Shown: piece after piece, positions 1-64,000 of the stretch | Layout of the letters: each line of letters opens with the position of its first letter | Position numbering within the stretch: the first letter of the stretch is position 1 | Origin: a virus | IMG/VR virus record: IMGVR_UViG_3300043434_000833 | Location: 1 to 64,000 of that record | Direction: 5' to 3' (one strand) | Length of the DNA: 64,000 nt | The notes under the pieces: model-generated | What the model was told of the DNA's origin: nothing | Seen by the model: only the letters and a program-made list of their open reading frames with translations | Databases searched by the model: none | Position numbers and translations under genes: made by a program

Positions 1-698
1 GCATTGATGTCTTTAGGGAAACACGTTCCACCAAATCCACGTTTACCGTCGTGACCGGGTACTGATGTATGTGAATTACCAATACGTGGGTCCGCAACAA
101 ATCCCTCAACCACATCATTCCAATCACCACCGACTTTCATAATTAAATCATAGTACTCGTTCATAAAGGCAGTCTTAACCGTTAAGAAGTTATTGGCCAT
201 ATACTTTACAAACTCAGCAGAATTAGAATCGGTTATCACATAATGTTTATTACCAAATCGAGATACGAATAACTCCTTTACCTTTTCACATAAAAATGAT
301 TTACCACCAATAACAATTCTTGCTTGAGTTAACATATCTAATTTAGCAGTCTTCTCTGTTAAGAATTCAGGACAAAATACTATTTTTAAGTTGTACTTAC
401 TTTCTAACATTTTTGTGGTGCCAGGAAGTACTGTAGACTTCAGGATGAAGGTTGGGTTATATCTACCTGGCACATTTGAAAAGAAATTCTCAATAATGGA
501 TAAATCTTGTCTCCCATCTTTTTTCATTGGTGTTGGTAAACACACAAAAACAAAATCTTGTAGTAGTGTTTCCTCCAATGAATGAGTTCTCTTAGTGTCA
601 TCAATATCATATACTTTTATGTCCGCAGTAGGTGCGAACGCGAAAGCTTGTGATTCACCCACAAACCCGAACCCCACTATACCTATTCTATATTTCAT
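1..698 (-). CDS. UDP-glucose/GDP-mannose 6-dehydrogenase family protein, C-terminus beyond window
   Basis: NAD+-dependent nucleotide-sugar 6-dehydrogenases oxidise the C6 hydroxyl of a UDP- or GDP-sugar to a uronate in the cytosol, supplying acidic sugars for glycans. The gene starts at ATG 696-698 and runs off the left edge after 232 codons. Seen: Rossmann motif GFGFVG at residues 9-14, the conserved lysine in EFVKYMANNF (Lys165), and the catalytic thiol motif GFGGTCFPKD (Cys226) right at the edge. The start overlaps the end of the upstream gene by 11 bp, so it is probably translationally coupled to it. Substrate cannot be told from this part. A second family member lies at 44196-46622. Family assignment is secure; sugar specificity is open. 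Confidence 0.9.
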   Translation of the reverse strand, partial: MKYRIGIVGFGFVGESQAFAFAPTADIKVYDIDDTKRTHSLEETLLQDFVFVCLPTPMKKDGRQDLSIIENFFSNVPGRYNPTFILKSTVLPGTTKMLESKYNLKIVFCPEFLTEKTAKLDMLTQARIVIGGKSFLCEKVKELFVSRFGNKHYVITDSNSAEFVKYMANNFLTVKTAFMNEYYDLIMKVGGDWNDVVEGFVADPRIGNSHTSVPGHDGKRGFGGTCFPKDIN

Positions 699-1212
699 TG
701 ATGTTAATTAATTTTTCTGTTAAGTTAGTAGCTTTTATTATTGGTAAATGACCAACGTATTTTTTTTCTTTTTGTGGATGTTCAATTATCTCACCACTTT
801 CTGTTTCAGTTTCTCTATTCATCAAAACCCAATCCCAATAAATGTCTCCTTCATTTATTTCTTTTATATTCCAAATAAAAAATCCTTCGGGTGTTGAGTT
901 TACGTAAAATGCACGTTTATATTTTGAGCTTTTTAATTTTTCCCATTTAATCTGTTCAATAAACATTAAGTCAAAATGAACTCTTCTACATTTTAATTCA
1001 AGTTCCGACAGCCACTTTAACGTAAAGGCGTCATAATAACAGAATTTATTTATTTTATTTGTCGATTCTAAATCATAAAATAATTTTTCTTTTATTAATT
1101 CAAAAAGTCTTTGTTCATTGAATGAACTAAAATATTTTCTTATTCTAGCCTCTTCACGTTCAATCAATAATTTGGGTGTGTTTATAAACAACTCTTTAGT
1201 ATCTCCCAACAT
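688..1212 (-). CDS. hypothetical protein, 174 aa
   Basis: No family recognised. The product looks soluble, with a charged N-terminal half and an aromatic, Trp-rich stretch around residues 110-130 (FIWNIKEINEGDIYWDW). No signal peptide or membrane segment is visible. It overlaps the upstream methyltransferase gene by 31 bp and the downstream dehydrogenase gene by 11 bp, so the three genes are almost certainly one transcript. Nothing in it points to DNA modification or sugar metabolism; its role is unknown. Confidence 0.75.
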   Translation of the reverse strand: MLGDTKELFINTPKLLIEREEARIRKYFSSFNEQRLFELIKEKLFYDLESTNKINKFCYYDAFTLKWLSELELKCRRVHFDLMFIEQIKWEKLKSSKYKRAFYVNSTPEGFFIWNIKEINEGDIYWDWVLMNRETETESGEIIEHPQKEKKYVGHLPIIKATNLTEKLININEI

Positions 1213-1796
1213 AAATCTCCTGGTATTTTACTTCTTTCATACGCATTAGCTCGACCCTGAGTTCCTGTCTTAGATCCCCGAGGTGCTGCAACGTGACAAG
1301 GGTCACCGTTCTTACACATCTTACGTGGTACCCATACATCACTATTTGTCCAAATATCAGTTGGCTTCATTCGTTCATCACCATACTGACAATAAGTAAC
1401 CGTATTTCGTTTATAACCTTCCATAAATGGCATCTTACGAAGGACCCCTCGAGGATTCTCAATAAACCAATAGGTTGGTTGAAAATGTTCAATAATCTCA
1501 ATAGTCTTCTTAACCAATTCAATACCTAATCTTGCGGTATCTGTCTTAGGTATATACGCACCTTTTCCTCCTGTCCAATGATGTCCAAGTGCCGCAACAC
1601 TAAATCCCGTACAAGGTGGTGAGGCCCAAATTACATCGGGTTTGAATGGTACTTTAGTCACATCAAAGTCAAGAATGCTAACCGCGTAGTCAATACCATC
1701 GAATGGTGTGAGGTCAGAAGAAAATACTTTCATCCCTAAACTCTCCGCAATCTTCCCGACCGAACGACTACCAGCATATAGTTCTAAAACATTCAT
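1182..1796 (-). CDS. short DNA cytosine-C5 methyltransferase-like protein
   Basis: C5 methyltransferases transfer a methyl group from SAM to C5 of cytosine in DNA. Seen: a motif I-like start (VLELYAGSRSVGKIAESLG, residues 3-21), motif IV ASPPCTGFS with the nucleophile Cys62, and motif VI FIENPRG at 112-117. At 204 residues it is much shorter than Dcm-type enzymes (about 320-420) and the target-recognition part with QRR and GN-type motifs is not obvious, so it is a reduced catalytic domain of the sort often found in phages. A base-modifying relative acting on a nucleotide is possible. The start overlaps the stop of the upstream gene as TAATG. No restriction endonuclease is adjacent, which fits self-protection of phage DNA. 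Confidence 0.8.
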   Translation of the reverse strand: MNVLELYAGSRSVGKIAESLGMKVFSSDLTPFDGIDYAVSILDFDVTKVPFKPDVIWASPPCTGFSVAALGHHWTGGKGAYIPKTDTARLGIELVKKTIEIIEHFQPTYWFIENPRGVLRKMPFMEGYKRNTVTYCQYGDERMKPTDIWTNSDVWVPRKMCKNGDPCHVAAPRGSKTGTQGRANAYERSKIPGDLCWEILKSCL

Positions 1797-2077
1797 TAAC
1801 GTAAATGTTTAAATCTTTCGGCTAAGTTATTAATGAATTCTTCTTCGGTTACCGATAATAGGTCTCTACATTTTGCCAAATGGTCAAGACTCTCCCAAAA
1901 TCTTTCGTCATTAATGTTTGGTCTACGGACACCAGTGTTACTATTTTTAGTGGCTTGGTCAGGTTCAATATAACCGTCCTCAACTAAAATTTCAATTAGT
2001 CGGTCTCTTTCTCTTCGACTACAAGAATCAATAAATTCACTTGGGTCGATGTCTACTTCTGCTGAAAATTCTGGCAT
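1796..2077 (-). CDS. hypothetical protein, 93 aa
   Basis: No family recognised. Acidic, soluble-looking, Arg- and Glu-rich helical protein (SCSRRERDRLIEILVEDGYI near residues 19-38). First gene of a transcript ending in the dehydrogenase gene: a terminator lies just upstream at 2131-2161 and a TATATTTT box (minus strand) sits at 2101-2108, although no clear -33 TTG is at the right distance. The stop codon shares one base with the ATG of the methyltransferase gene (TAATG). Confidence 0.75.
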   Translation of the reverse strand: MPEFSAEVDIDPSEFIDSCSRRERDRLIEILVEDGYIEPDQATKNSNTGVRRPNINDERFWESLDHLAKCRDLLSVTEEEFINNLAERFKHLR

Positions 2078-2130
2078 AATATTGTTATTTAATGTTTAAT
2101 AAAATATAGTAAAAAATATTCAAATAAAAA

Positions 2131-2161
2131 AATAACCCCTTAAATAATTTAAGAGGTTATT
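2131..2161 (-). terminator. intrinsic terminator hairpin
   Basis: Near-perfect inverted repeat: a 15-base left arm (2131-2145) pairs with 2147-2161 with one mismatch at 2138. On the minus strand the stem ends in GGTTATTTTTTTATTTG, giving a U-tract, so it should stop transcripts coming from the small-gene cluster at 2165-3046. The plus-strand side has weaker support. Confidence 0.75.
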
Positions 2162-2164
2162 AGA

Positions 2165-2302
2165 TTATTTCTTTTTAAAAAGGTCTCTGAGTTTTTTACC
2201 TTCTTTTACAACCCTACCGTTTTCATCCATCATAGGTGCTCGATAAAATTCGTATACCGTCCAAAGTACGGTACCAATAATTCCGATTATAAAATAAATC
2301 AT
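2165..2302 (-). CDS. small membrane protein, 45 aa
   Basis: Starts MIYFIIGIIGTVLWTVYEFY, a single N-terminal transmembrane helix, followed by a short charged tail ending LRDLFKKK. The predicted orientation puts the basic tail in the cytoplasm. It is the last gene before the terminator at 2131-2161 and follows the 94-aa gene by 4 bp. Such tiny one-helix proteins are common in phage accessory clusters; function unknown. Confidence 0.65.
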   Translation of the reverse strand: MIYFIIGIIGTVLWTVYEFYRAPMMDENGRVVKEGKKLRDLFKKK

Positions 2303-2306
2303 ACGA

Positions 2307-2591
2307 TTAATGTTTAGGTCTCCAAAATTGATACCATTTTCTTTTCAACATAGGTTTACATTCGGAAAAAGGGTTTTCACCAAATGAAACTTTGTTAATA
2401 TATTTTGCGGTTAAGACATTCAAAAAGACTTCTTGATATTGTTGGGGGATGTTGGCAAAATCAGCCTTAATGTCCACCTTTAAATCTATTGGACCTTCTT
2501 GCGTATACACTGTAAAGTGTTCTTGTAATGTGACTATTGACGACGCTTTCACATTTACATAGTCATTGCCTAAATTAAATTCTATACTCAT
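2307..2591 (-). CDS. hypothetical protein, 94 aa
   Basis: No family recognised. Predicted soluble, beta-rich in the first half (MSIEFNLGNDYVNVKASSIV) and ending in a basic, Trp-containing tail (MLKRKWYQFWRPKH). It directly abuts the upstream membrane-protein gene (stop at 2592-2594, ATG at 2589-2591), so the two are probably co-translated. Confidence 0.7.
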   Translation of the reverse strand: MSIEFNLGNDYVNVKASSIVTLQEHFTVYTQEGPIDLKVDIKADFANIPQQYQEVFLNVLTAKYINKVSFGENPFSECKPMLKRKWYQFWRPKH

Positions 2592-2855
2592 TTATTCTGT
2601 TTCGTGTTCGTAATGTCCCTCATACTCTTTTTTAACAATAGGGTACTTGGGTAAAATATATTTTCTAGTTAATTCGTGACGACCAATCTCAATATTTAAT
2701 TGAAATTGAGTTTGAATTAATTCGTCTATTTCTTTTTCCGTAGTTATTTTATACTCATCAAACTTTTTTTGATTCTCCACGAAGAAAAATAACACGATAG
2801 ATAGTGTTATTAAACTTAAAGCCAATAAACCTCTTATTGTTGTTTCGGTTTTCAT
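2592..2855 (-). CDS. single-span membrane protein with coiled-coil-like domain, 87 aa
   Basis: A hydrophobic segment at residues 9-26 (GLLALSLITLSIVLFFFV) is preceded by a basic N-terminus and followed by a charged helical region, roughly residues 29-60. The layout resembles spanin- or holin-accessory-like proteins, but no specific lysis motif is seen and no lysis enzyme is adjacent. It sits in a run of four small genes (2165-3046), two of which carry a clear hydrophobic helix. Confidence 0.7.
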   Translation of the reverse strand: MKTETTIRGLLALSLITLSIVLFFFVENQKKFDEYKITTEKEIDELIQTQFQLNIEIGRHELTRKYILPKYPIVKKEYEGHYEHETE

Positions 2856-2881
2856 CTTTTAATTTTTTACGAATGTTCGCA

Positions 2882-3046
2882 TTAAAATATTTCTTCAGCA
2901 ATACCCAAGACTTCCGCAAGTCCTAATAAAATTGCCGCAACTTCTAAATGTCCTTGGAAAAGGGTAAAACAGGCACCAAATCTGATGCCTGATTTTACAA
3001 TACTTATCCAAAAATGACTATTTGATTTTGATTCTTTCGGTTCCAT
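2882..3046 (-). CDS. small hydrophobic protein, 54 aa
   Basis: Found by reading the minus strand between the 87-aa gene and the cytosine methyltransferase gene. It starts MEPKESKSNSHFWISIVKSG and continues with a hydrophobic stretch (residues about 35-50, VAAILLGLAEVLGIAEE). Residues 13-31 are aromatic and amphipathic. No family is named with confidence; a membrane-associated phage protein is the best guess. The start is 12 bp downstream of the stop of the methyltransferase gene. Confidence 0.6.
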   Translation of the reverse strand: MEPKESKSNSHFWISIVKSGIRFGACFTLFQGHLEVAAILLGLAEVLGIAEEIF

Positions 3047-3058
3047 AATCTATTATAG

Positions 3059-4033
3059 TTATTTTTTGTGAGATTTCAAAATTTTTTGTGATTCAATATA
3101 ATTGTCGATGAAATTAATTCGTTGACCAATCCAATACATTACATTGACAGTCATTGAATTGCCAATTGCACCCTTAACACTTGAGTACGATGGTTTTTTA
3201 CCAGCAACTTCGAAGTCTAAATAACCATCAGGGAACCCTTGGAGTCTCTCAAGCTCTCTTTCAGTAAACACACGGATTGATTTCTTATCAACCCAATAGT
3301 TTGAAGTTGACACTTTACCAAATCCATCAACTAATGTTTGAGCATATGACTTAGTTACTGTACCTGCGAGTTTAATGTGTCCGAGAATATTTTGGGTGTA
3401 CTCATCCCTCTTGATTCGATTCTTTTCTTCAACGCTTTCAAAACATCCTTCTTCAAATAATACTGAGAATGGGACTTTCCAATTGTTTCCACGATATCCG
3501 ACAATGAAGATTCTTTTGCGTCGTTGGGGAACTCCGAAGTATTGGCTGTCGAAAACCCGATAAGCGATTGAGTATTCTTCTCCTTGGACAACTCCTTGTT
3601 TGTCGAGGTCTTCGACTTGGAAGTTAGTACCTGTGAAAGAGGAGATGATTTCACACAACGCTTTTCTGTGTTTGTTCTTAAAAACCCCTTCGACATTTTC
3701 CCAAATGAACCATCTTGGTCGTTTTTCTTTAAGAATTCTTCCATACTCAAGGGAGAGTTGACCACGGATGTCATCCATTCCTTTGTTGAGTCCTGCATCG
3801 GAAAAAGATTGACAAGGCGTTCCTCCGACCAATAGGTCGAAGTTGATTGTTTTGTAGACTGCATAATCGTTTAGTTTAGTTAAATCAGAAAATAATGGGA
3901 CGTTTGGGTAGTGATGTGATAAAACTTTTTGTGGAAAAGAGGCGAAGTCACATAAACCTTCACACTCCCAACCTAATGGTGACCAGGCCACGGTCGCAGC
4001 TTCGATACCACTACATACTGAGAAATACTTCAT
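3059..4033 (-). CDS. DNA cytosine-5 methyltransferase (Dcm type)
   Basis: Methylates C5 of cytosine in a specific DNA sequence using SAM. All landmark motifs are visible in order: motif I FSVCSGIEAATVAW (residues 4-17), motif IV GGTPCQSFS with catalytic Cys74, motif VI WENVEGVF (111-118), motif VIII QRRKRIFIVG (170-179), then a target-recognition region with RLQGFP (263-268) and motif X GNSM (291-294). The 324-residue length is normal. No endonuclease gene is adjacent, so it is an orphan enzyme likely to protect phage DNA or alter expression. A host-like promoter at 4066-4096 reads into it, suggesting early expression. Confidence 0.95.
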   Translation of the reverse strand: MKYFSVCSGIEAATVAWSPLGWECEGLCDFASFPQKVLSHHYPNVPLFSDLTKLNDYAVYKTINFDLLVGGTPCQSFSDAGLNKGMDDIRGQLSLEYGRILKEKRPRWFIWENVEGVFKNKHRKALCEIISSFTGTNFQVEDLDKQGVVQGEEYSIAYRVFDSQYFGVPQRRKRIFIVGYRGNNWKVPFSVLFEEGCFESVEEKNRIKRDEYTQNILGHIKLAGTVTKSYAQTLVDGFGKVSTSNYWVDKKSIRVFTERELERLQGFPDGYLDFEVAGKKPSYSSVKGAIGNSMTVNVMYWIGQRINFIDNYIESQKILKSHKK

Positions 4034-4065
4034 TGGTTATTTTGTTTAGTAGTTTAACAACAAGA

Positions 4066-4096
4066 CAAATTTAAGAAGTATTTTGTGAAATACAAA
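4066..4096 (-). promoter_or_regulatory. candidate Bacteroidetes-type promoter for the Dcm-type methyltransferase gene
   Basis: On the minus strand TTTG (complement of 4093-4096) is followed by 19 bases and TAAATTTG (complement of 4066-4073). This matches the -33 TTTG / -7 TAnnTTTG promoter described for the Bacteroidetes housekeeping sigma factor. The start codon is about 33 bases downstream. Confidence 0.55.
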
Positions 4097-4140
4097 AATA
4101 TTTTAGGATATTTTAAAAAATATTCATAACTAATTTAAAA

Positions 4141-5538
4141 TCAATTACTTATAAACTCATATTTCTCTTTTTTCCACTCTAAATTAGAGAATTTTTTCAA
4201 TCTATTAGATAAAATAGTGACAGCGTCATCATATACACTATCGACGGTAGTGTTCGCCTTACCATATGATTGTACTAAATTACCTTTCCGATATTGTAGA
4301 TTAATCTTCTTTCTATTGAAGTGTAAAGAAATGAATATGTAAAGAATTCCGTGTGGAAATTGTTTAGACATACAGTTCTTCATCGAATATCCTTCTAATC
4401 TAAATTCATCTTCGGTTAAAAGGACTTTTGGTTTAAATGTTTTGTCACCGACACAAATGTCGTTTTCAATTTCTTTAACAACATCCTCAGGTATGAGATA
4501 CTTCACTTTATATCCTCTAACAAAATGTAATTTATAACCAGACCACACCTCCATTGTGTTATCAAAGTCATTGTCATTTTTAGCTTTAAATTTTAAATTT
4601 AAACCTCGTTTTTCTAAAAGATCTCTAATTGTAAATAATTTATTTAATGAATAAACTAATGAGTCCGTTTTAAGTGTGTCGGTTTCCCATTTATTAATCA
4701 TCTTAACCATACATTGTTTCTCCGATTCATTTTTAAGTTCGTGAGTTTTTTTATTAGGTGGAGTATCGTAACAATGTGTTTCCCATTTAAAGTCTTTTAT
4801 GTAATTGATATATTCAGATCCGAATAATTTACATAGATAGTTTACTGCCGATATTTGTATTGGTCTACCCCAATTTTTACTTAACTCACTTATCAAATAT
4901 CTTGATTTAATACCATATGAATCCAATACTGCCGGTAAGTACTTATATTCGTTTTTTTCTAACCATTTTTTCTTTGGGTACTCGTGTTGAATATCATAAT
5001 ATATACCGTCGTGACCCTTTATCCCTTTGACATCTAAGTGATAGTCAACAATTAAATCGTATATGGTGTTAAGTGTAGGTTTAAATTTATAGTTTTTGGT
5101 CTGAAAAAAACTTGATTTAAATTTAGGTTGTAATAATATGATAAAAAAATCTTCAAGTTTAATAAGTGCTCTTTCAAATTTAACACCCCAATAGGCCTTT
5201 CTTTTCTCACCTCTAAGAATACCGTTCTCAATTAGATTAAAAATCATATTGAAATCGTTCTTACCATTTTTAGTTATGTTTCTAAAAATTTTATCGTCAG
5301 TTAAACCTTCATTAATAATTTTATATGACGTGTTAATGTCCCCATTTACAGTATTGATTACCATAATGTGTTCAAATGAGATGTGTTTTTTTGTTCCGTA
5401 TCTATCGTAATCAAATTCGTATATACTCTGAAATAACAAATTTAATCCATCCACATACAACCTCAAATCACAATACGACGTGGAGATAGTCTTGGTTCTA
5501 TCTTTCTTTTCTTGTGTGTGTCTAAATAATAAATCCAT
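4141..5538 (-). CDS. PcfJ-like protein (shorter paralogue), 465 aa
   Basis: PcfJ-like proteins are a family of unknown biochemical role first named in a conjugative plasmid and also found in phages. The C-terminal signature is visible: LEGYSMKNCMSKQF (residues 381-394), a beta strand with FISLHFNRKKINLQY, then LVQSYGKANTT near 421-431, which parallels the usual 'lhhCV...iyfiR...Q..G..N' pattern. The first 370 residues are helical, Lys/Asn-rich and unassigned. The next gene upstream encodes a 630-residue protein with the same C-terminal module, so the pair arose by duplication with strong divergence. The 36-bp gap suggests one operon. Confidence 0.65.
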   Translation of the reverse strand: MDLLFRHTQEKKDRTKTISTSYCDLRLYVDGLNLLFQSIYEFDYDRYGTKKHISFEHIMVINTVNGDINTSYKIINEGLTDDKIFRNITKNGKNDFNMIFNLIENGILRGEKRKAYWGVKFERALIKLEDFFIILLQPKFKSSFFQTKNYKFKPTLNTIYDLIVDYHLDVKGIKGHDGIYYDIQHEYPKKKWLEKNEYKYLPAVLDSYGIKSRYLISELSKNWGRPIQISAVNYLCKLFGSEYINYIKDFKWETHCYDTPPNKKTHELKNESEKQCMVKMINKWETDTLKTDSLVYSLNKLFTIRDLLEKRGLNLKFKAKNDNDFDNTMEVWSGYKLHFVRGYKVKYLIPEDVVKEIENDICVGDKTFKPKVLLTEDEFRLEGYSMKNCMSKQFPHGILYIFISLHFNRKKINLQYRKGNLVQSYGKANTTVDSVYDDAVTILSNRLKKFSNLEWKKEKYEFISN

Positions 5539-5574
5539 ACAAAAAATATATATGGATTTAATTAGATTGTGTAG

Positions 5575-7467
5575 TTAAAAATGATTATTCGGTTGGAATA
5601 ATCTGTCAAATAAATAATCGGGTTTTACTTCTTTTTTCTCGGGGACAACTTCAATTCCGTTTATTTTAACAGGTACTCTTTTCTTATCTAAAGAATGTAG
5701 AATACCTAAACGCGCATACTTTGTCATTTTATGTTTTAATTCTTCGATGGCTAACATCATATCTGCTGGTGGTTGTTTGTTACAGAAATGTCTAGCTTGT
5801 AATAATGTACCATCTTGACAATGAAATTCACACGTCACTCTATCTTGTTTATCTAATGTTCTTAATGAAACTATTATTGATTTTTCTTTATCGGAGTACG
5901 AGGCAACACAATGGTGCATAAATTTACCTTCTTCATCATATTCTTCCTCACGTTTTAAAATATACGGATAGAATGTAATATCACCGAACTTATCGTCACC
6001 CAAGTCAATTTTTAAATCAATTGGTTTCTCAACATCTCCGACCATCTTATCATCAAATTTATATTCAACTACCCACCCTTTCTTTATAAACGACATCATC
6101 TTAGATAATTCCATATGTTCATTATGAAAATCATCATAAGTTTTTGATTTCAAATATAGTGAATCATCGTATTTACGTAGTTTTTTAATCATATTAAAAT
6201 GATCATATAACTCATCAATAAATCTTGATTTAATTGGGGTTTCTCTTGGATTTAAAAATCCTTCAAATCCTCTTTTCACCAATCTAACATTGTTTATTAT
6301 TTTAACAATATTTTCTTTTTCAACATTTAATATTTCAAAATCATTATTTTTCATTTCGTTAGCAAAATGAAATTTATTAGTTGCCCCTAATATTTCAGAA
6401 CCATATGACATATTGTTAAAATGTGTACGGTCAATACTGCCGATGTATTTTGAAAAGTTATCACCAAAGAAATAACATAGTCTAGCAAAAGTGTATATGT
6501 CTATTTTACTATTATCGTGCATAATTTTAATGGTAATTTTAGATTTAATTTGAAACATATCTAAAATAGATGCAACGAGTTTTCTTTCGTTTTTCTTTAG
6601 AAACTTTTCAGTCGGGTAAAAATTTGTAATCCAATAACCATAGTCGTTGGACACTTTTATTTTCTTAAGTTCAACAAAACGTTCTAACATTAACTGTACA
6701 AACCATTTACCATTGAAGACAAAATTCTGATTTAAATTAAAAACTTTATCAATTTGAAAAACAAAATCGGAGTTATTAAATGTTTTTTTATATTCATCAA
6801 ATAAAATAGACTTTTCGTCTAAGATTTGTCTCATTTCTAAAATACCTCCTTGTTTAAACGCCTGTGCTAAAAATCCAAAATTGTTAGTTCTAAACAAGGT
6901 GTGTTTTGATTTGGGTTCCTTGTTCATATTAAGCGTGGTAAAATTACCGGTGACAGTATTAAATGTTACCGATTGGACGCTCGTGGATTTTCTAAAGTAA
7001 ATGTTGTTAAATGGTCTATGACTCGTGTGTCGATAAATTTTAATAGTAACTTTATCTCCGTGTCTCCTAATTGAACGTTCGATTGTGTTAACGGTTATTT
7101 CACTGAATGGATTACCGTAATGTTTTTTGATATGTCTATCATTTCTTGTTTGGAAATTACGAAATGCGTAGTTAACTGTGGTTTGTTCATTTATACCTGA
7201 CTCACCGTAAAAAAAACGAGTTTTTCGTTTACCCATTTTTTCAGGAAATTCAACTATGCGACCAATTTTTGGTTTATTAAAATCCTCAAAAAAGATATTA
7301 AAAGCGTCAATAGGTTTAGTCACTTGTGTCCTTTCTTCTTCATCATCAAATACATCCAAATCAACCGATATGGAATTTAGTGATTTTTTCTTGTCAGATA
7401 TTTTACAATAATCTTTAAAAACCGTGATGGTTGCATAGTTAAATCTTTGAGTTAAAATATCCTCCAT
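5575..7467 (-). CDS. PcfJ-like protein (longer paralogue), 630 aa
   Basis: Carries the PcfJ-type C-terminal module: EGKFMHHCVASYSD (residues 513-526) with the His-His-Cys core, the strand IIVSLRTLDKQDRVTCEFHC, and LLQARHFCN ending at Asn563. About 70 further residues follow, rich in Lys and Val. The long N-terminal region (1-480) has no recognised domain. The module is better conserved than in the 465-aa paralogue immediately downstream. A TATATTTG box at 7490-7497 (minus strand) lies about 22 bases upstream of the ATG and may be its -7 element, although the matching -33 element is not clear. Function unknown; nucleic-acid processing has been guessed for the family but not shown. Confidence 0.7.
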   Translation of the reverse strand: MEDILTQRFNYATITVFKDYCKISDKKKSLNSISVDLDVFDDEEERTQVTKPIDAFNIFFEDFNKPKIGRIVEFPEKMGKRKTRFFYGESGINEQTTVNYAFRNFQTRNDRHIKKHYGNPFSEITVNTIERSIRRHGDKVTIKIYRHTSHRPFNNIYFRKSTSVQSVTFNTVTGNFTTLNMNKEPKSKHTLFRTNNFGFLAQAFKQGGILEMRQILDEKSILFDEYKKTFNNSDFVFQIDKVFNLNQNFVFNGKWFVQLMLERFVELKKIKVSNDYGYWITNFYPTEKFLKKNERKLVASILDMFQIKSKITIKIMHDNSKIDIYTFARLCYFFGDNFSKYIGSIDRTHFNNMSYGSEILGATNKFHFANEMKNNDFEILNVEKENIVKIINNVRLVKRGFEGFLNPRETPIKSRFIDELYDHFNMIKKLRKYDDSLYLKSKTYDDFHNEHMELSKMMSFIKKGWVVEYKFDDKMVGDVEKPIDLKIDLGDDKFGDITFYPYILKREEEYDEEGKFMHHCVASYSDKEKSIIVSLRTLDKQDRVTCEFHCQDGTLLQARHFCNKQPPADMMLAIEELKHKMTKYARLGILHSLDKKRVPVKINGIEVVPEKKEVKPDYLFDRLFQPNNHF

Positions 7468-7519
7468 AATAAAGTTCTTAGTTAGAAAACAAATATACGA
7501 ATAAAATCATTAATATACG

Positions 7520-7527
7520 TATTTATA
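7520..7527 (+). promoter_or_regulatory. TATTTATA motif, candidate phage promoter element
   Basis: TATTTATA lies 16 bases before the ATG of the 42-aa basic protein. The same octamer occurs at the same 16-base distance before 11826 and at 21-28 bases before 20992, 22742 and 35756 in the sense direction. Transcription has not been shown; the motif may be a late-promoter element or AT-rich coincidence. Confidence 0.35.
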
Positions 7528-7543
7528 TAAAAATGTATATACT

Positions 7544-7672
7544 ATGGCAAAACCTAAATCCTCCGCTTCATCTACAAAGGTGACTTTTGGTAAAAGAAAG
7601 AAAGGAAAGTACAAGAAAAGTTTCGGTCCAAAATCTCAAAAACCGAAGAAATACGTGGGTCAGGGTCGTTAA
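7544..7672 (+). CDS. small very basic protein, 42 aa
   Basis: MAKPKSSASSTKVTFGKRKK begins a protein in which about a third of residues are Lys or Arg; it ends KKYVGQGR. There is no hydrophobic segment. Proteins of this composition in phages can be DNA-binding or virion-internal, but there is no recognised domain. It is a lone plus-strand gene facing minus-strand neighbours, overlaps the NlpC gene stop by 4 bp at its end, and has a TATTTATA element 16 bp upstream of its ATG. Confidence 0.65.
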   Translation: MAKPKSSASSTKVTFGKRKKGKYKKSFGPKSQKPKKYVGQGR

Positions 7673-8145
7673 TCTAAACGACCAGCACCCTTGTAAGATT
7701 TAAGATAACGGGGTTCAGATAAACTACTTATCTTGACCCCTTCTTTTCTATTTGCTGCGTGTGAAAAAGTCCCATTACCCAAATACAAACCACAATGCCA
7801 CCCACTCGGACTTTGTCTACTTCTAAAAAAAACAATATCACCAATTATTAAACTATCTTTTTTAATTCTTTTTGTTTGATTCCATTGTTTTTGACAATTG
7901 TCTGCTAATTTTCTTCCGTAAACTTCTCTATATAGTCTCTTAGTGTATTGTGAACAATCTATACCTCTTTTAGTTGATCCCCCCAATCGATATCTAACAC
8001 CATACCACTCCATAACAAATGTAGACAAGGGGGTTAACTTTAATGGATTGAGTTTATTATATTCAACATAATCTCTGAACTGATTTTGTGCAGTTGATGA
8101 CATTATGATTAATGTCATAATAATGGTAAGTGACAATTTTTTCAT
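7669..8145 (-). CDS. exported NlpC/P60-family cell-wall hydrolase
   Basis: NlpC/P60 enzymes are cysteine peptidases that cleave peptide bonds in peptidoglycan stems. Seen: a signal peptide (MKKLSLTIIMTLIIMSSTAQ, residues 1-20) with an AQ-type cleavage end typical of Bacteroidetes, the catalytic Cys64 in RGIDCSQYT, His117 in GWHCGLYLGNG and the third residue His129 in FSHAA. The length (158) fits a single catalytic domain without a binding domain. An exported hydrolase in a phage could act in lysis or as a virion-borne entry enzyme. It lies 2 bp downstream of the ThyA gene and is probably co-transcribed with it. Confidence 0.85.
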   Translation of the reverse strand: MKKLSLTIIMTLIIMSSTAQNQFRDYVEYNKLNPLKLTPLSTFVMEWYGVRYRLGGSTKRGIDCSQYTKRLYREVYGRKLADNCQKQWNQTKRIKKDSLIIGDIVFFRSRQSPSGWHCGLYLGNGTFSHAANRKEGVKISSLSEPRYLKSYKGAGRLD

Positions 8146-8146
8146 A

Positions 8147-9175
8147 CTAATTAGAAAGTGGGGCTTTAATACTTGAATGTGATTCGTAATTTAACAATTC
8201 AAAATCGTTTATTTCGTAGTGTGCCACATCATCTACTTGTGAATTCAATATTTTTAATGTCGGTAATTTTTTAAGTGGTTCTCTACTAATTTGTTCTTTT
8301 GCCTGTGTAATGTGATTAGAATACAAATGAGTATCACCTAAGTTACCAATTAATTCATCAGGTACCATATCCACCTTTTTTGCAATAATCTCCAACAACA
8401 ACCCATAAGATGCAATGTTAAATGGTAATCCTAAAAATGTGTCCACGCTTCTTTGATTCCATTGAAGAGAGATTGCTCGTTTAGGTACAGGATATAACTT
8501 ATCAATTTCATTATGATCACCTACGTGAAAATCAAAAGGGTCAAATATTTTATATGTTTTAGATGCCAAATCTAATCGTTCTTCAATACTTAATTCTCTT
8601 GTGTAAACTTGGAATCCGTAATGACAAGGTGGTAACGCGGCGTGTTCATTATAACCTGGATGCCAAGCGGTAACCATCAATCTTCTACTATCTGGATTTG
8701 TTTTTAAATCATCAATTAGGTTTTGTATTTGGTCAATTCCCCCATATGAATCTTCATCAAAAGATCTCCACATTCTACCATAAATCGGACCTAATTCACC
8801 CCATTTATTCGCAAACTCATCATCGGTTTTAATTTTATCTATGAATAATTCTTTAGTTAGTTGACTCTCATTACCAAACCATTCGGTCATTGTATTTTGG
8901 TAATTCTTATACGCGTCACCGTCCCAAATATGACAGTTATTGTCAACAAGATATTTGATATTTGTATCTCCTCGTAAGAACCATAATAACTCTGTCACCA
9001 TTGTCTTCCAAGCCATTTTCTTTGTGGTCAGTAACGGAAATCCCTGTGACATTTTATGTTTAATCTGACGACCAAATACCGATATCGTACCGGTCCCCGT
9101 TCTATCAGTTTTAACTACTCCATTATCAATAATATCTTGTAGTAATTCTTGATACTTGATGTCTAATGTATTCAT
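8147..9175 (-). CDS. thyA: thymidylate synthase
   Basis: Converts dUMP and methylene-tetrahydrofolate to dTMP and dihydrofolate, raising the thymidine supply for an AT-rich phage genome. Seen: DRTGTGT folate/dUMP phosphate region at residues 24-30, WFLRGDTN near 65-72, catalytic Cys184 in LPPCHYGFQVY, RSVDTFLGLPFNIASYG from 242 and the GDTHLYSNH dUMP site near 280-288. At 342 residues it is longer than the 264-residue E. coli enzyme. The extra length includes an insertion of about 45 residues after the active-site strand (192-237), seen in some bacterial and phage ThyA proteins. No dihydrofolate reductase is visible nearby. Confidence 0.97.
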   Translation of the reverse strand: MNTLDIKYQELLQDIIDNGVVKTDRTGTGTISVFGRQIKHKMSQGFPLLTTKKMAWKTMVTELLWFLRGDTNIKYLVDNNCHIWDGDAYKNYQNTMTEWFGNESQLTKELFIDKIKTDDEFANKWGELGPIYGRMWRSFDEDSYGGIDQIQNLIDDLKTNPDSRRLMVTAWHPGYNEHAALPPCHYGFQVYTRELSIEERLDLASKTYKIFDPFDFHVGDHNEIDKLYPVPKRAISLQWNQRSVDTFLGLPFNIASYGLLLEIIAKKVDMVPDELIGNLGDTHLYSNHITQAKEQISREPLKKLPTLKILNSQVDDVAHYEINDFELLNYESHSSIKAPLSN

Positions 9176-9242
9176 AGATAATATTAATGTTATATATTTT
9201 TAAATGTCCTTATCGGATCACAAATTAATGTCTATTGTTTTT

Positions 9243-9614
9243 CTACAACTTTTTGATGTTTATTCTTTTTTTATTGTCTCTTTCCAATTCTCTAGAATAT
9301 TTTTCTTTAAATCCGATAATACGATGAAATTCACGATACGCATCAGGGTGAGAATCTTTTAAATGGTCCAAACCATATTCATATTCAAAAAGTATTTCAT
9401 CATATCTTATTTCTTTCTTGTCCCAACCATCTTCTTCAATCTGTAATTCACTTTGTAAATTACTAATAACCGATTTAAGTGAATCATCTTTACAGATGTG
9501 TGTTTGAGGTGTGATAATTTGATTTTGTTCGTTAAGGTTTACGATTAACTCCCACATTAAAAAGATTATCACAGTAACCAAAACCGGCACCAATGTATTA
9601 TTTCTATTTTCCAT
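9243..9614 (-). CDS. membrane-anchored hypothetical protein, 123 aa
   Basis: One N-terminal transmembrane helix (residues 8-26, LVPVLVTVIIFLMWELIVN), then a Gln/Glu-rich linker and a charged helical domain (LEFEYGLDHLKD-like region around 75-110). Predicted N-in/C-out topology would place the helical part outside the inner membrane. No catalytic motif. The start overlaps the end of the next gene upstream by 11 bp. Confidence 0.7.
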   Translation of the reverse strand: MENRNNTLVPVLVTVIIFLMWELIVNLNEQNQIITPQTHICKDDSLKSVISNLQSELQIEEDGWDKKEIRYDEILFEYEYGLDHLKDSHPDAYREFHRIIGFKEKYSRELERDNKKRINIKKL

Positions 9615-9816
9615 ACTGTGGATTTTTTTGTGATTGTACTCCGGCAGTAAATTTTAACCATTGAAAATATAACCCCCAAGCTGGTGATGTTTGAACCGAA
9701 GTAAAGAGTTGATTTGGATTACTAAAAAACACAAATGTTGGTATTATATACCACTCCTTCTTATTACTCCACATAATAAAATAATCAGTGTATCTTTTAG
9801 GTTCTTTATTTGTCAT
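9604..9816 (-). CDS. hypothetical protein, 70 aa
   Basis: Aromatic-rich small protein with a moderately hydrophobic middle (EWYIIPTFVFFSNPNQLF, residues 21-38) and further Trp/Tyr residues after it. It may associate with membranes, but no clean helix is predicted by eye. It overlaps neighbours by 11 bp at each end, the normal packing of this cluster, which supports it being translated. Confidence 0.6.
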   Translation of the reverse strand: MTNKEPKRYTDYFIMWSNKKEWYIIPTFVFFSNPNQLFTSVQTSPAWGLYFQWLKFTAGVQSQKNPQYGK

Positions 9817-10096
9817 AATTACCAGTTGTTCTTCTTAATAATTTATCAACATCATCTTCTCTTTCCTTCATTTCAATTATACGAATGTAATATCCATTCG
9901 GATTTGCATCGGAGTCCTCTGACTTCACATTCTTGTCAAACCATTTACTAAACCATTTACCTTTGTAAGTTAAAACCTGACATCTTTCAGAAAATTCTTC
10001 AGAATCAGATTGGTCTAATAGACCTTCACTTACTAATTTGTTCAGTACAATGTCTTTAACCTTGTTGTAATTCTCCATTTCGGCAGTTAAGTCCAT
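9806..10096 (-). CDS. hypothetical protein, 96 aa
   Basis: Acidic, soluble-looking. N-terminal helix (residues 1-25), a compact basic/aromatic core GKWFSKWFDKNVKSED around 46-61 and an extended YYIRIIEM strand near 69-76. No family recognised. Part of a run of six small minus-strand genes with overlaps or gaps under 10 bp between 9243 and 10682. Confidence 0.7.
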   Translation of the reverse strand: MDLTAEMENYNKVKDIVLNKLVSEGLLDQSDSEEFSERCQVLTYKGKWFSKWFDKNVKSEDSDANPNGYYIRIIEMKEREDDVDKLLRRTTGNYDK

Positions 10097-10101
10097 CTTA
10101 T

Positions 10102-10311
10102 TTATTTTTTAAATTTAAAATTCTTGTTATAGATATTATTTTCTTTAATCCATTGAATGACTTCCAACACCGACTTCGCCTCAATATAACTCTCACTCAC
10201 CCCCCTATCTTCATTGGCTCTTAGTTTTTGAGTTGCATCATATTCAATCAAATCAATAGATTTTCTTTCTAACACAATAAATTCTTTAAATCCCCCAATA
10301 ATTTGTTCCAT
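10102..10311 (-). CDS. hypothetical protein, 69 aa
   Basis: Predicted all-helical, charged protein (MEQIIGGFKEFIVLERKSID) with no membrane segment or cysteine. Its first residues resemble those of the 88-aa protein two genes upstream (MESIFGGLIEFEDV), hinting at a shared N-terminal element or distant paralogy. Function unknown. Confidence 0.65.
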   Translation of the reverse strand: MEQIIGGFKEFIVLERKSIDLIEYDATQKLRANEDRGVSESYIEAKSVLEVIQWIKENNIYNKNFKFKK

Positions 10312-10312
10312 A

Positions 10313-10459
10313 CTATTTCTTTTTAGGTTTTCTAATGTAATCTAATACAATGTTGAATGACCCAAGACTGATGACCCCCCATCCAAAGTATTTTACTAAT
10401 TCAGGGTCAGTACCTTTAAGGCCGTACTTCTGAACCAATATCCCCGTTAGTATCATCAT
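10313..10459 (-). CDS. small membrane protein, 48 aa, overlapping its upstream neighbour
   Basis: Read in a different frame from the end of the 88-aa gene: starts MMILTGILVQKYGLKG within that gene and overlaps it by 44 bp, ends IRKPKKK. Two short hydrophobic stretches (residues 2-9 and about 23-40) suggest membrane association. The alternative is a start further inside, but no other ATG is available in frame. The stop is followed by 1 bp and then the next gene's ATG, which favours it being real. Confidence 0.5.
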   Translation of the reverse strand: MMILTGILVQKYGLKGTDPELVKYFGWGVISLGSFNIVLDYIRKPKKK

Positions 10460-10682
10460 TAAATAAATCATCTCTTTCAGTTTGATATTCATCTTCTTTT
10501 AATTTACTTAGACATTTATAAAGCATATTTGCTTCCATTAGATTATACAATCGATTGTGTAACCCAAATTCTATCGTTTTTTCCAACACAAGTATCGATT
10601 GTTTTTTGTCCATTTCACGAACGAAATCATCGAACTCTCTTACATCTTCAAACTCTATTAAACCACCAAAAATACTTTCCAT
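10416..10682 (-). CDS. hypothetical protein, 88 aa
   Basis: Acidic helical protein (MESIFGGLIEFEDVREFDDF at the start) with a Lys/Leu-rich middle and a disordered Asp/Asn-rich end. No family recognised. First gene of the small-gene operon running down to 9243. The 47-bp gap to the divergent DUF192 gene must hold both promoters; no convincing TTTG/TAnnTTTG pair was found there. Confidence 0.65.
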   Translation of the reverse strand: MESIFGGLIEFEDVREFDDFVREMDKKQSILVLEKTIEFGLHNRLYNLMEANMLYKCLSKLKEDEYQTERDDLFNDDTNGDIGSEVRP

Positions 10683-10729
10683 AATAAAATATAAAAAATT
10701 ATTTCTAAAAAACCAAATAATTATAAGAT

Positions 10730-11095
10730 ATGTCAGTACACATCAATAACAAAACTTTTAAAGCCGAATATCTCTCAACCCCCGAAGAAATCGAGAGAGG
10801 GATGATGGGTAGAGAAATATTAGATGGTTGTATGGTTTTTAAAATGGGAAAAGGTCATCATTCATTTTGGATGAAGAATTGCCTAGTCCCATTAGATATA
10901 GTTTTTGTCCTTAATAACCGAATTAATCGAATTCACCCTAATTGTCCGGTTGAAGATTCTCACAGAATGACTCTACCACATTACACGGGTATTGGTGACC
11001 ACGTAATAGAATTTCCTGCGGGTACTACAGAGGGTTGGAAAGTAGGTGATCGTGTTGCAATGTATCTTGGGTCACCTCAGAATCCTGTTCGATAG
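10730..11095 (+). CDS. DUF192 family protein
   Basis: DUF192 proteins are small conserved beta-barrel proteins of uncertain function found across bacteria and some phages. Seen: EEIERGMMGRE (residues 19-29), GCMVFKMG, SFWMKNCLVPLDIVFV (45-60), and the closing VIEFPAGTTEGWKVGD strand pattern, all in family order. Most cellular members are exported, but this one lacks a signal peptide, so it should be cytosolic. It is convergent with the methyltransferase gene and the two share 71 bp at their 3' ends. Family assignment is firm; role unknown. Confidence 0.85.
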   Translation: MSVHINNKTFKAEYLSTPEEIERGMMGREILDGCMVFKMGKGHHSFWMKNCLVPLDIVFVLNNRINRIHPNCPVEDSHRMTLPHYTGIGDHVIEFPAGTTEGWKVGDRVAMYLGSPQNPVR

Positions 11096-11738
11096 GGCTA
11101 TCATATTTTACTCTTGGTTTAACTTTTTCAAAAACCCAAAAATAACTGTGATATTTACGTGCGTGTTCTTGTTTAGTCCATTTTGTACCAAAACTATTTA
11201 TTCGAACATTCGATGTTAAAATGAATAAATCTCTCGGATAGAATCCTAACTCTTGTGCCATATTCATCACCATAACGTGAGAGAAGTGATTCTTACCTCC
11301 TGATACTGTATCTTGACATTTAAAGACCACGTAACCACCTTTTTCTGTAATTCGATACAATTCCTTCAATGTGTTATAATAATGGTTTTTAAGGTGGTTA
11401 TATGACTCATAACCCTCAAATCTCTTAGCGATAATTGAGCTCCCCTCCTTGTTTCCTTTATATGACTTACCGGCAATTACAAATGGTGGATCAAACATAA
11501 TACTTTTCATTGACCCATCACCAAACGGTAAATTTTCAGAACTGGCTTCAACCACAGTATCGTTAACGGGATAAATGTCCGATTTATTAACGGGAGACGG
11601 TAAGTCTTTCCAAAAGTTACCTTTAGAATATGTACAATCTAAATCGAATCTCTCGATATTGTATAAATTCATAATACTTTTTATTGCCTCGAAGTTTGAT
11701 GTGTAAACACTTTTAATTGGTTTAAAGTCCTTTTCCAT
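11025..11738 (-). CDS. DNA N6-adenine/N4-cytosine methyltransferase-like protein
   Basis: SAM-dependent amino-methyltransferases modify adenine N6 or cytosine N4 in DNA and carry a (D/N/S)PP(Y/F/W) motif. Seen: SIMFDPPFVIAG with DPPF at residues 83-86, followed by a helix and the strand GGYVVFKCQD, the typical order for the catalytic domain. The C-terminal tail after about residue 205 is probably disordered. At 237 residues it is a compact enzyme. It is orphan, like the two C5 enzymes, and sits behind a good host-like promoter (11769-11800), suggesting early expression. Its last 71 bp overlap the convergent DUF192 gene. RNA or protein substrate cannot be excluded. Confidence 0.75.
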   Translation of the reverse strand: MEKDFKPIKSVYTSNFEAIKSIMNLYNIERFDLDCTYSKGNFWKDLPSPVNKSDIYPVNDTVVEASSENLPFGDGSMKSIMFDPPFVIAGKSYKGNKEGSSIIAKRFEGYESYNHLKNHYYNTLKELYRITEKGGYVVFKCQDTVSGGKNHFSHVMVMNMAQELGFYPRDLFILTSNVRINSFGTKWTKQEHARKYHSYFWVFEKVKPRVKYDSPIEQDSEVTQDTLQHDHLLSNPL

Positions 11739-11768
11739 TTAATTTTTAATTTCTTTTATGTATATTTT

Positions 11769-11800
11769 AAAATATAGTAAATAAAAACTAATAAACCAAA
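11769..11800 (-). promoter_or_regulatory. candidate Bacteroidetes-type promoter for the DPPF methyltransferase gene
   Basis: On the minus strand TTTG (complement of 11797-11800) is followed by 20 bases and TATATTTT (complement of 11769-11776), one base off the TAnnTTTG consensus. It lies about 30 bases upstream of the ATG at 11738. Confidence 0.5.
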
Positions 11801-11801
11801 A

Positions 11802-11809
11802 TATTTATA
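11802..11809 (+). promoter_or_regulatory. TATTTATA motif, candidate phage promoter element
   Basis: TATTTATA with exactly 16 bases between it and the ATG at 11826, the same distance as before the gene at 7544. It is immediately next to the -33 box of the divergent methyltransferase promoter, so the two units would share a compact control region. Confidence 0.35.
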
Positions 11810-11825
11810 AAAAAAACAAACAACT

Positions 11826-11999
11826 ATGGGATGTGGATGTAAAAAAGCAGCAAAACTATCTGAACCAATTAAACAACCGACAAACATACAAGTAACGGTT
11901 GACCAAGCGGTGGTTTCAGGTCAAACACCAACATTAAACGAACAACAACAACAAGTTGTGGATAGTATCATTGATAAATTAAATCAAATAAATCAATAG
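11826..11999 (+). CDS. small Cys-containing, Gln-rich protein, 57 aa
   Basis: Starts MGCGCKKAAKLSEPIKQPTN; the CGC motif right after the initiator is followed by Lys and then a Gln/Thr/Val-rich stretch ending DSIIDKLNQINQ. No known domain. It is a single-gene unit with a TATTTATA element upstream and a strong terminator 9 bp after its stop, so it is probably transcribed on its own at a high level. Confidence 0.65.
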   Translation: MGCGCKKAAKLSEPIKQPTNIQVTVDQAVVSGQTPTLNEQQQQVVDSIIDKLNQINQ

Positions 12000-12007
12000 T
12001 TAAAATC

Positions 12008-12041
12008 TCGTGTATATTAAATCTATACACGATTTTTTTTT
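12008..12041 (+). terminator. strong intrinsic terminator
   Basis: A perfect 9-bp stem (TCGTGTATA 12008-12016 with 12024-12032), 7-base loop, and a run of nine T from 12033. It ends the 57-aa gene transcript. The AT-rich 12042-12217 stretch after it carries no gene and presumably holds the promoter of the glycosyltransferase operon; no consensus element stands out. Confidence 0.9.
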
Positions 12042-12217
12042 CTATAATGTATATATTTATTATATATAAATATAAAAATTATATATGTAAATATAAACTA
12101 AGAATATATCATTAAATAAAGGGTTAATGACTATTAAATGTTAGAAAAAATGGTTATATTCTAAAAGATTACTTTTATCCCCTACTTAAAGATAAAAAAA
12201 TTATTTAACTTATAAAA

Positions 12218-12415
12218 ATGAAAAATGGTGTAAAATTAACTAGTGTGAATATTCTGAAGGATGTTTACAATGGTTTTAAAAAGAATAACATCGACACTGA
12301 TATGACTTTACAAAAACTCGTTAATAGATGTGTTGACCTATATTCTAAAGATAGTAACTTCAAAGATTTGGTTGATAACCATAACACATTAGGTATAAAA
12401 GGAACAAAATATTAA
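12218..12415 (+). CDS. ribbon-helix-helix-like small protein, 65 aa
   Basis: The beginning VKLTSVNILKDVYNGFKK followed by two predicted helices has the strand-helix-helix look of RHH DNA-binding proteins, but this is a guess from pattern only. It opens the plus-strand operon and ends 1 bp before the first glycosyltransferase gene, so it could be an autoregulator of that operon. No membrane segment or enzyme motif. Confidence 0.55.
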   Translation: MKNGVKLTSVNILKDVYNGFKKNNIDTDMTLQKLVNRCVDLYSKDSNFKDLVDNHNTLGIKGTKY

Positions 12416-12416
12416 A

Positions 12417-13778
12417 ATGTCAAAGAAAAGAATTTTACTACTATCTGATGATTTAAGAATGACTTCAGGTATCTCAACTATGTCTAAAGAATTTGTTTTA
12501 GGTACTGTTGATAAATTTGATTGGATTCAATTAGGTGCAGGTATTAATCACCCTGAAGTGGGTAAATACGTTGATTGTAGTGTGGACACAAGAGAAAGAA
12601 CGGGTGTTCAAGATGCCAATTTAACTATCATCCCATATAATTCGTATGGTGATATGGTAATTTTAAGAAAGATATTATCTGAATTTAAAATTGACGCTAT
12701 CTTACATTTCACCGACCCTCACTATTGGCAGTGGTTATATGATAATGAACACGAGATTAGACAACAGGTCCCAATTTTATATTATCACATTTGGGATAAT
12801 TTACCTGATCCTCTATACAATAAGAATTATTATGAATGTTGTGATTGGTTAGGTTGTATATCTAAATTGACATATGGTATTGTAAATCGTGTTGGTAAAA
12901 TGGAAAATGGTATTGGTAAACCGTTGGAAGAATGGCAAGTTAGTTATGTTCCGCACGGTATTAATCCGGATATATTTAAACCAATCGATACAATTGATAA
13001 ACAAATAACCAATACATTATTTGCCGGTAAAGAATATAATTTTATTATGTTCTATAACAATAGAAATATTCGTAGAAAGCAACCATCTGATGTTATCTAC
13101 TCATTTAAATTGTTCTGTGATTCATTACCTAAAGAAGAATCGGATAAATGTGTATTAATTATGCACACAACACCAATTGATAATAATGGTACTGATTTAT
13201 ATGCCGTTAAAGATACGTTATGTCCTGATTACGATGTGATTTTCTCAACATTAAAAATTGAATCGGATAAGTTAAATCAATTATATAATTTGGTCGATTG
13301 TACAATCAATATAGCTAACAATGAAGGTTTTGGTTTAGCTACCGCCGAGAGTATTATGGCAGGTACGCCAATTATTGTTAATGTTAGTGGTGGTTTACAA
13401 GACCAATGTGGATTTGATTTTACTGCTGACGATTATATTGAAATAGGTTCATTACACAATAAAGATAAATCGAGACATTTAGTCCAAGAAGGTGAATGGG
13501 TTGTCCCCGTTTGGCCGTCGGCGATTAACTTAAATGGTTCACCAATTACTCCATATATATTCGATGATAGAGTTAACGACAATGAAGTGGCGGAGGCGAT
13601 AATGAAAGTTTATAAGATGACTAAGAAAGAAAGAAAAGAAAGAGGTTTGAAAGGTAGAGAATGGGCAATTAAAAACTTGTCATCTAAAGTAATGTGTGAG
13701 GCTATGGTAGAGGGAATTGAAACAACAATTAAAAATTATAAACCTAAGCAGAGATTTAATTTATACAAGATAGTTTAA
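12417..13778 (+). CDS. GT4-type glycosyltransferase (GT-B fold)
   Basis: Retaining GT4-type enzymes transfer a sugar from a nucleotide sugar to an acceptor in the cytosol. Seen: an N-terminal Rossmann half starting RILLLSDDLRMTSGIST (residues 5-21), the inter-domain VSYVPHGINPDIFKP (176-189), and the donor-binding EX7E element NNEGFGLATAESIMAGTPII (301-320, Glu303 and Glu311). Length 453 is normal. It shares its last base with the start of the next glycosyltransferase gene (TAATG), implying coupled expression and perhaps consecutive steps on one glycan. Donor and acceptor unknown. Confidence 0.9.
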   Translation: MSKKRILLLSDDLRMTSGISTMSKEFVLGTVDKFDWIQLGAGINHPEVGKYVDCSVDTRERTGVQDANLTIIPYNSYGDMVILRKILSEFKIDAILHFTDPHYWQWLYDNEHEIRQQVPILYYHIWDNLPDPLYNKNYYECCDWLGCISKLTYGIVNRVGKMENGIGKPLEEWQVSYVPHGINPDIFKPIDTIDKQITNTLFAGKEYNFIMFYNNRNIRRKQPSDVIYSFKLFCDSLPKEESDKCVLIMHTTPIDNNGTDLYAVKDTLCPDYDVIFSTLKIESDKLNQLYNLVDCTINIANNEGFGLATAESIMAGTPIIVNVSGGLQDQCGFDFTADDYIEIGSLHNKDKSRHLVQEGEWVVPVWPSAINLNGSPITPYIFDDRVNDNEVAEAIMKVYKMTKKERKERGLKGREWAIKNLSSKVMCEAMVEGIETTIKNYKPKQRFNLYKIV

Positions 13779-15040
13779 TGAAACCAACGTTATTATTTAG
13801 AGGACCGGTTAAAACAAGAAGTGGATATGGTTCACACTCAAGAGATTTATTAGAGGCATTATACAAAATGGATTTGTTCAACATCAGTATAGATAGTTGT
13901 ATGTGGGGTGGTACACCTATGACCGCTTTGGAATCCGATAATTTATTTCATAAATGGATCGAAAGTAACATTGTTACGAGATTTGACGGTTTACCCGATT
14001 TATATGTCCAAGTGACTGTTCCAAATGAATTTCAAAGATATGGTAAGTTCAATATCGGTATAACCGCAGGTATCGAAACAACGGTGGCACCTAAAGATTG
14101 GGTTGATGGGTGTAATAAAATGGATTTGATTATCACAACATCTGCCTTTTCTAAAGACGTACTTCAAAATACTGTTTATAATGAAGTGGAGAAAAACACA
14201 AATAAACTTATTAAACAACATAAAATTGAAAAGCCAATTCAAGTTTTATTTGAGGGTGCTGATACTTCAATTTATAATGACAAGATTAATGAGGATTTCA
14301 AATTAGATATTAAGGAAAATTTTGCTTATCTTTTTGTTGGTCATTGGTTAAAAGGTGATATGGGGCAAGATAGAAAAGATGTTGGTATGTTAATTAAGTG
14401 CTTTGTTGAATCATTTAAAGACACTAAAGACCGACCTGCGTTAGTTTTAAAAACGTCATCCTCCTCATTTTCACCGATGGAAAGAGATAAATTCATTAAA
14501 CGAATAAAAGAAGTCGTTGGTGATATTAAAAACCCCCCATCCATATATCTTTTATTTGGTGATTTGACTAATGACGAAATGAATAGTTTATATAACCATC
14601 CAAAAATAAAATCAATGGTGTCTATCACTAAAGGTGAGGGATTTGGTAGACCATTACTTGAATTTACTATGACCGGTAAACCGGTGATAGCGTCTAATTG
14701 GTCAGGACACAAAGATTTTTTAACATTTGATAATTCTATTTTAATTGGTGGTCAATTAAATGAGGTTCACGAAAGTGCAATTGATTCATTTATCATCAAA
14801 GGTTCTAAATGGTTCACAGCTAATTACACTGAAGTGACTGAAGTGTTTAACGTAGTTTACAACGACTACGATTCATTTTTAGTTAAATCACAAAAATTAA
14901 AAGAAGAAAATAAAAATAAATTTTCATTAGAAAAAATGAAAGACACTTTTCAAGATATATTAAAACCATTTGTGGTCGATTTACAAACAAAACCACAAAT
15001 GACACAATTAATCTTACCTAAGTTAAATAAAATAAAATAA
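13778..15040 (+). CDS. GT4-type glycosyltransferase
   Basis: GT-B fold transferase. Seen: MKPTLLFRGPVKTRSGYGSH at the start with the acceptor-side Gly-rich loop, the donor-half entry VLFEGADTSIYN (156-167), and the EX7E element KGEGFGRPLLEF (285-296, Glu287 and Glu295) followed by GKPVIASNWSGHKDFL. It is clearly different in sequence from the preceding GT4, so the two probably act on different linkages. It is followed by two small genes with 1- and 4-bp overlaps. Sugar unknown. Confidence 0.9.
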   Translation: MKPTLLFRGPVKTRSGYGSHSRDLLEALYKMDLFNISIDSCMWGGTPMTALESDNLFHKWIESNIVTRFDGLPDLYVQVTVPNEFQRYGKFNIGITAGIETTVAPKDWVDGCNKMDLIITTSAFSKDVLQNTVYNEVEKNTNKLIKQHKIEKPIQVLFEGADTSIYNDKINEDFKLDIKENFAYLFVGHWLKGDMGQDRKDVGMLIKCFVESFKDTKDRPALVLKTSSSSFSPMERDKFIKRIKEVVGDIKNPPSIYLLFGDLTNDEMNSLYNHPKIKSMVSITKGEGFGRPLLEFTMTGKPVIASNWSGHKDFLTFDNSILIGGQLNEVHESAIDSFIIKGSKWFTANYTEVTEVFNVVYNDYDSFLVKSQKLKEENKNKFSLEKMKDTFQDILKPFVVDLQTKPQMTQLILPKLNKIK

Positions 15041-15285
15041 TGAACTTCAAATTTTTCAGAAATGAAAATGATTATGTTCTACGATTAGAACCGATGCAAC
15101 TGCTGACGTTGAATAGGTCTCGAATTAATAATGAATATTGTTTTCAATTTGACGACGAGGAACCTTACGTTTTTGGTTCAGGGAATGACCCAATAACGTT
15201 TACAATTAATCCAACAGCGGATGGTAGTATTACTTTTCAACATAACGGTAGAACTTTTAGAATTTTTACAAGAGAAAGACAATGA
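15040..15285 (+). CDS. hypothetical beta-rich protein, 81 aa
   Basis: Predicted mainly beta strands (FQFDDEEPYVFGSGNDPITF, ITFQHNGRTFRIFTRER) with no Cys or membrane segment, compatible with a small virion or adaptor protein, but no family recognised. It starts on the last base of the GT4 stop and overlaps the next gene by 4 bp (ATGA). Confidence 0.65.
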   Translation: MNFKFFRNENDYVLRLEPMQLLTLNRSRINNEYCFQFDDEEPYVFGSGNDPITFTINPTADGSITFQHNGRTFRIFTRERQ

Positions 15286-15566
15286 GAAATTTTAAATTTT
15301 TTCACGGTTTTGTTAGTGGATTAACAACAGTTCATTGGGTACCTCCTCATAATGAAATTGGCAACTATAATTTAGATGTTGAAGAGGAGTTGACAAATTT
15401 ATTAAGTCAAGAAATTGCCACAGAAATTGATAATAACATTATAGAGGAATTAACACGAAGAATTAATGGTTTACGTCCATCAATATTTGATGGTGAAATT
15501 CAACGTTTTAATGATAATATTGATTATTTAAATCATTATATGGGTATTGGAGGACAAAGAGCGTGA
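15282..15566 (+). CDS. hypothetical, possibly structural protein, 94 aa
   Basis: After an aromatic N-terminus the segment NLDVEEELTNLLSQEIATEI (residues about 30-49) and the following helix resemble an amphipathic stretch seen in T4-type major capsid proteins (…NILSxEIxxEIDRxII…). This is from memory and unverified. The rest is unassigned. ATGA overlap with the preceding gene. If the resemblance is real it is a small virion protein inside a glycosyltransferase operon. Confidence 0.55.
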   Translation: MRNFKFFHGFVSGLTTVHWVPPHNEIGNYNLDVEEELTNLLSQEIATEIDNNIIEELTRRINGLRPSIFDGEIQRFNDNIDYLNHYMGIGGQRA

Positions 15567-15766
15567 AATGTGAGAGACATAGCTGGAACACTACGGATCG
15601 AGAATGGTGTTGGAAGTGTGAAGAATTAACATTAAGAGAAAATAAAAAAAAATATGAAGATAAGTTTTGCAATAACAGTGTGCAACGAGTTGGAGGAAAT
15701 CAAGAAGTTGGTTCCATTTATATTGAAGAACAAAAGGCCTCAGGACGAGATAGTAGTTCTATTTGA
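15563..15766 (+). CDS. possible zinc-finger-like small protein with GTG start, 67 aa
   Basis: GTG start overlapping the previous stop by 4 bp (GTGA). The first 33 residues contain CERH (Cys3, His6) and CWKC (Cys16, Cys19), a plausible zinc site. The last third is overprinted out of frame by the start of the GT2 gene at 15654 (113 bp shared), which has lower coding quality in this frame. The alternative is that only the non-overlapped part is meaningful, or that it is a leader for the GT2 gene. Confidence 0.4.
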   Translation: MKCERHSWNTTDREWCWKCEELTLRENKKKYEDKFCNNSVQRVGGNQEVGSIYIEEQKASGRDSSSI

Positions 15767-16274
15767 TTCTAAGAATGGTGATTCACAAGTTTTAGATTTT
15801 CTATTACCATATAATAAATTACCTAACGTACAAACTTGGAGATGTTTTGATTGGAATAATAACTTTGCCGATTGGAAGAATATCTTAAACAGTTATTGTG
15901 ATGGTGACTACATCTATCAATTAGACGCGGATGAAATGGTTAGTGAATACATAATTAAGAATTTACACACCATTTTGGAAATGAATCCAAGTGTTGATTT
16001 GATATTTGTACCGAGAATGAATACTGTTACAGGTATAACTCAGGATCACATCAATAAGTGGGGATGGAATGTAAATGAAAAGGGATTTATTAACTTTCCC
16101 GATATGCAAGGTCGTATATATCGAAAAAATATGAGTTGGTACGGTAAAGTTCACGAAAGAATTATCGGAGGGGAAAGATTTTCTTCATTACCCTACGATG
16201 AAGAATACTGTATCCAACATCATAAAACAATACAGCGTCAAGAAAAACAAAACAATTATTACGGAACTATATGA
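15654..16274 (+). CDS. GT2-like glycosyltransferase
   Basis: GT-A fold family 2 transferase: MKISFAITVCNELEEIKKLV start, then a nucleotide-sugar strand and the metal-binding DxD-type motif LDADEMVSEY (residues about 86-95, DADE). The second half includes RIYRKNMSWYGKVHE, as in hexosyltransferases of the WaaE type (core heptose beta-1,4-glucosyltransferase-like). 206 residues is short but complete for this type. ATGA overlap with the methyltransferase gene that follows. Confidence 0.85.
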   Translation: MKISFAITVCNELEEIKKLVPFILKNKRPQDEIVVLFDSKNGDSQVLDFLLPYNKLPNVQTWRCFDWNNNFADWKNILNSYCDGDYIYQLDADEMVSEYIIKNLHTILEMNPSVDLIFVPRMNTVTGITQDHINKWGWNVNEKGFINFPDMQGRIYRKNMSWYGKVHERIIGGERFSSLPYDEEYCIQHHKTIQRQEKQNNYYGTI

Positions 16275-16867
16275 GTTATCAATATCCAAAACATTTTAAA
16301 TACCCCAATGAAAGAGTATTCTTTACTGACCACATATCATTATGGGAATCGTTATTAGGTGATTTAAAAAACAAACCAAATAAAACATTAGAAATAGGGG
16401 CACTTTATGGTGGGTGTAGTGTTTATATTTTAGAGGAGTTCTGTAAAGAAAAAGGGTCAGAACACGTTATTATGGATATTAATAAAAATGACTTCATCAC
16501 CAATAATTTATTGCCATATAAAGATAAGGTTAGGTATCTTTTAGGCGAATCATCTGACTCTTTTAAATTATTCACCGAAAAAGAAATATTTGATTTAATA
16601 TATATCGACGGTAATCATATGTCAAAATATGTATTGGAGGACACCGTTAATTCATTTTATGTTTTAAAAGATGGTGGGTATATGATATTCGATGATTTTG
16701 GTGGTGGATGGGAACAAGAGAAACATATGCAAGTTAAAACCTCAGTCGAATCTTTTGTTCACTCGTATGAAAAATACATTGACGTTATTCACCAAGGATA
16801 TCAATTCATCATTAGAAAAAAAGAATATATTAATAAAGAAGAATTAAAAGAAAATTATTACAAATGA
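16271..16867 (+). CDS. class I SAM-dependent methyltransferase (Methyltransf_24-like)
   Basis: Small-molecule or sugar O-methyltransferase. Seen: motif I TLEIGALYGGCSVYILEE (residues 39-56), motif II VIMDINKNDF, the acidic-His site IFDLIYIDGNHMSKYVLEDT and GGYMIFDDFGGG near 135-146. The IDGxH motif is typical of the macrocin/CmcI-type group acting on sugars or antibiotics. It lies between a GT2 gene and an epimerase gene with 4-bp overlaps on both sides, supporting a role in glycan methylation. Confidence 0.85.
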   Translation: MSYQYPKHFKYPNERVFFTDHISLWESLLGDLKNKPNKTLEIGALYGGCSVYILEEFCKEKGSEHVIMDINKNDFITNNLLPYKDKVRYLLGESSDSFKLFTEKEIFDLIYIDGNHMSKYVLEDTVNSFYVLKDGGYMIFDDFGGGWEQEKHMQVKTSVESFVHSYEKYIDVIHQGYQFIIRKKEYINKEELKENYYK

Positions 16868-17859
16868 AAATATTAATTACAGGGGTTGCAGGATTATTAG
16901 GTTCAAGATTATCTGATTATATTATTGAGAATCATCCGAATGTCCACATAGTAGGGATTGACGATATGAGTGGTGGGTATCGAGAAAACGTAAACCCTAA
17001 AGTTGAATTGTGGGAAATGAATTTAGTGAATGGTGACATCGCCGAATGCTTTGAAAGACATCAATTTGATTATGTTTATCACTTCGCAGCTTATGCTGCC
17101 GAAGGATTATCCCCATTCATTAGGACATATAACTACCAAAATAATTTAGTTGCAACATCACGCATCATTACTGAATGTATTAAACATAACATCAAGCGAT
17201 TGGTCTTTACTTCAACGTTGGCGGTTTATGGTCACCAAGATGGTAATATGTTTGATGAGATTCAAGTACCAAAACCAATAGATCCGTACGGTGTTGCAAA
17301 ATATGGTTGTGAAATGGATATTCAGATTGCCAGTGAACAACACGGACTTGATTGGTGTATCATTAGACCACATAACGTTTACGGTGTTAAACAGAATGTG
17401 TGGGACAAATATAGAAATGTTTTAGGTATTTGGATGTATCAACATACCATCAACGAACCTATGACTATTTTTGGTGATGGTACACAAACCAGAGCGTTTA
17501 GTTATATTGATGATAGTCTTGAACCATTATGGAAAGCATCACAAGATAAAAGAGCATCGAAAGAAATTATTAATTTAGGTGGTATTAAAGAATATTCAAT
17601 TAATGAAGCGAATGAGATTCTACGTGAAGTAGTTGGTGGGGGTACCGTGAAATATTTTGAGGGCAGACACGAAGTAAAACATTCAATACCAACTTGGCAG
17701 AAATCAATAGATTTATTAGATTTTGAACATAAAACAGATTTAAAAGAAGGATTAACTAAAATGTGGGATTGGGTACAGACTCAACCAATTAGAGAGAGAT
17801 TCGTATGGCCATTTTACGAATTAGATAAGGGAATTTATTCATTTTGGAAAACTAAATAA
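16864..17859 (+). CDS. SDR-type NDP-sugar epimerase/dehydratase
   Basis: Extended short-chain dehydrogenase acting on nucleotide sugars with tightly bound NAD(P). Seen: GVAGLLG (residues 7-13), HFAAYAA near 73-79, FTSTLAVYG (115-123), the catalytic pair Tyr142 and Lys146 in YGVAK, and RPHNVYGVKQN downstream. 331 residues matches UDP-glucose 4-epimerase-like enzymes, but substrate (UDP-Glc/GlcNAc or another) cannot be told. Active-site residues are intact, unlike two SDR relatives at 51362 and 53017. Confidence 0.9.
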   Translation: MKILITGVAGLLGSRLSDYIIENHPNVHIVGIDDMSGGYRENVNPKVELWEMNLVNGDIAECFERHQFDYVYHFAAYAAEGLSPFIRTYNYQNNLVATSRIITECIKHNIKRLVFTSTLAVYGHQDGNMFDEIQVPKPIDPYGVAKYGCEMDIQIASEQHGLDWCIIRPHNVYGVKQNVWDKYRNVLGIWMYQHTINEPMTIFGDGTQTRAFSYIDDSLEPLWKASQDKRASKEIINLGGIKEYSINEANEILREVVGGGTVKYFEGRHEVKHSIPTWQKSIDLLDFEHKTDLKEGLTKMWDWVQTQPIRERFVWPFYELDKGIYSFWKTK

Positions 17860-18456
17860 ATGACAAAAGAATTAGTAGTATCATATTATAAAGAAAACCT
17901 ATTATGGTTAAATAAAATAAAGGATTATAAAATTACAGTTTATAATAAATCTGAAATTGAAATCCCTAACACTATTAAGTTGAATAATGTTGGAAGGGAG
18001 ATGCACACGTATTTCCACCACATTACCACTAACTATGACAATTTATCTGATTGGGTATTCTTCACACAAGGAGAACCGTTTGATCACGTTAAAAATTACG
18101 ATTGGTTATTAGACGTGTTCCCAAATTCGTTAGTATATAACAAATTAAACGTAGATGATTGTTATTTTTTTACCAATGGAATTTTTAAAGATAAATTAAT
18201 TAGTAAATCTAACGGAACTCCTCATCATCACCCAATATTAAATATTGATTCATTGTGGTCTTCACTATTCACGTCACCGCCACCAATTGAATATCCATTT
18301 GTTGCAGGTTGTTTATTCTGTGTAACTAAAGAACAAATAAGGATGAGGGATATTTCCTTTTATGAGAAGTGTAAAAAAATAACTGAAGAAAGGGAACAAT
18401 CTCCTTGGGAGTTTGAGAGGATGATGTTTTACGTTTTCAATAAAAATGTGATATGA
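17860..18456 (+). CDS. DUF3431-like protein
   Basis: The stretch LNNVGREMHTYFHHITTNYD (residues 41-60) followed by DNLSDWVFFTQGEPFDHV matches my memory of DUF3431 ('NvGRE…yl.hI..nYd.L.d..vFlQG.p..H'), a family often near glycosyltransferases and of unknown activity. The conserved Asp/Gln/His residues look intact. Contains PHHHP around 121-125, possibly metal-binding. It starts directly after the epimerase stop, and its stop overlaps a 29-aa ORF by ATGA. Confidence 0.7.
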   Translation: MTKELVVSYYKENLLWLNKIKDYKITVYNKSEIEIPNTIKLNNVGREMHTYFHHITTNYDNLSDWVFFTQGEPFDHVKNYDWLLDVFPNSLVYNKLNVDDCYFFTNGIFKDKLISKSNGTPHHHPILNIDSLWSSLFTSPPPIEYPFVAGCLFCVTKEQIRMRDISFYEKCKKITEEREQSPWEFERMMFYVFNKNVI

Positions 18457-18542
18457 ATAAAATAGATAATCACTATGAATTCTTAGAAAATAATGATATA
18501 TTATTTGGAGATGGTTATAAAAAAATAATTTTTGGATTTTAA
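18453..18542 (+). CDS. very small ORF, 29 aa
   Basis: MNKIDNHYEFLENNDILFGD then YKKIIFGF. It starts in an ATGA overlap with the DUF3431 gene and ends 13 bp before the GT2 start. No domain; it could be a short peptide or a non-functional remnant that keeps ribosomes moving to the next gene. Confidence 0.35.
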   Translation: MNKIDNHYEFLENNDILFGDGYKKIIFGF

Positions 18543-18555
18543 AAAAAACAATAAT

Positions 18556-19665
18556 ATGAATATAAGTTTAGTACTTGCGGTTTACAATAAATTAGAATTA
18601 ACAAAAGAATGTTACAAAAATGTTCGTGAATTATATCCCGAAGCTCCATTCGTTATTAGTAGTGGTGGTTCATCTGATGGTACAAAAGAATGGTTACAAT
18701 CATTAGAAGACGATAACTTATCATTCTTTCACGATGATGATAGATTAACATTCTCAGAAACATATAACGCAGGTGTCGATTTAGTAGACACAGACAAATT
18801 GGTTTTGATACATAATGATATGGTAATCGGCCAAGGGTTTTTAGAAAACTTAGACCGTTTACTTGATGAAAATCCTAATACATTATTATCATACACAACA
18901 ATTGAACCTCCAATATTTGCGGGTCATCAAAGACCGGGTAAAGTTATATTAGATTTAGGTGGTGGATTTGAGGATTTTAATCACAAATTATTTAAAAAAT
19001 ATGTCGAAGAAAACAATAAAAACTGTAACATCTACGACGGTGCCGTGTTCTTTATGAGTGGATTTAAATCTATGTTCGTTGACTTAGGCGGATTTGATGG
19101 TTTTAGTTTTGTTCCTTGTTTCTGTGAGGATGACGACTTTTTAATTCGTGCAAAACTTAAAGGTTATAACTTAAAGACAACGGATTGTGCTATCACATAT
19201 CACTTTGTTTCACAAACATCACGATTTAGTGAAGAAATGAAAGATAATAGAAGCGGTATTGAGTTATTTTCAAATAGAAATTTTGTCAGGAAATGGGGTA
19301 TTATGATACCTACGTTTAACCAGTTAGGGTATCAAACACAAGAAAACTTTACGTTTAATAAATTTACCATTGCACTACATTTAAGTGATATGAGTAAATT
19401 ATCATTATTAGAACCATTCTTCGATAAGATTGTAGTTAATGAGGACCCAAAAGAATATATTGAATCGGAACAACCAACTACACGTTACAATCTTTCAACT
19501 AAATTTGAAGATGTTGATAATGTGGACGTAAGAATTACACACATTAATGAATTAACGGATGAGGATTTAAATTTATTAACGAGTATTAGATTAAGTATCC
19601 CATCATTAGAAGTGGGAGAATATACATTAAATAATTTAGTGATTGATGTTAAAAATAAAATCTAA
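18556..19665 (+). CDS. GT2-type glycosyltransferase with C-terminal extension
   Basis: GT-A transferase: ISLVLAVYNKLELTKECYKN start, SSGGSSDGTKEWLQ nucleotide-sugar region, then LIHNDMVIGQGFLENL (DxD-like) and GFDGFSFVPCFCEDDDFLIRA with the ED motif typical of GT2 enzymes. ATG 18556 is chosen because it fits the family start and has an AATAATATG context; a TTG at 18532 would add 8 residues of no family relevance. The last about 100 residues (from around 270) are extra and unassigned. The stop overlaps the convergent GT2-like gene by 4 bp. Confidence 0.88.
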   Translation: MNISLVLAVYNKLELTKECYKNVRELYPEAPFVISSGGSSDGTKEWLQSLEDDNLSFFHDDDRLTFSETYNAGVDLVDTDKLVLIHNDMVIGQGFLENLDRLLDENPNTLLSYTTIEPPIFAGHQRPGKVILDLGGGFEDFNHKLFKKYVEENNKNCNIYDGAVFFMSGFKSMFVDLGGFDGFSFVPCFCEDDDFLIRAKLKGYNLKTTDCAITYHFVSQTSRFSEEMKDNRSGIELFSNRNFVRKWGIMIPTFNQLGYQTQENFTFNKFTIALHLSDMSKLSLLEPFFDKIVVNEDPKEYIESEQPTTRYNLSTKFEDVDNVDVRITHINELTDEDLNLLTSIRLSIPSLEVGEYTLNNLVIDVKNKI

Positions 19666-20297
19666 TATGCGTAGTTACCTACGTGTTTAACTTTCATACT
19701 CAATTGGGTGTCAATGAATACCTCGTAACCCAATTTTCTTAATTTATCCAACAATATAAAGTCTTCACCGAAGTAATCTTCGGTGTTTTCTTTGTATTGA
19801 AATTCAAAGTAAGGTTTCTCTAATTTATCGAACATATCTAATTTCATTAACATACATCCCATACCGACACCTTGAACTTTTATTAGTTCATTTTGTGGCA
19901 CCATTGGAACCCAACTGTCCCAATCATTTAAATCCGTATATGCAACCGTTTTAAGAGGTTTTGAACGTCTCATATAGTTACAGGCCACAATGTCCTTATT
20001 GTGTTCTAAGAGACGTAAGGCGGTGGTTGATGAGAACATCATATCACTATCAATCCATAAGACATAATCAGATTTAACTTCTTTAGCCTTTTTAATTAGA
20101 TTGTTTCTTTGATTTAGTAAAATCGTACTTGAATCAAAAAATAGGTAAGCGTCGATACCTGCCTCTCTTGTTGTGTTGAATAACTGTGTTATTGAATATG
20201 CAAATTGTGAATGTACAGTATCTCTAGTCGGAACTAAAATGGATAATTTAAGTGGTTTCACCTCCCACATTGAACTGTTATTGATTGATTTACTCAT
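19662..20297 (-). CDS. GT-A-type glycosyltransferase, phage-like
   Basis: LSILVPTRDTVHSQFAYSIT (residues 18-37) followed by a nucleotide-sugar strand and YVLWIDSDMMF with the DSD metal site, then DIVACNYMRRS and GEDFILLDKLRKLGYEVFID with the acidic catalytic region. This arrangement is common in phage GT2 proteins of 200-260 aa. It starts within 4 bp of the end of the 147-aa gene upstream (ATGA overlap). Confidence 0.85.
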   Translation of the reverse strand: MSKSINNSSMWEVKPLKLSILVPTRDTVHSQFAYSITQLFNTTREAGIDAYLFFDSSTILLNQRNNLIKKAKEVKSDYVLWIDSDMMFSSTTALRLLEHNKDIVACNYMRRSKPLKTVAYTDLNDWDSWVPMVPQNELIKVQGVGMGCMLMKLDMFDKLEKPYFEFQYKENTEDYFGEDFILLDKLRKLGYEVFIDTQLSMKVKHVGNYAY

Positions 20298-20737
20298 AGT
20301 CCTGGTGTGTTGTCTGTTATTATATCACTTTGGTATGTAAATTCTCTACCATTATTTACCATCTCTTCCACTCGTCTCATTAGAAGTTGATAATCTTTAA
20401 TTGGAAAATTACTAATTGTTGTATATGTTAATCTTGAATATGTATTAGTTAATAAAATATCCACAGCCGCAATTCTAGCCCACTTCTCAATTAAACACAT
20501 TCTTAATACGTTTTCATCACCGTCCAATAGCCCTTTAATACGTACTTGATCATATTCTTTAAGTATTTCACTTAACATCTTATGTTCTCTTTTATAATAA
20601 GGTATAAAAGAAAAAAAATACGTCAATTTGAGACGATTCATAAACTTGATGAGTTTTTCTCTATCGAAGTTTATTCCATTCCATTTGACGTATTGTAATT
20701 CGTATTTTGAGGGGTATTTCTTATACGTAAGATTCAT
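20294..20737 (-). CDS. hypothetical protein, 147 aa
   Basis: Helical, basic/aromatic protein (KLTYFFSFIPYYKREHKMLS around 37-56) with no recognised motif. It sits between the 72-aa virion-like protein gene and a glycosyltransferase gene, so it might be a virion or assembly protein, but nothing in the sequence shows this. Confidence 0.65.
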   Translation of the reverse strand: MNLTYKKYPSKYELQYVKWNGINFDREKLIKFMNRLKLTYFFSFIPYYKREHKMLSEILKEYDQVRIKGLLDGDENVLRMCLIEKWARIAAVDILLTNTYSRLTYTTISNFPIKDYQLLMRRVEEMVNNGREFTYQSDIITDNTPGL

Positions 20738-20773
20738 ACGTATAATATAAGTAAAAAATGTGTAAAAGTAAAA

Positions 20774-20992
20774 TTAATATGTACCTGATCCTGATAAACC
20801 TCCGAAGCTTGAACCTTCGATAGTTTGTGACCCTGAAGGAATACTAGCAACACCTGAATATGATCTATTTCTACCCACACCTAAGGTTGAGTTTAAACCT
20901 ACTTGTACTTGACCTGGTGTAGATGCTAATCCCAAGACTACACTTATTCTTCCCATACTTACTTCGGTTCCCGTTGCTGGTACTGTACCCAT
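20774..20992 (-). CDS. small Gly/Ser-rich protein, probable virion component, 72 aa
   Basis: Low-complexity, beta-like sequence with GVGRNRSYSGVASIPSGSQT (residues 38-57) and a flexible GSSFGGLSGSGTY end. The composition matches that of the adjacent tail-fibre protein and of phage baseplate/fibre small proteins. It has its own TATTTATA element overlapping a hairpin at 21021-21060 and no enzyme motif. Tail or fibre component is the best guess. Confidence 0.55.
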   Translation of the reverse strand: MGTVPATGTEVSMGRISVVLGLASTPGQVQVGLNSTLGVGRNRSYSGVASIPSGSQTIEGSSFGGLSGSGTY

Positions 20993-21020
20993 AATATATC
21001 TCTTTTATCTAAATTCTTTT

Positions 21021-21060
21021 TATAAATACCCACTACATCATTTTATAACGTAGTGGGTAT
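21021..21060 (-). promoter_or_regulatory. hairpin overlapping a TATTTATA motif
   Basis: An 11-bp perfect inverted repeat (21026-21036 with 21050-21060, 13-base loop) lies between the fibre gene stop and the 72-aa gene. On the minus strand it is followed by only a short U-rich run (UAUUUAUAAAAAG), so it is at best a weak terminator. TATTTATA (21021-21028) overlaps its end, 28 bases before the ATG at 20992. Read-through control between the two genes is likely. Confidence 0.5.
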
Positions 21061-21071
21061 GGTTAATATAA

Positions 21072-22742
21072 TTATTTTATTTTAGCTTCTAAAGCCTCAA
21101 TACGATTTAATAATTCTTTGTTGGTTTCAATTAATAATGCTACCAATCTATCATATTTAACCGCTTTATAACCGTTCTCTCTTGTTGTTACAATTTCAGG
21201 TAAAACAGCCTCGATTTCTTGTGCCTTAACACCGATATCGTGACCTTCGTTTTCGTGAATACCTTCCATTGGAATCCAATCAAATGAGTAACCGTTAATT
21301 TGTTTTAACTTATCTAAAGAGTTAGGAATATTTTCAAAATTTTCTTTTAATCTTTCGTCTGATGCGTAGTATGCTATGACGTCATTGGTTGCTCTGATTA
21401 AACCCGTAGTTGCCGGTGCTGCAGTTCCTACACCTAATCCCGTTGTAATGTATGCATTTGCAAATTGTACACTTGAAGATGTTGCAACTGCCTGACCGAT
21501 TGAAACTTGAGTCCCTGACACACCAACACCAGTACCTGCGGTTACAACAGTAATATCTGCACTACCATTAAATGATACACCTTGTATTGCTCTCGCCGTT
21601 TGTAATGTTGTAGCGGTTGATGCGTTACCTGATAATGTTCCGGTAATCGTACCTGTAACCCCTAATGTGCCATTTACCTGACTATTTGACCCTAATGTAA
21701 TTGTTGTTCCATCATCAGTAATGTTTGAATCATTTAAATGATCTCCACCCGCAGATTTAGCAACTTTATTATTTGTTAATGTTGGTTCACTACCTAACGC
21801 TCCTGTATTTCTCGGTCCCGACATTAAAATACCACCCGTATAAGACGCACCTGAGGCTTGTTGGTATACCCAACGATCGTTTAAACTATCCCAAAATAAT
21901 GATCCTGTATGTAATGAACCACTATCCATAACAGATAAACCACCAAATCTCACACCAGGAGATGAAGTGTTAACTGTGATTACATTGTCATTTACTCTTA
22001 ATTGAGATGCGGTTGTGTATGTAATTGATGAAGAACCTAAAACGTTTAAGTTTTCAGTAATTGTCAAAGAACCTGTTATCGTGGTATTTGAATTAATGTT
22101 TACAAATGAACCGTTATCACTAACATTGGAATTAACCATAGTGTTAGATGAGAACTTACCTAAAACATTGTCTGTTCCTGATACTGTTACCGACGTACCT
22201 GACGTACCCGCAGTTCCTGATGAACCTGAAGTACCTGATGATCCACTAGACCCTGAAGTACCTGATGATCCACTAGAACCTGAAGTTCCCGATGAACCGT
22301 CAGAACCGCTAGATCCCGAAGTACCTGATGATCCACTAGAACCTGAAGTTCCCGATGAACCGTCAGAACCGCTAGATCCCGAAGTACCTGATGATCCACT
22401 AGAACCTGAAGTTCCCGATGAACCGTCAGAACCACTAGAACCTGAAGTTCCCGAAGTAGCGGCATTATATGACGTACCATTAATAACCACGTCATTCGTC
22501 ACATAAAGTGATCCTGATATTGTTTGGTTATCTTTAAATACGTTACTACCGGTAATAGCAAATTCAGTTGAGTCTTTGCCATCTAATTTATTGGAATCAG
22601 CAGCATAAGACGCTGAAATTGCGTTTGAGGTTGTACCGCTAATGGTTGCGTTTATTACACCGTCTACAGTAATGTCACTTTGGAAATGGGCCGAACCCGA
22701 TACCGTGAGAGATCCTGAGATGTTTGCATCAAATATTTTCAT
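21072..22742 (-). CDS. tail-fibre-like protein with collagen-like shaft and S74 chaperone domain
   Basis: Receptor-binding fibre of the virion. Order: N-terminal beta region (1-95) with repeated GSLTVSG- and SGSLYV-like strands; collagen-like shaft of GSS/GTS/GSD triplets (about 97-182); beta-helical region with SQLRVNDNVITVNTSS-type repeats; and a C-terminal intramolecular chaperone/autoprotease of the Peptidase S74 type, ASDERLKENF with Ser461 at the self-cleavage site (conserved Ser-Asp), then GVKAQEIEAVLPEIV. The fibre would trimerise and then shed the last 96 residues. The shaft is encoded by a 63-bp tandem repeat (22261-22449). Gene neighbours are glycosyltransferases, one of O-heptosyltransferase type, so the Ser/Thr-rich shaft is an attractive glycosylation target. 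Confidence 0.92.
   Translation of the reverse strand: MKIFDANISGSLTVSGSAHFQSDITVDGVINATISGTTSNAISASYAADSNKLDGKDSTEFAITGSNVFKDNQTISGSLYVTNDVVINGTSYNAATSGTSGSSGSDGSSGTSGSSGSSGTSGSSGSDGSSGTSGSSGSSGTSGSSGSDGSSGTSGSSGSSGTSGSSGSSGTSGSSGTAGTSGTSVTVSGTDNVLGKFSSNTMVNSNVSDNGSFVNINSNTTITGSLTITENLNVLGSSSITYTTASQLRVNDNVITVNTSSPGVRFGGLSVMDSGSLHTGSLFWDSLNDRWVYQQASGASYTGGILMSGPRNTGALGSEPTLTNNKVAKSAGGDHLNDSNITDDGTTITLGSNSQVNGTLGVTGTITGTLSGNASTATTLQTARAIQGVSFNGSADITVVTAGTGVGVSGTQVSIGQAVATSSSVQFANAYITTGLGVGTAAPATTGLIRATNDVIAYYASDERLKENFENIPNSLDKLKQINGYSFDWIPMEGIHENEGHDIGVKAQEIEAVLPEIVTTRENGYKAVKYDRLVALLIETNKELLNRIEALEAKIK
22261..22449. repeat. 63-bp direct tandem repeat in the fibre gene, three copies
   Basis: Units start at 22261, 22324 and 22387. 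The first two are identical and the third diverges after about 50 bases. Each encodes 21 residues of the collagen-like shaft. The perfect identity of two units suggests recent expansion, and copy number may vary between phage relatives. Confidence 0.85.
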
Positions 22743-22763
22743 ATGGTTATATTGTTATACTCA

Positions 22764-22771
22764 TATAAATA
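22764..22771 (-). promoter_or_regulatory. TATTTATA motif before the fibre gene
   Basis: On the minus strand TATTTATA ends 21 bases before the ATG at 22742, the same spacing as before the Hint-like gene at 35756. The short gap between the glycosyltransferase stop (22800) and the fibre start holds little else, so this is a good candidate for the fibre promoter. Not shown experimentally. Confidence 0.35.
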
Positions 22772-22799
22772 CTTGATTATTTGTGTTTATGAAAAAAAT

Positions 22800-24932
22800 C
22801 TATAAATTTCTTATTAAATTATTTAATTCTTTAATAACATCGTCTCCAGTTATGGTTTTAGAACACTCAAATTGTTTATCCGTACGTTCAAGTATGGGGC
22901 ACCAATTCCAATTTCCAGGGTCAAATTCGTGATTTGACCAACAGCTATTACACACATTTTTATTGATTATGCGGGTAACACCATTTAAAGGTTCTAAATC
23001 TACGTCAGTGAACCCCGATATAATGACTGTTGGAGTTTCCGAAGCCCAAGATAACCAACTTAAACCGCTACTAATACCAATAAAGAATTCGGACTCCTGT
23101 AAAACTTTAATTAAATCTTTTAAACTACCTTTTGGTTGAGTTGTAATACCTTTAGGATGTTTATTACCCATATACCCGTCCTCTTCTCTTGATAATAATC
23201 TTACCTCGTAACCTTTATCATTTAAAAAATCAACAACTTCTTGCCAACCCGTTGGGTTATTCCAATATTTACATTGTGAAGTTGAGTGGATTGCGATTGA
23301 AACTAATTTTTTCTTCTTCTTACCTAATTTTGGTAACAATGGTTTAAGTTCAACATATTTTAAACCTAAGATGTCGGAACCTACCTTCATCAACGGTTCC
23401 TTTTTAGGGTCGGTTAAATGTCTTGAATAGTCTATTTCACGTTTATTATCGTAGAATAACCCTAATCTATATAATGCATATACATTGTTAACAACCGCAC
23501 CAGGCTCGACAAATGTTAAATTTGGGTACTGTTCTTTAAATAAATCATTATTAAACGATGAACAAATTACCTCACAATTTTTATCAATTCTAAATTTTTC
23601 AACATATGGTATCCAAGCCAAACTGTCACCTAATGATTTGGATTCAAAACAAATCATCACTCGTTTATTTGATGGGTCAAATTCATATTCTTGATAAAAG
23701 TCATTATCAACACCTTTTATTTTAATCAACCAATCGACGTAATATTTTTTTGAGGTTCTCGCCCAATGATTACTCTTTAAATTTAATCGATACTCAACTT
23801 TGTTATTTTTCTTATTGATAAATTCCACACTATAAAGATAGTCACCATCTTCGACGATTTCGACGAATGGTCCATCTACGAAATTGTAATTGACTTTTCT
23901 ATTCGATGGTTTATCTTTTCTAATAATTTTATTTTTTCTTCTAAATTCATTCACATTAGTGTCTAATTTTTGTTCAAAGATTGTTACTCCTTGATGAAAG
24001 ACTTCGACTGTTTGACCTTCGACATATGTACCAATTTTATTTAGTACATAATCACCTCTTTTAATTGTTTGAAAAGTTTTTAAATCACCATAGGTAATCT
24101 CTATTAGATAATCTTTATCTGCCGGTTTTTCGGAAAACCCCGAGATAAAGTGAATATATAACATATTAAAATCGTCAACACCTAAATAAGTTTGTAGACG
24201 GGTACCATTTTTAGTGATACCGTTTCTATTCCAAGCCGCAAAAATATTTAACTCATTGTCATTAGGGACGTACTTACTAACAAACACACTATCGGTAACA
24301 GTTCTTAAGGTTTGGTAGAATACCTTCTCTAACTGCCATCTATTGGGTTTATTTTTAAAATATTCTTCTTTGGTATTAATTTTATTGATTAATTCTAATG
24401 CGATATCGGTTTTAATTGAGAATATGTAAGTGGCACTATATGGATTTTCTTCTTTTGTTGAATCTTCCGAATATTCGTAGACAACCGCATCATTACTCCT
24501 CATATACTCCATAAAGGATTGACGATATTGTATTTCATCAGGTAAATTATCATATTCTAAAAAGTGGATGTATTTTTTTCCTAATTGTTTGGCTAAGTTG
24601 AATGCGTTTTTCATAGTTAACCAAATCGCATAGTCGTGATGAAAATCTACTTTATTGATTATTTTATAATCACCTAAATCGGTCCATCTATCACTAAAGA
24701 CATCGTATTTAACATAATCTTTTTCTAATAAAATATCGTTATTCGAGTCATAAATAAAATAATCTGCTAACTTTTGAATTTCAGGATTAACAGGATAATG
24801 TCCACATAATATAATTGGGCAATTATATACCCTCAATCTTGTAAGTAATTCCTTTAATACGTTTTCTTTATCTTTATTATCGGGCCAGCAGTCGACCACA
24901 AACACATCTTCCGTAAATTGTGTGTATCCCAT
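22800..24932 (-). CDS. O-heptosyltransferase-like GT-B protein with N-terminal extension, 710 aa
   Basis: The C-terminal half resembles glycosyltransferases of the bacterial autotransporter O-heptosyltransferase (BAHT) group, which add a heptose to Ser/Thr of strand-loop-strand proteins. Seen: KRVMICFESKSLGDSLAWIP (about 430), YWNNPTGWQEVVDFLNDKGY, GISSGLSWLSWASETPTVII, and the hallmark CNSCWSNHEFDPGNWNWCP followed by ECSKTITGDDVIKEL, a Cys-containing end that in the family coordinates metal. The first 400 residues are not part of the standard family and include YLDFEYDNLP-like strand/acid patterns, possibly another GT or lectin-like part. The gene is directly upstream of the Ser/Thr-rich fibre gene in transcription order, which is consistent with glycosylation of the fibre. 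Confidence 0.75.
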   Translation of the reverse strand: MGYTQFTEDVFVVDCWPDNKDKENVLKELLTRLRVYNCPIILCGHYPVNPEIQKLADYFIYDSNNDILLEKDYVKYDVFSDRWTDLGDYKIINKVDFHHDYAIWLTMKNAFNLAKQLGKKYIHFLEYDNLPDEIQYRQSFMEYMRSNDAVVYEYSEDSTKEENPYSATYIFSIKTDIALELINKINTKEEYFKNKPNRWQLEKVFYQTLRTVTDSVFVSKYVPNDNELNIFAAWNRNGITKNGTRLQTYLGVDDFNMLYIHFISGFSEKPADKDYLIEITYGDLKTFQTIKRGDYVLNKIGTYVEGQTVEVFHQGVTIFEQKLDTNVNEFRRKNKIIRKDKPSNRKVNYNFVDGPFVEIVEDGDYLYSVEFINKKNNKVEYRLNLKSNHWARTSKKYYVDWLIKIKGVDNDFYQEYEFDPSNKRVMICFESKSLGDSLAWIPYVEKFRIDKNCEVICSSFNNDLFKEQYPNLTFVEPGAVVNNVYALYRLGLFYDNKREIDYSRHLTDPKKEPLMKVGSDILGLKYVELKPLLPKLGKKKKKLVSIAIHSTSQCKYWNNPTGWQEVVDFLNDKGYEVRLLSREEDGYMGNKHPKGITTQPKGSLKDLIKVLQESEFFIGISSGLSWLSWASETPTVIISGFTDVDLEPLNGVTRIINKNVCNSCWSNHEFDPGNWNWCPILERTDKQFECSKTITGDDVIKELNNLIRNL

Positions 24933-25600
24933 TATCTTTTTGTTATTATTATGATTCCGTTAAGGAAATTTATTGATTCAATATCAGTTCTACAATCCGG
25001 TTGTACTCTATTTGAAAAAGGTATTAATTTATCTTCTCGTCTGTCCCATACTGCAGGTTGATCTTCCACATTCTCAAGACCTCTAAAGTTCACATCGTCA
25101 GTCAATTTCTTAAAGTATTCCATCATAGTATTAGGTTTATTCAAACCACCACCATATGAATGAAAGTATGATGTGTGAACATCCTCAATTACATATACTC
25201 CACCCGATTTAACTGAACCGAATAAATGTTCGAATGAATAAATTACGTGTTCATTCATATGTGAACCATCGTCCAAAATCATATCGAACGGCCCATACTG
25301 TTGCCATATTCTTGATAAAAAATTACCATCATACTGTGAACCAATTTCAACCATTATTCTCGGTTCTTCGAAACTTTTACAATCAGGATTAATATCAATA
25401 CCTAATATGTTTGAACGATAAAAGTAATCTTTCCAAGTTAATAGAGATTTACCATCTAAAATTCCAATCTCCATTATGTTTATTTCTTCGTGTCTTTTAA
25501 ATGGTAAGTATTTCTCATACTTAACACAATAATTGTGTTTTTCTGACGACTTATCCGTACCATAATCAATTGCTAATCTGTCTAATGTGCTCATTTCCAA
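24932..25600 (-). CDS. class I SAM methyltransferase, macrolide/sugar O-methyltransferase-like
   Basis: Starts with the TDKSSEKHNYCVKYEKYL signature (about 15-32) typical of a group of sugar O-methyltransferases, followed by INIMEIGILDGKSLLTWKDY (motif I), ILGIDINPDCKSF (motif II) and FDMILDDGSHMNEHVIYSFE with the DDGSH metal/catalytic site. GGVYVIEDVHTSY ends the catalytic core. The end overlaps the following GT gene by one base and its start overlaps the preceding fusion gene by 10 bp. Acceptor unknown; a glycan hydroxyl is likely from context. Confidence 0.85.
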   Translation of the reverse strand: MEMSTLDRLAIDYGTDKSSEKHNYCVKYEKYLPFKRHEEINIMEIGILDGKSLLTWKDYFYRSNILGIDINPDCKSFEEPRIMVEIGSQYDGNFLSRIWQQYGPFDMILDDGSHMNEHVIYSFEHLFGSVKSGGVYVIEDVHTSYFHSYGGGLNKPNTMMEYFKKLTDDVNFRGLENVEDQPAVWDRREDKLIPFSNRVQPDCRTDIESINFLNGIIIITKR

Positions 25601-28326
25601 AAATATATCATTTGTAAAGAATTATTCGAACCCATAAACAATAGGTAAGAATTAAATCCAAGTTTATTAAGTCTTTGTATTAAATTATTTCTCAAGTCCT
25701 CGTCACGATTGAAGTGACTATGATGGTACTCCATTGCAATGGTTTTTACCTTACCTAAATTCTCATCACTAATACCAGCAAAGGCGGCGTGTTCTGCACC
25801 CTCAATATCCACCTTTAAAAAATCTATTTTATCAACTAAACCACTGTCAAAAAGGTAGTTCAACGTGTACGTTCTGACACTGTAACCTTCTTTATCTTGA
25901 TAACCAAATACATTCGACCCACCTAAGTGGTCACTTTCATATAAATTCAATTCCCCGATTTCGTGACTAACAGCCGCATTGAAAATTACTGATTTGGGAT
26001 TTGCGTTTAACGATAATAATTTAAAGTATCTTCTATCAGGCTCAAATGAAATAACTTTACTCGCCCCTTGGCTATATGCCCATCTATTGAAGATACCCAT
26101 ATTACCACCTAAATCCACCACCACGTCACCTTCGTGAATTTGTTTGACATTCCTGTCTTTGTAGTAATCATATAGGTTAAAAATTTCGTGGTAGATTGCT
26201 CGGGCCCATCCATATTTCTCCGCAATTTCAATAGTCCCACCTTCAATATTTTTAATATCCCCTAAATTTTCTAATTTATATGTATTAACATCCAACGATG
26301 TATAAAACTTCTCGGATTTATAAAAACTATCATCTCGTTTCATCTTAATAAAATCCACCATAAAGTCGGACATCTGTGCATTCTTGTTACCGTGAAAATA
26401 AAGAATTTGGTTCTTATCTTTTGGTATCACTTGGTACCCAAAAATTCTATTAAAATTCTGTGGACCTTCTTCGTTCCAAAACTTTAAAAAATGATGTTGT
26501 GTTTCATTGGTCATTCCATCATCACCATCATACGATGATGTGTCAAAGTTTGATAATGGTAAATGTTTTTTAAAATTATATTTCCATCTCATTACGTTAT
26601 CAATTCCCTCGTCGTTCCATAGATATAGACGTTTATAGTCGTTAGGATTAGTTTCCATTATGGTAACATAATGACTAACAATTTCCTCAAACCACCATTT
26701 ACATTCTTTATTGAACACGTACATACAAACGTGCATATATGGTTGTGATTTTCTTACTCCCCATTCATTTGCAACTTGTTCATTGAATAGTTGTGATTTG
26801 TTACCATTATTGTACCAACCAAAGAATTCTTCTTGTACGTGAATGTCGGATATCGGATAATTTTCAATTTCAGAAAAATACTTTTTAATTTCGTCAACGT
26901 TGTAATTAACGACAACATCACCATCTAACCAAACATAATTATCAAAACCTTCATTCAATGATTCAATACAAGCCCATTGTTTCCAATACCATTTATCGTG
27001 TTCCGAAATTTTAGGCGTGGTTATTGTTCGTTTAATGACGTTTGGATAATCAAAAGGTACTTCACAATCAACACCATAAACAATAATTTTTCTCTTAGAG
27101 AATTCCATTAACGATTGTACTAACTTCTCAATAACCGGCATATAACCAATATTACCAGTTGTTATAAATGCGAAATCATTAAATCTATTTTCCAATAAAT
27201 CTGACGCACCTTTAGCGATAGTGTCCCAATTAAAATCTTTGTGTATTCTCTTTGAATCCTCACGTGATGTAATCCACATTGCCGTATCATAATCATAAGC
27301 TTGACGCATTTTCCATCTCAAGTCGTCCCAATCAGGTTCACAATAATCACCCGGAAAATCTTTATGTTCGTGATTGGCGGGTGTTAAACCTTTAACTGAG
27401 ACAGGTACACCTTTATCTAAAGTGAATTGTAGTTGACCCCCCCAATCCGAATATAGTGATGGTGTTCCACAAGCCATCGCCTCAATCAACGGTAAATTCC
27501 AACCCTCACTTCTTGCACAAGAAATGAATGCGTGTGCAGTCTGTAAATAATTTACATATTCCTCTTGTGATGGGAACTTAACAAACTTAATATTCTTAGT
27601 GTCAATACCGTAGTGTTCAATTCTTTCCTCCGTAGTTTTTAACCCATCAGAAGGATAAGGATTCTCAACTGATGCGATTAATTCAATATCATCTTGGTCT
27701 TTAAATTCTTCCGCAAATGCTTGTAATATTTCGGTTGTCCCCTTTCTCCATTCCCATCTACCAAACATTACAAACCGTGTTTTATCTCTCTTAGGGTATT
27801 TTTTAATTGGTTTGTATAAATCAACATCAACCCCCTCTGGCACAATTGAAATTTTTTCCTTTGGGTATCCTTGTTCAACTAAACAATCAAATTGCCATTG
27901 TGATGGAACCCATACCTCATCAAAGTAAAATAGACGTCTAAAGAATTGTTCTGGGTATCTTGTAGATTCCCATACATTATAAGCGATTTTATACCCGTCG
28001 TAATTTTGATAGAAGTAATGATTATTGGTTTCAGCTAATATAATATGAACATCAGGTTTAAAATCCCCTTTGTAATCGTACATTGGATAATCCGACCTAC
28101 TATTATCATTATTAAAAAGAGTTTGAAGGATTAACATATCTTTCATCTCATCGGTGATATAAGACTCATCATCGTGAGGTGTGTTATTCATACCTTTCCA
28201 ACCCTTACCGATTGTTGAATTTCTTACCTTAACTGTGTGGTATTTGTTAAGTGCACAAAAAAAAGACTTTGCGTGATTGGCATATCCCGTTGTGCCAATA
28301 AATGAAGTGTGAGCTAATATATTCAT
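25591..28326 (-). CDS. three-domain fusion: GT4 glycosyltransferase, GT-A domain, FkbM methyltransferase
   Basis: 911 residues with three separate enzyme modules. (1) Residues 1-380: GT-B transferase with IVPEGVDVDLYKP (161-173) and EX7E motif SEGWNLPLIEAM (273-284). (2) About 385-680: GT-A-like part with WLDGDVVVNYN (DGD 468-470) and a WNDEGIDNVMRWKY element. (3) About 690-911: FkbM-type methyltransferase with DLGGNMGIFN (738-747), FEPDRRYFKL (761-770) and FLKVDIEGAEHAAF (836-849). A single protein could add a sugar, a second sugar and a methyl group. Downstream neighbours are a methyltransferase, an O-heptosyltransferase-like protein and the fibre gene. No sign of frameshift; modules are contiguous. 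Confidence 0.88.
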   Translation of the reverse strand: MNILAHTSFIGTTGYANHAKSFFCALNKYHTVKVRNSTIGKGWKGMNNTPHDDESYITDEMKDMLILQTLFNNDNSRSDYPMYDYKGDFKPDVHIILAETNNHYFYQNYDGYKIAYNVWESTRYPEQFFRRLFYFDEVWVPSQWQFDCLVEQGYPKEKISIVPEGVDVDLYKPIKKYPKRDKTRFVMFGRWEWRKGTTEILQAFAEEFKDQDDIELIASVENPYPSDGLKTTEERIEHYGIDTKNIKFVKFPSQEEYVNYLQTAHAFISCARSEGWNLPLIEAMACGTPSLYSDWGGQLQFTLDKGVPVSVKGLTPANHEHKDFPGDYCEPDWDDLRWKMRQAYDYDTAMWITSREDSKRIHKDFNWDTIAKGASDLLENRFNDFAFITTGNIGYMPVIEKLVQSLMEFSKRKIIVYGVDCEVPFDYPNVIKRTITTPKISEHDKWYWKQWACIESLNEGFDNYVWLDGDVVVNYNVDEIKKYFSEIENYPISDIHVQEEFFGWYNNGNKSQLFNEQVANEWGVRKSQPYMHVCMYVFNKECKWWFEEIVSHYVTIMETNPNDYKRLYLWNDEGIDNVMRWKYNFKKHLPLSNFDTSSYDGDDGMTNETQHHFLKFWNEEGPQNFNRIFGYQVIPKDKNQILYFHGNKNAQMSDFMVDFIKMKRDDSFYKSEKFYTSLDVNTYKLENLGDIKNIEGGTIEIAEKYGWARAIYHEIFNLYDYYKDRNVKQIHEGDVVVDLGGNMGIFNRWAYSQGASKVISFEPDRRYFKLLSLNANPKSVIFNAAVSHEIGELNLYESDHLGGSNVFGYQDKEGYSVRTYTLNYLFDSGLVDKIDFLKVDIEGAEHAAFAGISDENLGKVKTIAMEYHHSHFNRDEDLRNNLIQRLNKLGFNSYLLFMGSNNSLQMIYFWK

Positions 28327-28358
28327 ATACCATAATATATCAAAAAATATTTAAAAAA

Positions 28359-29075
28359 TCAACATATTCGTGACATATACCTCTTTAAATTTGGGTGAAT
28401 TTTGGTTAAGTTTATTTGCTTCTCATATGGTAACATTGAAATTTTAAAATCGTTTTCAGGTTTGAATGTTGGTTTATAATCCATTATTTCGAAAGGGAAC
28501 TCAATAATAAAATCGTAAATCAAATTCCAATACTTTTTATCGGGTAACTTGTTTGAGTGTCCTTTAATTTGGACTATCGTATGTTTAACTAAATCAAAAA
28601 CAATAATAATATGGCTGATGTTATTTAAATCCGTAGATTCCCTCAATTCAAATGTTGTGTTACCGTACCTTACTCGTCCACAATCTTTCATTCTAATCAT
28701 AGACTCAATACAGAATAACTTCCCAATATCGACCCAATAATAACCGATACCGTTATTTCGATAATCACATACAATTTTATTTTTATCGGTAAAATTATAT
28801 GTATTATATTTTTCTTTATAGTCATTGTACCATCTTTCCCAAATTGGTATGATATTATTTAAAGGAATGTTATTTATATCACCATATGTAATATCATCAT
28901 TAGAGTCGATGTAATTACATAATGCAAAAATGACATTATTTAATTCTACTTTAGAAAAGTTATTTAAATCATTGATATCCGTTTTTAATTTATTCAATAC
29001 TATTAATCCGATTTCTTCCCCCAACATTTTAATAATATCGCCTTTTCGTTTTAATAAATTTTTTAACGTTATCAT
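28359..29075 (-). CDS. hypothetical protein, 238 aa
   Basis: No recognised family. Lys/Asn/Ile-rich, with a beta-strand-like segment YYWVDIGKLFCIESMIRM near residues 114-131 and ending KRYMSRIC. Its start lies in an ATGA overlap with the SGNH gene upstream (AATAATATGA). Being last in this run before the fusion gene, it may be a transport or assembly factor for the same glycan, but nothing in the sequence says so. Confidence 0.65.
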   Translation of the reverse strand: MITLKNLLKRKGDIIKMLGEEIGLIVLNKLKTDINDLNNFSKVELNNVIFALCNYIDSNDDITYGDINNIPLNNIIPIWERWYNDYKEKYNTYNFTDKNKIVCDYRNNGIGYYWVDIGKLFCIESMIRMKDCGRVRYGNTTFELRESTDLNNISHIIIVFDLVKHTIVQIKGHSNKLPDKKYWNLIYDFIIEFPFEIMDYKPTFKPENDFKISMLPYEKQINLTKIHPNLKRYMSRIC

Positions 29076-29731
29076 ATTATTTTTTTAGATTGTGATAATG
29101 AGTACAAATAATGTGCAAAATTGAAGTGTCCATTAAATGAGAAATGTGTATCATTTATTGTCCCTTGTGTATGGTCTTTTATTGTTTGAAAAGACCTATA
29201 TATATTATCATCATCTTCTAAAGACCACATAAAGAAAAATTTAATTTTTTTATCTTTTTTAAATCTGTCTCTTATGTAATTAAAACGTTTTTTATGTCTA
29301 TCTTTATAAAATTGGTGATTAGAGAAATGGTATTGGAAATTAACAATTGATTCAATAATCTCATTATTTTCTTTTTCGGCATCACTACTTAATATCTTAT
29401 CCGCACGTTCATACATCGATAATACGTTATGAACATTGTCACCTATTGGTACGTCGATTCTCCCAAAAAGTGTCATATTAATGATTACAATATCATTTTT
29501 ATCAATATCATCATAGTTGTCTAAGATACTATCAAAAATGTAATCATTTGATGCACCGTTTTTACCTAAATTTTTTACACTATAATTTAACAACTTACTT
29601 AAATGATTTGGCCATATATCGTCACCTTCCTTTTTGAATTTTTGATAATCTTCACGTGTATTCGAAGGGCAATTATTATTACAACCGTGACCAAAAGTCA
29701 TTGAATCCCCAAATGTCCAAAGTGTGTTCAT
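29072..29731 (-). CDS. SGNH hydrolase-like protein (GDS variant A)
   Basis: SGNH/GDSL-fold proteins are esterases, acyltransferase partners or O-acetyl modifying enzymes. Seen: block I FGDSMTFGHG (residues 7-16, Ser10 nucleophile), Gly/Asn regions KNLGKNGASNDY and a block V-type DTHFSFNGH (Asp-x-His) near the C-terminus. One of seven paralogues in the window. Its start shares one base with the upstream sulfotransferase stop (ATTTAATG). Acetyl-ester chemistry on the glycan is the most likely role. Confidence 0.75.
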   Translation of the reverse strand: MNTLWTFGDSMTFGHGCNNNCPSNTREDYQKFKKEGDDIWPNHLSKLLNYSVKNLGKNGASNDYIFDSILDNYDDIDKNDIVIINMTLFGRIDVPIGDNVHNVLSMYERADKILSSDAEKENNEIIESIVNFQYHFSNHQFYKDRHKKRFNYIRDRFKKDKKIKFFFMWSLEDDDNIYRSFQTIKDHTQGTINDTHFSFNGHFNFAHYLYSLSQSKKII

Positions 29732-30279
29732 TAAATAATGGTTTTTATTTTCTTTTCATTAAACTCCTTATTGTTAGTATGAATGTACATATCAAAAAGT
29801 GTTTGTTTTAAATCAATATTCAAATAATGACAAATTTCGATTAATTCTTCGCTAGGTGTGTCAGTGTATATATCCTCATAAAAAAAGATTTTTTTATCTT
29901 TAGTTATTTCATCAAAAACACTATTCCAAGATTCTATATTTTTTTTTGCCACGACATCACTAACTTCTTTAGTTAAATCTGGTTGTTGAAAATCAGACAT
30001 AGATTTTATCGTTTCGTTAATGTTTCTTCGTTTAATATATATTACCTTATCAAAATAACCGATAATTCTTTTTGAATGCTCAAACATAGTTTCACCATTT
30101 TTAAATAATAAATTATCAGTCAATACCGTTTTCACAACACATTTATCACCCCAAATGAAATCGATAGTTTTTTTAAATGGTTCATACGATGAATGGTAAT
30201 TAGATGAGACCGATAAACGTATAAAATTAAATAAACTACTGGTTCCCGATCTCGGCATACCAAATATCAATATCTTCAT
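29731..30279 (-). CDS. sulfotransferase-like protein, 182 aa
   Basis: PAPS-dependent sulfotransferases transfer a sulfuryl group to hydroxyls of glycans. Seen: the 5'-phosphosulfate-binding loop FGMPRSGTSSLFNF (residues 6-19), a YEPFKKTIDF region and the 3'-phosphate-type helix YIKRRNINETIKSMSDFQ around 96-113. 182 residues is a compact single domain. It is followed by overlap-coupled genes (ATTTAATG) including a GT-like and a SEKTFKP-family protein. Two other sulfotransferase-like genes lie at 32225 and 33341, with PAPS-synthesis candidates at 37562 and 37952. Confidence 0.75.
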   Translation of the reverse strand: MKILIFGMPRSGTSSLFNFIRLSVSSNYHSSYEPFKKTIDFIWGDKCVVKTVLTDNLLFKNGETMFEHSKRIIGYFDKVIYIKRRNINETIKSMSDFQQPDLTKEVSDVVAKKNIESWNSVFDEITKDKKIFFYEDIYTDTPSEELIEICHYLNIDLKQTLFDMYIHTNNKEFNEKKIKTII

Positions 30280-30977
30280 TAAATTAATGTTTTTTTAATT
30301 AAAAATCGACCAGTTATTGTTTTTTCTGCCATATGACAAAGTCCATTTTCATTTAAATCATCGTATGATGGATTTTCATTAAATAAATAATTCACCTCAT
30401 TAAAGTATGTGTTAACATACTGTTGGTTTAATGTGATTGGGGGTACGTCATTATATCTTTTTGTGAAAAAATCATAATTATCATCAATAACGTTTATAAC
30501 ATCAAGATAAGCACAATTTATTTTAGTAAATTGTTCGGTGGCTATTATTGATGTGTTGTTTAATTCATTTATTTGAGTGTCGTCATTAAGATACTTTTTA
30601 AAAATTTCCGTAAAAGTCTCAACTTGGTTTTCATCAATTTTACGTTTATAACATACATTTAATTGTTCCGATTTTATAAGTTTAATTAATTTATCAAAAT
30701 CTTCTATAATTAAATCATTATCTAAATGTATGAAAGGTTTATTTATTAATGATAACACTTTTAATTTTGGATAAGACCATAATGTATTAATTTTAAATCG
30801 ATTATCGATGTCAAACGGTTCCCATTTATAATCTAATTTGGTATTTAAAAAATAATTTTTGTCAGAATAAATTGTCGGTATTACTCCGGTTTTATTTAAA
30901 TTAAAAATTGTATATTTTAAATAAATTTCGGTTATTTCTTTTAATCTAACAGGTAAATAGGTGAATATTACATCCAT
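30279..30977 (-). CDS. putative GT-A-like transferase (DUF6734-like), 232 aa
   Basis: The pattern FIHLDNDLIIEDFD (residues 82-95) has the DxD arrangement of GT-A transferases within a strand-helix pair, and NKPFIHLDNDL is like DUF6734 proteins I recall from Bacteroidetes, but the overall fold was not confirmed. The remainder is Tyr/Asn-rich. Overlaps both neighbours by 1 bp in TAATG junctions. Function in the same glycan pathway is inferred from position only. Confidence 0.5.
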   Translation of the reverse strand: MDVIFTYLPVRLKEITEIYLKYTIFNLNKTGVIPTIYSDKNYFLNTKLDYKWEPFDIDNRFKINTLWSYPKLKVLSLINKPFIHLDNDLIIEDFDKLIKLIKSEQLNVCYKRKIDENQVETFTEIFKKYLNDDTQINELNNTSIIATEQFTKINCAYLDVINVIDDNYDFFTKRYNDVPPITLNQQYVNTYFNEVNYLFNENPSYDDLNENGLCHMAEKTITGRFLIKKTLI

Positions 30978-32224
30978 TATATGAGTGGTTGTTTTTCTGT
31001 TATTTCTTTTTTAAATCCCTTAATAACTATATCTAATAATGAATTATCATTCTCAATCATTTTAATTAATTTTAAATGTGCCAAATCTGACCAATTCTTA
31101 CATAATTTGAAATTATTTTCAAAATCTTTCATAAATGTTTGTACAAAATTAGCAAACAATTTACCATTTGTTTTACATTTTAATGATTCACCGTAAAATG
31201 GATGTGGAGGTAAATCTAACATTTTTTGTAAGATTTGTAGTGGATACTCGTGTGTTGAGATAAATGGTATACCTGATAATATTAAAATAAATGTTTTTTC
31301 CGAAAGGTACTGTGAAGTAAACTGATATCTACTCCAAGACCAACTTTCACAAAGAATTTGCATCTTTGCCTTTGGTAATACTCTGAAAAACATATCCATA
31401 TAACCTTTATGGTTATCTATATATGTTAAATCAGAAAAATCATTATTACCAACAACTGAATTTGTATTTATATGGTTTAACAAATTCGTATTTTCTAAAT
31501 AATCTGGGTTCTTTAATGAATCACTTCTTTGTATTAAAATTTTATTATTCTTAATTTTATCTAATTCGATAGCAATTTCTACCCTATTTTTTTTATGATT
31601 CTTAAAACTATACATTAAATCATAATCAAAATTTAGTTTATCGTAAATTTGTTTAAATTCATAAAACCATCTGATTCCAATAATTTCATTCCATTGAAAC
31701 ACCGTATTAGTTAATGAATAGTATAAATTAGAGTGCTTTGTTTCGATGTAATCATTTAAAAATATGTTGTCGGTCACAACATAATGATTACCTAAATCAT
31801 TTAATAAGTTTTCAATTTCCAACCACTTATCATTTTGATTGAAGGTATCGTTAGTTTGTAAAATCTTTTCCGTTCTAAAATACGTTATTATCCATTTTTG
31901 ATTTACAGGAACGTATTTTAATAAATTATTATAAATGGTTAAGATTTGTTGAGTTTCTCTTTCCATATAATGATTATCTCTTTCTATGTGTCCAATTTTA
32001 GGGTCTTCTTGACCATAAAAAAGTGCCGTAAAATAATCTAATAAATGAAAACCGTCATTCTCAAAACTGATTTCTTGTTTAAAAATAAATTCTATATTTG
32101 TGTTTTTGTATTTACAAAATACACTACCTACTTTATCGGTGATAAAAAATCGTCTCTCAGTTGTGTTATGAGCAATTTTATAAAAAATAGATTTATTATA
32201 GTAATGATGGATATAAAATTTCAC
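30977..32224 (-). CDS. SEKTFKP-family protein (divergent member), GTG start, 415 aa
   Basis: Divergent relative of a family repeated six times in this window. Seen: the shared pattern SQYLSEKTFILILSGIPFIS (about residues 307-326), matching the 'SEK(T/S)FKP....P(F/L)I' signature, followed by a hydrophobic strand and helical tail. The family tail 'DESYDxxxxxxxR' is degenerate here. The pattern recalls the acceptor/donor-binding region of GT10-type fucosyltransferases (TEKL...VPIVLG), so a GT-B role is possible. GTG start directly abuts the preceding stop (ATAATATAG then GTG). Confidence 0.6.
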   Translation of the reverse strand: MKFYIHHYYNKSIFYKIAHNTTERRFFITDKVGSVFCKYKNTNIEFIFKQEISFENDGFHLLDYFTALFYGQEDPKIGHIERDNHYMERETQQILTIYNNLLKYVPVNQKWIITYFRTEKILQTNDTFNQNDKWLEIENLLNDLGNHYVVTDNIFLNDYIETKHSNLYYSLTNTVFQWNEIIGIRWFYEFKQIYDKLNFDYDLMYSFKNHKKNRVEIAIELDKIKNNKILIQRSDSLKNPDYLENTNLLNHINTNSVVGNNDFSDLTYIDNHKGYMDMFFRVLPKAKMQILCESWSWSRYQFTSQYLSEKTFILILSGIPFISTHEYPLQILQKMLDLPPHPFYGESLKCKTNGKLFANFVQTFMKDFENNFKLCKNWSDLAHLKLIKMIENDNSLLDIVIKGFKKEITEKQPLI

Positions 32225-32743
32225 CTATATTATTTTTTTAACATATTTGTTTCTGTCACCCTTTCTCAAACGACTTTCATCATTTGGATTGTATAAATCT
32301 TCATAATATGTTATAGGAATATCTAATTCATTTGATAAAGTGTTCAATATCTCATTCCATTTAATTATGTTATTATTACATAACTCATCAATCGGTGTTG
32401 GTTCCCATAAATAAGGGTCATTCGATGTAAATCCGTTTTTTCGATTGTACACCGAGTATGCGTGACTTTCAGCACAAGCTTTTAAATCTTTTCTACTTAA
32501 TAATATAATTTCATCAAATAATTTTGAAAATTTAATTACCCAATCAATGTAGTTATCGCAATTTTCAGGTTTTTGTACATCAACAATTGTTTTTAAAACA
32601 ATGTTATCCATATTATCCTTATATGTAACTCGATTGGTTCCATCGAAAGGTTCAAATAAGGGTCTTAAATTTTTGGAATTTGCAATTGAATGTAATAAAG
32701 ATGTTGATCCAGTTCTTGGTAACGAAATGATTAATATTCTCAT
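32225..32743 (-). CDS. sulfotransferase-like protein, 172 aa
   Basis: PAPS-dependent sulfotransferase fold. Seen: LIISLPRTGSTSLLHSIA (residues 4-21) with the phosphosulfate loop, LFEPFDGTNR, and SRKDLKACAESHAY for the 3'-phosphate region. Its similarity to the 182-aa sulfotransferase at 29731 suggests a paralogue, but the two have diverged. The start overlaps the oxygenase gene upstream by 4 bp (ATGA). Substrate unknown. Confidence 0.75.
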   Translation of the reverse strand: MRILIISLPRTGSTSLLHSIANSKNLRPLFEPFDGTNRVTYKDNMDNIVLKTIVDVQKPENCDNYIDWVIKFSKLFDEIILLSRKDLKACAESHAYSVYNRKNGFTSNDPYLWEPTPIDELCNNNIIKWNEILNTLSNELDIPITYYEDLYNPNDESRLRKGDRNKYVKKII

Positions 32744-33309
32744 AGTAAAGTATTGTTAACTTTTAGTTTCGGATAATTAAAATCAGTCTCCGTCATCCAA
32801 ATATTTAAAGCAAATCTATTTCCCTTGGTCACCGGTAACACTCCGTGATAAGTTTGTGAACCATTAAATGATATTAAATCACCCAATTTAAGGTTAAATG
32901 TTTCTATACTATCTAACGTTTCAAAATGAAATGATGGGTTTTTATCTTTACATAAAGCAAATTGACCTCCTTCATAACCATCCGATAAAACAATAACAGT
33001 TGTTAGTTCACTTGTTTTATCTTTATGTAAACTAAGATAGCGACCATTGTAGTAAGACGTTAAACTAATATTAAAATTTTTTAATTTAAAATCTCCGTAA
33101 TTGAACCATAATTTAAATTCATTACTTGTATATTTCTCAGTTAATCTGTTAATTATTTCTTGTTTAAAGGAGTCATCATAAATGCGTCTACAATCCCAAG
33201 ATTCTGATGGGTTATATGAAAAGGGTTCTCCGTATTCTAAACAAAAATCAATAATTGATTTAGACTCATTTTTGTCACAAAACCCACTATTAATCGAATA
33301 CTCAATCAT
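32740..33309 (-). CDS. 2-oxoglutarate/Fe(II) oxygenase, prolyl-4-hydroxylase-like
   Basis: Non-haem iron dioxygenase; hydroxylates or oxidises a substrate using 2-oxoglutarate. Seen: the iron-binding His95 and Asp97 in YLSLHKDKTSELTTVIVLS, the distal His155 in GSQTYHGVLPV and Arg165 in KGNRFALNIW, which binds 2-oxoglutarate. The double-stranded beta-helix region fits residues 80-172. It is small (189 aa), as in bacterial P4H/Tpa1-like proteins. A protein or sugar substrate is possible; the adjacent sulfotransferases make a hydroxylated glycan or peptide plausible. Confidence 0.85.
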   Translation of the reverse strand: MIEYSINSGFCDKNESKSIIDFCLEYGEPFSYNPSESWDCRRIYDDSFKQEIINRLTEKYTSNEFKLWFNYGDFKLKNFNISLTSYYNGRYLSLHKDKTSELTTVIVLSDGYEGGQFALCKDKNPSFHFETLDSIETFNLKLGDLISFNGSQTYHGVLPVTKGNRFALNIWMTETDFNYPKLKVNNTLL

Positions 33310-33340
33310 AAAAATTTAATTTTAATACTGTTGTAACTAA

Positions 33341-34075
33341 CTATATGATTGACTTAGTTCTTTTGACCGAACCATCAATATACTTATCAACGAATTCAAC
33401 TAATTCAGGTGTTCGTGTTACGGCACAATAATCTAATTTAGTTTTATTTTTGTACATTAACTTAAATTCAATATTTAATTTTTTTGACATATATTCTTCA
33501 AGTTCTGTTAATTTATCAAAACTAAATTGTTTGACATTCACTTTGTCATTTGTTATCCATTGATATTGTGAAACAAAACTAAAAATATGTAATTCATACT
33601 GCTCGATGAATTCTTCGTCTATTGGGTGTTCTTTTGATATCTCTAATTTATCAAGTAATTTAATAAGTAATGACCTTCTTGTTTTTCGTGAATTGTAAGC
33701 CATACTAAATTCCTGATAATTATCTTTTATAAAACTTATCACAAAATCATTTCCGATATTTTTTATTTTTTTACTTAACTCATCACTAATTGAATGAGTT
33801 AATAACTCAATAAAATATTTCCAAGCCGATATGAACCTATCAGTAGAATCCCTAATGATACTTATATATTCAAAATTTGTACCAAATCTATCTACAATTT
33901 GATTTATAGTTGAATGGAGGTGCTTTTGTGGATTTTTACTACCTAACTTTATAGAATTTTCCCAAATTTTACTTGGGTATTTTAAATCTAAACCATAATT
34001 AATACAAGTATCCTCAACTGACCAAGAGGCGTTTTTTGGTATTGGTATGAATACCACTTTATCATTAATAATCAT
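33341..34075 (-). CDS. Sulfotransfer_2-like sulfotransferase, 244 aa
   Basis: Distinct branch of the sulfotransferase superfamily related to carbohydrate sulfotransferases (HexA/uronyl-2-O- and C4ST-like Sulfotransfer_2). Seen: the phosphosulfate loop VVFIPIPKNASWSVEDTC (residues 7-24) and the 3'-phosphate motif YISIIRDSTDRFISAWKYF (70-88) with Arg75 and Ser83. This is the typical PKxxxxS ... RDPxxRxxSxY arrangement. It is separated from the Hint-like gene by a 38-aa gene. Likely acts on a hydroxyl of a glycan. Confidence 0.8.
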   Translation of the reverse strand: MIINDKVVFIPIPKNASWSVEDTCINYGLDLKYPSKIWENSIKLGSKNPQKHLHSTINQIVDRFGTNFEYISIIRDSTDRFISAWKYFIELLTHSISDELSKKIKNIGNDFVISFIKDNYQEFSMAYNSRKTRRSLLIKLLDKLEISKEHPIDEEFIEQYELHIFSFVSQYQWITNDKVNVKQFSFDKLTELEEYMSKKLNIEFKLMYKNKTKLDYCAVTRTPELVEFVDKYIDGSVKRTKSII

Positions 34076-34085
34076 TTATTTTTTT

Positions 34086-34202
34086 TTATTGTGTCACATC
34101 CGCATAAATAAGTGTTGCCACTTCTTGCATTATGCTGGCAACATTAGTATTAGTTGTTGAATCGGTTAATACGATTTCACTTAAAATTATTTTCGGTTTC
34201 AT
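34086..34202 (-). CDS. small protein, 38 aa, after the Hint-like gene
   Basis: MKPKIILSEIVLTDSTTNTN then VASIMQEVATLIYADVTQ. Found by reading the gap between 34076 and 34226. It is 24 bp downstream of the Hint-like protein gene in transcription order and begins in the ATATAATATG context. No cysteine or membrane segment; a peptide partner or accessory factor of the Hint-like protein is conceivable but unsupported. Confidence 0.55.
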   Translation of the reverse strand: MKPKIILSEIVLTDSTTNTNVASIMQEVATLIYADVTQ

Positions 34203-34226
34203 ATTATATTATGTTATATTTAAAAT

Positions 34227-35756
34227 TTATACTTTACCTCCTTGATCACAGAAACTACAAGCACTACAATACCAAGTGGCACACATATAAGATGCACACC
34301 ACGACGCACAAATACCGTTGTGTTGGACAAACGCCAAACCTAATGTCTCATCTGCCATAAGTAAGAAGATGTCATTTGTTTCCACGTTTAAATCGTATAT
34401 AGTACGAGTAATATAAATAACGTCTAAGTCAACAATTTTTGATTTGGTTAATGTATTGTTCACATAATCAAAAAATACTATAGAATCGTTTATTCTAAAT
34501 CTATTGGTGTATGCAAATGTTGTTTCTAAAGTATCATATTCTTCAATCATCATTGCACTTCCTGGTAAATCTTCATAAACTATACCATTTTCCAAAGTAA
34601 CTCTAATCATCAACGATTCTTTTACTTGACTACCTAAGTCAATAACCGTTGACGACCCTACTGAAAATGATGTTAAATCAGCAGATAAGGTTCCTGAATT
34701 CACATCATTAACATAAAGAATTTCTCCCGTTTCAGATGTTTCATTTTCCGGAACCCACGTTAAACCAATCGTTTTAACGGTGTCATTTACCAAAATTTGA
34801 TTTGGGTACTTGAATGTTCCGTCAGAAAAAAGAATAGGTGTGTCGTCGTCTAAGATATATCCAGGACCCATTCTTGTGGTTGGGGATTTACTCATCCATA
34901 ATGGTCTGGCGTTTTGGTTCATTTTACCATTAGAATCATATGTTGTTTCCCAACTATTTGATTTAACAGGTGATGTCATTATATATGACCCTAAATGTAA
35001 ACAATTAAGGTTACCACCATATAAAATGTCTAAACTTCTTATTACCCCCATTTTTTCATTAGCAATATTATCTGGATGAGTATGGTATTCTTCCATATAT
35101 TCAGACTCACTTAATGAACTTTTTAAAGTCTGTAATGATTCTAAAGATGTAATTTTATAAAATTTCGGATAAGCAACATAATTGGTATTTGGAAATCTAG
35201 TTTTAACTATATAGTTTGGTGCATTACCATCTGTGGTGTGAAGTGCGTTTAATTGGTCTATATTCAAATCCGGTGTAGTATTAGAATTATAATACACGTT
35301 AGGTGAATATTCTTCATTTTGGATTAATTTGTGAAAATTAACCTTATCTTTTGTATATTCTTCATCAACGACAGCGGTTGTGTCATAAGAAGTTCTAATT
35401 ATCAAAATTCCGTCCCCATCTTCAACATATGGTACCGTAACTGAGTTTTTAGCAACTTCATAATGTGTGAACGTACCGTTAATTTCGGACATTATAGTCG
35501 ACATCTTATCTTTTAAGCTAATATTTACGGTAACAGTATCAAATACGTTATCTAATTCACTACTAAGAAAATTACCGTCTGTCGATATAAAATGTAGGTT
35601 CGTTATTGAATTATCCAATAAAAATTGTTTAAACGATACCCAATCTAAATCTGGCACTATTGAGTTATGGACATCAACGTTCGTGTTAGTCTCAATTATT
35701 CGTAAATTACCGTCAGAATCCTTTAAGAAGTCCGTTCCAAGTATGAGTGCTTTCAT
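34227..35756 (-). CDS. Hint-like domain protein with Cys-rich C-terminal tail, 509 aa
   Basis: Hint domains of inteins and bacterial intein-like proteins catalyse protein splicing or self-cleavage. Seen: an N-terminal ATP-grasp-like phrase GTDFLKDSDGNLRIIETNTN (residues 7-26); a beta-rich middle; a Hint-like block at about 300-480 with ILDDDTPILFSDGTFKYPNQ and NDTVKTIG (N-terminal block), a strand pattern MIRVTLENGIVYE, and the C-terminal block TIYDLNVETNDIFLL ... GLAFVQHN ending at Asn480. The block-A Cys is absent (Ile301 or Tyr300 occupies its place). After HN comes a 29-residue tail with six cysteines (483, 487, 492, 497, 500, 503) ending QGGKV; only one other Cys (252) exists. A TATTTATA element precedes the gene. 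Cleavage after Asn480 would release a Cys-rich peptide. Confidence 0.7.
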   Translation of the reverse strand: MKALILGTDFLKDSDGNLRIIETNTNVDVHNSIVPDLDWVSFKQFLLDNSITNLHFISTDGNFLSSELDNVFDTVTVNISLKDKMSTIMSEINGTFTHYEVAKNSVTVPYVEDGDGILIIRTSYDTTAVVDEEYTKDKVNFHKLIQNEEYSPNVYYNSNTTPDLNIDQLNALHTTDGNAPNYIVKTRFPNTNYVAYPKFYKITSLESLQTLKSSLSESEYMEEYHTHPDNIANEKMGVIRSLDILYGGNLNCLHLGSYIMTSPVKSNSWETTYDSNGKMNQNARPLWMSKSPTTRMGPGYILDDDTPILFSDGTFKYPNQILVNDTVKTIGLTWVPENETSETGEILYVNDVNSGTLSADLTSFSVGSSTVIDLGSQVKESLMIRVTLENGIVYEDLPGSAMMIEEYDTLETTFAYTNRFRINDSIVFFDYVNNTLTKSKIVDLDVIYITRTIYDLNVETNDIFLLMADETLGLAFVQHNGICASWCASYMCATWYCSACSFCDQGGKV

Positions 35757-35777
35757 ATTATTATTTTTTCTTTTTAT

Positions 35778-35785
35778 TATAAATA
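35778..35785 (-). promoter_or_regulatory. TATTTATA motif before the Hint-like gene
   Basis: On the minus strand TATTTATA is 21 bases before the ATG at 35756, identical in spacing to the fibre gene (22764-22771). The small gap between the preceding oxygenase stop (35796) and the Hint-like gene otherwise holds A-rich leader sequence. Confidence 0.35.
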
Positions 35786-35795
35786 TAGATATTCT

Positions 35796-36437
35796 CTAAA
35801 TTAGACTATTTATTTTTTTCGCATTTTCAAACCCAACATTTGCGGCAATTACTACCCTATTTTTAGTTGAGTTTGGTGATTTATTGGGTGAATGTGGTAA
35901 ATACCCTTTCATAACCAATAAATCCCCTTCTTGTGGTAAATAGTAATATCGTTGATTATCACTACCTTCAACTATTAAAGTACCTTCATTATCTTTTAAA
36001 TTATCCGGCATTTGAACGTAATAAACAAACGTATATGTTGGGTAAAACGATTCTATTGATTTTTGTAAATCGATATGATTATGTAATGTGACAATATCAT
36101 CCTTTCTAAAATTTTCTTGTTTTGGTTTTCCCTTTTTAACCACGTTAACCCACGAATTTACATTAATTCTATTAAATGGTGATTCATCCTCACATCTTAA
36201 TTTAAAACAAACCTCCATACCAAATTTAATTATTTCTTCTATGAAGTTATTTGGTTTCATTTCAGTTTGGAAATCAAAACTAGACCAATCATCCATATAT
36301 GTGTAATTATCTTTAGGTGAATATGGTGCAGATTTTAGAAAAATGTCAACATCATTCAAAACATTTTTTAATAATACATCGGATTCTGTTTTTGTTTTAT
36401 ATATGATAACATCCTCCTCAAAAATAATTTTTTCCAT
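35796..36437 (-). CDS. 2-oxoglutarate/Fe(II) oxygenase-like protein, 213 aa
   Basis: Second dioxygenase of the region. Seen: the metal site His121 and Asp123 in TLHNHIDLQKS, a beta-helix strand TYTFVYYVQMPDN, and EGTLIVEGSD...LLVMKGYLPHSPNKSPNS with His182, then Arg194 in TKNRVVIAANVGF. It fits a double-stranded beta-helix enzyme without other domains. Ends in -NSLI and the stop is 39 bp before the Hint-like ATG, so both could be one operon or the Hint gene may have its own promoter. Substrate unknown. Confidence 0.7.
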   Translation of the reverse strand: MEKIIFEEDVIIYKTKTESDVLLKNVLNDVDIFLKSAPYSPKDNYTYMDDWSSFDFQTEMKPNNFIEEIIKFGMEVCFKLRCEDESPFNRINVNSWVNVVKKGKPKQENFRKDDIVTLHNHIDLQKSIESFYPTYTFVYYVQMPDNLKDNEGTLIVEGSDNQRYYYLPQEGDLLVMKGYLPHSPNKSPNSTKNRVVIAANVGFENAKKINSLI

Positions 36438-36441
36438 ATTA

Positions 36442-36726
36442 TTATATTATACTCTTTTTTTTAATTTTTAAATGTTTCATATAATCCTGTTCTATAAAAT
36501 TCCACTTACCTAATGGGCAAGTACCATATTGATCTGTGAATATTTTTTTATTAATTGGACATCCACAGGGTCCACAATAATGTGACCACTCTTTATTATG
36601 AATAACTTCCTTTCTAAATTCACAATTAGAACAAATATCAATTCTCTTTTTAGCCAAATTTAATTCAACATCATTTGGGTTAAATGATGTTATCCAAGAA
36701 TTGATTATTTCTATTGGGTTGAACAT
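36442..36726 (-). CDS. zinc-ribbon-like protein, 94 aa
   Basis: Four-cysteine metal-binding pattern: CSNC (residues 32-35), then CGPCGCP (51-57) and CPLGKW from Cys70, fitting a zinc ribbon. The N-terminal part is helical. Such small proteins occur in phages without known function; binding of a nucleic acid or protein partner is possible. Ends KKKSII in the ATATAATAATATG junction context. Confidence 0.7.
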   Translation of the reverse strand: MFNPIEIINSWITSFNPNDVELNLAKKRIDICSNCEFRKEVIHNKEWSHYCGPCGCPINKKIFTDQYGTCPLGKWNFIEQDYMKHLKIKKKSII

Positions 36727-36733
36727 TGTGATA

Positions 36734-36943
36734 TCATTTTTTAAGTCCGAATTTAATCCATTTATACCATATTCTTTCGTGTAGGTAATATTGTATTGGT
36801 TTATAAATTAATTCCGCAACCCCAAAAGCCGCACCAACCTTTACTGAACCACTTATTAACCACATCAATAAAAAACCAATTACCGTACTAACAATACGGT
36901 ATGAAATGGTTTTTGCTATGTGTCTTTTTCTTTCAACTATCAT
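36734..36943 (-). CDS. DUF2061 membrane protein, 69 aa
   Basis: DUF2061 members are small two-helix membrane proteins; from memory they are often located beside cysC/cysD/cysN sulfate-activation genes. Seen: KRHIAKTISYRIVSTVIGFL, a helix, then VKVGAAFGVAELIYKPIQYY and HERIWYKWIKFG, which is the family pattern. Here it sits three genes from an APS kinase gene, consistent with that association. Function of the family is not established. Confidence 0.8.
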   Translation of the reverse strand: MIVERKRHIAKTISYRIVSTVIGFLLMWLISGSVKVGAAFGVAELIYKPIQYYLHERIWYKWIKFGLKK

Positions 36944-37551
36944 AATATTTTTTTAGGTTCATTCGCATAAAAATCAACACCGTTAAATTTACTATGATAC
37001 ATAACATATTGATTATTTTGGAACATTCTATGATTTTTCCACGAATCGGGCCAAGTTTCCACTTCCTCATCGGTAAACGATATAATTTCAGAATTTAATC
37101 TTATTTCCGGTCGATAATATGCATAAAATGAAAGTACGGTACCTTCTTTACAATTTGATTTAACTTTATCCATAAAGTAAGGTAAATTACCGTCCGTATC
37201 AGTGTCAAATAAAATACCATCAAATTTTCTATTTTCTAAAGGTAATACATTATACCAATCACCAAGTATCACTTCAACATTACGTTTATCTTTAGCCCAT
37301 TCTAATGCCCTTTCATATTGTATTGGATGAATCTCAATTATAGTGTGAGATGTGACATTTGGATTACTTTGAATGAAATCGGCGGAAATGTGCATTCCAA
37401 ATCCTAATTCTAAAATATCTCCACCGTTTTGTGTACTGATTTCCGCCTGTCTTTTCATAATCTTAGTTTCACAAACGTGCATTATGTGATGATTATTTTC
37501 GGGATTAAAAATATAATCATCGGTAATAATAATTTTTTCGTTACCTTTCAT
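36940..37551 (-). CDS. SAM-dependent methyltransferase (GAMT/RMT2-like), 203 aa
   Basis: Start chosen at ATG 37549-37551 because the longer form would overlap the upstream gene by 77 bp; this gives MKGNEKIIITDDYIFNPENN. Seen: motif I GGDILELGFGMHISADFIQS, followed by IIEIHPIQYERALEW (motif II) and the FDGILFDTDTDGNLPY site. The arrangement resembles guanidinoacetate/arginine N-methyltransferase-like proteins, but the acceptor is unknown. The gene overlaps the DUF2061 start by 4 bp (ATGA). Confidence 0.75.
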   Translation of the reverse strand: MKGNEKIIITDDYIFNPENNHHIMHVCETKIMKRQAEISTQNGGDILELGFGMHISADFIQSNPNVTSHTIIEIHPIQYERALEWAKDKRNVEVILGDWYNVLPLENRKFDGILFDTDTDGNLPYFMDKVKSNCKEGTVLSFYAYYRPEIRLNSEIISFTDEEVETWPDSWKNHRMFQNNQYVMYHSKFNGVDFYANEPKKIL

Positions 37552-37561
37552 TTTTTTGTTT

Positions 37562-37948
37562 TTATTTATTTTCTTCAGTAAAATATTCGATGGTATCTCC
37601 GTTTGAATCGATATAACCATTGCGAATGTCCGTACCACTTATTTTTGCAATTTCACTTGGTGGTTCGTGATAGATAACATCATAACCAACACCTCTACCA
37701 TAGTTAATACTTTCAATATCGGGAATAATTGATATCTGTACTCTATGTGAATTATCTTTAAAGAATTGTTCCTCAGATAAATCCATCATTACTTGTTGTG
37801 CGGTTTTTGGATTATTTTCGTCAGTTGGTACATTTCTAATTGCTACCCATACGTCTTTCCCCTTCTCTAATTGTTGATTGATAAGCCACTCGTGACCTTT
37901 ATGCCAATTTTGCCAACGTCCTACGTATAACGCGTACTTTTTACTCAT
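37562..37948 (-). CDS. HxGH nucleotidyltransferase (NMNAT/cytidylyltransferase or ATP-sulfurylase-like), 128 aa
   Basis: Small alpha/beta-phosphodiesterase-type nucleotidyltransferase. Seen: YVGRWQNWHKGHEWLI (residues 8-23, HKGH 16-19) and ISGTDIR (103-109), the ISxTxxR motif that closes the nucleotide site. Candidates are an NMN/choline/glycerol-phosphate adenylyl- or cytidylyltransferase, or a reduced ATP sulfurylase, whose family also uses HxxH and SGTxxR. Its place 3 bp from the APS kinase gene and close to sulfotransferase genes makes the sulfurylase reading attractive, but this cannot be decided by eye. Confidence 0.75.
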   Translation of the reverse strand: MSKKYALYVGRWQNWHKGHEWLINQQLEKGKDVWVAIRNVPTDENNPKTAQQVMMDLSEEQFFKDNSHRVQISIIPDIESINYGRGVGYDVIYHEPPSEIAKISGTDIRNGYIDSNGDTIEYFTEENK

Positions 37949-37951
37949 TTT

Positions 37952-38386
37952 TTAAATTTTTAATTTTCTTCTTAGATTTAAGAATGTATTATATTCACTA
38001 CAATCTGTAGTATCACAATCAACAAAAAAGGTTAATGGTTCCTCATAATTTACGTGAAATTGTTCTCTACCTCTTATATTTATGGTATGAACATAAATTT
38101 CCACTAAATCATCACCCATCTCAGTTTTAAATTGTTCTCTTTGATCCCTATATGGTGAAACTAATGAAACAATAACCGTGTACCCTTTGTGATGTAAAAA
38201 TTTTGCCAGTATCTGAGCCTTTTCAATATTTTTACGTCTACCCTCTTCAGAGTAGTCCTTATTCACAAAAATTTCACGGATGTCGTCACCATCTACCACC
38301 ATAGATTTATTTGGGAAACTTGCTTGTATCCAAGACGCTAACGTTGTTTTACCTGCTCCGGGTTGTCCGGTTAACCAATATATCAT
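37952..38386 (-). CDS. adenylylsulfate kinase-like protein (CysC type)
   Basis: APS kinase phosphorylates adenosine 5'-phosphosulfate to PAPS, the sulfuryl donor for sulfotransferases. Seen: P-loop WLTGQPGAGKTTLASW (residues 4-19), the DGDDIR motif (32-37) that binds APS, and the arginine-rich helix SEEGRRKNIEKAQILAKFLH. At 144 residues it lacks the full DPKGLYxKAR-type lid segment of enzymes such as E. coli CysC (201 aa), so it is short but has the core. Start at ATG 38384-38386; the in-frame TTG at 38422 is rejected. It sits 3 bp upstream of the nucleotidyltransferase and within reach of three sulfotransferase genes. Confidence 0.85.
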   Translation of the reverse strand: MIYWLTGQPGAGKTTLASWIQASFPNKSMVVDGDDIREIFVNKDYSEEGRRKNIEKAQILAKFLHHKGYTVIVSLVSPYRDQREQFKTEMGDDLVEIYVHTINIRGREQFHVNYEEPLTFFVDCDTTDCSEYNTFLNLRRKLKI

Positions 38387-38423
38387 ATACCAATAATATA
38401 GTCTTTTTTTTTTAAAAACCAAA

Positions 38424-38540
38424 TTAATGGTTATAAATAAATGGATCTCTTTTACGTAATTCTTCTAATTTCTTTTTAAACTCTTTTTTTCTTTTACGGT
38501 CCGCAAAATACTTTTTAATCCAATTAATTAACTTCATCAT
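38424..38540 (-). CDS. small basic protein, 38 aa
   Basis: MMKLINWIKKYFADRKRKKE then a Lys/Glu-rich helix ending DPFIYNH. One hydrophobic/amphipathic face suggests membrane-interface binding or a coiled coil. It occupies the gap between the carbamoyltransferase stop and the APS kinase; similar tiny proteins are, from memory, common in marine phages. Confidence 0.6.
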   Translation of the reverse strand: MMKLINWIKKYFADRKRKKEFKKKLEELRKRDPFIYNH

Positions 38541-38541
38541 A

Positions 38542-40212
38542 TTATTTTTGTTTATATATTACATAATTACCCATAACTAATAAATCCATATCAGTGTCAA
38601 AAAACGTATCCACCGCATCTTTAGGTGTCAATACCATAGTTTTATCTTTAACGTTGAACGAAGTATTCAATAGTATTGGGTATCCACTTATTTGTTCAAA
38701 TTCTCTTAATAATTCATATATTGCGGTGTGTTTATACACAGTCTGTACTCGAGCGGAACCATCTACGTGAGTCACCGCTTTCAATATGTCACGATATTCC
38801 TTCTTAACTTTCACAACTTGATTCATATATGGTACATCGTCTGTCATTTCAAAGAAATCGTGTTGTCTTTCTTTAATCACCATCGGTGCGAAGGGTCTAA
38901 AACCTTCTCTTTTCTTAATTACTTTGTTAATTCTATCTTTCATACCATCTAACGTTGGGTTAGCTAAAATTGACCTATTACCTAACGCTCTCGAACCAAA
39001 TTCAATATGCCCGTGAAACCATCCCACAACATTACCCTCGTTAAGTTTCTTAGCCACATAATTTCTTAGTCCTTTTTCTGTATTAAATTTTTTGTAATGT
39101 GTACCTTTTATCGCTCTTTGGATGTCGTCATAAAGATACTGCGGTCCCAAAAATGGATTTTTTGTGATTTTACTTTTAATTTTTCTCTCTTGTATCAAAT
39201 AGTGAACTACCGCACCAATTGCCGACCCCGCATCTGACGGTGCCGGTGGTATCCATAGACTATTAAAATCCGAATCGGTGGTTATTTTACCATTTGCAGT
39301 TCCATTATAGGCACAACCTCCACTTAAACAAAGGTTATCACTCTTTTTAATCAATGATAATGTTTTTAAAATATCAAACAAAACTTCCTCATAAACTTTC
39401 TGAACCGCAGCTGCCAAATCTTCGTGAACAGTAGTTAATGGTTCTTCAGGTAATCTTTGATCCACCCCCAACAATTCGGGTAATTTTTCGTTAAACATAA
39501 TTTTATCCGACCTATCCCAACAAAAGACATCCATATTACATTTCAAACCACCATTTTTAAATGTTATTAACTCTCTAACTTTATCGATATAATTTTCCGG
39601 TTTACCATATGACGCCAAACCCATTACTTTATATTCACCCTCATTTGGTCTAAAACCTAAAAACGAGGTCATAGCGGAATAATATAGTCCAAGTGAATGT
39701 GGATACTTTGCTATTGTATGATATTTTATACCATTATAATCCGCAAAACCATACGACATAGTGTCTTTTTCACCAACACCGTCTACGGATAAACACGTAG
39801 ACTCCTCAAAATTAGATGTGTAAAATGAATAATATAAATGTGATTCGTGATGTGTCGAATAAAATACGTTAGGTGACAATTTTTTAAGTTTGTCGTCAAC
39901 TTCTTTTGCTACGTTTCTAATTTTTAAATATGACCTTAATGAATATAATGGATTCTTAAACATTTGTGGTTTAATATTCTCCATTACCCTTTCATATTTT
40001 AACTTAGGATTCTCATAATAACAAACCGCCTGTAGATTCTTATCTGTTATTTTATAGTGTTTATAGATATACTCTAATACCTTCTCTGGAAAAGAACTAT
40101 CGTGTTTGATACCTGTAAATTTTTCTTCTTCACAAGCGAAGATTAATTGGTTATCTCTAAAAAGACAAACTGATGAATCGTGATAAAATGCTGATATTCC
40201 TATTATATACAT
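38542..40212 (-). CDS. NodU/CmcH-family carbamoyltransferase
   Basis: Transfers a carbamoyl group from carbamoyl phosphate to a hydroxyl of a sugar or antibiotic. Seen: ISAFYHDSSVCLFRD start, the HHESHLYYSFY metal-binding motif near residues 119-130, the ATP-type region VDGVGEKDTMSYGFADY, GEYKVMGLASYGKP (Gly-rich nucleotide loop), GGCAYNGTANGK, and the C-terminal domain GSRALGNRSILANP and GFRPFAPMV. Length 556 is typical. Adds an O-carbamoyl modification to the glycan pathway; one of several tailoring steps in this region. Confidence 0.93.
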   Translation of the reverse strand: MYIIGISAFYHDSSVCLFRDNQLIFACEEEKFTGIKHDSSFPEKVLEYIYKHYKITDKNLQAVCYYENPKLKYERVMENIKPQMFKNPLYSLRSYLKIRNVAKEVDDKLKKLSPNVFYSTHHESHLYYSFYTSNFEESTCLSVDGVGEKDTMSYGFADYNGIKYHTIAKYPHSLGLYYSAMTSFLGFRPNEGEYKVMGLASYGKPENYIDKVRELITFKNGGLKCNMDVFCWDRSDKIMFNEKLPELLGVDQRLPEEPLTTVHEDLAAAVQKVYEEVLFDILKTLSLIKKSDNLCLSGGCAYNGTANGKITTDSDFNSLWIPPAPSDAGSAIGAVVHYLIQERKIKSKITKNPFLGPQYLYDDIQRAIKGTHYKKFNTEKGLRNYVAKKLNEGNVVGWFHGHIEFGSRALGNRSILANPTLDGMKDRINKVIKKREGFRPFAPMVIKERQHDFFEMTDDVPYMNQVVKVKKEYRDILKAVTHVDGSARVQTVYKHTAIYELLREFEQISGYPILLNTSFNVKDKTMVLTPKDAVDTFFDTDMDLLVMGNYVIYKQK

Positions 40213-40215
40213 TCT

Positions 40216-40962
40216 TTATTTTTTAAATAGAACCTTTTTTAATAACTCAGGTTCAATATATTTTATTGGGTAATGAACACCTAATGGGTTCGGGTGATAA
40301 ATGTCTTCCATACTGAATCTCTTCGCGTCGTCCACGTCCGCCACCCCCATTCCTTTAAGATACTTTACAAAATAAATATCCTCCCAAATTACTTCCTCAA
40401 CCTCATTTGTTTTAGAAATTTCTAACATTACCTTCGGTGTCCTTATTGATAACCCGCCATTTCCCACATATGAACCCTCTTTAGGTTTTCTCCAAGGTGC
40501 TCCGATGTAATCATAATCCAAAAACTCATCAATTCCACTTCTTAATAATATGGAATCTAATTGAAAAGTAAAGACCTTATCTCCCCTAACTCTCTCCCAA
40601 AATTTCTTATCTCTAAATAATCTGTTATATTCTATTTTAGTTAAGTCTTTGACGCCTAAATTAACGATATCAACATCTCCCCAATCTTTTACCATTTCTT
40701 TAAAAAAATCGTAATTTTCACTCCCACAAAAGATTTGTAATCCCCATTTTGTGTTCGAATTTGTTTCATTAAGATAGTACATACAGGTTTTCATCGTTAT
40801 GTAGATATCTTCGTGTATCCTTGGTTCAAGTGTTATTGCATAATGTGTTGTATCAGTCGTGATTCTCGGGGTATACCATTCCAACTCCTTCTCCATACTT
40901 CTAAGGTGTTCTTTCCATATGGGTATATTCATTTCGTTATATTTTCTTTCTAAGTTTTCCAT
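40216..40962 (-). CDS. DUF5672-like putative glycosyltransferase, 248 aa
   Basis: DUF5672 members are putative GT-type proteins near other transferases. Seen: THYAITLEPRIHEDIYITMK, KVFTFQLDSILLRSGIDEFL with the Asp-x-x motif, the family hallmark YDYIGAPWRKPKEGSYVGNG and GGLSIRTPKVML. ATG 40960-40962 is chosen: the longer form would overlap the SGNH gene by 137 bp and contain no family sequence. The chosen start overlaps it by 26 bp. Donor unknown. Confidence 0.8.
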   Translation of the reverse strand: MENLERKYNEMNIPIWKEHLRSMEKELEWYTPRITTDTTHYAITLEPRIHEDIYITMKTCMYYLNETNSNTKWGLQIFCGSENYDFFKEMVKDWGDVDIVNLGVKDLTKIEYNRLFRDKKFWERVRGDKVFTFQLDSILLRSGIDEFLDYDYIGAPWRKPKEGSYVGNGGLSIRTPKVMLEISKTNEVEEVIWEDIYFVKYLKGMGVADVDDAKRFSMEDIYHPNPLGVHYPIKYIEPELLKKVLFKK

Positions 40963-41557
40963 ATATATAATTAGCAATAACTTTATAACCTTCGAGATTT
41001 GGGTGATAGTCCCCTTCATAGAAATTCTTCTCGTCATTCCAAACACTTCGGCTTCCGTATTCCCACACACCAATGTCGTTATTTATTTCATAATCTCTTA
41101 ATATGTCTGAAACACATCCATCTGGATTAATAAAATAATCAGGTAATTTGGTTGTGTCAAAATGTTCCTCTTTAAAAGTTGGGAAGAATGAGTTAAAATA
41201 AAAATGTTTTAATCCTTTTAATTCTTGTTCCATTTGTTCGTATATTTCCACTACGTTGTAGGTGTCAGCAGTGTAACGATATGGATAGGATAACATAACA
41301 ATAATAATGTCATCTTTATTTAAGTGTCCGTCTTTTTTCACATTTTTAATTTCGTTCAACATAAATTCATTACCGAAACCACAAACACCTAAATTAACAT
41401 ATGGACAATTTAATTTTTCGGCAACCCATCTCGGCCAAGAATTCATATCTCTTAATTTTTGAATGAACATATTAGGGAACGGGATTTCCTTATAACGTAC
41501 ATCATCTTCAATTCCGTGACCAGCGGTCCAACTATCACCAAATGTTATCAATCTCAT
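40937..41557 (-). CDS. SGNH hydrolase-like protein (GDS variant B)
   Basis: Block I RLITFGDSWTAGHG (residues 2-15, Ser8) and block V-like EGDYHPNLEGYKVIANY with Asp-x-His; the oxyanion regions are plausible between residues 50 and 100. The Pro-rich FNSFFPTFKEEH part is unlike the others. Probably an esterase or O-acyl transfer protein for the glycan. It overlaps its upstream neighbour by 4 bp. Confidence 0.75.
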   Translation of the reverse strand: MRLITFGDSWTAGHGIEDDVRYKEIPFPNMFIQKLRDMNSWPRWVAEKLNCPYVNLGVCGFGNEFMLNEIKNVKKDGHLNKDDIIIVMLSYPYRYTADTYNVVEIYEQMEQELKGLKHFYFNSFFPTFKEEHFDTTKLPDYFINPDGCVSDILRDYEINNDIGVWEYGSRSVWNDEKNFYEGDYHPNLEGYKVIANYIYGKLRKKI

Positions 41558-42306
41558 TTGTTTAAAATTTTTGAGTTTTTCTTTATGTGATTATAAAAAT
41601 AATTAGCTTGATTAATATGTCCAAATTCACCCATATGATCATCAATGATTTCACCATTTGTCTCTTCAACAATTCTTGCCCTTAAAACCCCACCAAAATG
41701 TTTAGGTAAGTTAAGATACCCTAACAAATTGGTTTTATTATTTTCATTGTGTTCAGGTACTATGTACTTTTCATCGATAAATTTACTATGTTGGTCAAAC
41801 AAGGTATCATCACTTGTCCAATGATAAACCTCAACACTCTTTTCATTACAATATAAATTAATTAATTTAACCCAATTTAAAACTTCGTTAACCCATAATT
41901 TATGTGATTTATTAACTAACACTTCTTCCATTGTATTTTTTGAAAACCCAACATCATTATAATTTGTGGCGTTTGGTAATAGGTTAATTATAATGTTTTC
42001 ATTTATATTGACCATTGGAAATCTAATTAAGCTAGTCCAACCAAAGATTAATATATCATTTTCTTTAATTAAATCAGATACGTTTATAAATTGATTAAAG
42101 ATGGTGTGGTTTGATGATCCTCCAATTGCACAATTATAGGGTTCGTAACCTATCTTTTTAGCCAATAAATCAACCCAAACATTTGGTAACGTACCTCCTC
42201 TAAGTTTTTTATATCTATCGTAGTTATTTTCAAATGGAAAAAATAGACCGTCTATTGGGTCATACTCGGCAGTAAAACTACAACCAAAAGTCCAAAGTCT
42301 ACTCAT
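41554..42306 (-). CDS. SGNH-like protein with GCS in place of GDS
   Basis: N-terminal MSRLWTFGCSFTAEYD keeps the Ser10 nucleophile position but has Cys in place of the usual Asp; the C-terminal block retains DDHMGEFGH (Asp-x-His). The alignment with the GDS paralogues at 29072 and 42299 is clear (LWTFGxSxT). Catalysis may be altered or the role may be different. It starts within 8 bp of the end of the next SGNH gene (overlap). Confidence 0.7.
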   Translation of the reverse strand: MSRLWTFGCSFTAEYDPIDGLFFPFENNYDRYKKLRGGTLPNVWVDLLAKKIGYEPYNCAIGGSSNHTIFNQFINVSDLIKENDILIFGWTSLIRFPMVNINENIIINLLPNATNYNDVGFSKNTMEEVLVNKSHKLWVNEVLNWVKLINLYCNEKSVEVYHWTSDDTLFDQHSKFIDEKYIVPEHNENNKTNLLGYLNLPKHFGGVLRARIVEETNGEIIDDHMGEFGHINQANYFYNHIKKNSKILNK

Positions 42307-42922
42307 TAGTTATTATTTTAAAAAAAATCTCAGCAATTTGTTTATGTCCCTCAATACCAAAATGTGAATCCATAATTACATTATCCGTCTCGTCACTTAT
42401 ATTGGTACATCCCATATCCCTTAATTGTTGAATTGTTGTTATTTGTTTATTTTGAGTTAAATTACTTTCTTCACCACACCAAAAATATAACTTAAATTTT
42501 TTACATTTTGAGTAGTTAATCATTAATTTTTCCCAACTGTAAACTTCATCGGCCCATTTAATTGATTCCCTATCTTCTATTACGTTATTCCAAAACCAAC
42601 CTTTATTTGGGTATTGATTTATAAATTGATTATTCGTAACAGTTCTAAATTTAGTTAATAGAGCCCAACATACAATCACAACGTCACCACCATCTATAAA
42701 ATTAGAGTTGTCACAAAAATCTTGAAATATTTGATAATTAGAATTACCTCCTTTGGCCAAATTCTTCACTTCGTACCCCATTTTTTTAGATAAAATGTTT
42801 GGCCAAGATTCAAATATAAATTCATTCTTTAACCTTAAAAACCTATTTACATTACTATCGAATGGTGAGTTGGTGTCATAATCCGAAGTGAAACTATCAC
42901 CAAATGTCCAAAGTGTATTCAT
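42299..42922 (-). CDS. SGNH hydrolase-like protein (GDS variant C)
   Basis: Block I MNTLWTFGDSFTSDYD (Ser10) and block V DSHFGIEGHKQIAEIFF (Asp-x-His). It is closely similar to the proteins at 29072 and 41554, showing local duplication. The start overlaps the SEKTFKP-family gene upstream by one base (TTAATATAATG). Confidence 0.75.
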   Translation of the reverse strand: MNTLWTFGDSFTSDYDTNSPFDSNVNRFLRLKNEFIFESWPNILSKKMGYEVKNLAKGGNSNYQIFQDFCDNSNFIDGGDVVIVCWALLTKFRTVTNNQFINQYPNKGWFWNNVIEDRESIKWADEVYSWEKLMINYSKCKKFKLYFWCGEESNLTQNKQITTIQQLRDMGCTNISDETDNVIMDSHFGIEGHKQIAEIFFKIITNE

Positions 42923-44196
42923 TATATTAAGGATTCAAAAAATAGATAATCTTCGTCAACAATCTTTAATATATTGATGACTCTTTGTTTATTGTCAATA
43001 AACCTTTCTTTATTCTTTTTATAAAAATCGATTATGATTTGCTTATTTTCTGATAATCTTTTTATTTCGTTCACAAACATTTCAATACGTTTTCTTTGGT
43101 TTGGTTCGTCGTCGTAACTATGGTCTATAACATCGTCATAAAAATCCAAACCATATTTTAATTTAACCATTTTAATGTGATTATGAGTGGATAATATTAA
43201 TGGGATTTGATAATAATAAAACGGTTTAAATGTTTTTTCCGAAATATGAATGTTATTGTTCACATCTAAAAACATCGACTCGGTTATGATGTTAATGTAT
43301 GTGTTTTCATAATTTTTTGGGTATTCTGGTGTGTGCATCCATATTGGAAAATCTTTATTGTTGACTTCACTAAATTCATTAAACCAATCTTTCTCAATTT
43401 CGTAATCACTTTTCTTAAAATGTAAATTATAAAAATATAACATTTCGTCATTTAACATATCAATATCCTCTTTAGAAAATAACGGATAGTAATAACTTTC
43501 AAGTGGTTTACAGTCATAACCAGGTACTAATGACCAATTAATATCACTCAATAAATTATATTTTTTTAGGAAACACAATAATCCGTATCTATGTATCTTT
43601 GGTGACTTATTGAATAACTGAAAAAATTTACCTTGTTTATTTGGTTCAAAATCACAACCTCCTACATTCTCTAACACTTTGGTTGAGGAGTGTGGTACAA
43701 ATCGTATCGTATGTACATTTATCTGTGATTTGTATTTTTCTTTGTATTCGGGTAATTTATAATTGTTATTAACTATATAAATTTGCTTTTCATCAATACC
43801 CTTCAACCTAACAAAGTCAAATATCTTTTTGAAACTATCTTCACAATCCGGTTCGTGTTCGGTTAAAAACATAACAAAGAAATTTGAACATTTTAATAAA
43901 CATTCAACTACGTTATTATTAAAAGGTGTAATTCCGTTTTCAAAAAAATCACCAATCATCTCACCTCCGTGATTTATAATGTAATAATACTTTTGAGTTG
44001 GGTTATCGTACACTTCAGACATAGAGCAAGTTCTCTGTCTAAATTTGTCAGTGTATGAAGTGTCATCAATAAAATGTTTGATTAAATTCATTGAGTCACA
44101 AACACGTCTGTTTGGATAACGAAATGTAATATTTGGTATTGGTTCATCAGTGTACTCATCAAAATTATCATACACTAAATTTAAAACTTTCTGCAT
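42922..44196 (-). CDS. SEKTFKP-family protein, 424 aa
   Basis: Member of an expanded family in this window. Seen: N-terminal LNLVYDNFDEYTDEP (5-19); central block FEPNKQGKFFQLFNKSPKIH with RYGLL; and C-terminal HISEKTFKPFYYYQIPLILS followed by DDVIDHSYDDEPNQRKRIEM. The last block is like the nucleotide-binding region of GT10-type fucosyltransferases, so a GT-B glycosyltransferase is the working guess, not shown. The 427-residue size and separate N- and C-terminal halves fit this. Close relatives are at 44196 (C-terminal part) and 50100. Confidence 0.7.
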   Translation of the reverse strand: MQKVLNLVYDNFDEYTDEPIPNITFRYPNRRVCDSMNLIKHFIDDTSYTDKFRQRTCSMSEVYDNPTQKYYYIINHGGEMIGDFFENGITPFNNNVVECLLKCSNFFVMFLTEHEPDCEDSFKKIFDFVRLKGIDEKQIYIVNNNYKLPEYKEKYKSQINVHTIRFVPHSSTKVLENVGGCDFEPNKQGKFFQLFNKSPKIHRYGLLCFLKKYNLLSDINWSLVPGYDCKPLESYYYPLFSKEDIDMLNDEMLYFYNLHFKKSDYEIEKDWFNEFSEVNNKDFPIWMHTPEYPKNYENTYINIITESMFLDVNNNIHISEKTFKPFYYYQIPLILSTHNHIKMVKLKYGLDFYDDVIDHSYDDEPNQRKRIEMFVNEIKRLSENKQIIIDFYKKNKERFIDNKQRVINILKIVDEDYLFFESLI

Positions 44197-46622
44197 TATA
44201 TCAGGTTTTTGAAAAAGTCATAATCTTTATTGATAAAATCTAAAAGATTAATTATTTTTTGTTTATTTTTTTCAAATCTGTCTTGGTTATCTCTATAGAA
44301 CTTAATAAAATTTTCTTTATTATTATTTATTCTTTCAATTTCGTCCGCAATCATCGATAGACGTTTTTTATGGTCAGGTTCGTCGTCATATCCGTGGTTT
44401 ATAATATCGTCGAAGAAATCTAACCCATATAATTCTTTCATTTTTTTAATATGATGTTGGGATGCCACCATAATCGGAAATTGATAGTAAAAAAATGGTT
44501 TAAATGACTTTTCTGATATGTGGATAGTGTTCTTTTGTCTATCAAAAGCCGATTCCGTTGTAATGTTTACATATGAATTGACATAAGATTCAAAACTTTC
44601 AATATGTGTTAATTTTTGTGACAATTCATCTTTGTTACTTTCATTGTACGTGTATATATCTCTTTCATAATCACTCAACTTATAGGTTAGGTTTTGTATA
44701 AAATTAGAATCGATTTTGTCATCATCTAATACATTTTTTAAAAAAATTTCGTCAGTTTTTTCATTTCCCGTTGGGACAAATGACCAATTAATATCATTCA
44801 ATAAATTTTTATTGTTCAACAAGTTTAATATCCCAATCCTATGTGGTTTTAATGATTTATTAAATGTTAAAAAGAATTTACCATATTTGTTAGGTTCGAA
44901 ATAACAACCGCCAGCATCTTTTAAATCTCTAATTTTACAATATAATAAAAAGTTTATTTTATAAACGTTTACGTCACTTTTAAATTTTAATTTGTACTCA
45001 TCTAATTTAGAATTATTATTAATGCAATATACTTTAGATAATGAGATGTTATTTAATTCAAAATATTTTAAAATTTTAACAAACTCATCTTCATTGGTTG
45101 GTTCGTGCTCAGTGATTAATAAAATATAAAAGTTAGGACAAGTTCTTAACATTTCTTTTATATCAGTATTAATCAATTCATTCTCTGACGATTTTAAATT
45201 AAAATCATCATCAACATAGTCAACAATAAACGTTGTTGGTTCGTGATAGTTTATTATATAATAATAATTCTCATTCGGTTTTCTTTTAACCTCATCTAAT
45301 CTACATTTTTTTGTGATAAATTCATCTCTCTCTGTTTGTACAATACAATGATTTAATAGACTGATTCCGTCCGATATTAAAAATTCATTGTTAGCGAAGT
45401 ATGTTTTACCGTTAGATATTGGTGTGTTTGTCGAATCGTCCCATTCGTTATAAACTAAGTTAAAAGTTTTTTTCTTTTTACCGTAATGTATGGTATTTTC
45501 TTTATGTCTTTCTCTCCAAGGGTCTAATGTTATACTGCCTTCCGGAAAATCTAAAATATTAAAATTATATCTATGTCCTAAAAGAAAAACCGACGGTTCG
45601 TCCATTACATCGTATCTAATTTTTTTACCAAATTCATTCTCTATATAATAACCAACTAAACGTGAGAATGAACCATCATATAACTCAACTCCCAATTTAT
45701 AACTCTCACCCATAATAACAATTGGTAGGTGGTAATCAATCGACATATCAACCAATTTACTTGCAATATTTTTTGCTTGGATTTCTCTTGATTTCATTAT
45801 CGAATCGAACAAATCATATCCTAAATCCAATTCATTTACCATATATCTTAGTGCGATGTTATCTCTTGGGTGACAAGGTCCTCCGTCACCCATACCCGCC
45901 TTCATATACGCTTTACCAGTAATTCTATAGTCACTTCTTTCTAAAGCACCGGTTACTACGTCAGTATTAATGTTACCATTTTTTTCCGCCACATCTTGAA
46001 TCATATTCACTAATGACAATTTAGCGGAAATGAATGTATTATAAAATATTTTTATCGATTCAGCCTCATCCCACGTCCCGACTTCAATTCTAACACCCTT
46101 ATTCACAAATGTCTTATAGAACTCAATAAGTTTTTCTGCATCACCATTTGTTTTACCATCTTCAGTGCCAATTATAATCATTTCGGGATTAATCAAATCA
46201 TTTTTAACGGTACCCATAGCAATAAGGTATGGGTTATATATGAAACGATAATTTTTAACCAACGGTATAAACTCTCTTCTTGTTGTACCAGGTAACACTG
46301 TAGATATTAAAACAACTAATTGGTTTTTTGTTGTGTATTGATTGATTTCGGTTAAGACTTCTTTAACTATCGAGTAATCAAAGTCTTTTGGTTCTAAATG
46401 TGATGTTGGTTTACTACCGTCATATTCAGGGTGATGAGGTGTCGGTACTGCTACGAATATCATATCTCTATCTCTACATACTTCCTGAATTGAGTTTGTC
46501 ATCCTAAATCTACATTGTGTAATTGTTCTAACGTCATAACCAACAATGTCGTGACCGTTATCAAACATAACTTCAGCAACGTCTCTACCCAATTTACCTA
46601 TACCAATAAATCCTATTTTCAT
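44196..46622 (-). CDS. fusion: nucleotide-sugar 6-dehydrogenase plus SEKTFKP-family domain, 808 aa
   Basis: Residues 1-about 385 are a UDP-glucose/GDP-mannose dehydrogenase: GIGKLG (7-12), Lys191 in ESIKIFYNTFIS, and the catalytic Cys250 in GGPCHPRDNIALRY (the usual GGSCFPKD altered but with the Cys intact). Residues 386-808 are a full SEKTFKP-family domain: KKTFNLVYNEWDDSTN start, FEPNKYGKFFLTFNKSLKPH block and HISEKSFKPFFYYQFPIMVA at 701-720. The join is in frame. The start is ATG 46620-46622 in an ATGA overlap with the upstream gene; a longer start adds only 6 residues. A combined sugar-oxidising and sugar-transferring enzyme is suggested. Confidence 0.85.
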   Translation of the reverse strand: MKIGFIGIGKLGRDVAEVMFDNGHDIVGYDVRTITQCRFRMTNSIQEVCRDRDMIFVAVPTPHHPEYDGSKPTSHLEPKDFDYSIVKEVLTEINQYTTKNQLVVLISTVLPGTTRREFIPLVKNYRFIYNPYLIAMGTVKNDLINPEMIIIGTEDGKTNGDAEKLIEFYKTFVNKGVRIEVGTWDEAESIKIFYNTFISAKLSLVNMIQDVAEKNGNINTDVVTGALERSDYRITGKAYMKAGMGDGGPCHPRDNIALRYMVNELDLGYDLFDSIMKSREIQAKNIASKLVDMSIDYHLPIVIMGESYKLGVELYDGSFSRLVGYYIENEFGKKIRYDVMDEPSVFLLGHRYNFNILDFPEGSITLDPWRERHKENTIHYGKKKKTFNLVYNEWDDSTNTPISNGKTYFANNEFLISDGISLLNHCIVQTERDEFITKKCRLDEVKRKPNENYYYIINYHEPTTFIVDYVDDDFNLKSSENELINTDIKEMLRTCPNFYILLITEHEPTNEDEFVKILKYFELNNISLSKVYCINNNSKLDEYKLKFKSDVNVYKINFLLYCKIRDLKDAGGCYFEPNKYGKFFLTFNKSLKPHRIGILNLLNNKNLLNDINWSFVPTGNEKTDEIFLKNVLDDDKIDSNFIQNLTYKLSDYERDIYTYNESNKDELSQKLTHIESFESYVNSYVNITTESAFDRQKNTIHISEKSFKPFFYYQFPIMVASQHHIKKMKELYGLDFFDDIINHGYDDEPDHKKRLSMIADEIERINNNKENFIKFYRDNQDRFEKNKQKIINLLDFINKDYDFFKNLI

Positions 46623-47887
46623 TTTACTAATTCCTCCCATATATCGTCAAATATTTTGCTCAAATCTAAATTAATTCCCTCATCATATTTTTCTTTAAAT
46701 AATTTATTATAATGAGTTTGATTAAATTCACACACCTCTTTCATTTGATTCCTAATTTGTGTCAATTCATCTATTGTTTTACCTTCAAATTTTTTTAACT
46801 CATTTACCACCATAAGTGATCTTTTATTCCTATCTGGTTCGTTATCATAACTTTCATCAATCCACTTATCAAAAGTTTTATAACCCATTGATTTTAAATA
46901 TTTTAATGAATTTTGATTACCGTATAAAATGAATGGGTGTCCGACCATTATCGGTTTCCAAATTTTTTCAGAAAAGAACAAAGTATCGTCATCAACCAAT
47001 GATTCAGATAATAATGAAATAAATGTTCTTTCGTAGTCTTCCTTAGTTATGTTACACGCTAAATTGAAGTCTAAATCATATCGTTGGTCAATGATGAATG
47101 GAGCGTTATCCTTTAAATAATTATAGTGTTCAATTTTACATTCAGGGGTCGGTGGATAAATTAAACTATTTAAACTGATTGTACCCTTATGGAATAAATT
47201 TAATTCCAATAAATCCATCAGTAGTGTGATTCTTTGTGGTCTCGGATTCCTATTATATGAGAGAAAAAGAAATTTATTGTCAATTGGTTTGAAATCGACC
47301 ACCTCCACTTCGTCATATGTATTCCAAGGTTCAAAACAATGGATTGGTTTACCCTTAAAACCTAACCCTTTTTGTTTAATAATGTCATCTATTAAAAAAT
47401 TACCACATATATAATATATTGAGTCCGTGGGTAAATTACTATCTTTTCTCCATTTTTCAATAATCTCTAAATCGTAATTTCCTTTTGAACCTGAATATCC
47501 TTCATATAAAAACAACAATAGAATTTTACTTTTACCATTTCTAACATCATCAAGATACTTTGGTGAAATGCACGTAAAACCAATTTCAATGTTATCGGCG
47601 AAAAAACTATATGAATAAACATTAATCACATATAGATGATTATCATTTCCAATATCTGACATTTGTTTATATTCTATTTTTTTAGAATAATGTGGTGTCA
47701 CAATTCCCCTAAACATCTGATTATCAAACATTTCCCCCTGTTCACTAAACACATTCCAATCACCCCACATTAGTGGTCTACTCAGTCTTTTTAATTCATT
47801 AATGTACCAAGTTTTAGACGAGCCATTTGGTCTATAGTAATCAATGATACTGTCCCAATCTTCTAAACTACATATGATTTTATCCAT
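46619..47887 (-). CDS. SEKTFKP-family protein, 422 aa
   Basis: More distant family member. Seen: N-terminal MDKIICSLEDWDSIIDYYRP; central PIDNKFLFLSYNRNPRPQRI; C-terminal FSEKIWKPIMVGHPFILYGN and DKWIDESYDNEPDRNKRSLM. The order of blocks matches the closer relatives at 42922 and 44196. First gene of the long minus-strand run; a candidate host-like promoter lies at 47899-47929. Possibly a glycosyltransferase of GT-B type, not shown. Confidence 0.7.
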   Translation of the reverse strand: MDKIICSLEDWDSIIDYYRPNGSSKTWYINELKRLSRPLMWGDWNVFSEQGEMFDNQMFRGIVTPHYSKKIEYKQMSDIGNDNHLYVINVYSYSFFADNIEIGFTCISPKYLDDVRNGKSKILLLFLYEGYSGSKGNYDLEIIEKWRKDSNLPTDSIYYICGNFLIDDIIKQKGLGFKGKPIHCFEPWNTYDEVEVVDFKPIDNKFLFLSYNRNPRPQRITLLMDLLELNLFHKGTISLNSLIYPPTPECKIEHYNYLKDNAPFIIDQRYDLDFNLACNITKEDYERTFISLLSESLVDDDTLFFSEKIWKPIMVGHPFILYGNQNSLKYLKSMGYKTFDKWIDESYDNEPDRNKRSLMVVNELKKFEGKTIDELTQIRNQMKEVCEFNQTHYNKLFKEKYDEGINLDLSKIFDDIWEELVK

Positions 47888-47898
47888 AATATTATGTT

Positions 47899-47929
47899 AA
47901 AATATAACTAAAAAAAACCATAATAACAA
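47899..47929 (-). promoter_or_regulatory. candidate Bacteroidetes-type promoter, minus strand
   Basis: On the minus strand TTG (complement of 47927-47929) is followed by 20 bases and TATATTTT (complement of 47899-47906), 11 bases before the ATG at 47887. Together with the plus-strand pair at 47930-47960 it makes a compact divergent promoter region. Confidence 0.45.
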
Positions 47930-47960
47930 TTTGTAATTAATAAAATTTTTCGTATATTTT
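47930..47960 (+). promoter_or_regulatory. candidate Bacteroidetes-type promoter, plus strand
   Basis: TTTG (47930-47933), 19 bases, TATATTTT (47953-47960). The ATG of the SDR epimerase gene is only 4 bases later (47965), so the expected start of transcription would fall at or very near the ATG, meaning a leaderless or nearly leaderless mRNA. Confidence 0.5.
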
Positions 47961-47964
47961 AAAT

Positions 47965-48936
47965 ATGAAAATACTAATCACAGGTGGAGCCGGATATCTT
48001 GGTTCCGTTATTACCGGTAAAATGTTAAATGCCGGACACGAAGTAGTTGTTTTGGATAAATTGATATTCAATCAAACATCTTTATTAGTTTACACATCAA
48101 ACCCTAACTTTAAGTTCTTTCACGGAGACGTAAGAAACGAATCTCTTTTAGAAAAACTATGTAATGAGGTTGATGTTGTAATTCCGTTAGCGGCAATTGT
48201 TGGGTTCCCCGCGTGTGATACCGAACCAGAATTGGCTAAAGAAATCAATTTTAAACAGATTTTTAATATAGTTAAATTCACTAAAGGTAAGGACGTAAAA
48301 ATCCTTTATCCAAATACTAATAGTGGATATGGTATTGGTGTTGGTCAAACAGAATGTACTGAAGAATCACCTTTAAATCCTATTTCAATTTATGGAACAA
48401 CCAAATGTTCTGCTGAGAATTTTTTAAAGTCGAGTACCGATGCCATCATATTCAGATTAGCCACGGTGTTCGGTGTTTCACCAAGAATGAGAACCGATTT
48501 ATTAGTTAATGATTTTACATATAAAGCAATCACGGACAAATATATAGTGGTATTTGAAAAGAATTTCAAAAGAAACTTTATTCATATACAAGATGTGGCT
48601 AATGTCTTTTTATTTATGTTAGAAAACTATGACAAGTATAAAGGTGAAATCTTTAATGTAGGTTTGAGTGAGGCGAATTTAAGTAAACAAGAATTGTTAG
48701 AAAAAATACAACAGCACGTTAAGAACTTTGCAGTATCATATAATGACTATTACGAGGATCCTGATAAGAGAGACTACATTGTGTCAAATGCCAAAATTGA
48801 GTCCACTGGTTGGTCTCCTAAGTGGGATATTGATATGGGGATTAGTGAATTGATAATGGCTTACCAAATGATTGTACCAAAAATGGGTGCAGAATTTAGA
48901 AACGGATTTCCGTTAGGATACGCAAACAATATGTAA
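47965..48936 (+). CDS. SDR-type NDP-sugar epimerase/dehydratase
   Basis: Extended SDR: GGAGYLG (residues 7-13), VIPLAAIVG region, NTNSGYG near 116-122, YGTTK active pair (Tyr and Lys in SIYGTTKCSAENFLKS) and RLATVFGVSPRMR. Length 323 is typical. Opens the plus-strand glycan operon that continues with RmlC-like, ThDP and SGNH genes. The most likely substrates are TDP- or UDP-deoxysugars, not resolvable here. Confidence 0.9.
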   Translation: MKILITGGAGYLGSVITGKMLNAGHEVVVLDKLIFNQTSLLVYTSNPNFKFFHGDVRNESLLEKLCNEVDVVIPLAAIVGFPACDTEPELAKEINFKQIFNIVKFTKGKDVKILYPNTNSGYGIGVGQTECTEESPLNPISIYGTTKCSAENFLKSSTDAIIFRLATVFGVSPRMRTDLLVNDFTYKAITDKYIVVFEKNFKRNFIHIQDVANVFLFMLENYDKYKGEIFNVGLSEANLSKQELLEKIQQHVKNFAVSYNDYYEDPDKRDYIVSNAKIESTGWSPKWDIDMGISELIMAYQMIVPKMGAEFRNGFPLGYANNM

Positions 48937-48937
48937 T

Positions 48938-49483
48938 ATGAGTAATAAATGGGATGAGTTTATCGAAACTCCATCAAAAAAATTCGGTTATCAAGTACCT
49001 ACATTTACTCCTTCAATTTTTAGAGAGTATCGAGGGGAAATATTTACCACTTTCCATAGTGAGAATCATCCTGTGATGAGACACATTCATTATGAGAAAT
49101 CTGAAATTAGTATTCACGGTCGATTTTCACGTTCTTACCAAGGAGTATTAAGGGGATTACACTACGATAATAAAACTTGGAAGTTAGTACAAGCCACTGT
49201 AGGAGATATATACTTAGTAGTTTTAGATATGAGACCTCAATCACCCACATATGGGGATTGGGAGTCATTCATCATATCTGAACGTAACAGAGAACAAGTA
49301 TTAGTACCTCCAGGATTTGCCAATGGTCATTATGCATTGACCGATTGTATGTTCCATTATAATCTATTCTATAAAGACGGATATGTCGATGCGGACGAAC
49401 AAGGTGTTGTTAAATGGAATGACCCAGAGTATCAAATGGAATGGCCAACAGATAAACCAACATTACAAAAACGAGACAGATGA
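48938..49483 (+). CDS. dTDP-4-dehydrorhamnose 3,5-epimerase-like (RmlC family) protein
   Basis: RmlC enzymes epimerise C3/C5 of 4-keto-6-deoxy nucleotide sugars, forming precursors of rhamnose and other deoxysugars. Seen: GVLRGLHYDNKTWKLVQATVG (residues 69-89) with catalytic His75, DMRPQSPTYGDWESF, VLVPPGFANGHYAL and HYNLFYKDGYVDADEQGVV (Tyr141 and Tyr145 region). 181 residues matches the family. The start is 1 bp after the stop of the epimerase gene, and the next gene overlaps by 4 bp. Substrate specificity not resolved; non-canonical variants act on other keto-sugars. Confidence 0.9.
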   Translation: MSNKWDEFIETPSKKFGYQVPTFTPSIFREYRGEIFTTFHSENHPVMRHIHYEKSEISIHGRFSRSYQGVLRGLHYDNKTWKLVQATVGDIYLVVLDMRPQSPTYGDWESFIISERNREQVLVPPGFANGHYALTDCMFHYNLFYKDGYVDADEQGVVKWNDPEYQMEWPTDKPTLQKRDR

Positions 49484-50115
49484 TAAAAAATTTAGTAGAC
49501 GAATTACCAATTGTAAACGAACCATTATGGGACAAGGCCGGTTTAGTACAATTTGAAAGAAAAATGGCGGACCATTGGGAGTCCGGTAAAGTAAGAGGAC
49601 CAATACATTTAAGTGGAGGTAACGAAGATGAATTAATTGAGATATTCAGATACGTTAAAAAAAGTGATTGGGTATTCTCAACTTGGAGGTCTCATTATCA
49701 CGCATTATTGAAAGGTGTACCTTCTGAATGGTTAGAGGAGGAAATTCTTGCCGGTCGTTCAATAACAATTGTAAATCAAGAAGAACGTTTCTATTCTTCA
49801 GCAATTGTGGGGGCAATCATACCGATTGCAACAGGAGTTGCATTATCAAATAAAAGAAATGGAACAGACGATAAGGTTTGGTGTTTCATTGGGGATATGG
49901 CATTTGAGACGGGTGGATTTTATGAAATGCACAAATATTCCCAACGTTATAATTTACCAATAAGATTTGTTGTAGAAGATAATGGAGTGTCAACAAATAC
50001 TCCAACCGAAGAAACTTGGAATGGTGTAAAAAGAGATGTACCGTATGACGTTATTTGGTATAATTATAAAAAAGAGTGGCCGCACTACGGAACAGGAAAA
50101 TGGGTGATTTTTTAA
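49480..50115 (+). CDS. minimal thiamine-diphosphate enzyme, PP-domain subunit (E1-alpha-like)
   Basis: ThDP-binding half of a split transketolase/pyruvate-dehydrogenase-E1-like enzyme. Seen: STWRSHYHALLKGVPSEWLE (residues 67-86) as in E1-alpha, and the ThDP pyrophosphate motif IGDMAFETGGFYEMHKYSQR with Gly138-Asp139 and Asn168 about 30 residues later (VVEDNGVSTNTP). At 211 residues it has only the PP domain. The partner with the PYR domain is encoded at 55595, five genes downstream. Likely makes or breaks a C-C bond on a keto-sugar, e.g. adding a two-carbon branch; this is inference. The stop is 16 bp inside the next gene. Confidence 0.8.
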   Translation: MIKNLVDELPIVNEPLWDKAGLVQFERKMADHWESGKVRGPIHLSGGNEDELIEIFRYVKKSDWVFSTWRSHYHALLKGVPSEWLEEEILAGRSITIVNQEERFYSSAIVGAIIPIATGVALSNKRNGTDDKVWCFIGDMAFETGGFYEMHKYSQRYNLPIRFVVEDNGVSTNTPTEETWNGVKRDVPYDVIWYNYKKEWPHYGTGKWVIF

Positions 50116-51359
50116 ATTTAGTTTACGATAATTGGACAGGTGATGGAGACACACATCGTCCTAATATGGAAAATACATTAGGTCGAGACAGATTTAAAAC
50201 TGTTGAGGGTCTTTTTAATTTTTATATGATGTTATTTAAAATTCGAATCAAGAATATTGATGACGTATATAATAACCCTAATGAAAATTTTTATTATTTT
50301 ATTAACGCAAATGGTAATAGTGCACATTACTATACTGAAAGAGATAATATACCATTACCTCAAATAGTGAAGGAATGTTTTTTAAATTGTAAAAATTTTA
50401 ATTTAGTTTTTATTAACGAACACGAATATGAAGACGTATCGTACATTAAATTTATCGATTCAAAATCAAAATCATTAGGTTACGATACTAAACGTATTTA
50501 CGTTATTAATAATGATTCTAAATTAGATGAGTATAAAAAAGAAATTGGCACTGATATAAATGTGTATTCATTAGGATTTCTTTTAAAATTTATTGCCGGA
50601 CACTTAGTTAAACAGAAAATTGAATTTAAACCGGAAAAAGATGGTAAATTCTTTCTTTGTCACAACAGATCACCCAAACCTCATAGATACACTCTATTAG
50701 TCCTTTTGAAAAACTCGGGATTATTAAATGAGGTTGATTGGTCATTGATTATGGGATGGTATAGACAAGAAAATATGAGAAATGGTGATACACATAAAGA
50801 TTTTTATCGTCATTTCTTTAGTCAAGACGATGTTATCCATTATCTACCTGAAATTGAATATTTTAGTAATATTGACATAAAGAAAAGTCATTTTGAGGAG
50901 GATACTTCTTGGTTTACTGCTGGTGATTTACACGATGATTTCGATTGGAAAGATATCTATGAGATAAAATCATTCCAAGAGTCATATGTGAATATTGTTA
51001 CCGAATCTAATTTCTTTAACAGGGCCATTCACATAACTGAAAAGTCAATAAAACCATTTTATTTTTACCAATTTCCATTATTTTTAGCTAGTCCTAATCA
51101 CGTAAAATATTTTAAAGAAAAATATGGATTAGATATGTTTGACGACATAATTGATCATAGTTATGATAGTGAATTAGACGATAAAAAAAGATTAAATCTT
51201 TTTTTTAATGAGATAAAACGTATCTCAGAAAATAAGGATGAATTTATTGAGTTTTATAAAAATAATCAGGATAGGTTTGAAAAAAATAAACAAATAATAA
51301 TTGAGATTGAAAAATCTAAAAAAGATGTGGAATATTTTACATCACTAATAAAAAAATAA
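50100..51359 (+). CDS. SEKTFKP-family protein, 419 aa
   Basis: Close relative of 42922-44196 on the opposite strand. Seen: FLNLVYDNWTGDGDTHRP near the start; FKPEKDGKFFLCHNRSPKPH with RYTLL in the middle; HITEKSIKPFYFYQFPLFLA and DDIIDHSYDSELDDKKRLNL near the end. ATG 50100 is preferred over the in-frame GTG at 50076, which would lengthen the overlap with the ThDP subunit to 40 bp. It ends 2 bp before the SDR-oxygenase fusion gene. Possibly a glycosyltransferase. Confidence 0.75.
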   Translation: MGDFLNLVYDNWTGDGDTHRPNMENTLGRDRFKTVEGLFNFYMMLFKIRIKNIDDVYNNPNENFYYFINANGNSAHYYTERDNIPLPQIVKECFLNCKNFNLVFINEHEYEDVSYIKFIDSKSKSLGYDTKRIYVINNDSKLDEYKKEIGTDINVYSLGFLLKFIAGHLVKQKIEFKPEKDGKFFLCHNRSPKPHRYTLLVLLKNSGLLNEVDWSLIMGWYRQENMRNGDTHKDFYRHFFSQDDVIHYLPEIEYFSNIDIKKSHFEEDTSWFTAGDLHDDFDWKDIYEIKSFQESYVNIVTESNFFNRAIHITEKSIKPFYFYQFPLFLASPNHVKYFKEKYGLDMFDDIIDHSYDSELDDKKRLNLFFNEIKRISENKDEFIEFYKNNQDRFEKNKQIIIEIEKSKKDVEYFTSLIKK

Positions 51360-51361
51360 TA

Positions 51362-53014
51362 ATGAAAAAAATATTAATCACGGGTTGTTCAGGTCTTTTG
51401 GGGACTTATTTAATAAAAAGATTTTTTAGACATTCGTACGATACTACAATTATTGGTGTCGATATTAATCCACCTAAAATTGATTTAAGCTCAAAAGAAG
51501 ATTTTATATTTGAACAATTAGATTTAACTAAAGATGGTAATGTTGAACATTTATTTGAGAAGTACAAACCAACATTGGTAATCAACGCTTTTGGTATTAA
51601 AGGTTCGCCGGTTAGAGCAAAAGAAAAACCGGTTGATTTTCTTTATCCGTCGTTGAAAATTAATACAGAAATTATTAATCAATCGTATAAACACGATGCT
51701 TGGTTGATTTTTGTTAGTTCTGTGGGTGTTTATTCACCTTCTGAAGTGTTTGTTGAGTCTGATGTTTGGAAAACATTGCCTTCAGAACACGATTGGTACC
51801 CGTCTTGGTCAAAACGTGTGGGTGAATTACTTTTAGAATCCTATAAAGTACAATATGGTTATGATAAATGGTCAATCATTAGGCCAGCTAATATCTTTGG
51901 TGATTATGATGACTTTAGTGGTAATGGAACTGTTATTTCATCAACAATAAAAAAGATTTGGGAAGCAACAGATGAAATAGAATGTTGGGGCGATGGTAGT
52001 CCGATTCGAGATTTTGTTTATGGTGAAGATGTGGCTGAGGCAATTTACAAGATGTACACAAATAAAATTAAGGATGTTGTAAATTTTGGCGCCGGCGAAG
52101 AGATTACAATTAAATCTATGATTGAGTCATTAGTAAAAATAAGTGGGAAAAACTTAACTATTAAATGGGATTCTTCTAAACCTAATGGTGATTTACGTAG
52201 ACAAATGGACGTTACTAAACAAACTCATTACGATTTATTACCAACAATACCTTTTGAACGAGCATTAGAAAGAACATACTATTATTACACCTCACAATTT
52301 AAACCAGAAAATTTAAAATTTAAACCTAAAGAATTGTTTGATAAGGGTTATTATATTGGAACACTTGATGAGATATTTGACGATTATGTTGAATTAGATA
52401 AGTGTATTGAGGAATTAGAAAGAATTTCGGTGACTAAAGAACATTATCGTGCTAGATTAGATTATAATTTAGAACCTGAAGACGAAAGATATGAAGTTGG
52501 GATTACTGAGGATAAAGTAAAAGAAAGGGAAGATTTCATTAAAAAGAATAACAAAATTACCATTCAAAAATGGTGGGAAAGTCAAAGTCCTACAGGTGCA
52601 TTTAACGATATTAAGAAGTATTTCGATGATAAAGTACAATTGTATTTAGAGAAGATTTATCCTGAATCTAAAGGTGTTGGTTCAAATAATAGTAACTTTA
52701 CCCTTTATGAAAATGGTGATTTTATAACTCCACATAGAGATGGGTTTAATGTTTGGAGATATTGTGTTATATTGATTTATCTGACAGATGAAAAAAATTA
52801 TAACGATGGTGGGGGTGAATTAGTTATTGAAGAAAACGGTGTACGTGAGGTAATTAAACCTATTAAAGGTAACTTTTGTATATTAGATTTTACAAGAAAC
52901 AATGCAAATCACGCGGTTAATCACGTTAAAAATGATTTTAGAAGATTTACCTATATAAACTTCTTCCAAAATAAAATTATCTATAATGAAGAAATGGAAA
53001 AAAATAATAAATAA
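51362..53014 (+). CDS. fusion: SDR epimerase plus 2-oxoglutarate/Fe(II) oxygenase, 550 aa
   Basis: Residues 1-about 310: extended SDR with GCSGLLG (8-14), NAFGIKGSPVRA, VSSVGVYSPSE and GDGSPIRDFVYGEDVAEA (210-227). The active-site area reads HDWYPSWSKRVGE: Lys151 is in the normal place but the residue four before it is Pro147, with Tyr146 shifted by one, so catalysis may be altered. Residues about 390-550: dioxygenase with His458 and Asp460 in FITPHRDGFN, IYLTDEKNYNDGGGELVI, and His517/Arg527 in NHAVNHVKNDFRRFTYINF. The join is in frame. A sugar-nucleotide could be epimerised or reduced and then oxidised. Confidence 0.85.
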   Translation: MKKILITGCSGLLGTYLIKRFFRHSYDTTIIGVDINPPKIDLSSKEDFIFEQLDLTKDGNVEHLFEKYKPTLVINAFGIKGSPVRAKEKPVDFLYPSLKINTEIINQSYKHDAWLIFVSSVGVYSPSEVFVESDVWKTLPSEHDWYPSWSKRVGELLLESYKVQYGYDKWSIIRPANIFGDYDDFSGNGTVISSTIKKIWEATDEIECWGDGSPIRDFVYGEDVAEAIYKMYTNKIKDVVNFGAGEEITIKSMIESLVKISGKNLTIKWDSSKPNGDLRRQMDVTKQTHYDLLPTIPFERALERTYYYYTSQFKPENLKFKPKELFDKGYYIGTLDEIFDDYVELDKCIEELERISVTKEHYRARLDYNLEPEDERYEVGITEDKVKEREDFIKKNNKITIQKWWESQSPTGAFNDIKKYFDDKVQLYLEKIYPESKGVGSNNSNFTLYENGDFITPHRDGFNVWRYCVILIYLTDEKNYNDGGGELVIEENGVREVIKPIKGNFCILDFTRNNANHAVNHVKNDFRRFTYINFFQNKIIYNEEMEKNNK

Positions 53015-53016
53015 AA

Positions 53017-53991
53017 ATGATAAATAAAGAATCCAAAATATTAATCACCGGCGGTTCGGGATTAGTAGGACAAAATTTAACCGCAAGATTAATAAATGAA
53101 GGTTATACCAATTTAAGAGTTAACCTACACATTAGAGGTGTGAGAACTGTTTATGATGGTGTTGAATACACTAAACACGATTTAAAAACATATGAAGGTT
53201 GTAAATCAGCTACTGAAGGTGTTGATGTAGTGTTTCACGCAGCCGCTTCTACCTCAAATGCGGTTGATACTGTGGTTGACCCATTGGCTCACGTTACACC
53301 TAACGTGGCAATGAATAATTTTTTAATTGACGCTTCGTGGAGAAATGAGGTTAAACATTATGTATTTATTTCATCAAACACGGTGTACTCACCAAAAGGT
53401 GATGAACCTGTTGTTGAAACTGATTTCTTATTTGATGAACCGTATCCTGTTTATTTTCCAGTTGGTTGGATGAAACGTTATGCTGAGGTTCAGTGTGAAC
53501 TCTATGCAAAATACTTACCACGAAAGATGAAATGTACAGTTATTAGACCGGCAAATTTGTTTGGTCCTCACGATAAGTATGATTTTAATAAATGTCACGT
53601 AACACCCGCAACAATTCGTAAAGTTGCCGATAGAATGGACCCAATACCAGTGTGGGGTGATGGTACCGAATTAAGAGATTTATTATACATCGAGGATTTT
53701 GTTGAAGCATTACAAGTCGTTATGGAAAATGAAACTGAAATGTTCCAAACGTACAACGTTGGTTCTAATAAAGTTTATTCGGTATTGGAAGTATTGGATA
53801 TGATGAAATCAATTGCAGACCACGAAGCTCCTATTGAGTTTATTAGTGGTAAGCCATCAATGATTCCAACACGTAAAATTGATTCAAATAAAATTAACGA
53901 AAAGTTAGGTTGGAAAGCTAAAACACCGATTACGGTTGGGTTATTACAAGCATATAATTGGTATAACAAAAATAAAAACGAATTTAATTAA
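53017..53991 (+). CDS. SDR-type NDP-sugar epimerase/reductase with altered active site, 324 aa
   Basis: Extended SDR: GGSGLVG (residues 12-18), VFHAAASTSNAV, SSNTVYSP, RPANLFGPHDKYD and WGDGTELRDLLYIEDFVEAL. As in the fusion protein upstream, the Tyr before Lys is not at the usual position (YFPVGWMKRYAE: Val occupies it, with a Tyr two residues further upstream). Sequence similarity of this part to the fused SDR suggests a duplication followed by gene fusion. GDP-fucose-synthase-like or another reductase role is possible. Confidence 0.82.
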   Translation: MINKESKILITGGSGLVGQNLTARLINEGYTNLRVNLHIRGVRTVYDGVEYTKHDLKTYEGCKSATEGVDVVFHAAASTSNAVDTVVDPLAHVTPNVAMNNFLIDASWRNEVKHYVFISSNTVYSPKGDEPVVETDFLFDEPYPVYFPVGWMKRYAEVQCELYAKYLPRKMKCTVIRPANLFGPHDKYDFNKCHVTPATIRKVADRMDPIPVWGDGTELRDLLYIEDFVEALQVVMENETEMFQTYNVGSNKVYSVLEVLDMMKSIADHEAPIEFISGKPSMIPTRKIDSNKINEKLGWKAKTPITVGLLQAYNWYNKNKNEFN

Positions 53992-53992
53992 T

Positions 53993-54820
53993 ATGAAAGG
54001 ATTATTATTTGGTGGTTGTTCATTTACTTGGGGGCAGGGTTTGTATTTCTATTCGGATTTGAATAGATTGATTTATCCTGAGAATGAATTTACATATAAA
54101 AGAGAAGATTTGAATGATGCACATTTAAGATTTAAAGATACATTAAGATATCCTCGTTTAGTTGCTAACCATTTTAAAACATTTGAAGTGGTTAAAAATG
54201 TTAATGGTGGAAGTGAAGATGAGACGTTTGATTTCTTTAAAACGATGTTTGAGGTACCTAGACATACCCAATTATCTCACTATCATTTAGATAGATTTGA
54301 TTATGACGATTTTGATTATATAGTTATTCAATTATCTCAAATATGGAGAAATAAATTTTATTTTACGTTAGATGGTGAGGAGGATTTTGCATATGTTTCA
54401 GCAAATAATAATCATCACGGTTATAATTGGGATAGACTTTTAGAATGGTTAACCGTAAACGATGAAACTGTTGAGAATGTAATTGAAACTTTATTCAAAG
54501 AACAACATAAAAGATTATTAAATGAAGTAAAATTTTATGAAGAGAAAGGTATTAAGGTTATAATCTTATCTTGGGAGGATGAATATTATAATATTTTAAA
54601 AAATGATTCTTATTTAATGGAACGTTATATTCGATTAACTTATAAAGATGAAACATACAATACGATTCGTGAAATGCATAATAAAAATCCACATTTAAAG
54701 ATTAAGGGTGATGTTGCATTTTTTGGTGATAATGTGCCAGATGATCATCATCCATCGAAAGAATGTCACGAAGTAATCGCACAAAACATTATAAGAAGAA
54801 TTGAAAGTGAATTAAAATAA
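53993..54820 (+). CDS. SGNH-like protein with GCS motif, 275 aa
   Basis: Starts at ATG 53993 (MKGLLFGGCSFTWGQGLYFY); the family Ser is at GCSFT, again with Cys instead of Asp. The C-terminal block DDHHPSKECHEVIAQNIIRR keeps Asp-x-His. Very similar to the next gene, so it is a local duplicate. A longer form starting at 53936 adds 19 residues without family sequence and would overlap the SDR stop by 56 bp, so it is rejected. Confidence 0.75.
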   Translation: MKGLLFGGCSFTWGQGLYFYSDLNRLIYPENEFTYKREDLNDAHLRFKDTLRYPRLVANHFKTFEVVKNVNGGSEDETFDFFKTMFEVPRHTQLSHYHLDRFDYDDFDYIVIQLSQIWRNKFYFTLDGEEDFAYVSANNNHHGYNWDRLLEWLTVNDETVENVIETLFKEQHKRLLNEVKFYEEKGIKVIILSWEDEYYNILKNDSYLMERYIRLTYKDETYNTIREMHNKNPHLKIKGDVAFFGDNVPDDHHPSKECHEVIAQNIIRRIESELK

Positions 54821-55593
54821 TGAAAGGGATTATATTTGCAGGTTGTTCATTTACTTGGGGACAGGGTTTGTATTTCTATTCAGATTTTCCAAACGTAGTT
54901 ACACAAACTGACGATAACTTTCATCCCGATAAATTAACGGAAGCACATATAAAATTTAAAGATTCTATTAGGTTCCCAAGATTAGTTGCAAATCATTTTA
55001 ATACCATTGAAATTGTAAGAAAACCAAATGGAGGTAATGATAGAATGTCGATGGATTTTATTAATACCATTCTTAATGAAGGTGGAAGTGATGGGAAATA
55101 TCATATTGAAGAAATTGAATATATTATACTTCAAACTTCTCAAATTGTGAGAAATGGTTTTGAATTTATATATAACAACACAAAATATAATATCACGGAT
55201 TCTCATTCCGATAAACCTTTTTCAAATTGGTTAATACAAGAGAATTTAACGTATGATGAATGGTTTTCAAGTTTTTGTCAACAAGTGTTTGATGATATCA
55301 AAAAATTCTTTATATTCTATGAAGAGAAGGGTATCAAAACAAGAATACTGAGTTGGCAGAATGATTTAGTACCATATATTCTAAAGGATGATTTTATGAA
55401 TGAAAGACACATTAAATTAAATTACTCTACGGAAAGATATAATTCAATAGACGACTTAGTAAATAATGTACAGAATATGTTGATTTCAAATGATTATTTT
55501 ACATTCTCTAACCCAATAAACGATAGACACCCTTCTAAATTGTGTCATAAAACTATAGCAAATAGTATCATAACTAACATTAAAAAATTTTAA
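54820..55593 (+). CDS. SGNH-like protein with GCS motif, 257 aa
   Basis: Paralogue of the preceding gene: MKGIIFAGCSFTWGQGLYFY start with GCSFT and a C-terminal NDRHPSKLCHKTIANSI with Asp-x-His. It overlaps the previous stop by one base. Tandem duplication with divergence in the middle parts. Esterase or acyl-transfer activity would be the default guess, but the loss of Asp makes this uncertain. Confidence 0.75.
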   Translation: MKGIIFAGCSFTWGQGLYFYSDFPNVVTQTDDNFHPDKLTEAHIKFKDSIRFPRLVANHFNTIEIVRKPNGGNDRMSMDFINTILNEGGSDGKYHIEEIEYIILQTSQIVRNGFEFIYNNTKYNITDSHSDKPFSNWLIQENLTYDEWFSSFCQQVFDDIKKFFIFYEEKGIKTRILSWQNDLVPYILKDDFMNERHIKLNYSTERYNSIDDLVNNVQNMLISNDYFTFSNPINDRHPSKLCHKTIANSIITNIKKF

Positions 55594-55594
55594 G

Positions 55595-56143
55595 ATGAGT
55601 TCACCTCAATACACCCCATACAAGGACGCACTAACCAATTCGATGACTTACTTAGGTCAACAACCAAACACCGTTTTTATAGGTCAACAAGTCCTTTGGC
55701 ACGGTAACCCAATGAGTACTACTATTGGTGACGTACCTAAAGAAAAATTAATCGAACTTCCTGTTATGGAAGAGTCACAAATGGGTTTATCATTAGGTAT
55801 GGCTATGGCTGGTGATTTTGTTGTGACATTCTATCCTCGATGGGATTTTATTGTTTGTGCAACCAATCAATTAGTTAACCACGTAGATAAAATCGGATTA
55901 ATGAGTCAAGGTAAATGGAACCCTAATATGATTATTCGTTTAGGTAAGGGGTCGGATAAACCATTGGACCCTGGTCACCAGCATAGAGGTGATTATTTTA
56001 GTGAATTTGAATCGATGTGTAGAAATATTACATTTCACGATTTAGGTAAATGGAATAATATTGAAAAAATATATAAAGATGCATATACTAAAGGTGGTAT
56101 TCACGTCATAGTTGAATATCCTGAGTTATATTACGAAGCATAA
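55595..56143 (+). CDS. minimal thiamine-diphosphate enzyme, PYR-domain subunit (E1-beta-like)
   Basis: Partner of the PP-domain subunit at 49480. Seen: LPVMEESQMGLSLGMAMAGD (residues 55-74) with Glu59, the residue that activates ThDP (P-x-x-E....G.A.G.A..G), followed by FVVTFYPRWDFIV and LDPGHQHRGDYFSEF. At 182 residues it lacks the C-terminal transketolase domain of E1-beta. Together the two subunits give a very small heterodimer or heterotetramer, similar in size to sulfopyruvate decarboxylase ComD/ComE. Last gene of the plus-strand operon, followed directly by a terminator. Confidence 0.8.
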   Translation: MSSPQYTPYKDALTNSMTYLGQQPNTVFIGQQVLWHGNPMSTTIGDVPKEKLIELPVMEESQMGLSLGMAMAGDFVVTFYPRWDFIVCATNQLVNHVDKIGLMSQGKWNPNMIIRLGKGSDKPLDPGHQHRGDYFSEFESMCRNITFHDLGKWNNIEKIYKDAYTKGGIHVIVEYPELYYEA

Positions 56144-56168
56144 AAAAAGGGACTTAATGTCCCTTTTT
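56144..56168. terminator. bidirectional intrinsic terminator
   Basis: Perfect 10-bp stem AAAAAGGGAC/GTCCCTTTTT with a TTAAT loop, giving T- and A-runs on both sides, between two convergent operons (stops at 56143 and 56171). Confidence 0.92.
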
Positions 56169-56170
56169 AT

Positions 56171-56596
56171 TTACCCTTCTTGTTCTTTACTTGGCCAACT
56201 AACTTCCCAATCTTTGAAGTCGGCAGCGATACAGTCAATTTTATAATCTTTTCTTCCACCAACAACCTCTTGTATTTTATTTTTCGCAGTATTTCTAATA
56301 CCATTTAATCCGTGTGTTAAGGCCAACATATTTGGACCTTCTTTTCCACTTCTTACATTGGATTCATTGTGCCAAATATGTAAGTTCATCTGAGCACATA
56401 CAATAACGGCTCTCAACATTTCTCCAGTAATGACAACATCTTTTTCACTTAAGATAAGTTGGATGTCGTGAGTGATATCTGCAATTTCTTTAGCATACTC
56501 TTCTTTATGTTCTGTTATGAACACTTCTTTTAATTGTACAATTGATAATCTATCAATTAACTCTGATAACGTTGGTAAAAATCTTCTTTGTTCCAT
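56171..56596 (-). CDS. DUF4254-like hypothetical protein, 141 aa
   Basis: ELIDRLSIVQLKEVFITEHK (residues 12-31) followed by a second helix and QMNLHIWHNESNVRSGKEGP with His/Trp pairs, and GLNGIRNTAKNKIQEVVGGR. The ELIDRLSI start is like DUF4254 proteins, as I recall. All helical, function unknown; sometimes near glycosyltransferases. It lies immediately after the SGNH gene with a 1-bp overlap. Confidence 0.6.
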   Translation of the reverse strand: MEQRRFLPTLSELIDRLSIVQLKEVFITEHKEEYAKEIADITHDIQLILSEKDVVITGEMLRAVIVCAQMNLHIWHNESNVRSGKEGPNMLALTHGLNGIRNTAKNKIQEVVGGRKDYKIDCIAADFKDWEVSWPSKEQEG

Positions 56597-57564
56597 TATA
56601 TTAATTTATTTTCTTTTTTTATTTCTGATAAATAATCATTTTTTATTATAAAATCATACATAGTTTTTGCTATCTCACTATGTCCTTTTATTGATGGGTG
56701 TGCACAAGGTGTAATAAAACCACCTTTTGACATTTTCTTGGACGAATACGCATAATCGTAGTACTTTGCTGATGATTCAACCCCTATTAAATCGTCTCTA
56801 TTTTCCAAATGACATAACATATCCGCAACACAAGGATAACCACCAGGTTTAAGATAATTATCCCAATTAACCATAGTCATCAATGCCGATAAATAATGAA
56901 TATTACCATAAAGATAATTTTTTGGGTCGTCTTTACTACCTTGTATTTTTTTGTAGAAGCTTTCGTTATTATAATCGGTCGAAAACGCACTTGTTAAGAT
57001 TAACTTAGCACCATTTGCTTTACACCAAGTTTGAGCGTCTGTGATGTTTAACAATAGTTCAATTACTGCGGATCTATCTGAATAAACGTGATTTAAATAT
57101 TCTTTCCATAAACCTTTTTCTTTACCTTCATATGAATCACTCGGCCACATTGTTTTAAAATGTACGTGTTGGTTTAGTTCCTTATGTACAAAATCAAATC
57201 TCTCCATACCGGTTAACATAAAAATCACTATTTTTTCTTTAGTGGTTTCCATTTTTAATTCTGGATGTAAATAAAGTTCTTTAACCGCAGCACGATTACC
57301 TCTACCTGTCATACCTAAATTAATTGGTGTGTAATCGGTTAAATGATTTTTACATAATTGGTTCACCCAAGAATTCTCATAAAAAATGTCAAACATTTCT
57401 TTTTCATCTTTCTCGGGAACGTTATTCAAGTCCCAATTATATTTTTCCCATACCTCTTCTGAACAAGACCCCTGTCCTTGTGTAAAACTATCACCAATCC
57501 CAATTATAAATTTTGATTCGGATGTTATTTTTCTAACAATATCGTATTTGTGATAATCAATCAT
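56596..57564 (-). CDS. SGNH hydrolase-like protein, 322 aa
   Basis: Block I IIGIGDSFTQGQGSCSEEVW (residues 20-39, Ser26), block with NLGMTGRGNRAAVKELY (Gly/Asn for oxyanion) and block V CAHPSIKGHSEIAKTMYDF. Longer than the other six relatives and intact. Ends ENKLI with TTAATATAATG overlapping the next gene's start. Likely O-acyl hydrolase or transferase partner. Confidence 0.8.
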   Translation of the reverse strand: MIDYHKYDIVRKITSESKFIIGIGDSFTQGQGSCSEEVWEKYNWDLNNVPEKDEKEMFDIFYENSWVNQLCKNHLTDYTPINLGMTGRGNRAAVKELYLHPELKMETTKEKIVIFMLTGMERFDFVHKELNQHVHFKTMWPSDSYEGKEKGLWKEYLNHVYSDRSAVIELLLNITDAQTWCKANGAKLILTSAFSTDYNNESFYKKIQGSKDDPKNYLYGNIHYLSALMTMVNWDNYLKPGGYPCVADMLCHLENRDDLIGVESSAKYYDYAYSSKKMSKGGFITPCAHPSIKGHSEIAKTMYDFIIKNDYLSEIKKENKLI

Positions 57565-58847
57565 TAAATTAATTTTTTAATTTCATTACCATTAACATAA
57601 GTTTTTAAATTCAAATACGCATCAGGGAATTTAAATAATTTACTAATTAATGTTTCTTGATTAAATTTAATATCTTCTTCCATTGATTTAAACCAATCAA
57701 GTTTATTTTTGATATCGTCAACTTTTTTAATTGACTCAGTAATGTATTGTAATCGTTGGTGTGTTGGTAATGAATCGTAAGTTTGGTCGATGAAATTATC
57801 AAATGTTTTATAACCAATTTTACGCATCATTCTCATACTATCTTTATTACCCATAATAATAAACGGATGATTACAAGCAATTACTTTAAATGTTTTTTCA
57901 CTTAAAAACATTGTTTCATCACTATCACCACAATGCGCCTCACTAATAACCGTCATAAATGTATCCAAACATATCTGGTCATTAAAACGTCTTATGTAGA
58001 AATTATCGTCAAATTCATCATTACGTTTTTCGTGTACTAATAATGGTAACCCGACAGATATTTCATCTATACGTTCATTATTAATCGACTCCCCTTCAAA
58101 ATAATAACCGTGTTTATCAAAGGCGTTCATACTAACCAATCCTTTATCTAACACACCTGATTGATGTAAGTAATTATAAAACCAAACTCTTTGTAATCTT
58201 ATTCTTTTATTAAGACAAGCATACGTTTTAATACTACCTAAATTAGATTCTTTATATTTTATGTGGTCGTCAAAAGTTGGTGGAGGGTCGCCTTTTTTAA
58301 TTTTATCATAACAAACCATACCCATATCCAATTCAAAATGTGCATATGGTATTACCTTCATTCTTTCACTTATATTGTTTTGGTTAGACCATATGTCGTA
58401 CGTTTCATCACATATCATATTACCTGTCACATAAATTAATCTTGTTGGTGATATATTGAATTCAACACATTTTTCGTGTAGATATCCCCATAACCAAGGT
58501 GTTTGATACCCTTCTAAACTTTGGTCTAACATTAAATAAGCTCTTTCATTTCTTAAGTCATTTAAATATTTTTCATTCAAATAATTAAAGAAACACTTAT
58601 CCACTTTTCCATAACCGGTCCAATCATCAGGACTGTGATTTACTGAGGATGGTATAATATACTCGCCGTCAAAATTTTCATCTACCGAATAGTAATTCAT
58701 TTCACCGTTCACACCATTTAATGAACAATATATACTAACTGCAGTTAATAGTGGTGATATACCATATATCAATTGTCCTGACGTATTTATGTCAGGACAA
58801 GATGTAAAATTTCTTAATGCCTCTTTATCTTCAAAAACAAAATTCAT
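57564..58847 (-). CDS. SEKTFKP-family protein (divergent member), 427 aa
   Basis: Seen: SLGSIKTYACLNKRIRLQRV-like central block around 210-229; C-terminal FLSEKTFKVIACNHPFIIMG followed by NKDSMRMMRKIGYKTFDNFI and DQTYDSLPTHQRLQY. The blocks follow the family order but the central part is weak. It lies between an SGNH gene and a twitch radical SAM gene and shares a base with each. Possibly a GT-B transferase. Confidence 0.65.
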   Translation of the reverse strand: MNFVFEDKEALRNFTSCPDINTSGQLIYGISPLLTAVSIYCSLNGVNGEMNYYSVDENFDGEYIIPSSVNHSPDDWTGYGKVDKCFFNYLNEKYLNDLRNERAYLMLDQSLEGYQTPWLWGYLHEKCVEFNISPTRLIYVTGNMICDETYDIWSNQNNISERMKVIPYAHFELDMGMVCYDKIKKGDPPPTFDDHIKYKESNLGSIKTYACLNKRIRLQRVWFYNYLHQSGVLDKGLVSMNAFDKHGYYFEGESINNERIDEISVGLPLLVHEKRNDEFDDNFYIRRFNDQICLDTFMTVISEAHCGDSDETMFLSEKTFKVIACNHPFIIMGNKDSMRMMRKIGYKTFDNFIDQTYDSLPTHQRLQYITESIKKVDDIKNKLDWFKSMEEDIKFNQETLISKLFKFPDAYLNLKTYVNGNEIKKLI

Positions 58848-60304
58848 TATTCTGTTGGTTTATTATAGTTATCAACATCCGATTCGTATATACCAGCTTC
58901 GTAATGTGTTATTCTACCATCGGTAACTTTTCTGTCAGGTATTGATTGGTCAACAACAAGTGAGTCGTACCAATCGGCAATTTCAGGGAAAGTCTCTTGG
59001 AAATTCTTATTTCTACGAATATCGTATTGGGTGTAAAAACTTTTGAAATCGTGGAATTGCATTTCCATATCCAACTCAGTAGTATTATGACCTCTATTAA
59101 CAACTTCAATGTAATCGATTAATCTTTCAATTTGAGCACCTTCGTGCATATTAATTAATGGATTCTTTTTATGTTTTCTCCACCACATTGATAACTTACC
59201 GTGTAATTCATATTTAATATCGTCAGGTAAAGTTAGTGGGGACATAAATGAAGGCCATCTTAAAATATTGAAATCAACAATTGGTTTATGAGTACCGTAT
59301 TGTTTCTTTAATTTCAACATATCATCTAAGAATTCAGTGATACTAAACAAACATAAACTATTGATTGTCATCATAATAACAACTTGTCTGATATTTGCGT
59401 TTTCAATTACTTTAACCAAATTTTCTCTCCATAAATCGTAATTTAAACCATCGCGAATATATTCGGCTTGTTCACCATAAGCCTCACAACTTGTATATAT
59501 ATCAAATTCTTTAACATCAATTTCGTGCGTGATGTTAACAAGTTTATCTAACGTTGCTTGATTTAAACCTAAATTAGAATTAATCGCAAGTCTTAAATTT
59601 GGTGATGGATGTTTTTTCATTGTTTCCATAAAAGCCCAAAAATTATGACTTTGTGAAGGTTCTCCTCCTGTGATTCTAATCTCTTCTAATGTTTGAGATA
59701 ATTCAGGCCACCACTCAAGAAACGCATTTACATAAGGGTTATCTCCGGCGTATTTTCCATACATTTCAGACCAAGAACCATCAGCATAATATGCACCTGC
59801 ACTCGATGTTTTAAATTTTTGATATGCTCCGTTGTTCTTTATATCTTTACCCCAAGCTGTACTATAACCTGAATTACAATAACTACAAGCAAATTGACAT
59901 ATACGGTCAAAACTTACTTCTACAGTTTTCAAAGGAATATCTTGATCCCAAGGAATGTGTTTAAGTGCTTCAATATCCTCTTCCTTATAAATTTGACTTT
60001 TATATACACGGTCAGAAATGTTATTTCTACCGATGTCTTCAATTTTCCAACAGTAAGAACATTCAGCAGGTTTAACACCTGTTAACATCATACGACGCAT
60101 TTCTTTTTTATGTTTCGTATTATGTAATGCCGATGGATTTGTTTTAATCTCCTCTAAATCAATAGGATGTGGTAATGGTAAATGACAAGAATTAGTAAAT
60201 CCGTGTCCAAGGTGGAGACTTGCGTTGTACCATTTCGCAGCACAAAAACTACAACTTATTGAGTTTAGGTTTTTATCTCTCCAATTACTTAATTGTTCTG
60301 ACAT
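58847..60304 (-). CDS. twitch-type radical SAM protein, 485 aa
   Basis: Radical SAM enzymes use a [4Fe-4S] cluster and SAM to form a 5'-deoxyadenosyl radical. Seen: cluster motif ICQFACSYCNS with Cys136, Cys140 and Cys143; TGGEPSQSHNF for SAM binding; and extra cysteines at 18, 21, 40, 82 and 85 (CSFCAAKW and CSYCW) that may hold an auxiliary cluster. The phage 'twitch domain' group fits its length. Reaction unknown; peptide or sugar modification is possible. Transcribed after the LamG-twitch protein. Confidence 0.85.
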   Translation of the reverse strand: MSEQLSNWRDKNLNSISCSFCAAKWYNASLHLGHGFTNSCHLPLPHPIDLEEIKTNPSALHNTKHKKEMRRMMLTGVKPAECSYCWKIEDIGRNNISDRVYKSQIYKEEDIEALKHIPWDQDIPLKTVEVSFDRICQFACSYCNSGYSTAWGKDIKNNGAYQKFKTSSAGAYYADGSWSEMYGKYAGDNPYVNAFLEWWPELSQTLEEIRITGGEPSQSHNFWAFMETMKKHPSPNLRLAINSNLGLNQATLDKLVNITHEIDVKEFDIYTSCEAYGEQAEYIRDGLNYDLWRENLVKVIENANIRQVVIMMTINSLCLFSITEFLDDMLKLKKQYGTHKPIVDFNILRWPSFMSPLTLPDDIKYELHGKLSMWWRKHKKNPLINMHEGAQIERLIDYIEVVNRGHNTTELDMEMQFHDFKSFYTQYDIRRNKNFQETFPEIADWYDSLVVDQSIPDRKVTDGRITHYEAGIYESDVDNYNKPTE

Positions 60305-60350
60305 ATTTGTCTTTTTTGTTAATATAAACTTTTTTATTGGTATTTTAAAA

Positions 60351-61094
60351 CTATTTTACAAATTCACTCGGTACTTTTTCCAAGAAATTTGTATTTTTTG
60401 ATTCATCGTAGATGATACCTAAATTATTGATAGTTTTGAAATCGTAATAACATAAAATGTCGTCATAAAAATTTCTTATTAATAAATTGTGTATCTCTGA
60501 GTGATATAGTTCACTACCTTTTTCAATATTAGATTCTCTTGTTAATATTGAAAAGTGGTTAATGTCAATTTCACCATAATATCTGTGTCTTTCAGAATCA
60601 CAATCGGGGCTTGAACATCCTAAAAATAGACTAGTATCCTTATAATCATCTACTAAATTGTTATCGAACATTATCTCATTGTCATATTCGAAATTTTTGT
60701 AACTAAAAAATTCATTACCCTTTCTCACGATTGAAATTGTTACTCCTGATTCGATTTCTTTTAATGAAACAGTTTTTAGTAATAAATTATTGTAAACATC
60801 TTCTTTATTCTTATCACCCTTAGTCCAAAATTCAAAACATAACTGATTGGTTTCATTATTAAATGATAAACCTAAATTCTTACCAGGTTTACCGAACACC
60901 ATCGATATATCATCTTTCTTGTAATGTTTCTTTATTTTAAAATTACAAGTGATTATGTAATTCTCTTTATGTAAGAAATAATTAAATGCACGATTCTCTG
61001 ATTTATCAAAATCTGTTACGTATTGATTATCGTGATGTTCATCAATATCCCATTGGAACTTTACCCAATATGGTTCTTTATACTTTATTCTCAT
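60351..61094 (-). CDS. LamG-like jelly-roll protein, 247 aa
   Basis: Concanavalin A-like fold with strands FGKPGKNLGLSF and NNETNQLCFEFWTK (about residues 68-95), IESGVTISIVRKGNEFFSYK, and TSLFLGCSSPD before the last strand. It is clearly similar to the N-terminal 215 residues of the next upstream protein (GIPGKNFGISYD, FVFEYWTKDED), so one arose from the other. Without a catalytic module it may bind a carbohydrate. It overlaps the next gene by 17 bp. Confidence 0.75.
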   Translation of the reverse strand: MRIKYKEPYWVKFQWDIDEHHDNQYVTDFDKSENRAFNYFLHKENYIITCNFKIKKHYKKDDISMVFGKPGKNLGLSFNNETNQLCFEFWTKGDKNKEDVYNNLLLKTVSLKEIESGVTISIVRKGNEFFSYKNFEYDNEIMFDNNLVDDYKDTSLFLGCSSPDCDSERHRYYGEIDINHFSILTRESNIEKGSELYHSEIHNLLIRNFYDDILCYYDFKTINNLGIIYDESKNTNFLEKVPSEFVK

Positions 61095-63177
61095 TTGTTA
61101 TGCTTTTTATAAATTCAATTAATTCAGGATAATATTGTTCACAAACCATTCCACGTCTCAATTCATATTGTCTAATAAATTTGACAAAATCTTGTCTATC
61201 AGTCTCAAACAATTTAGGGTCCGTCTCATAATCGGCAACAAACATATCTCTTAGTCTTGTTATTTTTTCAATCTCTTGTGTTGAAAACCCAACGTCACCA
61301 ATTTCTTGTGTCTTATGGAAATTTAAACTTCTAAACGTTGAGTTGAATTTCATAAACTTAATCCATCTATCAAAATACTCCACATCAATGTAATCTTTTA
61401 AAATTCTGAAACTCATAAACGGTGGATGTCTTAGATATGATGTATCTAATATAATGGCCGAATTCCAATATCTCTTAGTGTTAAAGTGTTTTAATTTTAG
61501 TTTATGAATCTTCCTAATTAATTGTTCATATGAGAATACACTAAACACGTTGAATGTAGACATCACCACAATTGTTACCTTAGGTAAAAGTGTTAGAATT
61601 TTATCTATGTTTTGGAATGTTTTATCGAAGTTCATACCGTAACGAGTATATTCAGCCTGAGCACCAAATCCCTCACAAGAGGTAAAGATAATCAACTCAC
61701 GTACTCTTTCTTCTTTAATTATCTTATCTAATTTTGTAATTAACTTATCAACTAAATCATCACTAATACCTAAATTACTGTTAATAGATAATTTTAAATT
61801 CTTATTAGGTGTTTCACTTTCAAGAATATAATCCAATACTTTCCAAGTGTCTTTGGATAACAATGGTTCACCTCCGGTAATTCTAAATGTATCTAAACTA
61901 TCATATAATTCGGGAAACCATTCCCAAAATGCATTTACATATGGGTTGTCCTCTGAATGTTTATATGGTTTAGTATTTCTTTCGACCATTCTATCCACAC
62001 TATTGTATTGGAATGATAAATCGTAAGCTCCGAACTCATTTATTTCTTCCATCCATTTAGATGAATATTCAGGTCCACAATACGCACACTTAAAGTTACA
62101 AGTGTTTGAGAAACTTACCTCAGCATACTTTGGATTATAATCTGATCTCCAATCTGATTTAACTATTTCATCATAGAATGGTTCCGACCAAGGTTCTGAT
62201 GATTTATAAACTCTATCGGAGAATGAATTTGAATTATCCTCTACGTTCCAACAGTATTGACATTCAGAGGGTCTTTCATCATTCAACATCTCTTTTCTCG
62301 CTTGTTTCTTAATCTTACTATTGTGGAGTGCAGTTGGATTTCTACTAATTTCCTCTAACCCAATTTTGTGTGGTTCAGGGTGGTGACAACTGTGGGTTGT
62401 ACCGTTATGTAAGTGCATTGTTACTTGTGTCCACTTAGCCAAACAAAAACCTTTACCGACAACATCTAATTTATCTTTAATTAATTCAAAACCAACTGTC
62501 GACATTTTGTTTTTCTTTTTCAAAAATGTCAAAGGTTTTACCTCATCAAAAATTAAAAAGTCTTCTCCAGTTGAATTTAAATTATAAAAACAATATAAAT
62601 TATCATAATCAATTGTACCCGAAATAGGTGTTTCATTTGTCACTAAACTCTCCAATTGTCTAATCGGTAATGCCTTATTGAACACACTAAAATGATAAAC
62701 ATCCATTTCAGTGATGCATCTGTGTTTAACATTCATACTGTCCATATTATGACACCCGATATAAATGGGTTCATTGATATAATCATCAATCAACGGATTT
62801 GAGTCTTCAATTGTGTCAAACAATTTAAAATCCTTAAATAAGGAATAGGTTGTACCATCATAAGTCAATGTAAATGTTAAACCTTTACTTAATGTTTTTT
62901 CATTAATACAATCATATAAATGATATTTAAATTTACCTTCAGTATCTTCATCTTTTGTCCAATATTCGAAAACAAATGAATCAACTTCATAGTCATAACT
63001 AATACCAAAATTTTTACCTGGTATTCCAAAGATTCCAATCTTATTATCTTTGTTATATGACTTTTCTACTTTAAATGTAATATTAATAGAATAACCATCA
63101 CCTCTTGTGATGATGTTAGTTTGTTCTTCAGTTAATTTTGGTTTTAAAAACCACGGTTTTTGGTATTCTATTTTCAT
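61078..63177 (-). CDS. fusion: LamG-like domain plus twitch radical SAM, 699 aa
   Basis: Residues 1-about 215 are a LamG-like beta-sandwich (INITFKVEKSYNKDNKIGIF, WTKDEDTEGKFKYHLYD, PIYIGCHNMDS). From about 226 a twitch radical SAM follows: ELIKDKLDVVGKGFCLAKWT, then SNTCNFKCAYCGPEYSSKWM with Cys360, Cys364, Cys367 and TGGEPLLSKDTWK. Extra cysteines at 245, 264, 306 and 309 parallel those of the 485-aa relative (although only one Cys of its CSFC pair is kept). The LamG part would hold the substrate, possibly a glycan or repeat protein, while the radical SAM part acts on it. The start overlaps the upstream gene by 4 bp. Confidence 0.85.
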   Translation of the reverse strand: MKIEYQKPWFLKPKLTEEQTNIITRGDGYSINITFKVEKSYNKDNKIGIFGIPGKNFGISYDYEVDSFVFEYWTKDEDTEGKFKYHLYDCINEKTLSKGLTFTLTYDGTTYSLFKDFKLFDTIEDSNPLIDDYINEPIYIGCHNMDSMNVKHRCITEMDVYHFSVFNKALPIRQLESLVTNETPISGTIDYDNLYCFYNLNSTGEDFLIFDEVKPLTFLKKKNKMSTVGFELIKDKLDVVGKGFCLAKWTQVTMHLHNGTTHSCHHPEPHKIGLEEISRNPTALHNSKIKKQARKEMLNDERPSECQYCWNVEDNSNSFSDRVYKSSEPWSEPFYDEIVKSDWRSDYNPKYAEVSFSNTCNFKCAYCGPEYSSKWMEEINEFGAYDLSFQYNSVDRMVERNTKPYKHSEDNPYVNAFWEWFPELYDSLDTFRITGGEPLLSKDTWKVLDYILESETPNKNLKLSINSNLGISDDLVDKLITKLDKIIKEERVRELIIFTSCEGFGAQAEYTRYGMNFDKTFQNIDKILTLLPKVTIVVMSTFNVFSVFSYEQLIRKIHKLKLKHFNTKRYWNSAIILDTSYLRHPPFMSFRILKDYIDVEYFDRWIKFMKFNSTFRSLNFHKTQEIGDVGFSTQEIEKITRLRDMFVADYETDPKLFETDRQDFVKFIRQYELRRGMVCEQYYPELIEFIKSITNENKV

Positions 63178-64000
63178 TTCATTCTTACATTTACAAATTT
63201 AGTATTAGGGTATAACGTGTCATCCACATTATCCACTTCCAACACTTCTAATATTTTATTAAGTCCGTCTTCTTTATAGTTAATTTTTCCCTGTTGCATT
63301 TCAGTTACGAATCGTTTTTCGTTTCTCGCTGTTGTCTCACCCTTCTTCCACGTACCGTCAACAAACCCCTCATCTTCGTGATGCATACATAAGAAATTAC
63401 CTTCCTTTCTAATCGGGATAACATTTTCAATTACTTCAATGTTTTCTTGTGCTATCTCGGTGTTTAAATTTTCACAAATGATGTTGTTAATCTTATCTAA
63501 ATAACCATTCTCAAAATCCATATGTAAAATTAAATCTTCAGTATTTTCAAACACAGACTCAACATCGGTAAAGTGTTTATTAAAAATTTTAATTTCGGAT
63601 ATTTGTCCTTTATAGTATGTTTGTTGATTACTACAAAATCCAAGTATAAATGGATTAGTATTATCGTGTTTCTTTAAACTTTCACCAATTGTGAATGGTA
63701 TGTTTTCTTTAATGTTATTCATATTGGTGACTAACTCATCATTAACAAAGAAATACATTTCTTTTGTTTTTTTATTAAACGATACTGTTACCCAAGTCCA
63801 TTCACCCTCAAATTTTTTAGCCCAATTGTTGTGATAGTTATCTTTCTTATCAAATACAGTCATATTAACCGTTCTTGAATTATTAAATGACAAACCCCAC
63901 GTCCAAGATTCGTGTTTTCTTAGAATTGGATACTCTATGAATTTTTTTTCTTTATCGCCAACTAACCATATTGGTACCTTTTCTTGTTGTTGTTCCGCCT
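63174..64000 (-). CDS. LamG-like protein, N-terminus beyond window
   Basis: The reading frame is open to the right edge; the visible part begins AEQQQEKVPIWLVGDKEKKF. Seen: the LamG pattern ESWTWGLSFNNSRTVNMTVF, EGEWTWVTVSFNKKTKEMYF and NPFILGFCSNQQTYYKGQIS followed by a short helix (EIKIFNKHFTD). After about residue 190 of the visible part comes an extra segment (NFLCMHHEDEGFVDGTWKKG and onward) of unknown nature. A TTG at 63893 is not the start. Its LamG part is a third copy related to the two next genes downstream. Another catalytic domain may lie upstream. Confidence 0.75.
   Translation of the reverse strand, partial: AEQQQEKVPIWLVGDKEKKFIEYPILRKHESWTWGLSFNNSRTVNMTVFDKKDNYHNNWAKKFEGEWTWVTVSFNKKTKEMYFFVNDELVTNMNNIKENIPFTIGESLKKHDNTNPFILGFCSNQQTYYKGQISEIKIFNKHFTDVESVFENTEDLILHMDFENGYLDKINNIICENLNTEIAQENIEVIENVIPIRKEGNFLCMHHEDEGFVDGTWKKGETTARNEKRFVTEMQQGKINYKEDGLNKILEVLEVDNVDDTLYPNTKFVNVRMK

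Follow-up and report, generated by a model that had tools for sequence, protein, structure and literature searches.

BIL domains undergo cleavage instead of splicing and do not require a nucleophile at the +1 position (PMC7664689). In polymorphic toxins, the PT-HINT domain is thought to release a variable C-terminal module (PMC3482391), and inteins can show C-terminal cleavage when the cyclisation of the asparagine comes before branch formation (PMC4031507). Here we describe a phage gene whose product, P0001, is probably a self-processing precursor: judged from its sequence, a Hint (hedgehog/intein) domain would release a hypervariable mini-protein with paired cysteines in a single cleavage step. 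The gene lies in a stretch of 64,000 nucleotides, called the window in the following, which belongs to a virus record of 71.7 kb (Table 1).

The open reading frame starts with ATG. Residues 303-314 of the protein are DDDTPILFSDGT, residues 453-466 are IYDLNVETNDIFLL and residues 477-480 are VQHN, followed by a tail of 29 residues. Six of the seven cysteines are in this tail (C483, C487, C492, C497, C500 and C503, spaced C-x3-C-x4-C-x4-C-x2-C-x2-C) and the seventh is C252. A sequence-only reading, which had proposed that the tail may be released at Asn480, had given the coordinates, the blocks, the asparagine, the tail length and the cysteine spacing exactly, the frame being on the minus strand. 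Its estimate of about 3.1 kDa for the tail agrees with the 3102.6 Da calculated for residues 481-509 in the reduced state. Searches of P0001 against Pfam, PHROGs and NCBIfam gave no significant match.

The fold was approached with an AF2 model built from 14 sequences. The mean pLDDT was 45 overall, which is weak, and mostly 50-83 in the Hint part. When the model was compared with the PDB by Foldseek, the first 36 matches were all Hint or intein structures, with BIL2, hedgehog and (mini-)inteins in the lead (E 8e-6 to 1e-3). In the viral library BFVD, the Hint part matched phage proteins, several of which are named Hint. A profile of 62 members searched against the PDB found BIL2 first (E 0.005) and also the class 2 KlbA intein (E 0.007). 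The intein profile PF14890 (Intein_splicing), proposed earlier as a check, matched weakly in 4 of 14 relatives and not in P0001 itself. The 62-sequence profile is independent of the model, and we take the Hint fold of residues 299-480 as established by computation. The Hint-type block of the sequence-only reading is thereby backed by model and profile; a non-Hint fold was examined as well, and a Hint fold was found instead.

The first searches for relatives gave 13 proteins of 60-77% identity, a range in which 14 close relatives are counted in all, a sub-alignment scan reached 37% identity, and a mixed-alignment scan found 100 relatives, of which 80 were kept. Together with the close set these make up 64 distinct proteins, down to about 25% identity. 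About 100 loci were detected in IMG/VR (tblastn, E 1e-3), and the precursor family is carried by many uncultured phages. One contig of 211 kb has two whole-gene paralogues with different Cys-rich tails (L104 and L147). Among the INPHARED phages, no relatives of P0001, of the Hint-tail part of L009, of L096 or of L099 were found and the N-terminal consensus gave a match at chance level only; at the sensitivity used, the family was absent from 50,697 annotated phage records, and no relatives were found in genome_contigs. The His-Asn pair and the Cys-rich tail, which starts a few residues after it, are kept in 64/64 distinct members, and the Hint part always ends in EHN, QHN or THN. Homologues without the HN end or without the Cys tail would speak against the sequence-only reading; none occurred among the 64.

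The active-site positions were assigned by alignment to the KlbA intein with the block nomenclature of PMC4031507. At the Cys1 position, recognised as missing in the earlier reading, P0001 has Ile301, and the family has K, I, S, D or F and never Cys. The positions B:7 and B:10 are Leu397 and Ser400 and are not conserved as Thr and His in the family. F:4 (Asp455) is variable, and F:13 (Asp462) is His in 25 of 62 members. G:6 and G:7 are His479 and Asn480, and both are invariant in 62/62 sequences. With D396 they are the sole invariant residues of the Hint domain (301-480) in these sequences, whose identity ranges from about 25 to 77%. Conservation among the 14 close relatives was 0.82 for residues 381-480 versus 0.64-0.72 for residues 301-380. 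The +1 residue is Gly in P0001, and the other members usually have Tyr, Gly, Ala, Pro or Val there; Ser occurs in 2 of 64 members, and Cys or Thr in none. A proline at this position, found in seven members, may slow the cyclisation of the asparagine. Set beside a class 1 splicing intein, P0001 has the terminal His-Asn but neither Cys or Ser at position 1 nor Cys, Ser or Thr at +1; set beside a BIL domain, it has the Hint fold with HN and no +1 nucleophile but not the Cys1 for N-terminal cleavage. Since Cys1 and the +1 nucleophile are both absent, the anatomy rules out splicing and leaves room for one step of Asn cyclisation. We infer that the predicted site is best read as one that sets the tail free by this single cyclisation.

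Most of the invariant positions of the precursor are in residues 1-298 (D9, E22, N24, R121, D125, D131, D137, K185 and R240 in 62 sequences). An ATP-grasp-like character had been noticed here. Residues 9-49 gave a weak profile match to ATP-grasp biotin and pyruvate carboxylases (E 0.4-1) and resemble their E-x-N metal-binding element, whereas Pfam and RimK searches for ATP-grasp were negative, the pLDDT of the domain was too low and its Foldseek matches were not significant. An ATP-grasp domain with its E-x-N element moved to the N-terminus is thus a weakly supported lead.

The tail is 26-55 residues long in most members and longer in others. Cysteine makes up 16.5% of the tail versus 0.5% of the body. 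The tails have 6 (n=33), 8 (n=25), 12 (n=3), 7 (n=2) or 10 (n=1) cysteines, an even count in 62/64 members, which are related sequences with inflated P values. The earlier reading had allowed either disulfides or metal binding. Of the two, disulfides are the better match to an even count, and the product is most likely a mini-protein cross-linked by paired cysteines.

The tail is also hypervariable. In 37/37 pairs whose aligned identity was 80% or more, its nucleotide identity was lower than that of the body. Between L002 and L003, differences made up 20/72 in the tail versus 30/1434 in the body (P = 4e-15), and tail and body also differed for L010 and L011 (P = 3e-5); for L004 and L005 this was not significant. 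The dS was 0.54 in the tail versus 0.05 in the body. Since the dS is raised, recombinational exchange would be part of the cause of the hypervariability, and the pattern points to swapping and not to point-by-point diversifying selection. Positive selection of point mutations as the sole cause is ruled out by the same rise in dS. Within the limits of the records, a diversity-generating retroelement could be excluded: no reverse transcriptase or template repeat was found, and the tail has synonymous and third-position changes. RVT_1 was absent in the 9 records checked, and no repeats or other copies of the tail were present in the genomes G001 and G002 or in the window.

A micro-ORF for 24-49 residues lies directly downstream of the precursor gene in every complete locus checked. 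It was present at 14/14 close loci, beside L064 and at all 55 loci listed. At least three types exist, which are distributed by clade, and the type of 38 residues was seen in the viral collection only beside the precursor gene.

The genes around the precursor include those for putative tailoring enzymes (Table 1), and radical SAM enzymes are also encoded there. Non-homologous 2OG oxygenases, sulfotransferases, SGNH hydrolases and radical SAM proteins have a C-terminal tag, K-[TS]-[LI]-[IL]-COOH, in common. The tagged clusters extend over 29072-37638 in the window, 115207-123444 in G001 and 64491-71534 in G002, and the flanking genes are without the tag. Within these boundaries, which were drawn after the motif was seen, 27/28 genes end with two aliphatic residues versus 29/457 elsewhere in G001, G002 and the window; in 48 other loci, a looser form was found in 218/258 downstream versus 38/187 upstream genes, all counts stemming from related sequences with inflated P values. 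The precursor itself has no tag in 14/14 close members. An origin of the tag as a by-product of a promoter or a translation start was rejected. Because its codons differ and it is present in genes without an overlapping neighbour, the tag is likely a protein-level signal, for example a docking motif.

Some further genes of the window were noted. Glycosyltransferases and nucleotide-sugar genes occur in it, and a 911-residue fusion of a glycosyltransferase with an FkbM methyltransferase is encoded at 25591-28326. A small membrane protein of the DUF2061 type at 36734-36943, recognised via its L147 homologue, recurs upstream of the precursor, next to the gene of APS-kinase type. The PHROG label 'DNA endonuclease (V)' matches both 2OG-Fe(II) oxygenase-like proteins of Table 1 and looks wrong.

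Table 1. Features of the P0001 locus (positions in the window)
Feature	Position	Strand	Basis or remark
SGNH-hydrolase-like, family F2, tag ..SKKII	29072..29731	-	family member L009 6683-7504 matches Lipase_GDSL
Sulfotransferase-like, family F3, tag ..VKKII	32225..32743	-	N-terminal motif, no Pfam match
2OG-Fe(II) oxygenase (PF13640), tag ..NNTLL	32740..33309	-	
Sulfotransferase-like (PF03567), tag ..RTKSII	33341..34075	-	
Micro-ORF of 38 aa directly downstream of the precursor, MKPKIILSEIVLTDSTTNTNVASIMQEVATLIYADVTQ	34086..34202	-	
Putative self-processing precursor P0001, 509 aa	34227..35756	-	ORF, 13 close relatives, 64 distinct members
Hypervariable Cys-rich tail, residues 481-509	34230..34316	-	
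His479-Asn480, predicted cleavage site (after Asn480)	34317..34322	-	invariant 62/62
Predicted Hint domain, residues 299-480; Ile301 at Cys1 position	34317..34862	-	AF2, Foldseek PDB, BFVD, profile vs PDB
Block F, residues 455-462: Asp455 (F:4), Asp462 (F:13)	34371..34394	-	KlbA intein alignment, family columns
Conserved enzyme-like N-terminal domain, residues 1-298; ATP-grasp possible, with E-x-N element at N-terminus	34863..35756	-	
2OG-Fe(II) oxygenase-like, tag ..KKINSLI	35796..36437	-	
Zn-ribbon-like small protein, tag ..KKKSII	36442..36726	-	
APS-kinase-like (family F14), putative PAPS supply	37952..38422	-	synteny; APS_kinase match of L007 homologue
Carbamoyltransferase (NolO-like)	38542..40212	-	

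In the mechanism that we propose, a Hint domain with the splicing half disabled and the C-terminal half kept comes after a conserved enzyme-like N-terminal domain. Asn480, assisted by His479, would cyclise to a succinimide and the bond between residues 480 and 481 would break. This would set free the hypervariable Cys-rich mini-protein, which has 29 residues in P0001. The tail would be the part that is exposed to selection and exchange, and the N-terminal domain, the micro-ORF and the tagged enzymes are its probable partners in maturation or delivery. The wider proposal of a phage system for hypervariable cysteine-paired mini-proteins, in which the one-step Hint precursor is combined with a dedicated micro-protein partner and shuffled tag-docked tailoring enzymes, is tentative and rather doubtful as a whole.

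Cleavage would not occur if the Hint domain were a catalytically dead scaffold and the tail remained on the protein as a knob with disulfides or a bound metal. The loss of Cys1, B:7 and B:10 and the variable F:4 would agree with this, but His-Asn is invariant in 62/62 sequences while nearly all else in the domain varies, and a dead scaffold is quite unlikely. That the tail is a Zn or Fe-S site is suggested by the C-x2-C-x2-C spacing in the P0001 clade. The family keeps the parity of the cysteines and not their spacing, and counts of 6 and 10 misfit tetra-Cys sites, which makes a metal site very improbable.

Two further readings concern the role of the tail. As part of a virion adhesin, it would be a receptor-binding tip or a fibre part, with the Hint and S74 cleavages as maturation steps and a hypervariability that tracks the host receptors; the predicted Hint cleavage is compatible with this. 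In nine members, the Cys-rich part is immediately followed by an S74-like intramolecular chaperone (PF13884, E 1.3e-4; 'virion structural protein', E 4.7e-11). Eight of these belong to a single clade and the ninth, L006, is nested in the P0001 clade; the members with S74 would be as consistent with a virion part as with a free peptide. In addition, the tagged cluster in G002 ends at a fibre-like gene for 2184 residues, and some of the phage proteins matched by the Hint part in BFVD have names that refer to fibronectin III and PASTA domains. However, S74 is absent from P0001 and most members, the N-terminus shows no signature of a fibre or baseplate and has invariant residues like those of an enzyme, and in most loci no structural gene directly adjoins. 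An adhesin is a serious possibility, which we regard as having about one chance in three. A RiPP-like secreted phage peptide, of the kind that the sequence-only reading had considered, excised, sulfated or hydroxylated and aimed at competing phages or bacteria, would account for the nearby sulfotransferases, 2OG oxygenases, radical SAM enzymes and APS-kinase-like gene and for tails rich in Tyr, Ser, Pro and Gly. Against it, no exporter, leader or immunity gene was recognised, and the enzymes may act on glycans, given the sugar genes in the window; this role is unlikely. As an observation on its own, an S74 chaperone is joined to a P0001-type tail in L006 (6420-6743) and was apparently acquired by recombination.

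If P0001 and its relatives do release the tail, they would form a class of self-processing precursors that is widespread in phages and has a conotoxin-like pattern, in which a conserved precursor carries a hypervariable Cys framework. They would offer a natural one-step module for C-terminal Hint cleavage and a source of disulfide mini-proteins, and the tag shared by unrelated enzymes would give phage genomes a docking code that can be tested.

Compared with the known systems, the family resembles S74 fibre proteins in the nine members that end in S74 after the Cys-rich part, unlike P0001 and most others. A possible ATP-grasp domain, a peptide product and tailoring enzymes close by are reminiscent of graspetides and other RiPPs, but ATP-grasp is not established, there is no separate leader-core precursor and Hint replaces the protease. 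The class 2 KlbA intein (2jmz) likewise has no Cys1 and its block F aligns, but it splices via a +1 nucleophile, whereas the +1 residue of the P0001 family is never Cys. With PT-HINT, P0001 shares a constant N-terminal part and a Hint domain just upstream of a variable C-terminal module; it differs in the short Cys-paired tail, and neither a toxin domain nor a secretion module nor an immunity gene was recognised, the tail and the whole protein being without a family match in the toxin-domain test. BIL domains, with BIL2 as the best structural and profile match, have the same Hint fold and need no +1 nucleophile. Unlike them, P0001 has no Cys1, so that N-terminal cleavage is not expected, and combines in phages an enzyme-like fusion with a constant Cys-rich tail.

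Follow-up and report, generated by a model that had tools for sequence, protein, structure and literature searches.

The window analysed here (bases 1-64000 of a virus record that is 71,707 bases long) carries, close to its end, a group of tightly packed ORFs on the minus strand (Table 1). The ORFs of the solo LamG-like protein and of the fusion overlap by 17 bp, while the ORF of GT7-LamG a runs off the window at 64000 and was completed in the remaining 7.7 kb of the record. GT7-LamG b is placed directly upstream of GT7-LamG a, and the genes further upstream encode a GT2-like protein and a methyltransferase, as well as a fibre-like virion protein. The earlier note on this DNA had described three consecutive LamG-like proteins, one of them fused to a radical SAM module, followed by a second radical SAM protein without LamG. 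The fusion and the second radical SAM protein were both confirmed and LamG parts were found in all three proteins; however, the one at 63174-64000 proved to be a putative GT7 glycosyltransferase with a LamG insert.

Table 1. Features at the end of the window; positions preceded by G000 extend into the remainder of the record.
Feature	Position	Strand	Extent	Evidence
rSAM B, twitch-domain radical SAM protein without LamG	58847..60304	minus	485 aa	NF033640 (300 bits); CQFACSYC
Solo LamG-like protein	60351..61094	minus	247 aa	Paralogue of fusion residues 1-221; LamG profile match
LamG-rSAM A fusion	61078..63177	minus	699 aa	NF033640; AlphaFold; VIA-align; conserved at full length
LamG-like domain of the fusion	62515..63177	minus	Residues 1-221	VIA-align; dN/dS
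N-terminal twitch and radical SAM part of the fusion	61111..62454	minus	Residues 242-689	NF033640; Cys motifs
GT7-LamG a (putative)	63174..64000 (complete: G000 63174-64607)	minus	C-terminal 275 residues inside the window (complete: 477 aa)	
LamG insert of GT7-LamG a	63564..64000 (continues to G000 64073)	minus		Laminin_G_3
GT7 C-terminal segment after the insert	63174..63416	minus	About residues 398-477	Invariant residues in relatives
GT7-LamG b (putative)	G000 64604-66013 (beyond the window)			Pfam domains; identity to GT7-LamG a

Amongst the window proteins, Pfam detected LamG in the edge ORF only (1.2e-6). In the completed ORF, both halves of a GT7 domain, Glyco_transf_7N (4.5e-16) and Glyco_transf_7C (2.4e-18), were detected along with Laminin_G_3 at residues 179-348 (1.2e-7), and the description as three plain LamG proteins was replaced by GT7-LamG, LamG-rSAM and LamG. 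The two GT7 halves score 59 and 66 bits (cut-offs 27 and 23), and Laminin_G_3 scores 32.5 and 30.8 bits in the GT7 inserts (cut-off 27.6). The LamG domain follows the second GT7 half and lies between the WDWGQEDDD motif and a conserved C-terminal His segment. Residues of the FNR, DVDM and W-x-WG-x-ED motifs are invariant in 11 relatives (D74, D76, W138, W140, G141, E143 and D144 across the 11 sequences), as are P398, R400, H410, G414, N429, R432, F433 and G448 of the C-terminal segment. The conserved H410 and RF/DGLN-like residues of this segment resemble the b4GalT C-terminus at the level of motifs, with no significant alignment. Furthermore, the GT7-LamG family profile matches b4GalT7 with a best E of 2.7e-43, and Foldseek matched a single predicted GT7-LamG structure to b4GalT7 as well as to PAPP-A/pentraxin folds. 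The product of this ORF is a putative glycosyltransferase of the beta-1,4-galactosyltransferase type (GT7) with LamG inside its catalytic domain.

As in the GT7 beta-1,4-galactosyltransferases, of which b4GalT7 and then b4GalT1 are the nearest solved relatives, both Pfam halves are present in GT7-LamG together with FNR, DVDM and WGWG-EDD-type motifs, whereas the LamG domain of about 200 residues ahead of the C-terminal segment sets it apart. In eukaryotic polypeptide GalNAc-transferases, the choice of acceptor is guided by an accessory lectin domain. These enzymes offer a comparison for how GT7-LamG may work, as a glycosyltransferase with an accessory lectin, and imply no common membership, since their lectin has a different fold and is appended, whereas LamG is inserted. 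LamG within a GT7 catalytic domain is in this sense a naturally occurring case of a glycosyltransferase to which a lectin-like accessory part has been added. Its presence there, missed earlier, widens the idea under study to that of an accessory domain common to several enzymes, and it points to a glycan or glycoprotein as the substrate.

Both radical SAM proteins lie far above the curated cut-off of NF033640 N_Twi_rSAM (170 bits), with 309-311 bits for residues 242-689 of the fusion and 300 bits for rSAM B. The fusion carries CNFKCAYC (CxxxCxxC) and ITGGEP motifs; the CxxxCxxC motif and the C-x13-G-x4-C and CxxC twitch cysteines are present, and C32, G46, C51, C93, C96, C147, C151 and C154 are invariant in alignment A3. 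Likewise, rSAM B carries a CxxxCxxC motif plus twitch-type Cys motifs, and it shares 36% identity with the radical SAM part of the fusion. The NF033640 model covers the catalytic part only, so that the N-terminal LamG of the fusion is extra to it.

The fusion was modelled with AlphaFold at a mean pLDDT of 83, and the N-terminus of the model is all-beta. In a fold comparison of this one predicted model by VIA-align, residues 1-225 matched the PAPP-A LamG domain (Z 17.2, rmsd 3.0 over 189 residues), a Bacteroides putative carbohydrate-binding protein (Z 16.8), pentraxins (Z about 15), sialidase carbohydrate-binding domains (Z about 13) and the neurexin LNS/LG domain (Z 12.8), while residues 326-641 matched the RiPP maturase SkfB (Z 12.9). 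The N-terminus is thus predicted to be a LamG/pentraxin jelly roll, and the different fold that would have spoken against the earlier note did not appear. Pfam Laminin_G_3 (PF13385) gave no match above the cut-off in the fusion N-terminus or in the solo protein; both are LamG-like by fold and stand outside PF13385 membership. Matches to botulinum neurotoxin binding domains were read as the common lectin jelly roll and as nothing toxin-like.

The solo protein is a paralogue of the fusion LamG and shares 28% identity with residues 1-221 of the fusion (E 7e-31). Its position holds a LamG profile match in all fused loci, and the gene in the same place in relative G003 reaches 17.9 bits with Laminin_G_3 (cut-off 27.6). 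GT7-LamG b is 30% identical to GT7-LamG a. The fusion-type LamG profile also matches the LamG of GT7-LamG b (hhalign 94%, E 1.4e-7), but profile comparison gave no match to its counterpart in GT7-LamG a, and descent from one recent LamG donor is thus unsupported.

The apparent fusion could in principle be an artefact, with Met225 as the true start and the LamG part a separate or untranslated frame, since Met225 falls on the boundary between the domains and is shared by L001, L002 and L004. This methionine is missing, however, from L006 and L010, where the frame is still fused, and the window shows no clear ribosome-binding site ahead of it. Moreover, purifying selection acts on both parts of the fusion (dN/dS against L001 of 0.04 for LamG and 0.02 for radical SAM), with values between 0.04 and 0.37 for the LamG part across comparisons, and the fused frame is kept in at least 24 distinct IMG/VR contigs besides the window's own (13 in one search, 22 in another). 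The whole length is retained in L001-L012 and L018, and in some relatives two LamG copies stand ahead of the radical SAM part. An internal start is ruled out as the source of the fusion by L006 and L010, the dN/dS values and the fused relatives, and the artefact reading is left with a very small probability. The start at residue 225 and the occurrence of the fusion elsewhere, both of which the earlier note had proposed to check in relatives, have thus been settled in its favour.

The gene neighbourhood is conserved well beyond the fused proteins. GT7-LamG is encoded in 307 viral stretches, and amongst the best 80 of these, about 70 contigs share, with variations, the order methyltransferase, GT2-like, GT7-LamG b, GT7-LamG a, rSAM A, small gene and rSAM B, with fibre-type genes ahead of the methyltransferase. 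In the nearest unfused relatives (L100, L102, L103, L109 and L110), an HMM places a separate LamG of the fusion type directly after rSAM A. More distant unfused relatives have a gene of 190-260 aa there; a 15-member group of these is LamG-like (hhalign 97.5%, E 7e-12, 176 columns), and three smaller groups gave no clear match to LamG with hhalign. On the rSAM A tree, the fused proteins need one change, against a mean of 19.2 for shuffled labels, which fits a single origin of the fusion; the branch support for the fused clade is moderate (67/38), a point that weighs against the fibre-glycan interpretation given below. Fusion in one lineage and separate neighbours elsewhere suggest, in the manner of a "Rosetta stone", that LamG and rSAM A work together. 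A functional connection of LamG with the twitch radical SAM enzyme, which the earlier note had drawn from a single locus, is therefore well supported by the further fused contigs, their apparent single origin and the separate LamG-like gene of unfused relatives. It is, in addition, a reasonable inference that LamG presents a substrate to the radical SAM enzyme. Nevertheless, the first search returned 51 phage loci with rSAM A, often accompanied by rSAM B, whose flanks hold neither a LamG of the fusion type nor GT7. LamG and GT7 are hence additions to a radical SAM pair that is able to exist alone and whose chemistry is independent of both.

Outside these viral contigs, tblastn against 50,697 phage records gave no match for the fusion or for GT7-LamG, and unfused rSAM A was found in two Vibrio phages only amongst cultured phages (22.6% identity). 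GTDB species genomes hold no relative of GT7-LamG. In cellular contigs, relatives of rSAM A occur at 40 loci, mostly in Bdellovibrionota MAGs, and none of the 40 bears the LamG fusion. Families built from 57 neighbour proteins revealed no single pathway around these bacterial relatives, although some glycosyltransferases and transporters are included; this lack of a common pathway, like the 51 phage loci above, counts against the fibre-glycan interpretation. From these searches, an N-terminal LamG on NF033640 proteins appears to be confined to a single phage lineage. Searches of the open-access literature revealed no report of the LamG-radical SAM fusion (in agreement with the earlier note, which knew of none in phages), of GT7-LamG or of a cassette of LamG-tagged enzymes. 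Each protein family is already known, and what appears to be new is LamG within GT7, the fusion of LamG to a twitch radical SAM enzyme and the cassette that unites them.

The surroundings of the cassette direct attention to tail fibres. Related genomes encode tail-fibre proteins upstream of it (for example, L081:11634-15161, phrog_5073, 1.7e-45), and family scans of upstream genes in other cassette lineages found chaperone-of-endosialidase, glycine-rich, C1q and LamG domains. Fibre-gene motifs counted within 6-kb flanks of the cassette loci yielded almost nothing because flanks of this length are too short. The window itself has a fibre gene at 21072-22742. The stretch from this gene to the fibre past the window, at 67816-69729 of the record, holds genes for glycosyltransferases, a UDP-glucose dehydrogenase, a carbamoyltransferase and epimerases, along with a transketolase-like gene. 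With LamG in or next to several enzymes of the operon, fibre genes alongside and a glycan-rich region, a shared glycan or glycoprotein is the simplest account. Radical SAM enzymes require SAM, a reductant and Fe-S clusters, so the pair would be expected to work in the cytoplasm rather than from the virion.

We tentatively favour, at slightly less than even chances, a line of LamG-tagged enzymes that modifies a single substrate bound by LamG, most probably a glycan or glycoprotein carried by the fibres. Inside the host cell and prior to assembly, the cassette would then build and edit a glycan or glycopeptide that sits on the tail fibres of the phage itself. The LamG modules would serve as lectin-like binders of the same glycan or glycoprotein, the inserted one holding it near the GT7 active site and the fused or separate one holding it near the radical SAM enzyme, whereupon the two radical SAM enzymes might introduce a radical C-H change (epimerisation, dehydrogenation or cross-linking, for example). 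From the locus we infer the binding role of LamG, the use of the fibre as substrate and the radical chemistry. The LamG fold is nearest to carbohydrate-binding and pentraxin domains, an observation in line with this account. In its most specific form, an inserted, fused or separate LamG lectin would address the GT7s and an N-twitch radical SAM enzyme to the same fibre-borne glycan or glycopeptide and yield a radical-modified sugar or residue on the virion; this is conceivable but rather doubtful. To our knowledge, no virus carries a sugar or residue modified by radical chemistry on its virion.

The same fold leaves room for a different role of LamG. LamG folds also bind proteins or merely oligomerise, and a pentraxin-like module of this kind could join the enzymes together or dock them on LamG-bearing fibre proteins with no sugar binding. 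Several relatives do carry extra LamG domains in small virion-like proteins just upstream, and the fold is equally close to pentraxins/PAPP-A and to carbohydrate binders. Insertion within a GT7 catalytic domain, beside a segment that we take from b4GalT structures to close the acceptor site, would nevertheless be odd for a pure scaffold, and this role is considered unlikely.

The radical SAM pair might alternatively act on a ribosomal peptide or on the fibre polypeptide, independently of the glycosyltransferases, with LamG recognising protein. The structural nearness of the fusion's radical SAM part to SkfB and the phage loci with rSAM A but without GT7 are in its favour, whereas a non-systematic look found no precursor peptide and the order beside GT7 is strongly conserved in LamG-bearing phages; this possibility is likewise improbable.

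The sugars to be modified might also belong to the host. Host-surface polysaccharide (O-antigen or capsule) could be remodelled during infection, with LamG binding the host glycan, so as to block superinfection or alter the receptor. Many nucleotide-sugar and transferase genes are present in the window, and the host-recognition clusters of pelagimyophages, for which modification of the host O-chain has been proposed, combine glycosyltransferases with radical SAM cassettes (PMC7029224). Those clusters bring tail fibres, glycosyltransferases and radical SAM together as seen here, a likeness of gene content only; as far as the available parts of that report go, they form a variable region, in contrast to the conserved gene order here, and LamG-tagged enzymes or GT7 are not described (PMC7029224). 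However, the genomes examined link the present cassette to fibre genes, and neither a membrane flippase nor a polymerase was identified in a non-exhaustive scan of genes. Remodelling of the host surface is accordingly given a rather low, though not negligible, probability, and the phage's own fibres are retained as the preferred substrate.

Amongst other phages, jumbo phage pPa_SNUABM_DT01 has several LamG genes and six radical SAM genes, which, in the accessible parts of its description, are separate genes with neither a fusion nor a link to glycosyltransferases (PMC8541153). For a marine T4-like genome, 12 radical SAM genes were reported without the context of a LamG/GT7 cassette (PMC5332604). 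NF033640 radical SAM proteins turn up repeatedly in aquatic phages and Bdellovibrionota MAGs, and no known substrate was found for them. Through the fusion and the fixed gene order, these proteins are tied to LamG and GT7 beside tail fibres, which makes their function directly testable. If fibres are the substrate, the cassette would bear on how large phages build and diversify their receptor-binding parts. The phages of the cassette lineage are large, uncultured and tailed, and the terminase of one of them (G002) reaches no more than 30% identity with terminases from cultured tailed phages.

Among the 40 loci of cellular contigs retrieved with rSAM A (L168-L207), metagenome-assembled genomes (MAGs) of Bdellovibrionota are the main home of relatives of this twitch-domain radical SAM protein, and two of these loci (L180 and L181) carry several rSAM A-type copies in an array. 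GT7-LamG, the GT7 glycosyltransferase with an inserted LamG domain, adjoins rSAM A in L172, L195 and L204. These three contigs are catalogued under MAGs of Gammaproteobacteria, Pelagibacterales and Flavobacteriales, and they have the look of phage contigs that were placed in bacterial bins.

In four viral contigs (L081, L082, L083 and L087), small virion-like proteins that bear LamG domains are encoded in rows upstream of the cassette, along with fibres containing G-x-x repeats of collagen-like type and repeat proteins rich in Pro and Thr (PTPTP); a PTPTP-rich protein is also present at the far end of the window's own record. In the viral side lineage L151-L155, the place of the radical SAM genes after GT7-LamG is taken by a protein of ~1,350-1,450 aa.

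Several further genes of the window are listed in the table. The two transketolase-like genes possibly encode the parts of one split enzyme dedicated to an unusual sugar. The two 427-aa proteins, neither with a significant match in the Pfam scan, have in common a segment resembling EK(S/T)xKxxxxxxPxxxxxxxxxxxxxxxxGxxxFxxxIDxxYD and may be unclassified glycosyltransferases. The adjacent look-alike proteins are possibly SGNH-type hydrolases; the second had no match in the Pfam scan of the window proteins. Additionally, a single 550-aa ORF combines an NAD-dependent sugar epimerase (Pfam, 2.2e-35) with a 2OG-Fe(II) oxygenase domain (4.1e-9).

Further genes of the window
Feature	Position	Strand	Remarks
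Transketolase-like piece 1	49480-50115	+	own gene
427-aa protein	50076-51359	+	
Epimerase-oxygenase fusion	51362-53014	+	
Look-alike protein 1	53936-54820	+	N-terminus GGCSFTWGQGLYFYSD
Look-alike protein 2	54820-55593	+	N-terminus AGCSFTWGQGLYFYSD; adjoins look-alike protein 1
Transketolase-like piece 2	55595-56143	+	own gene; weak Pfam match to Transket_pyr (8e-4)
427-aa protein	57564-58847	-
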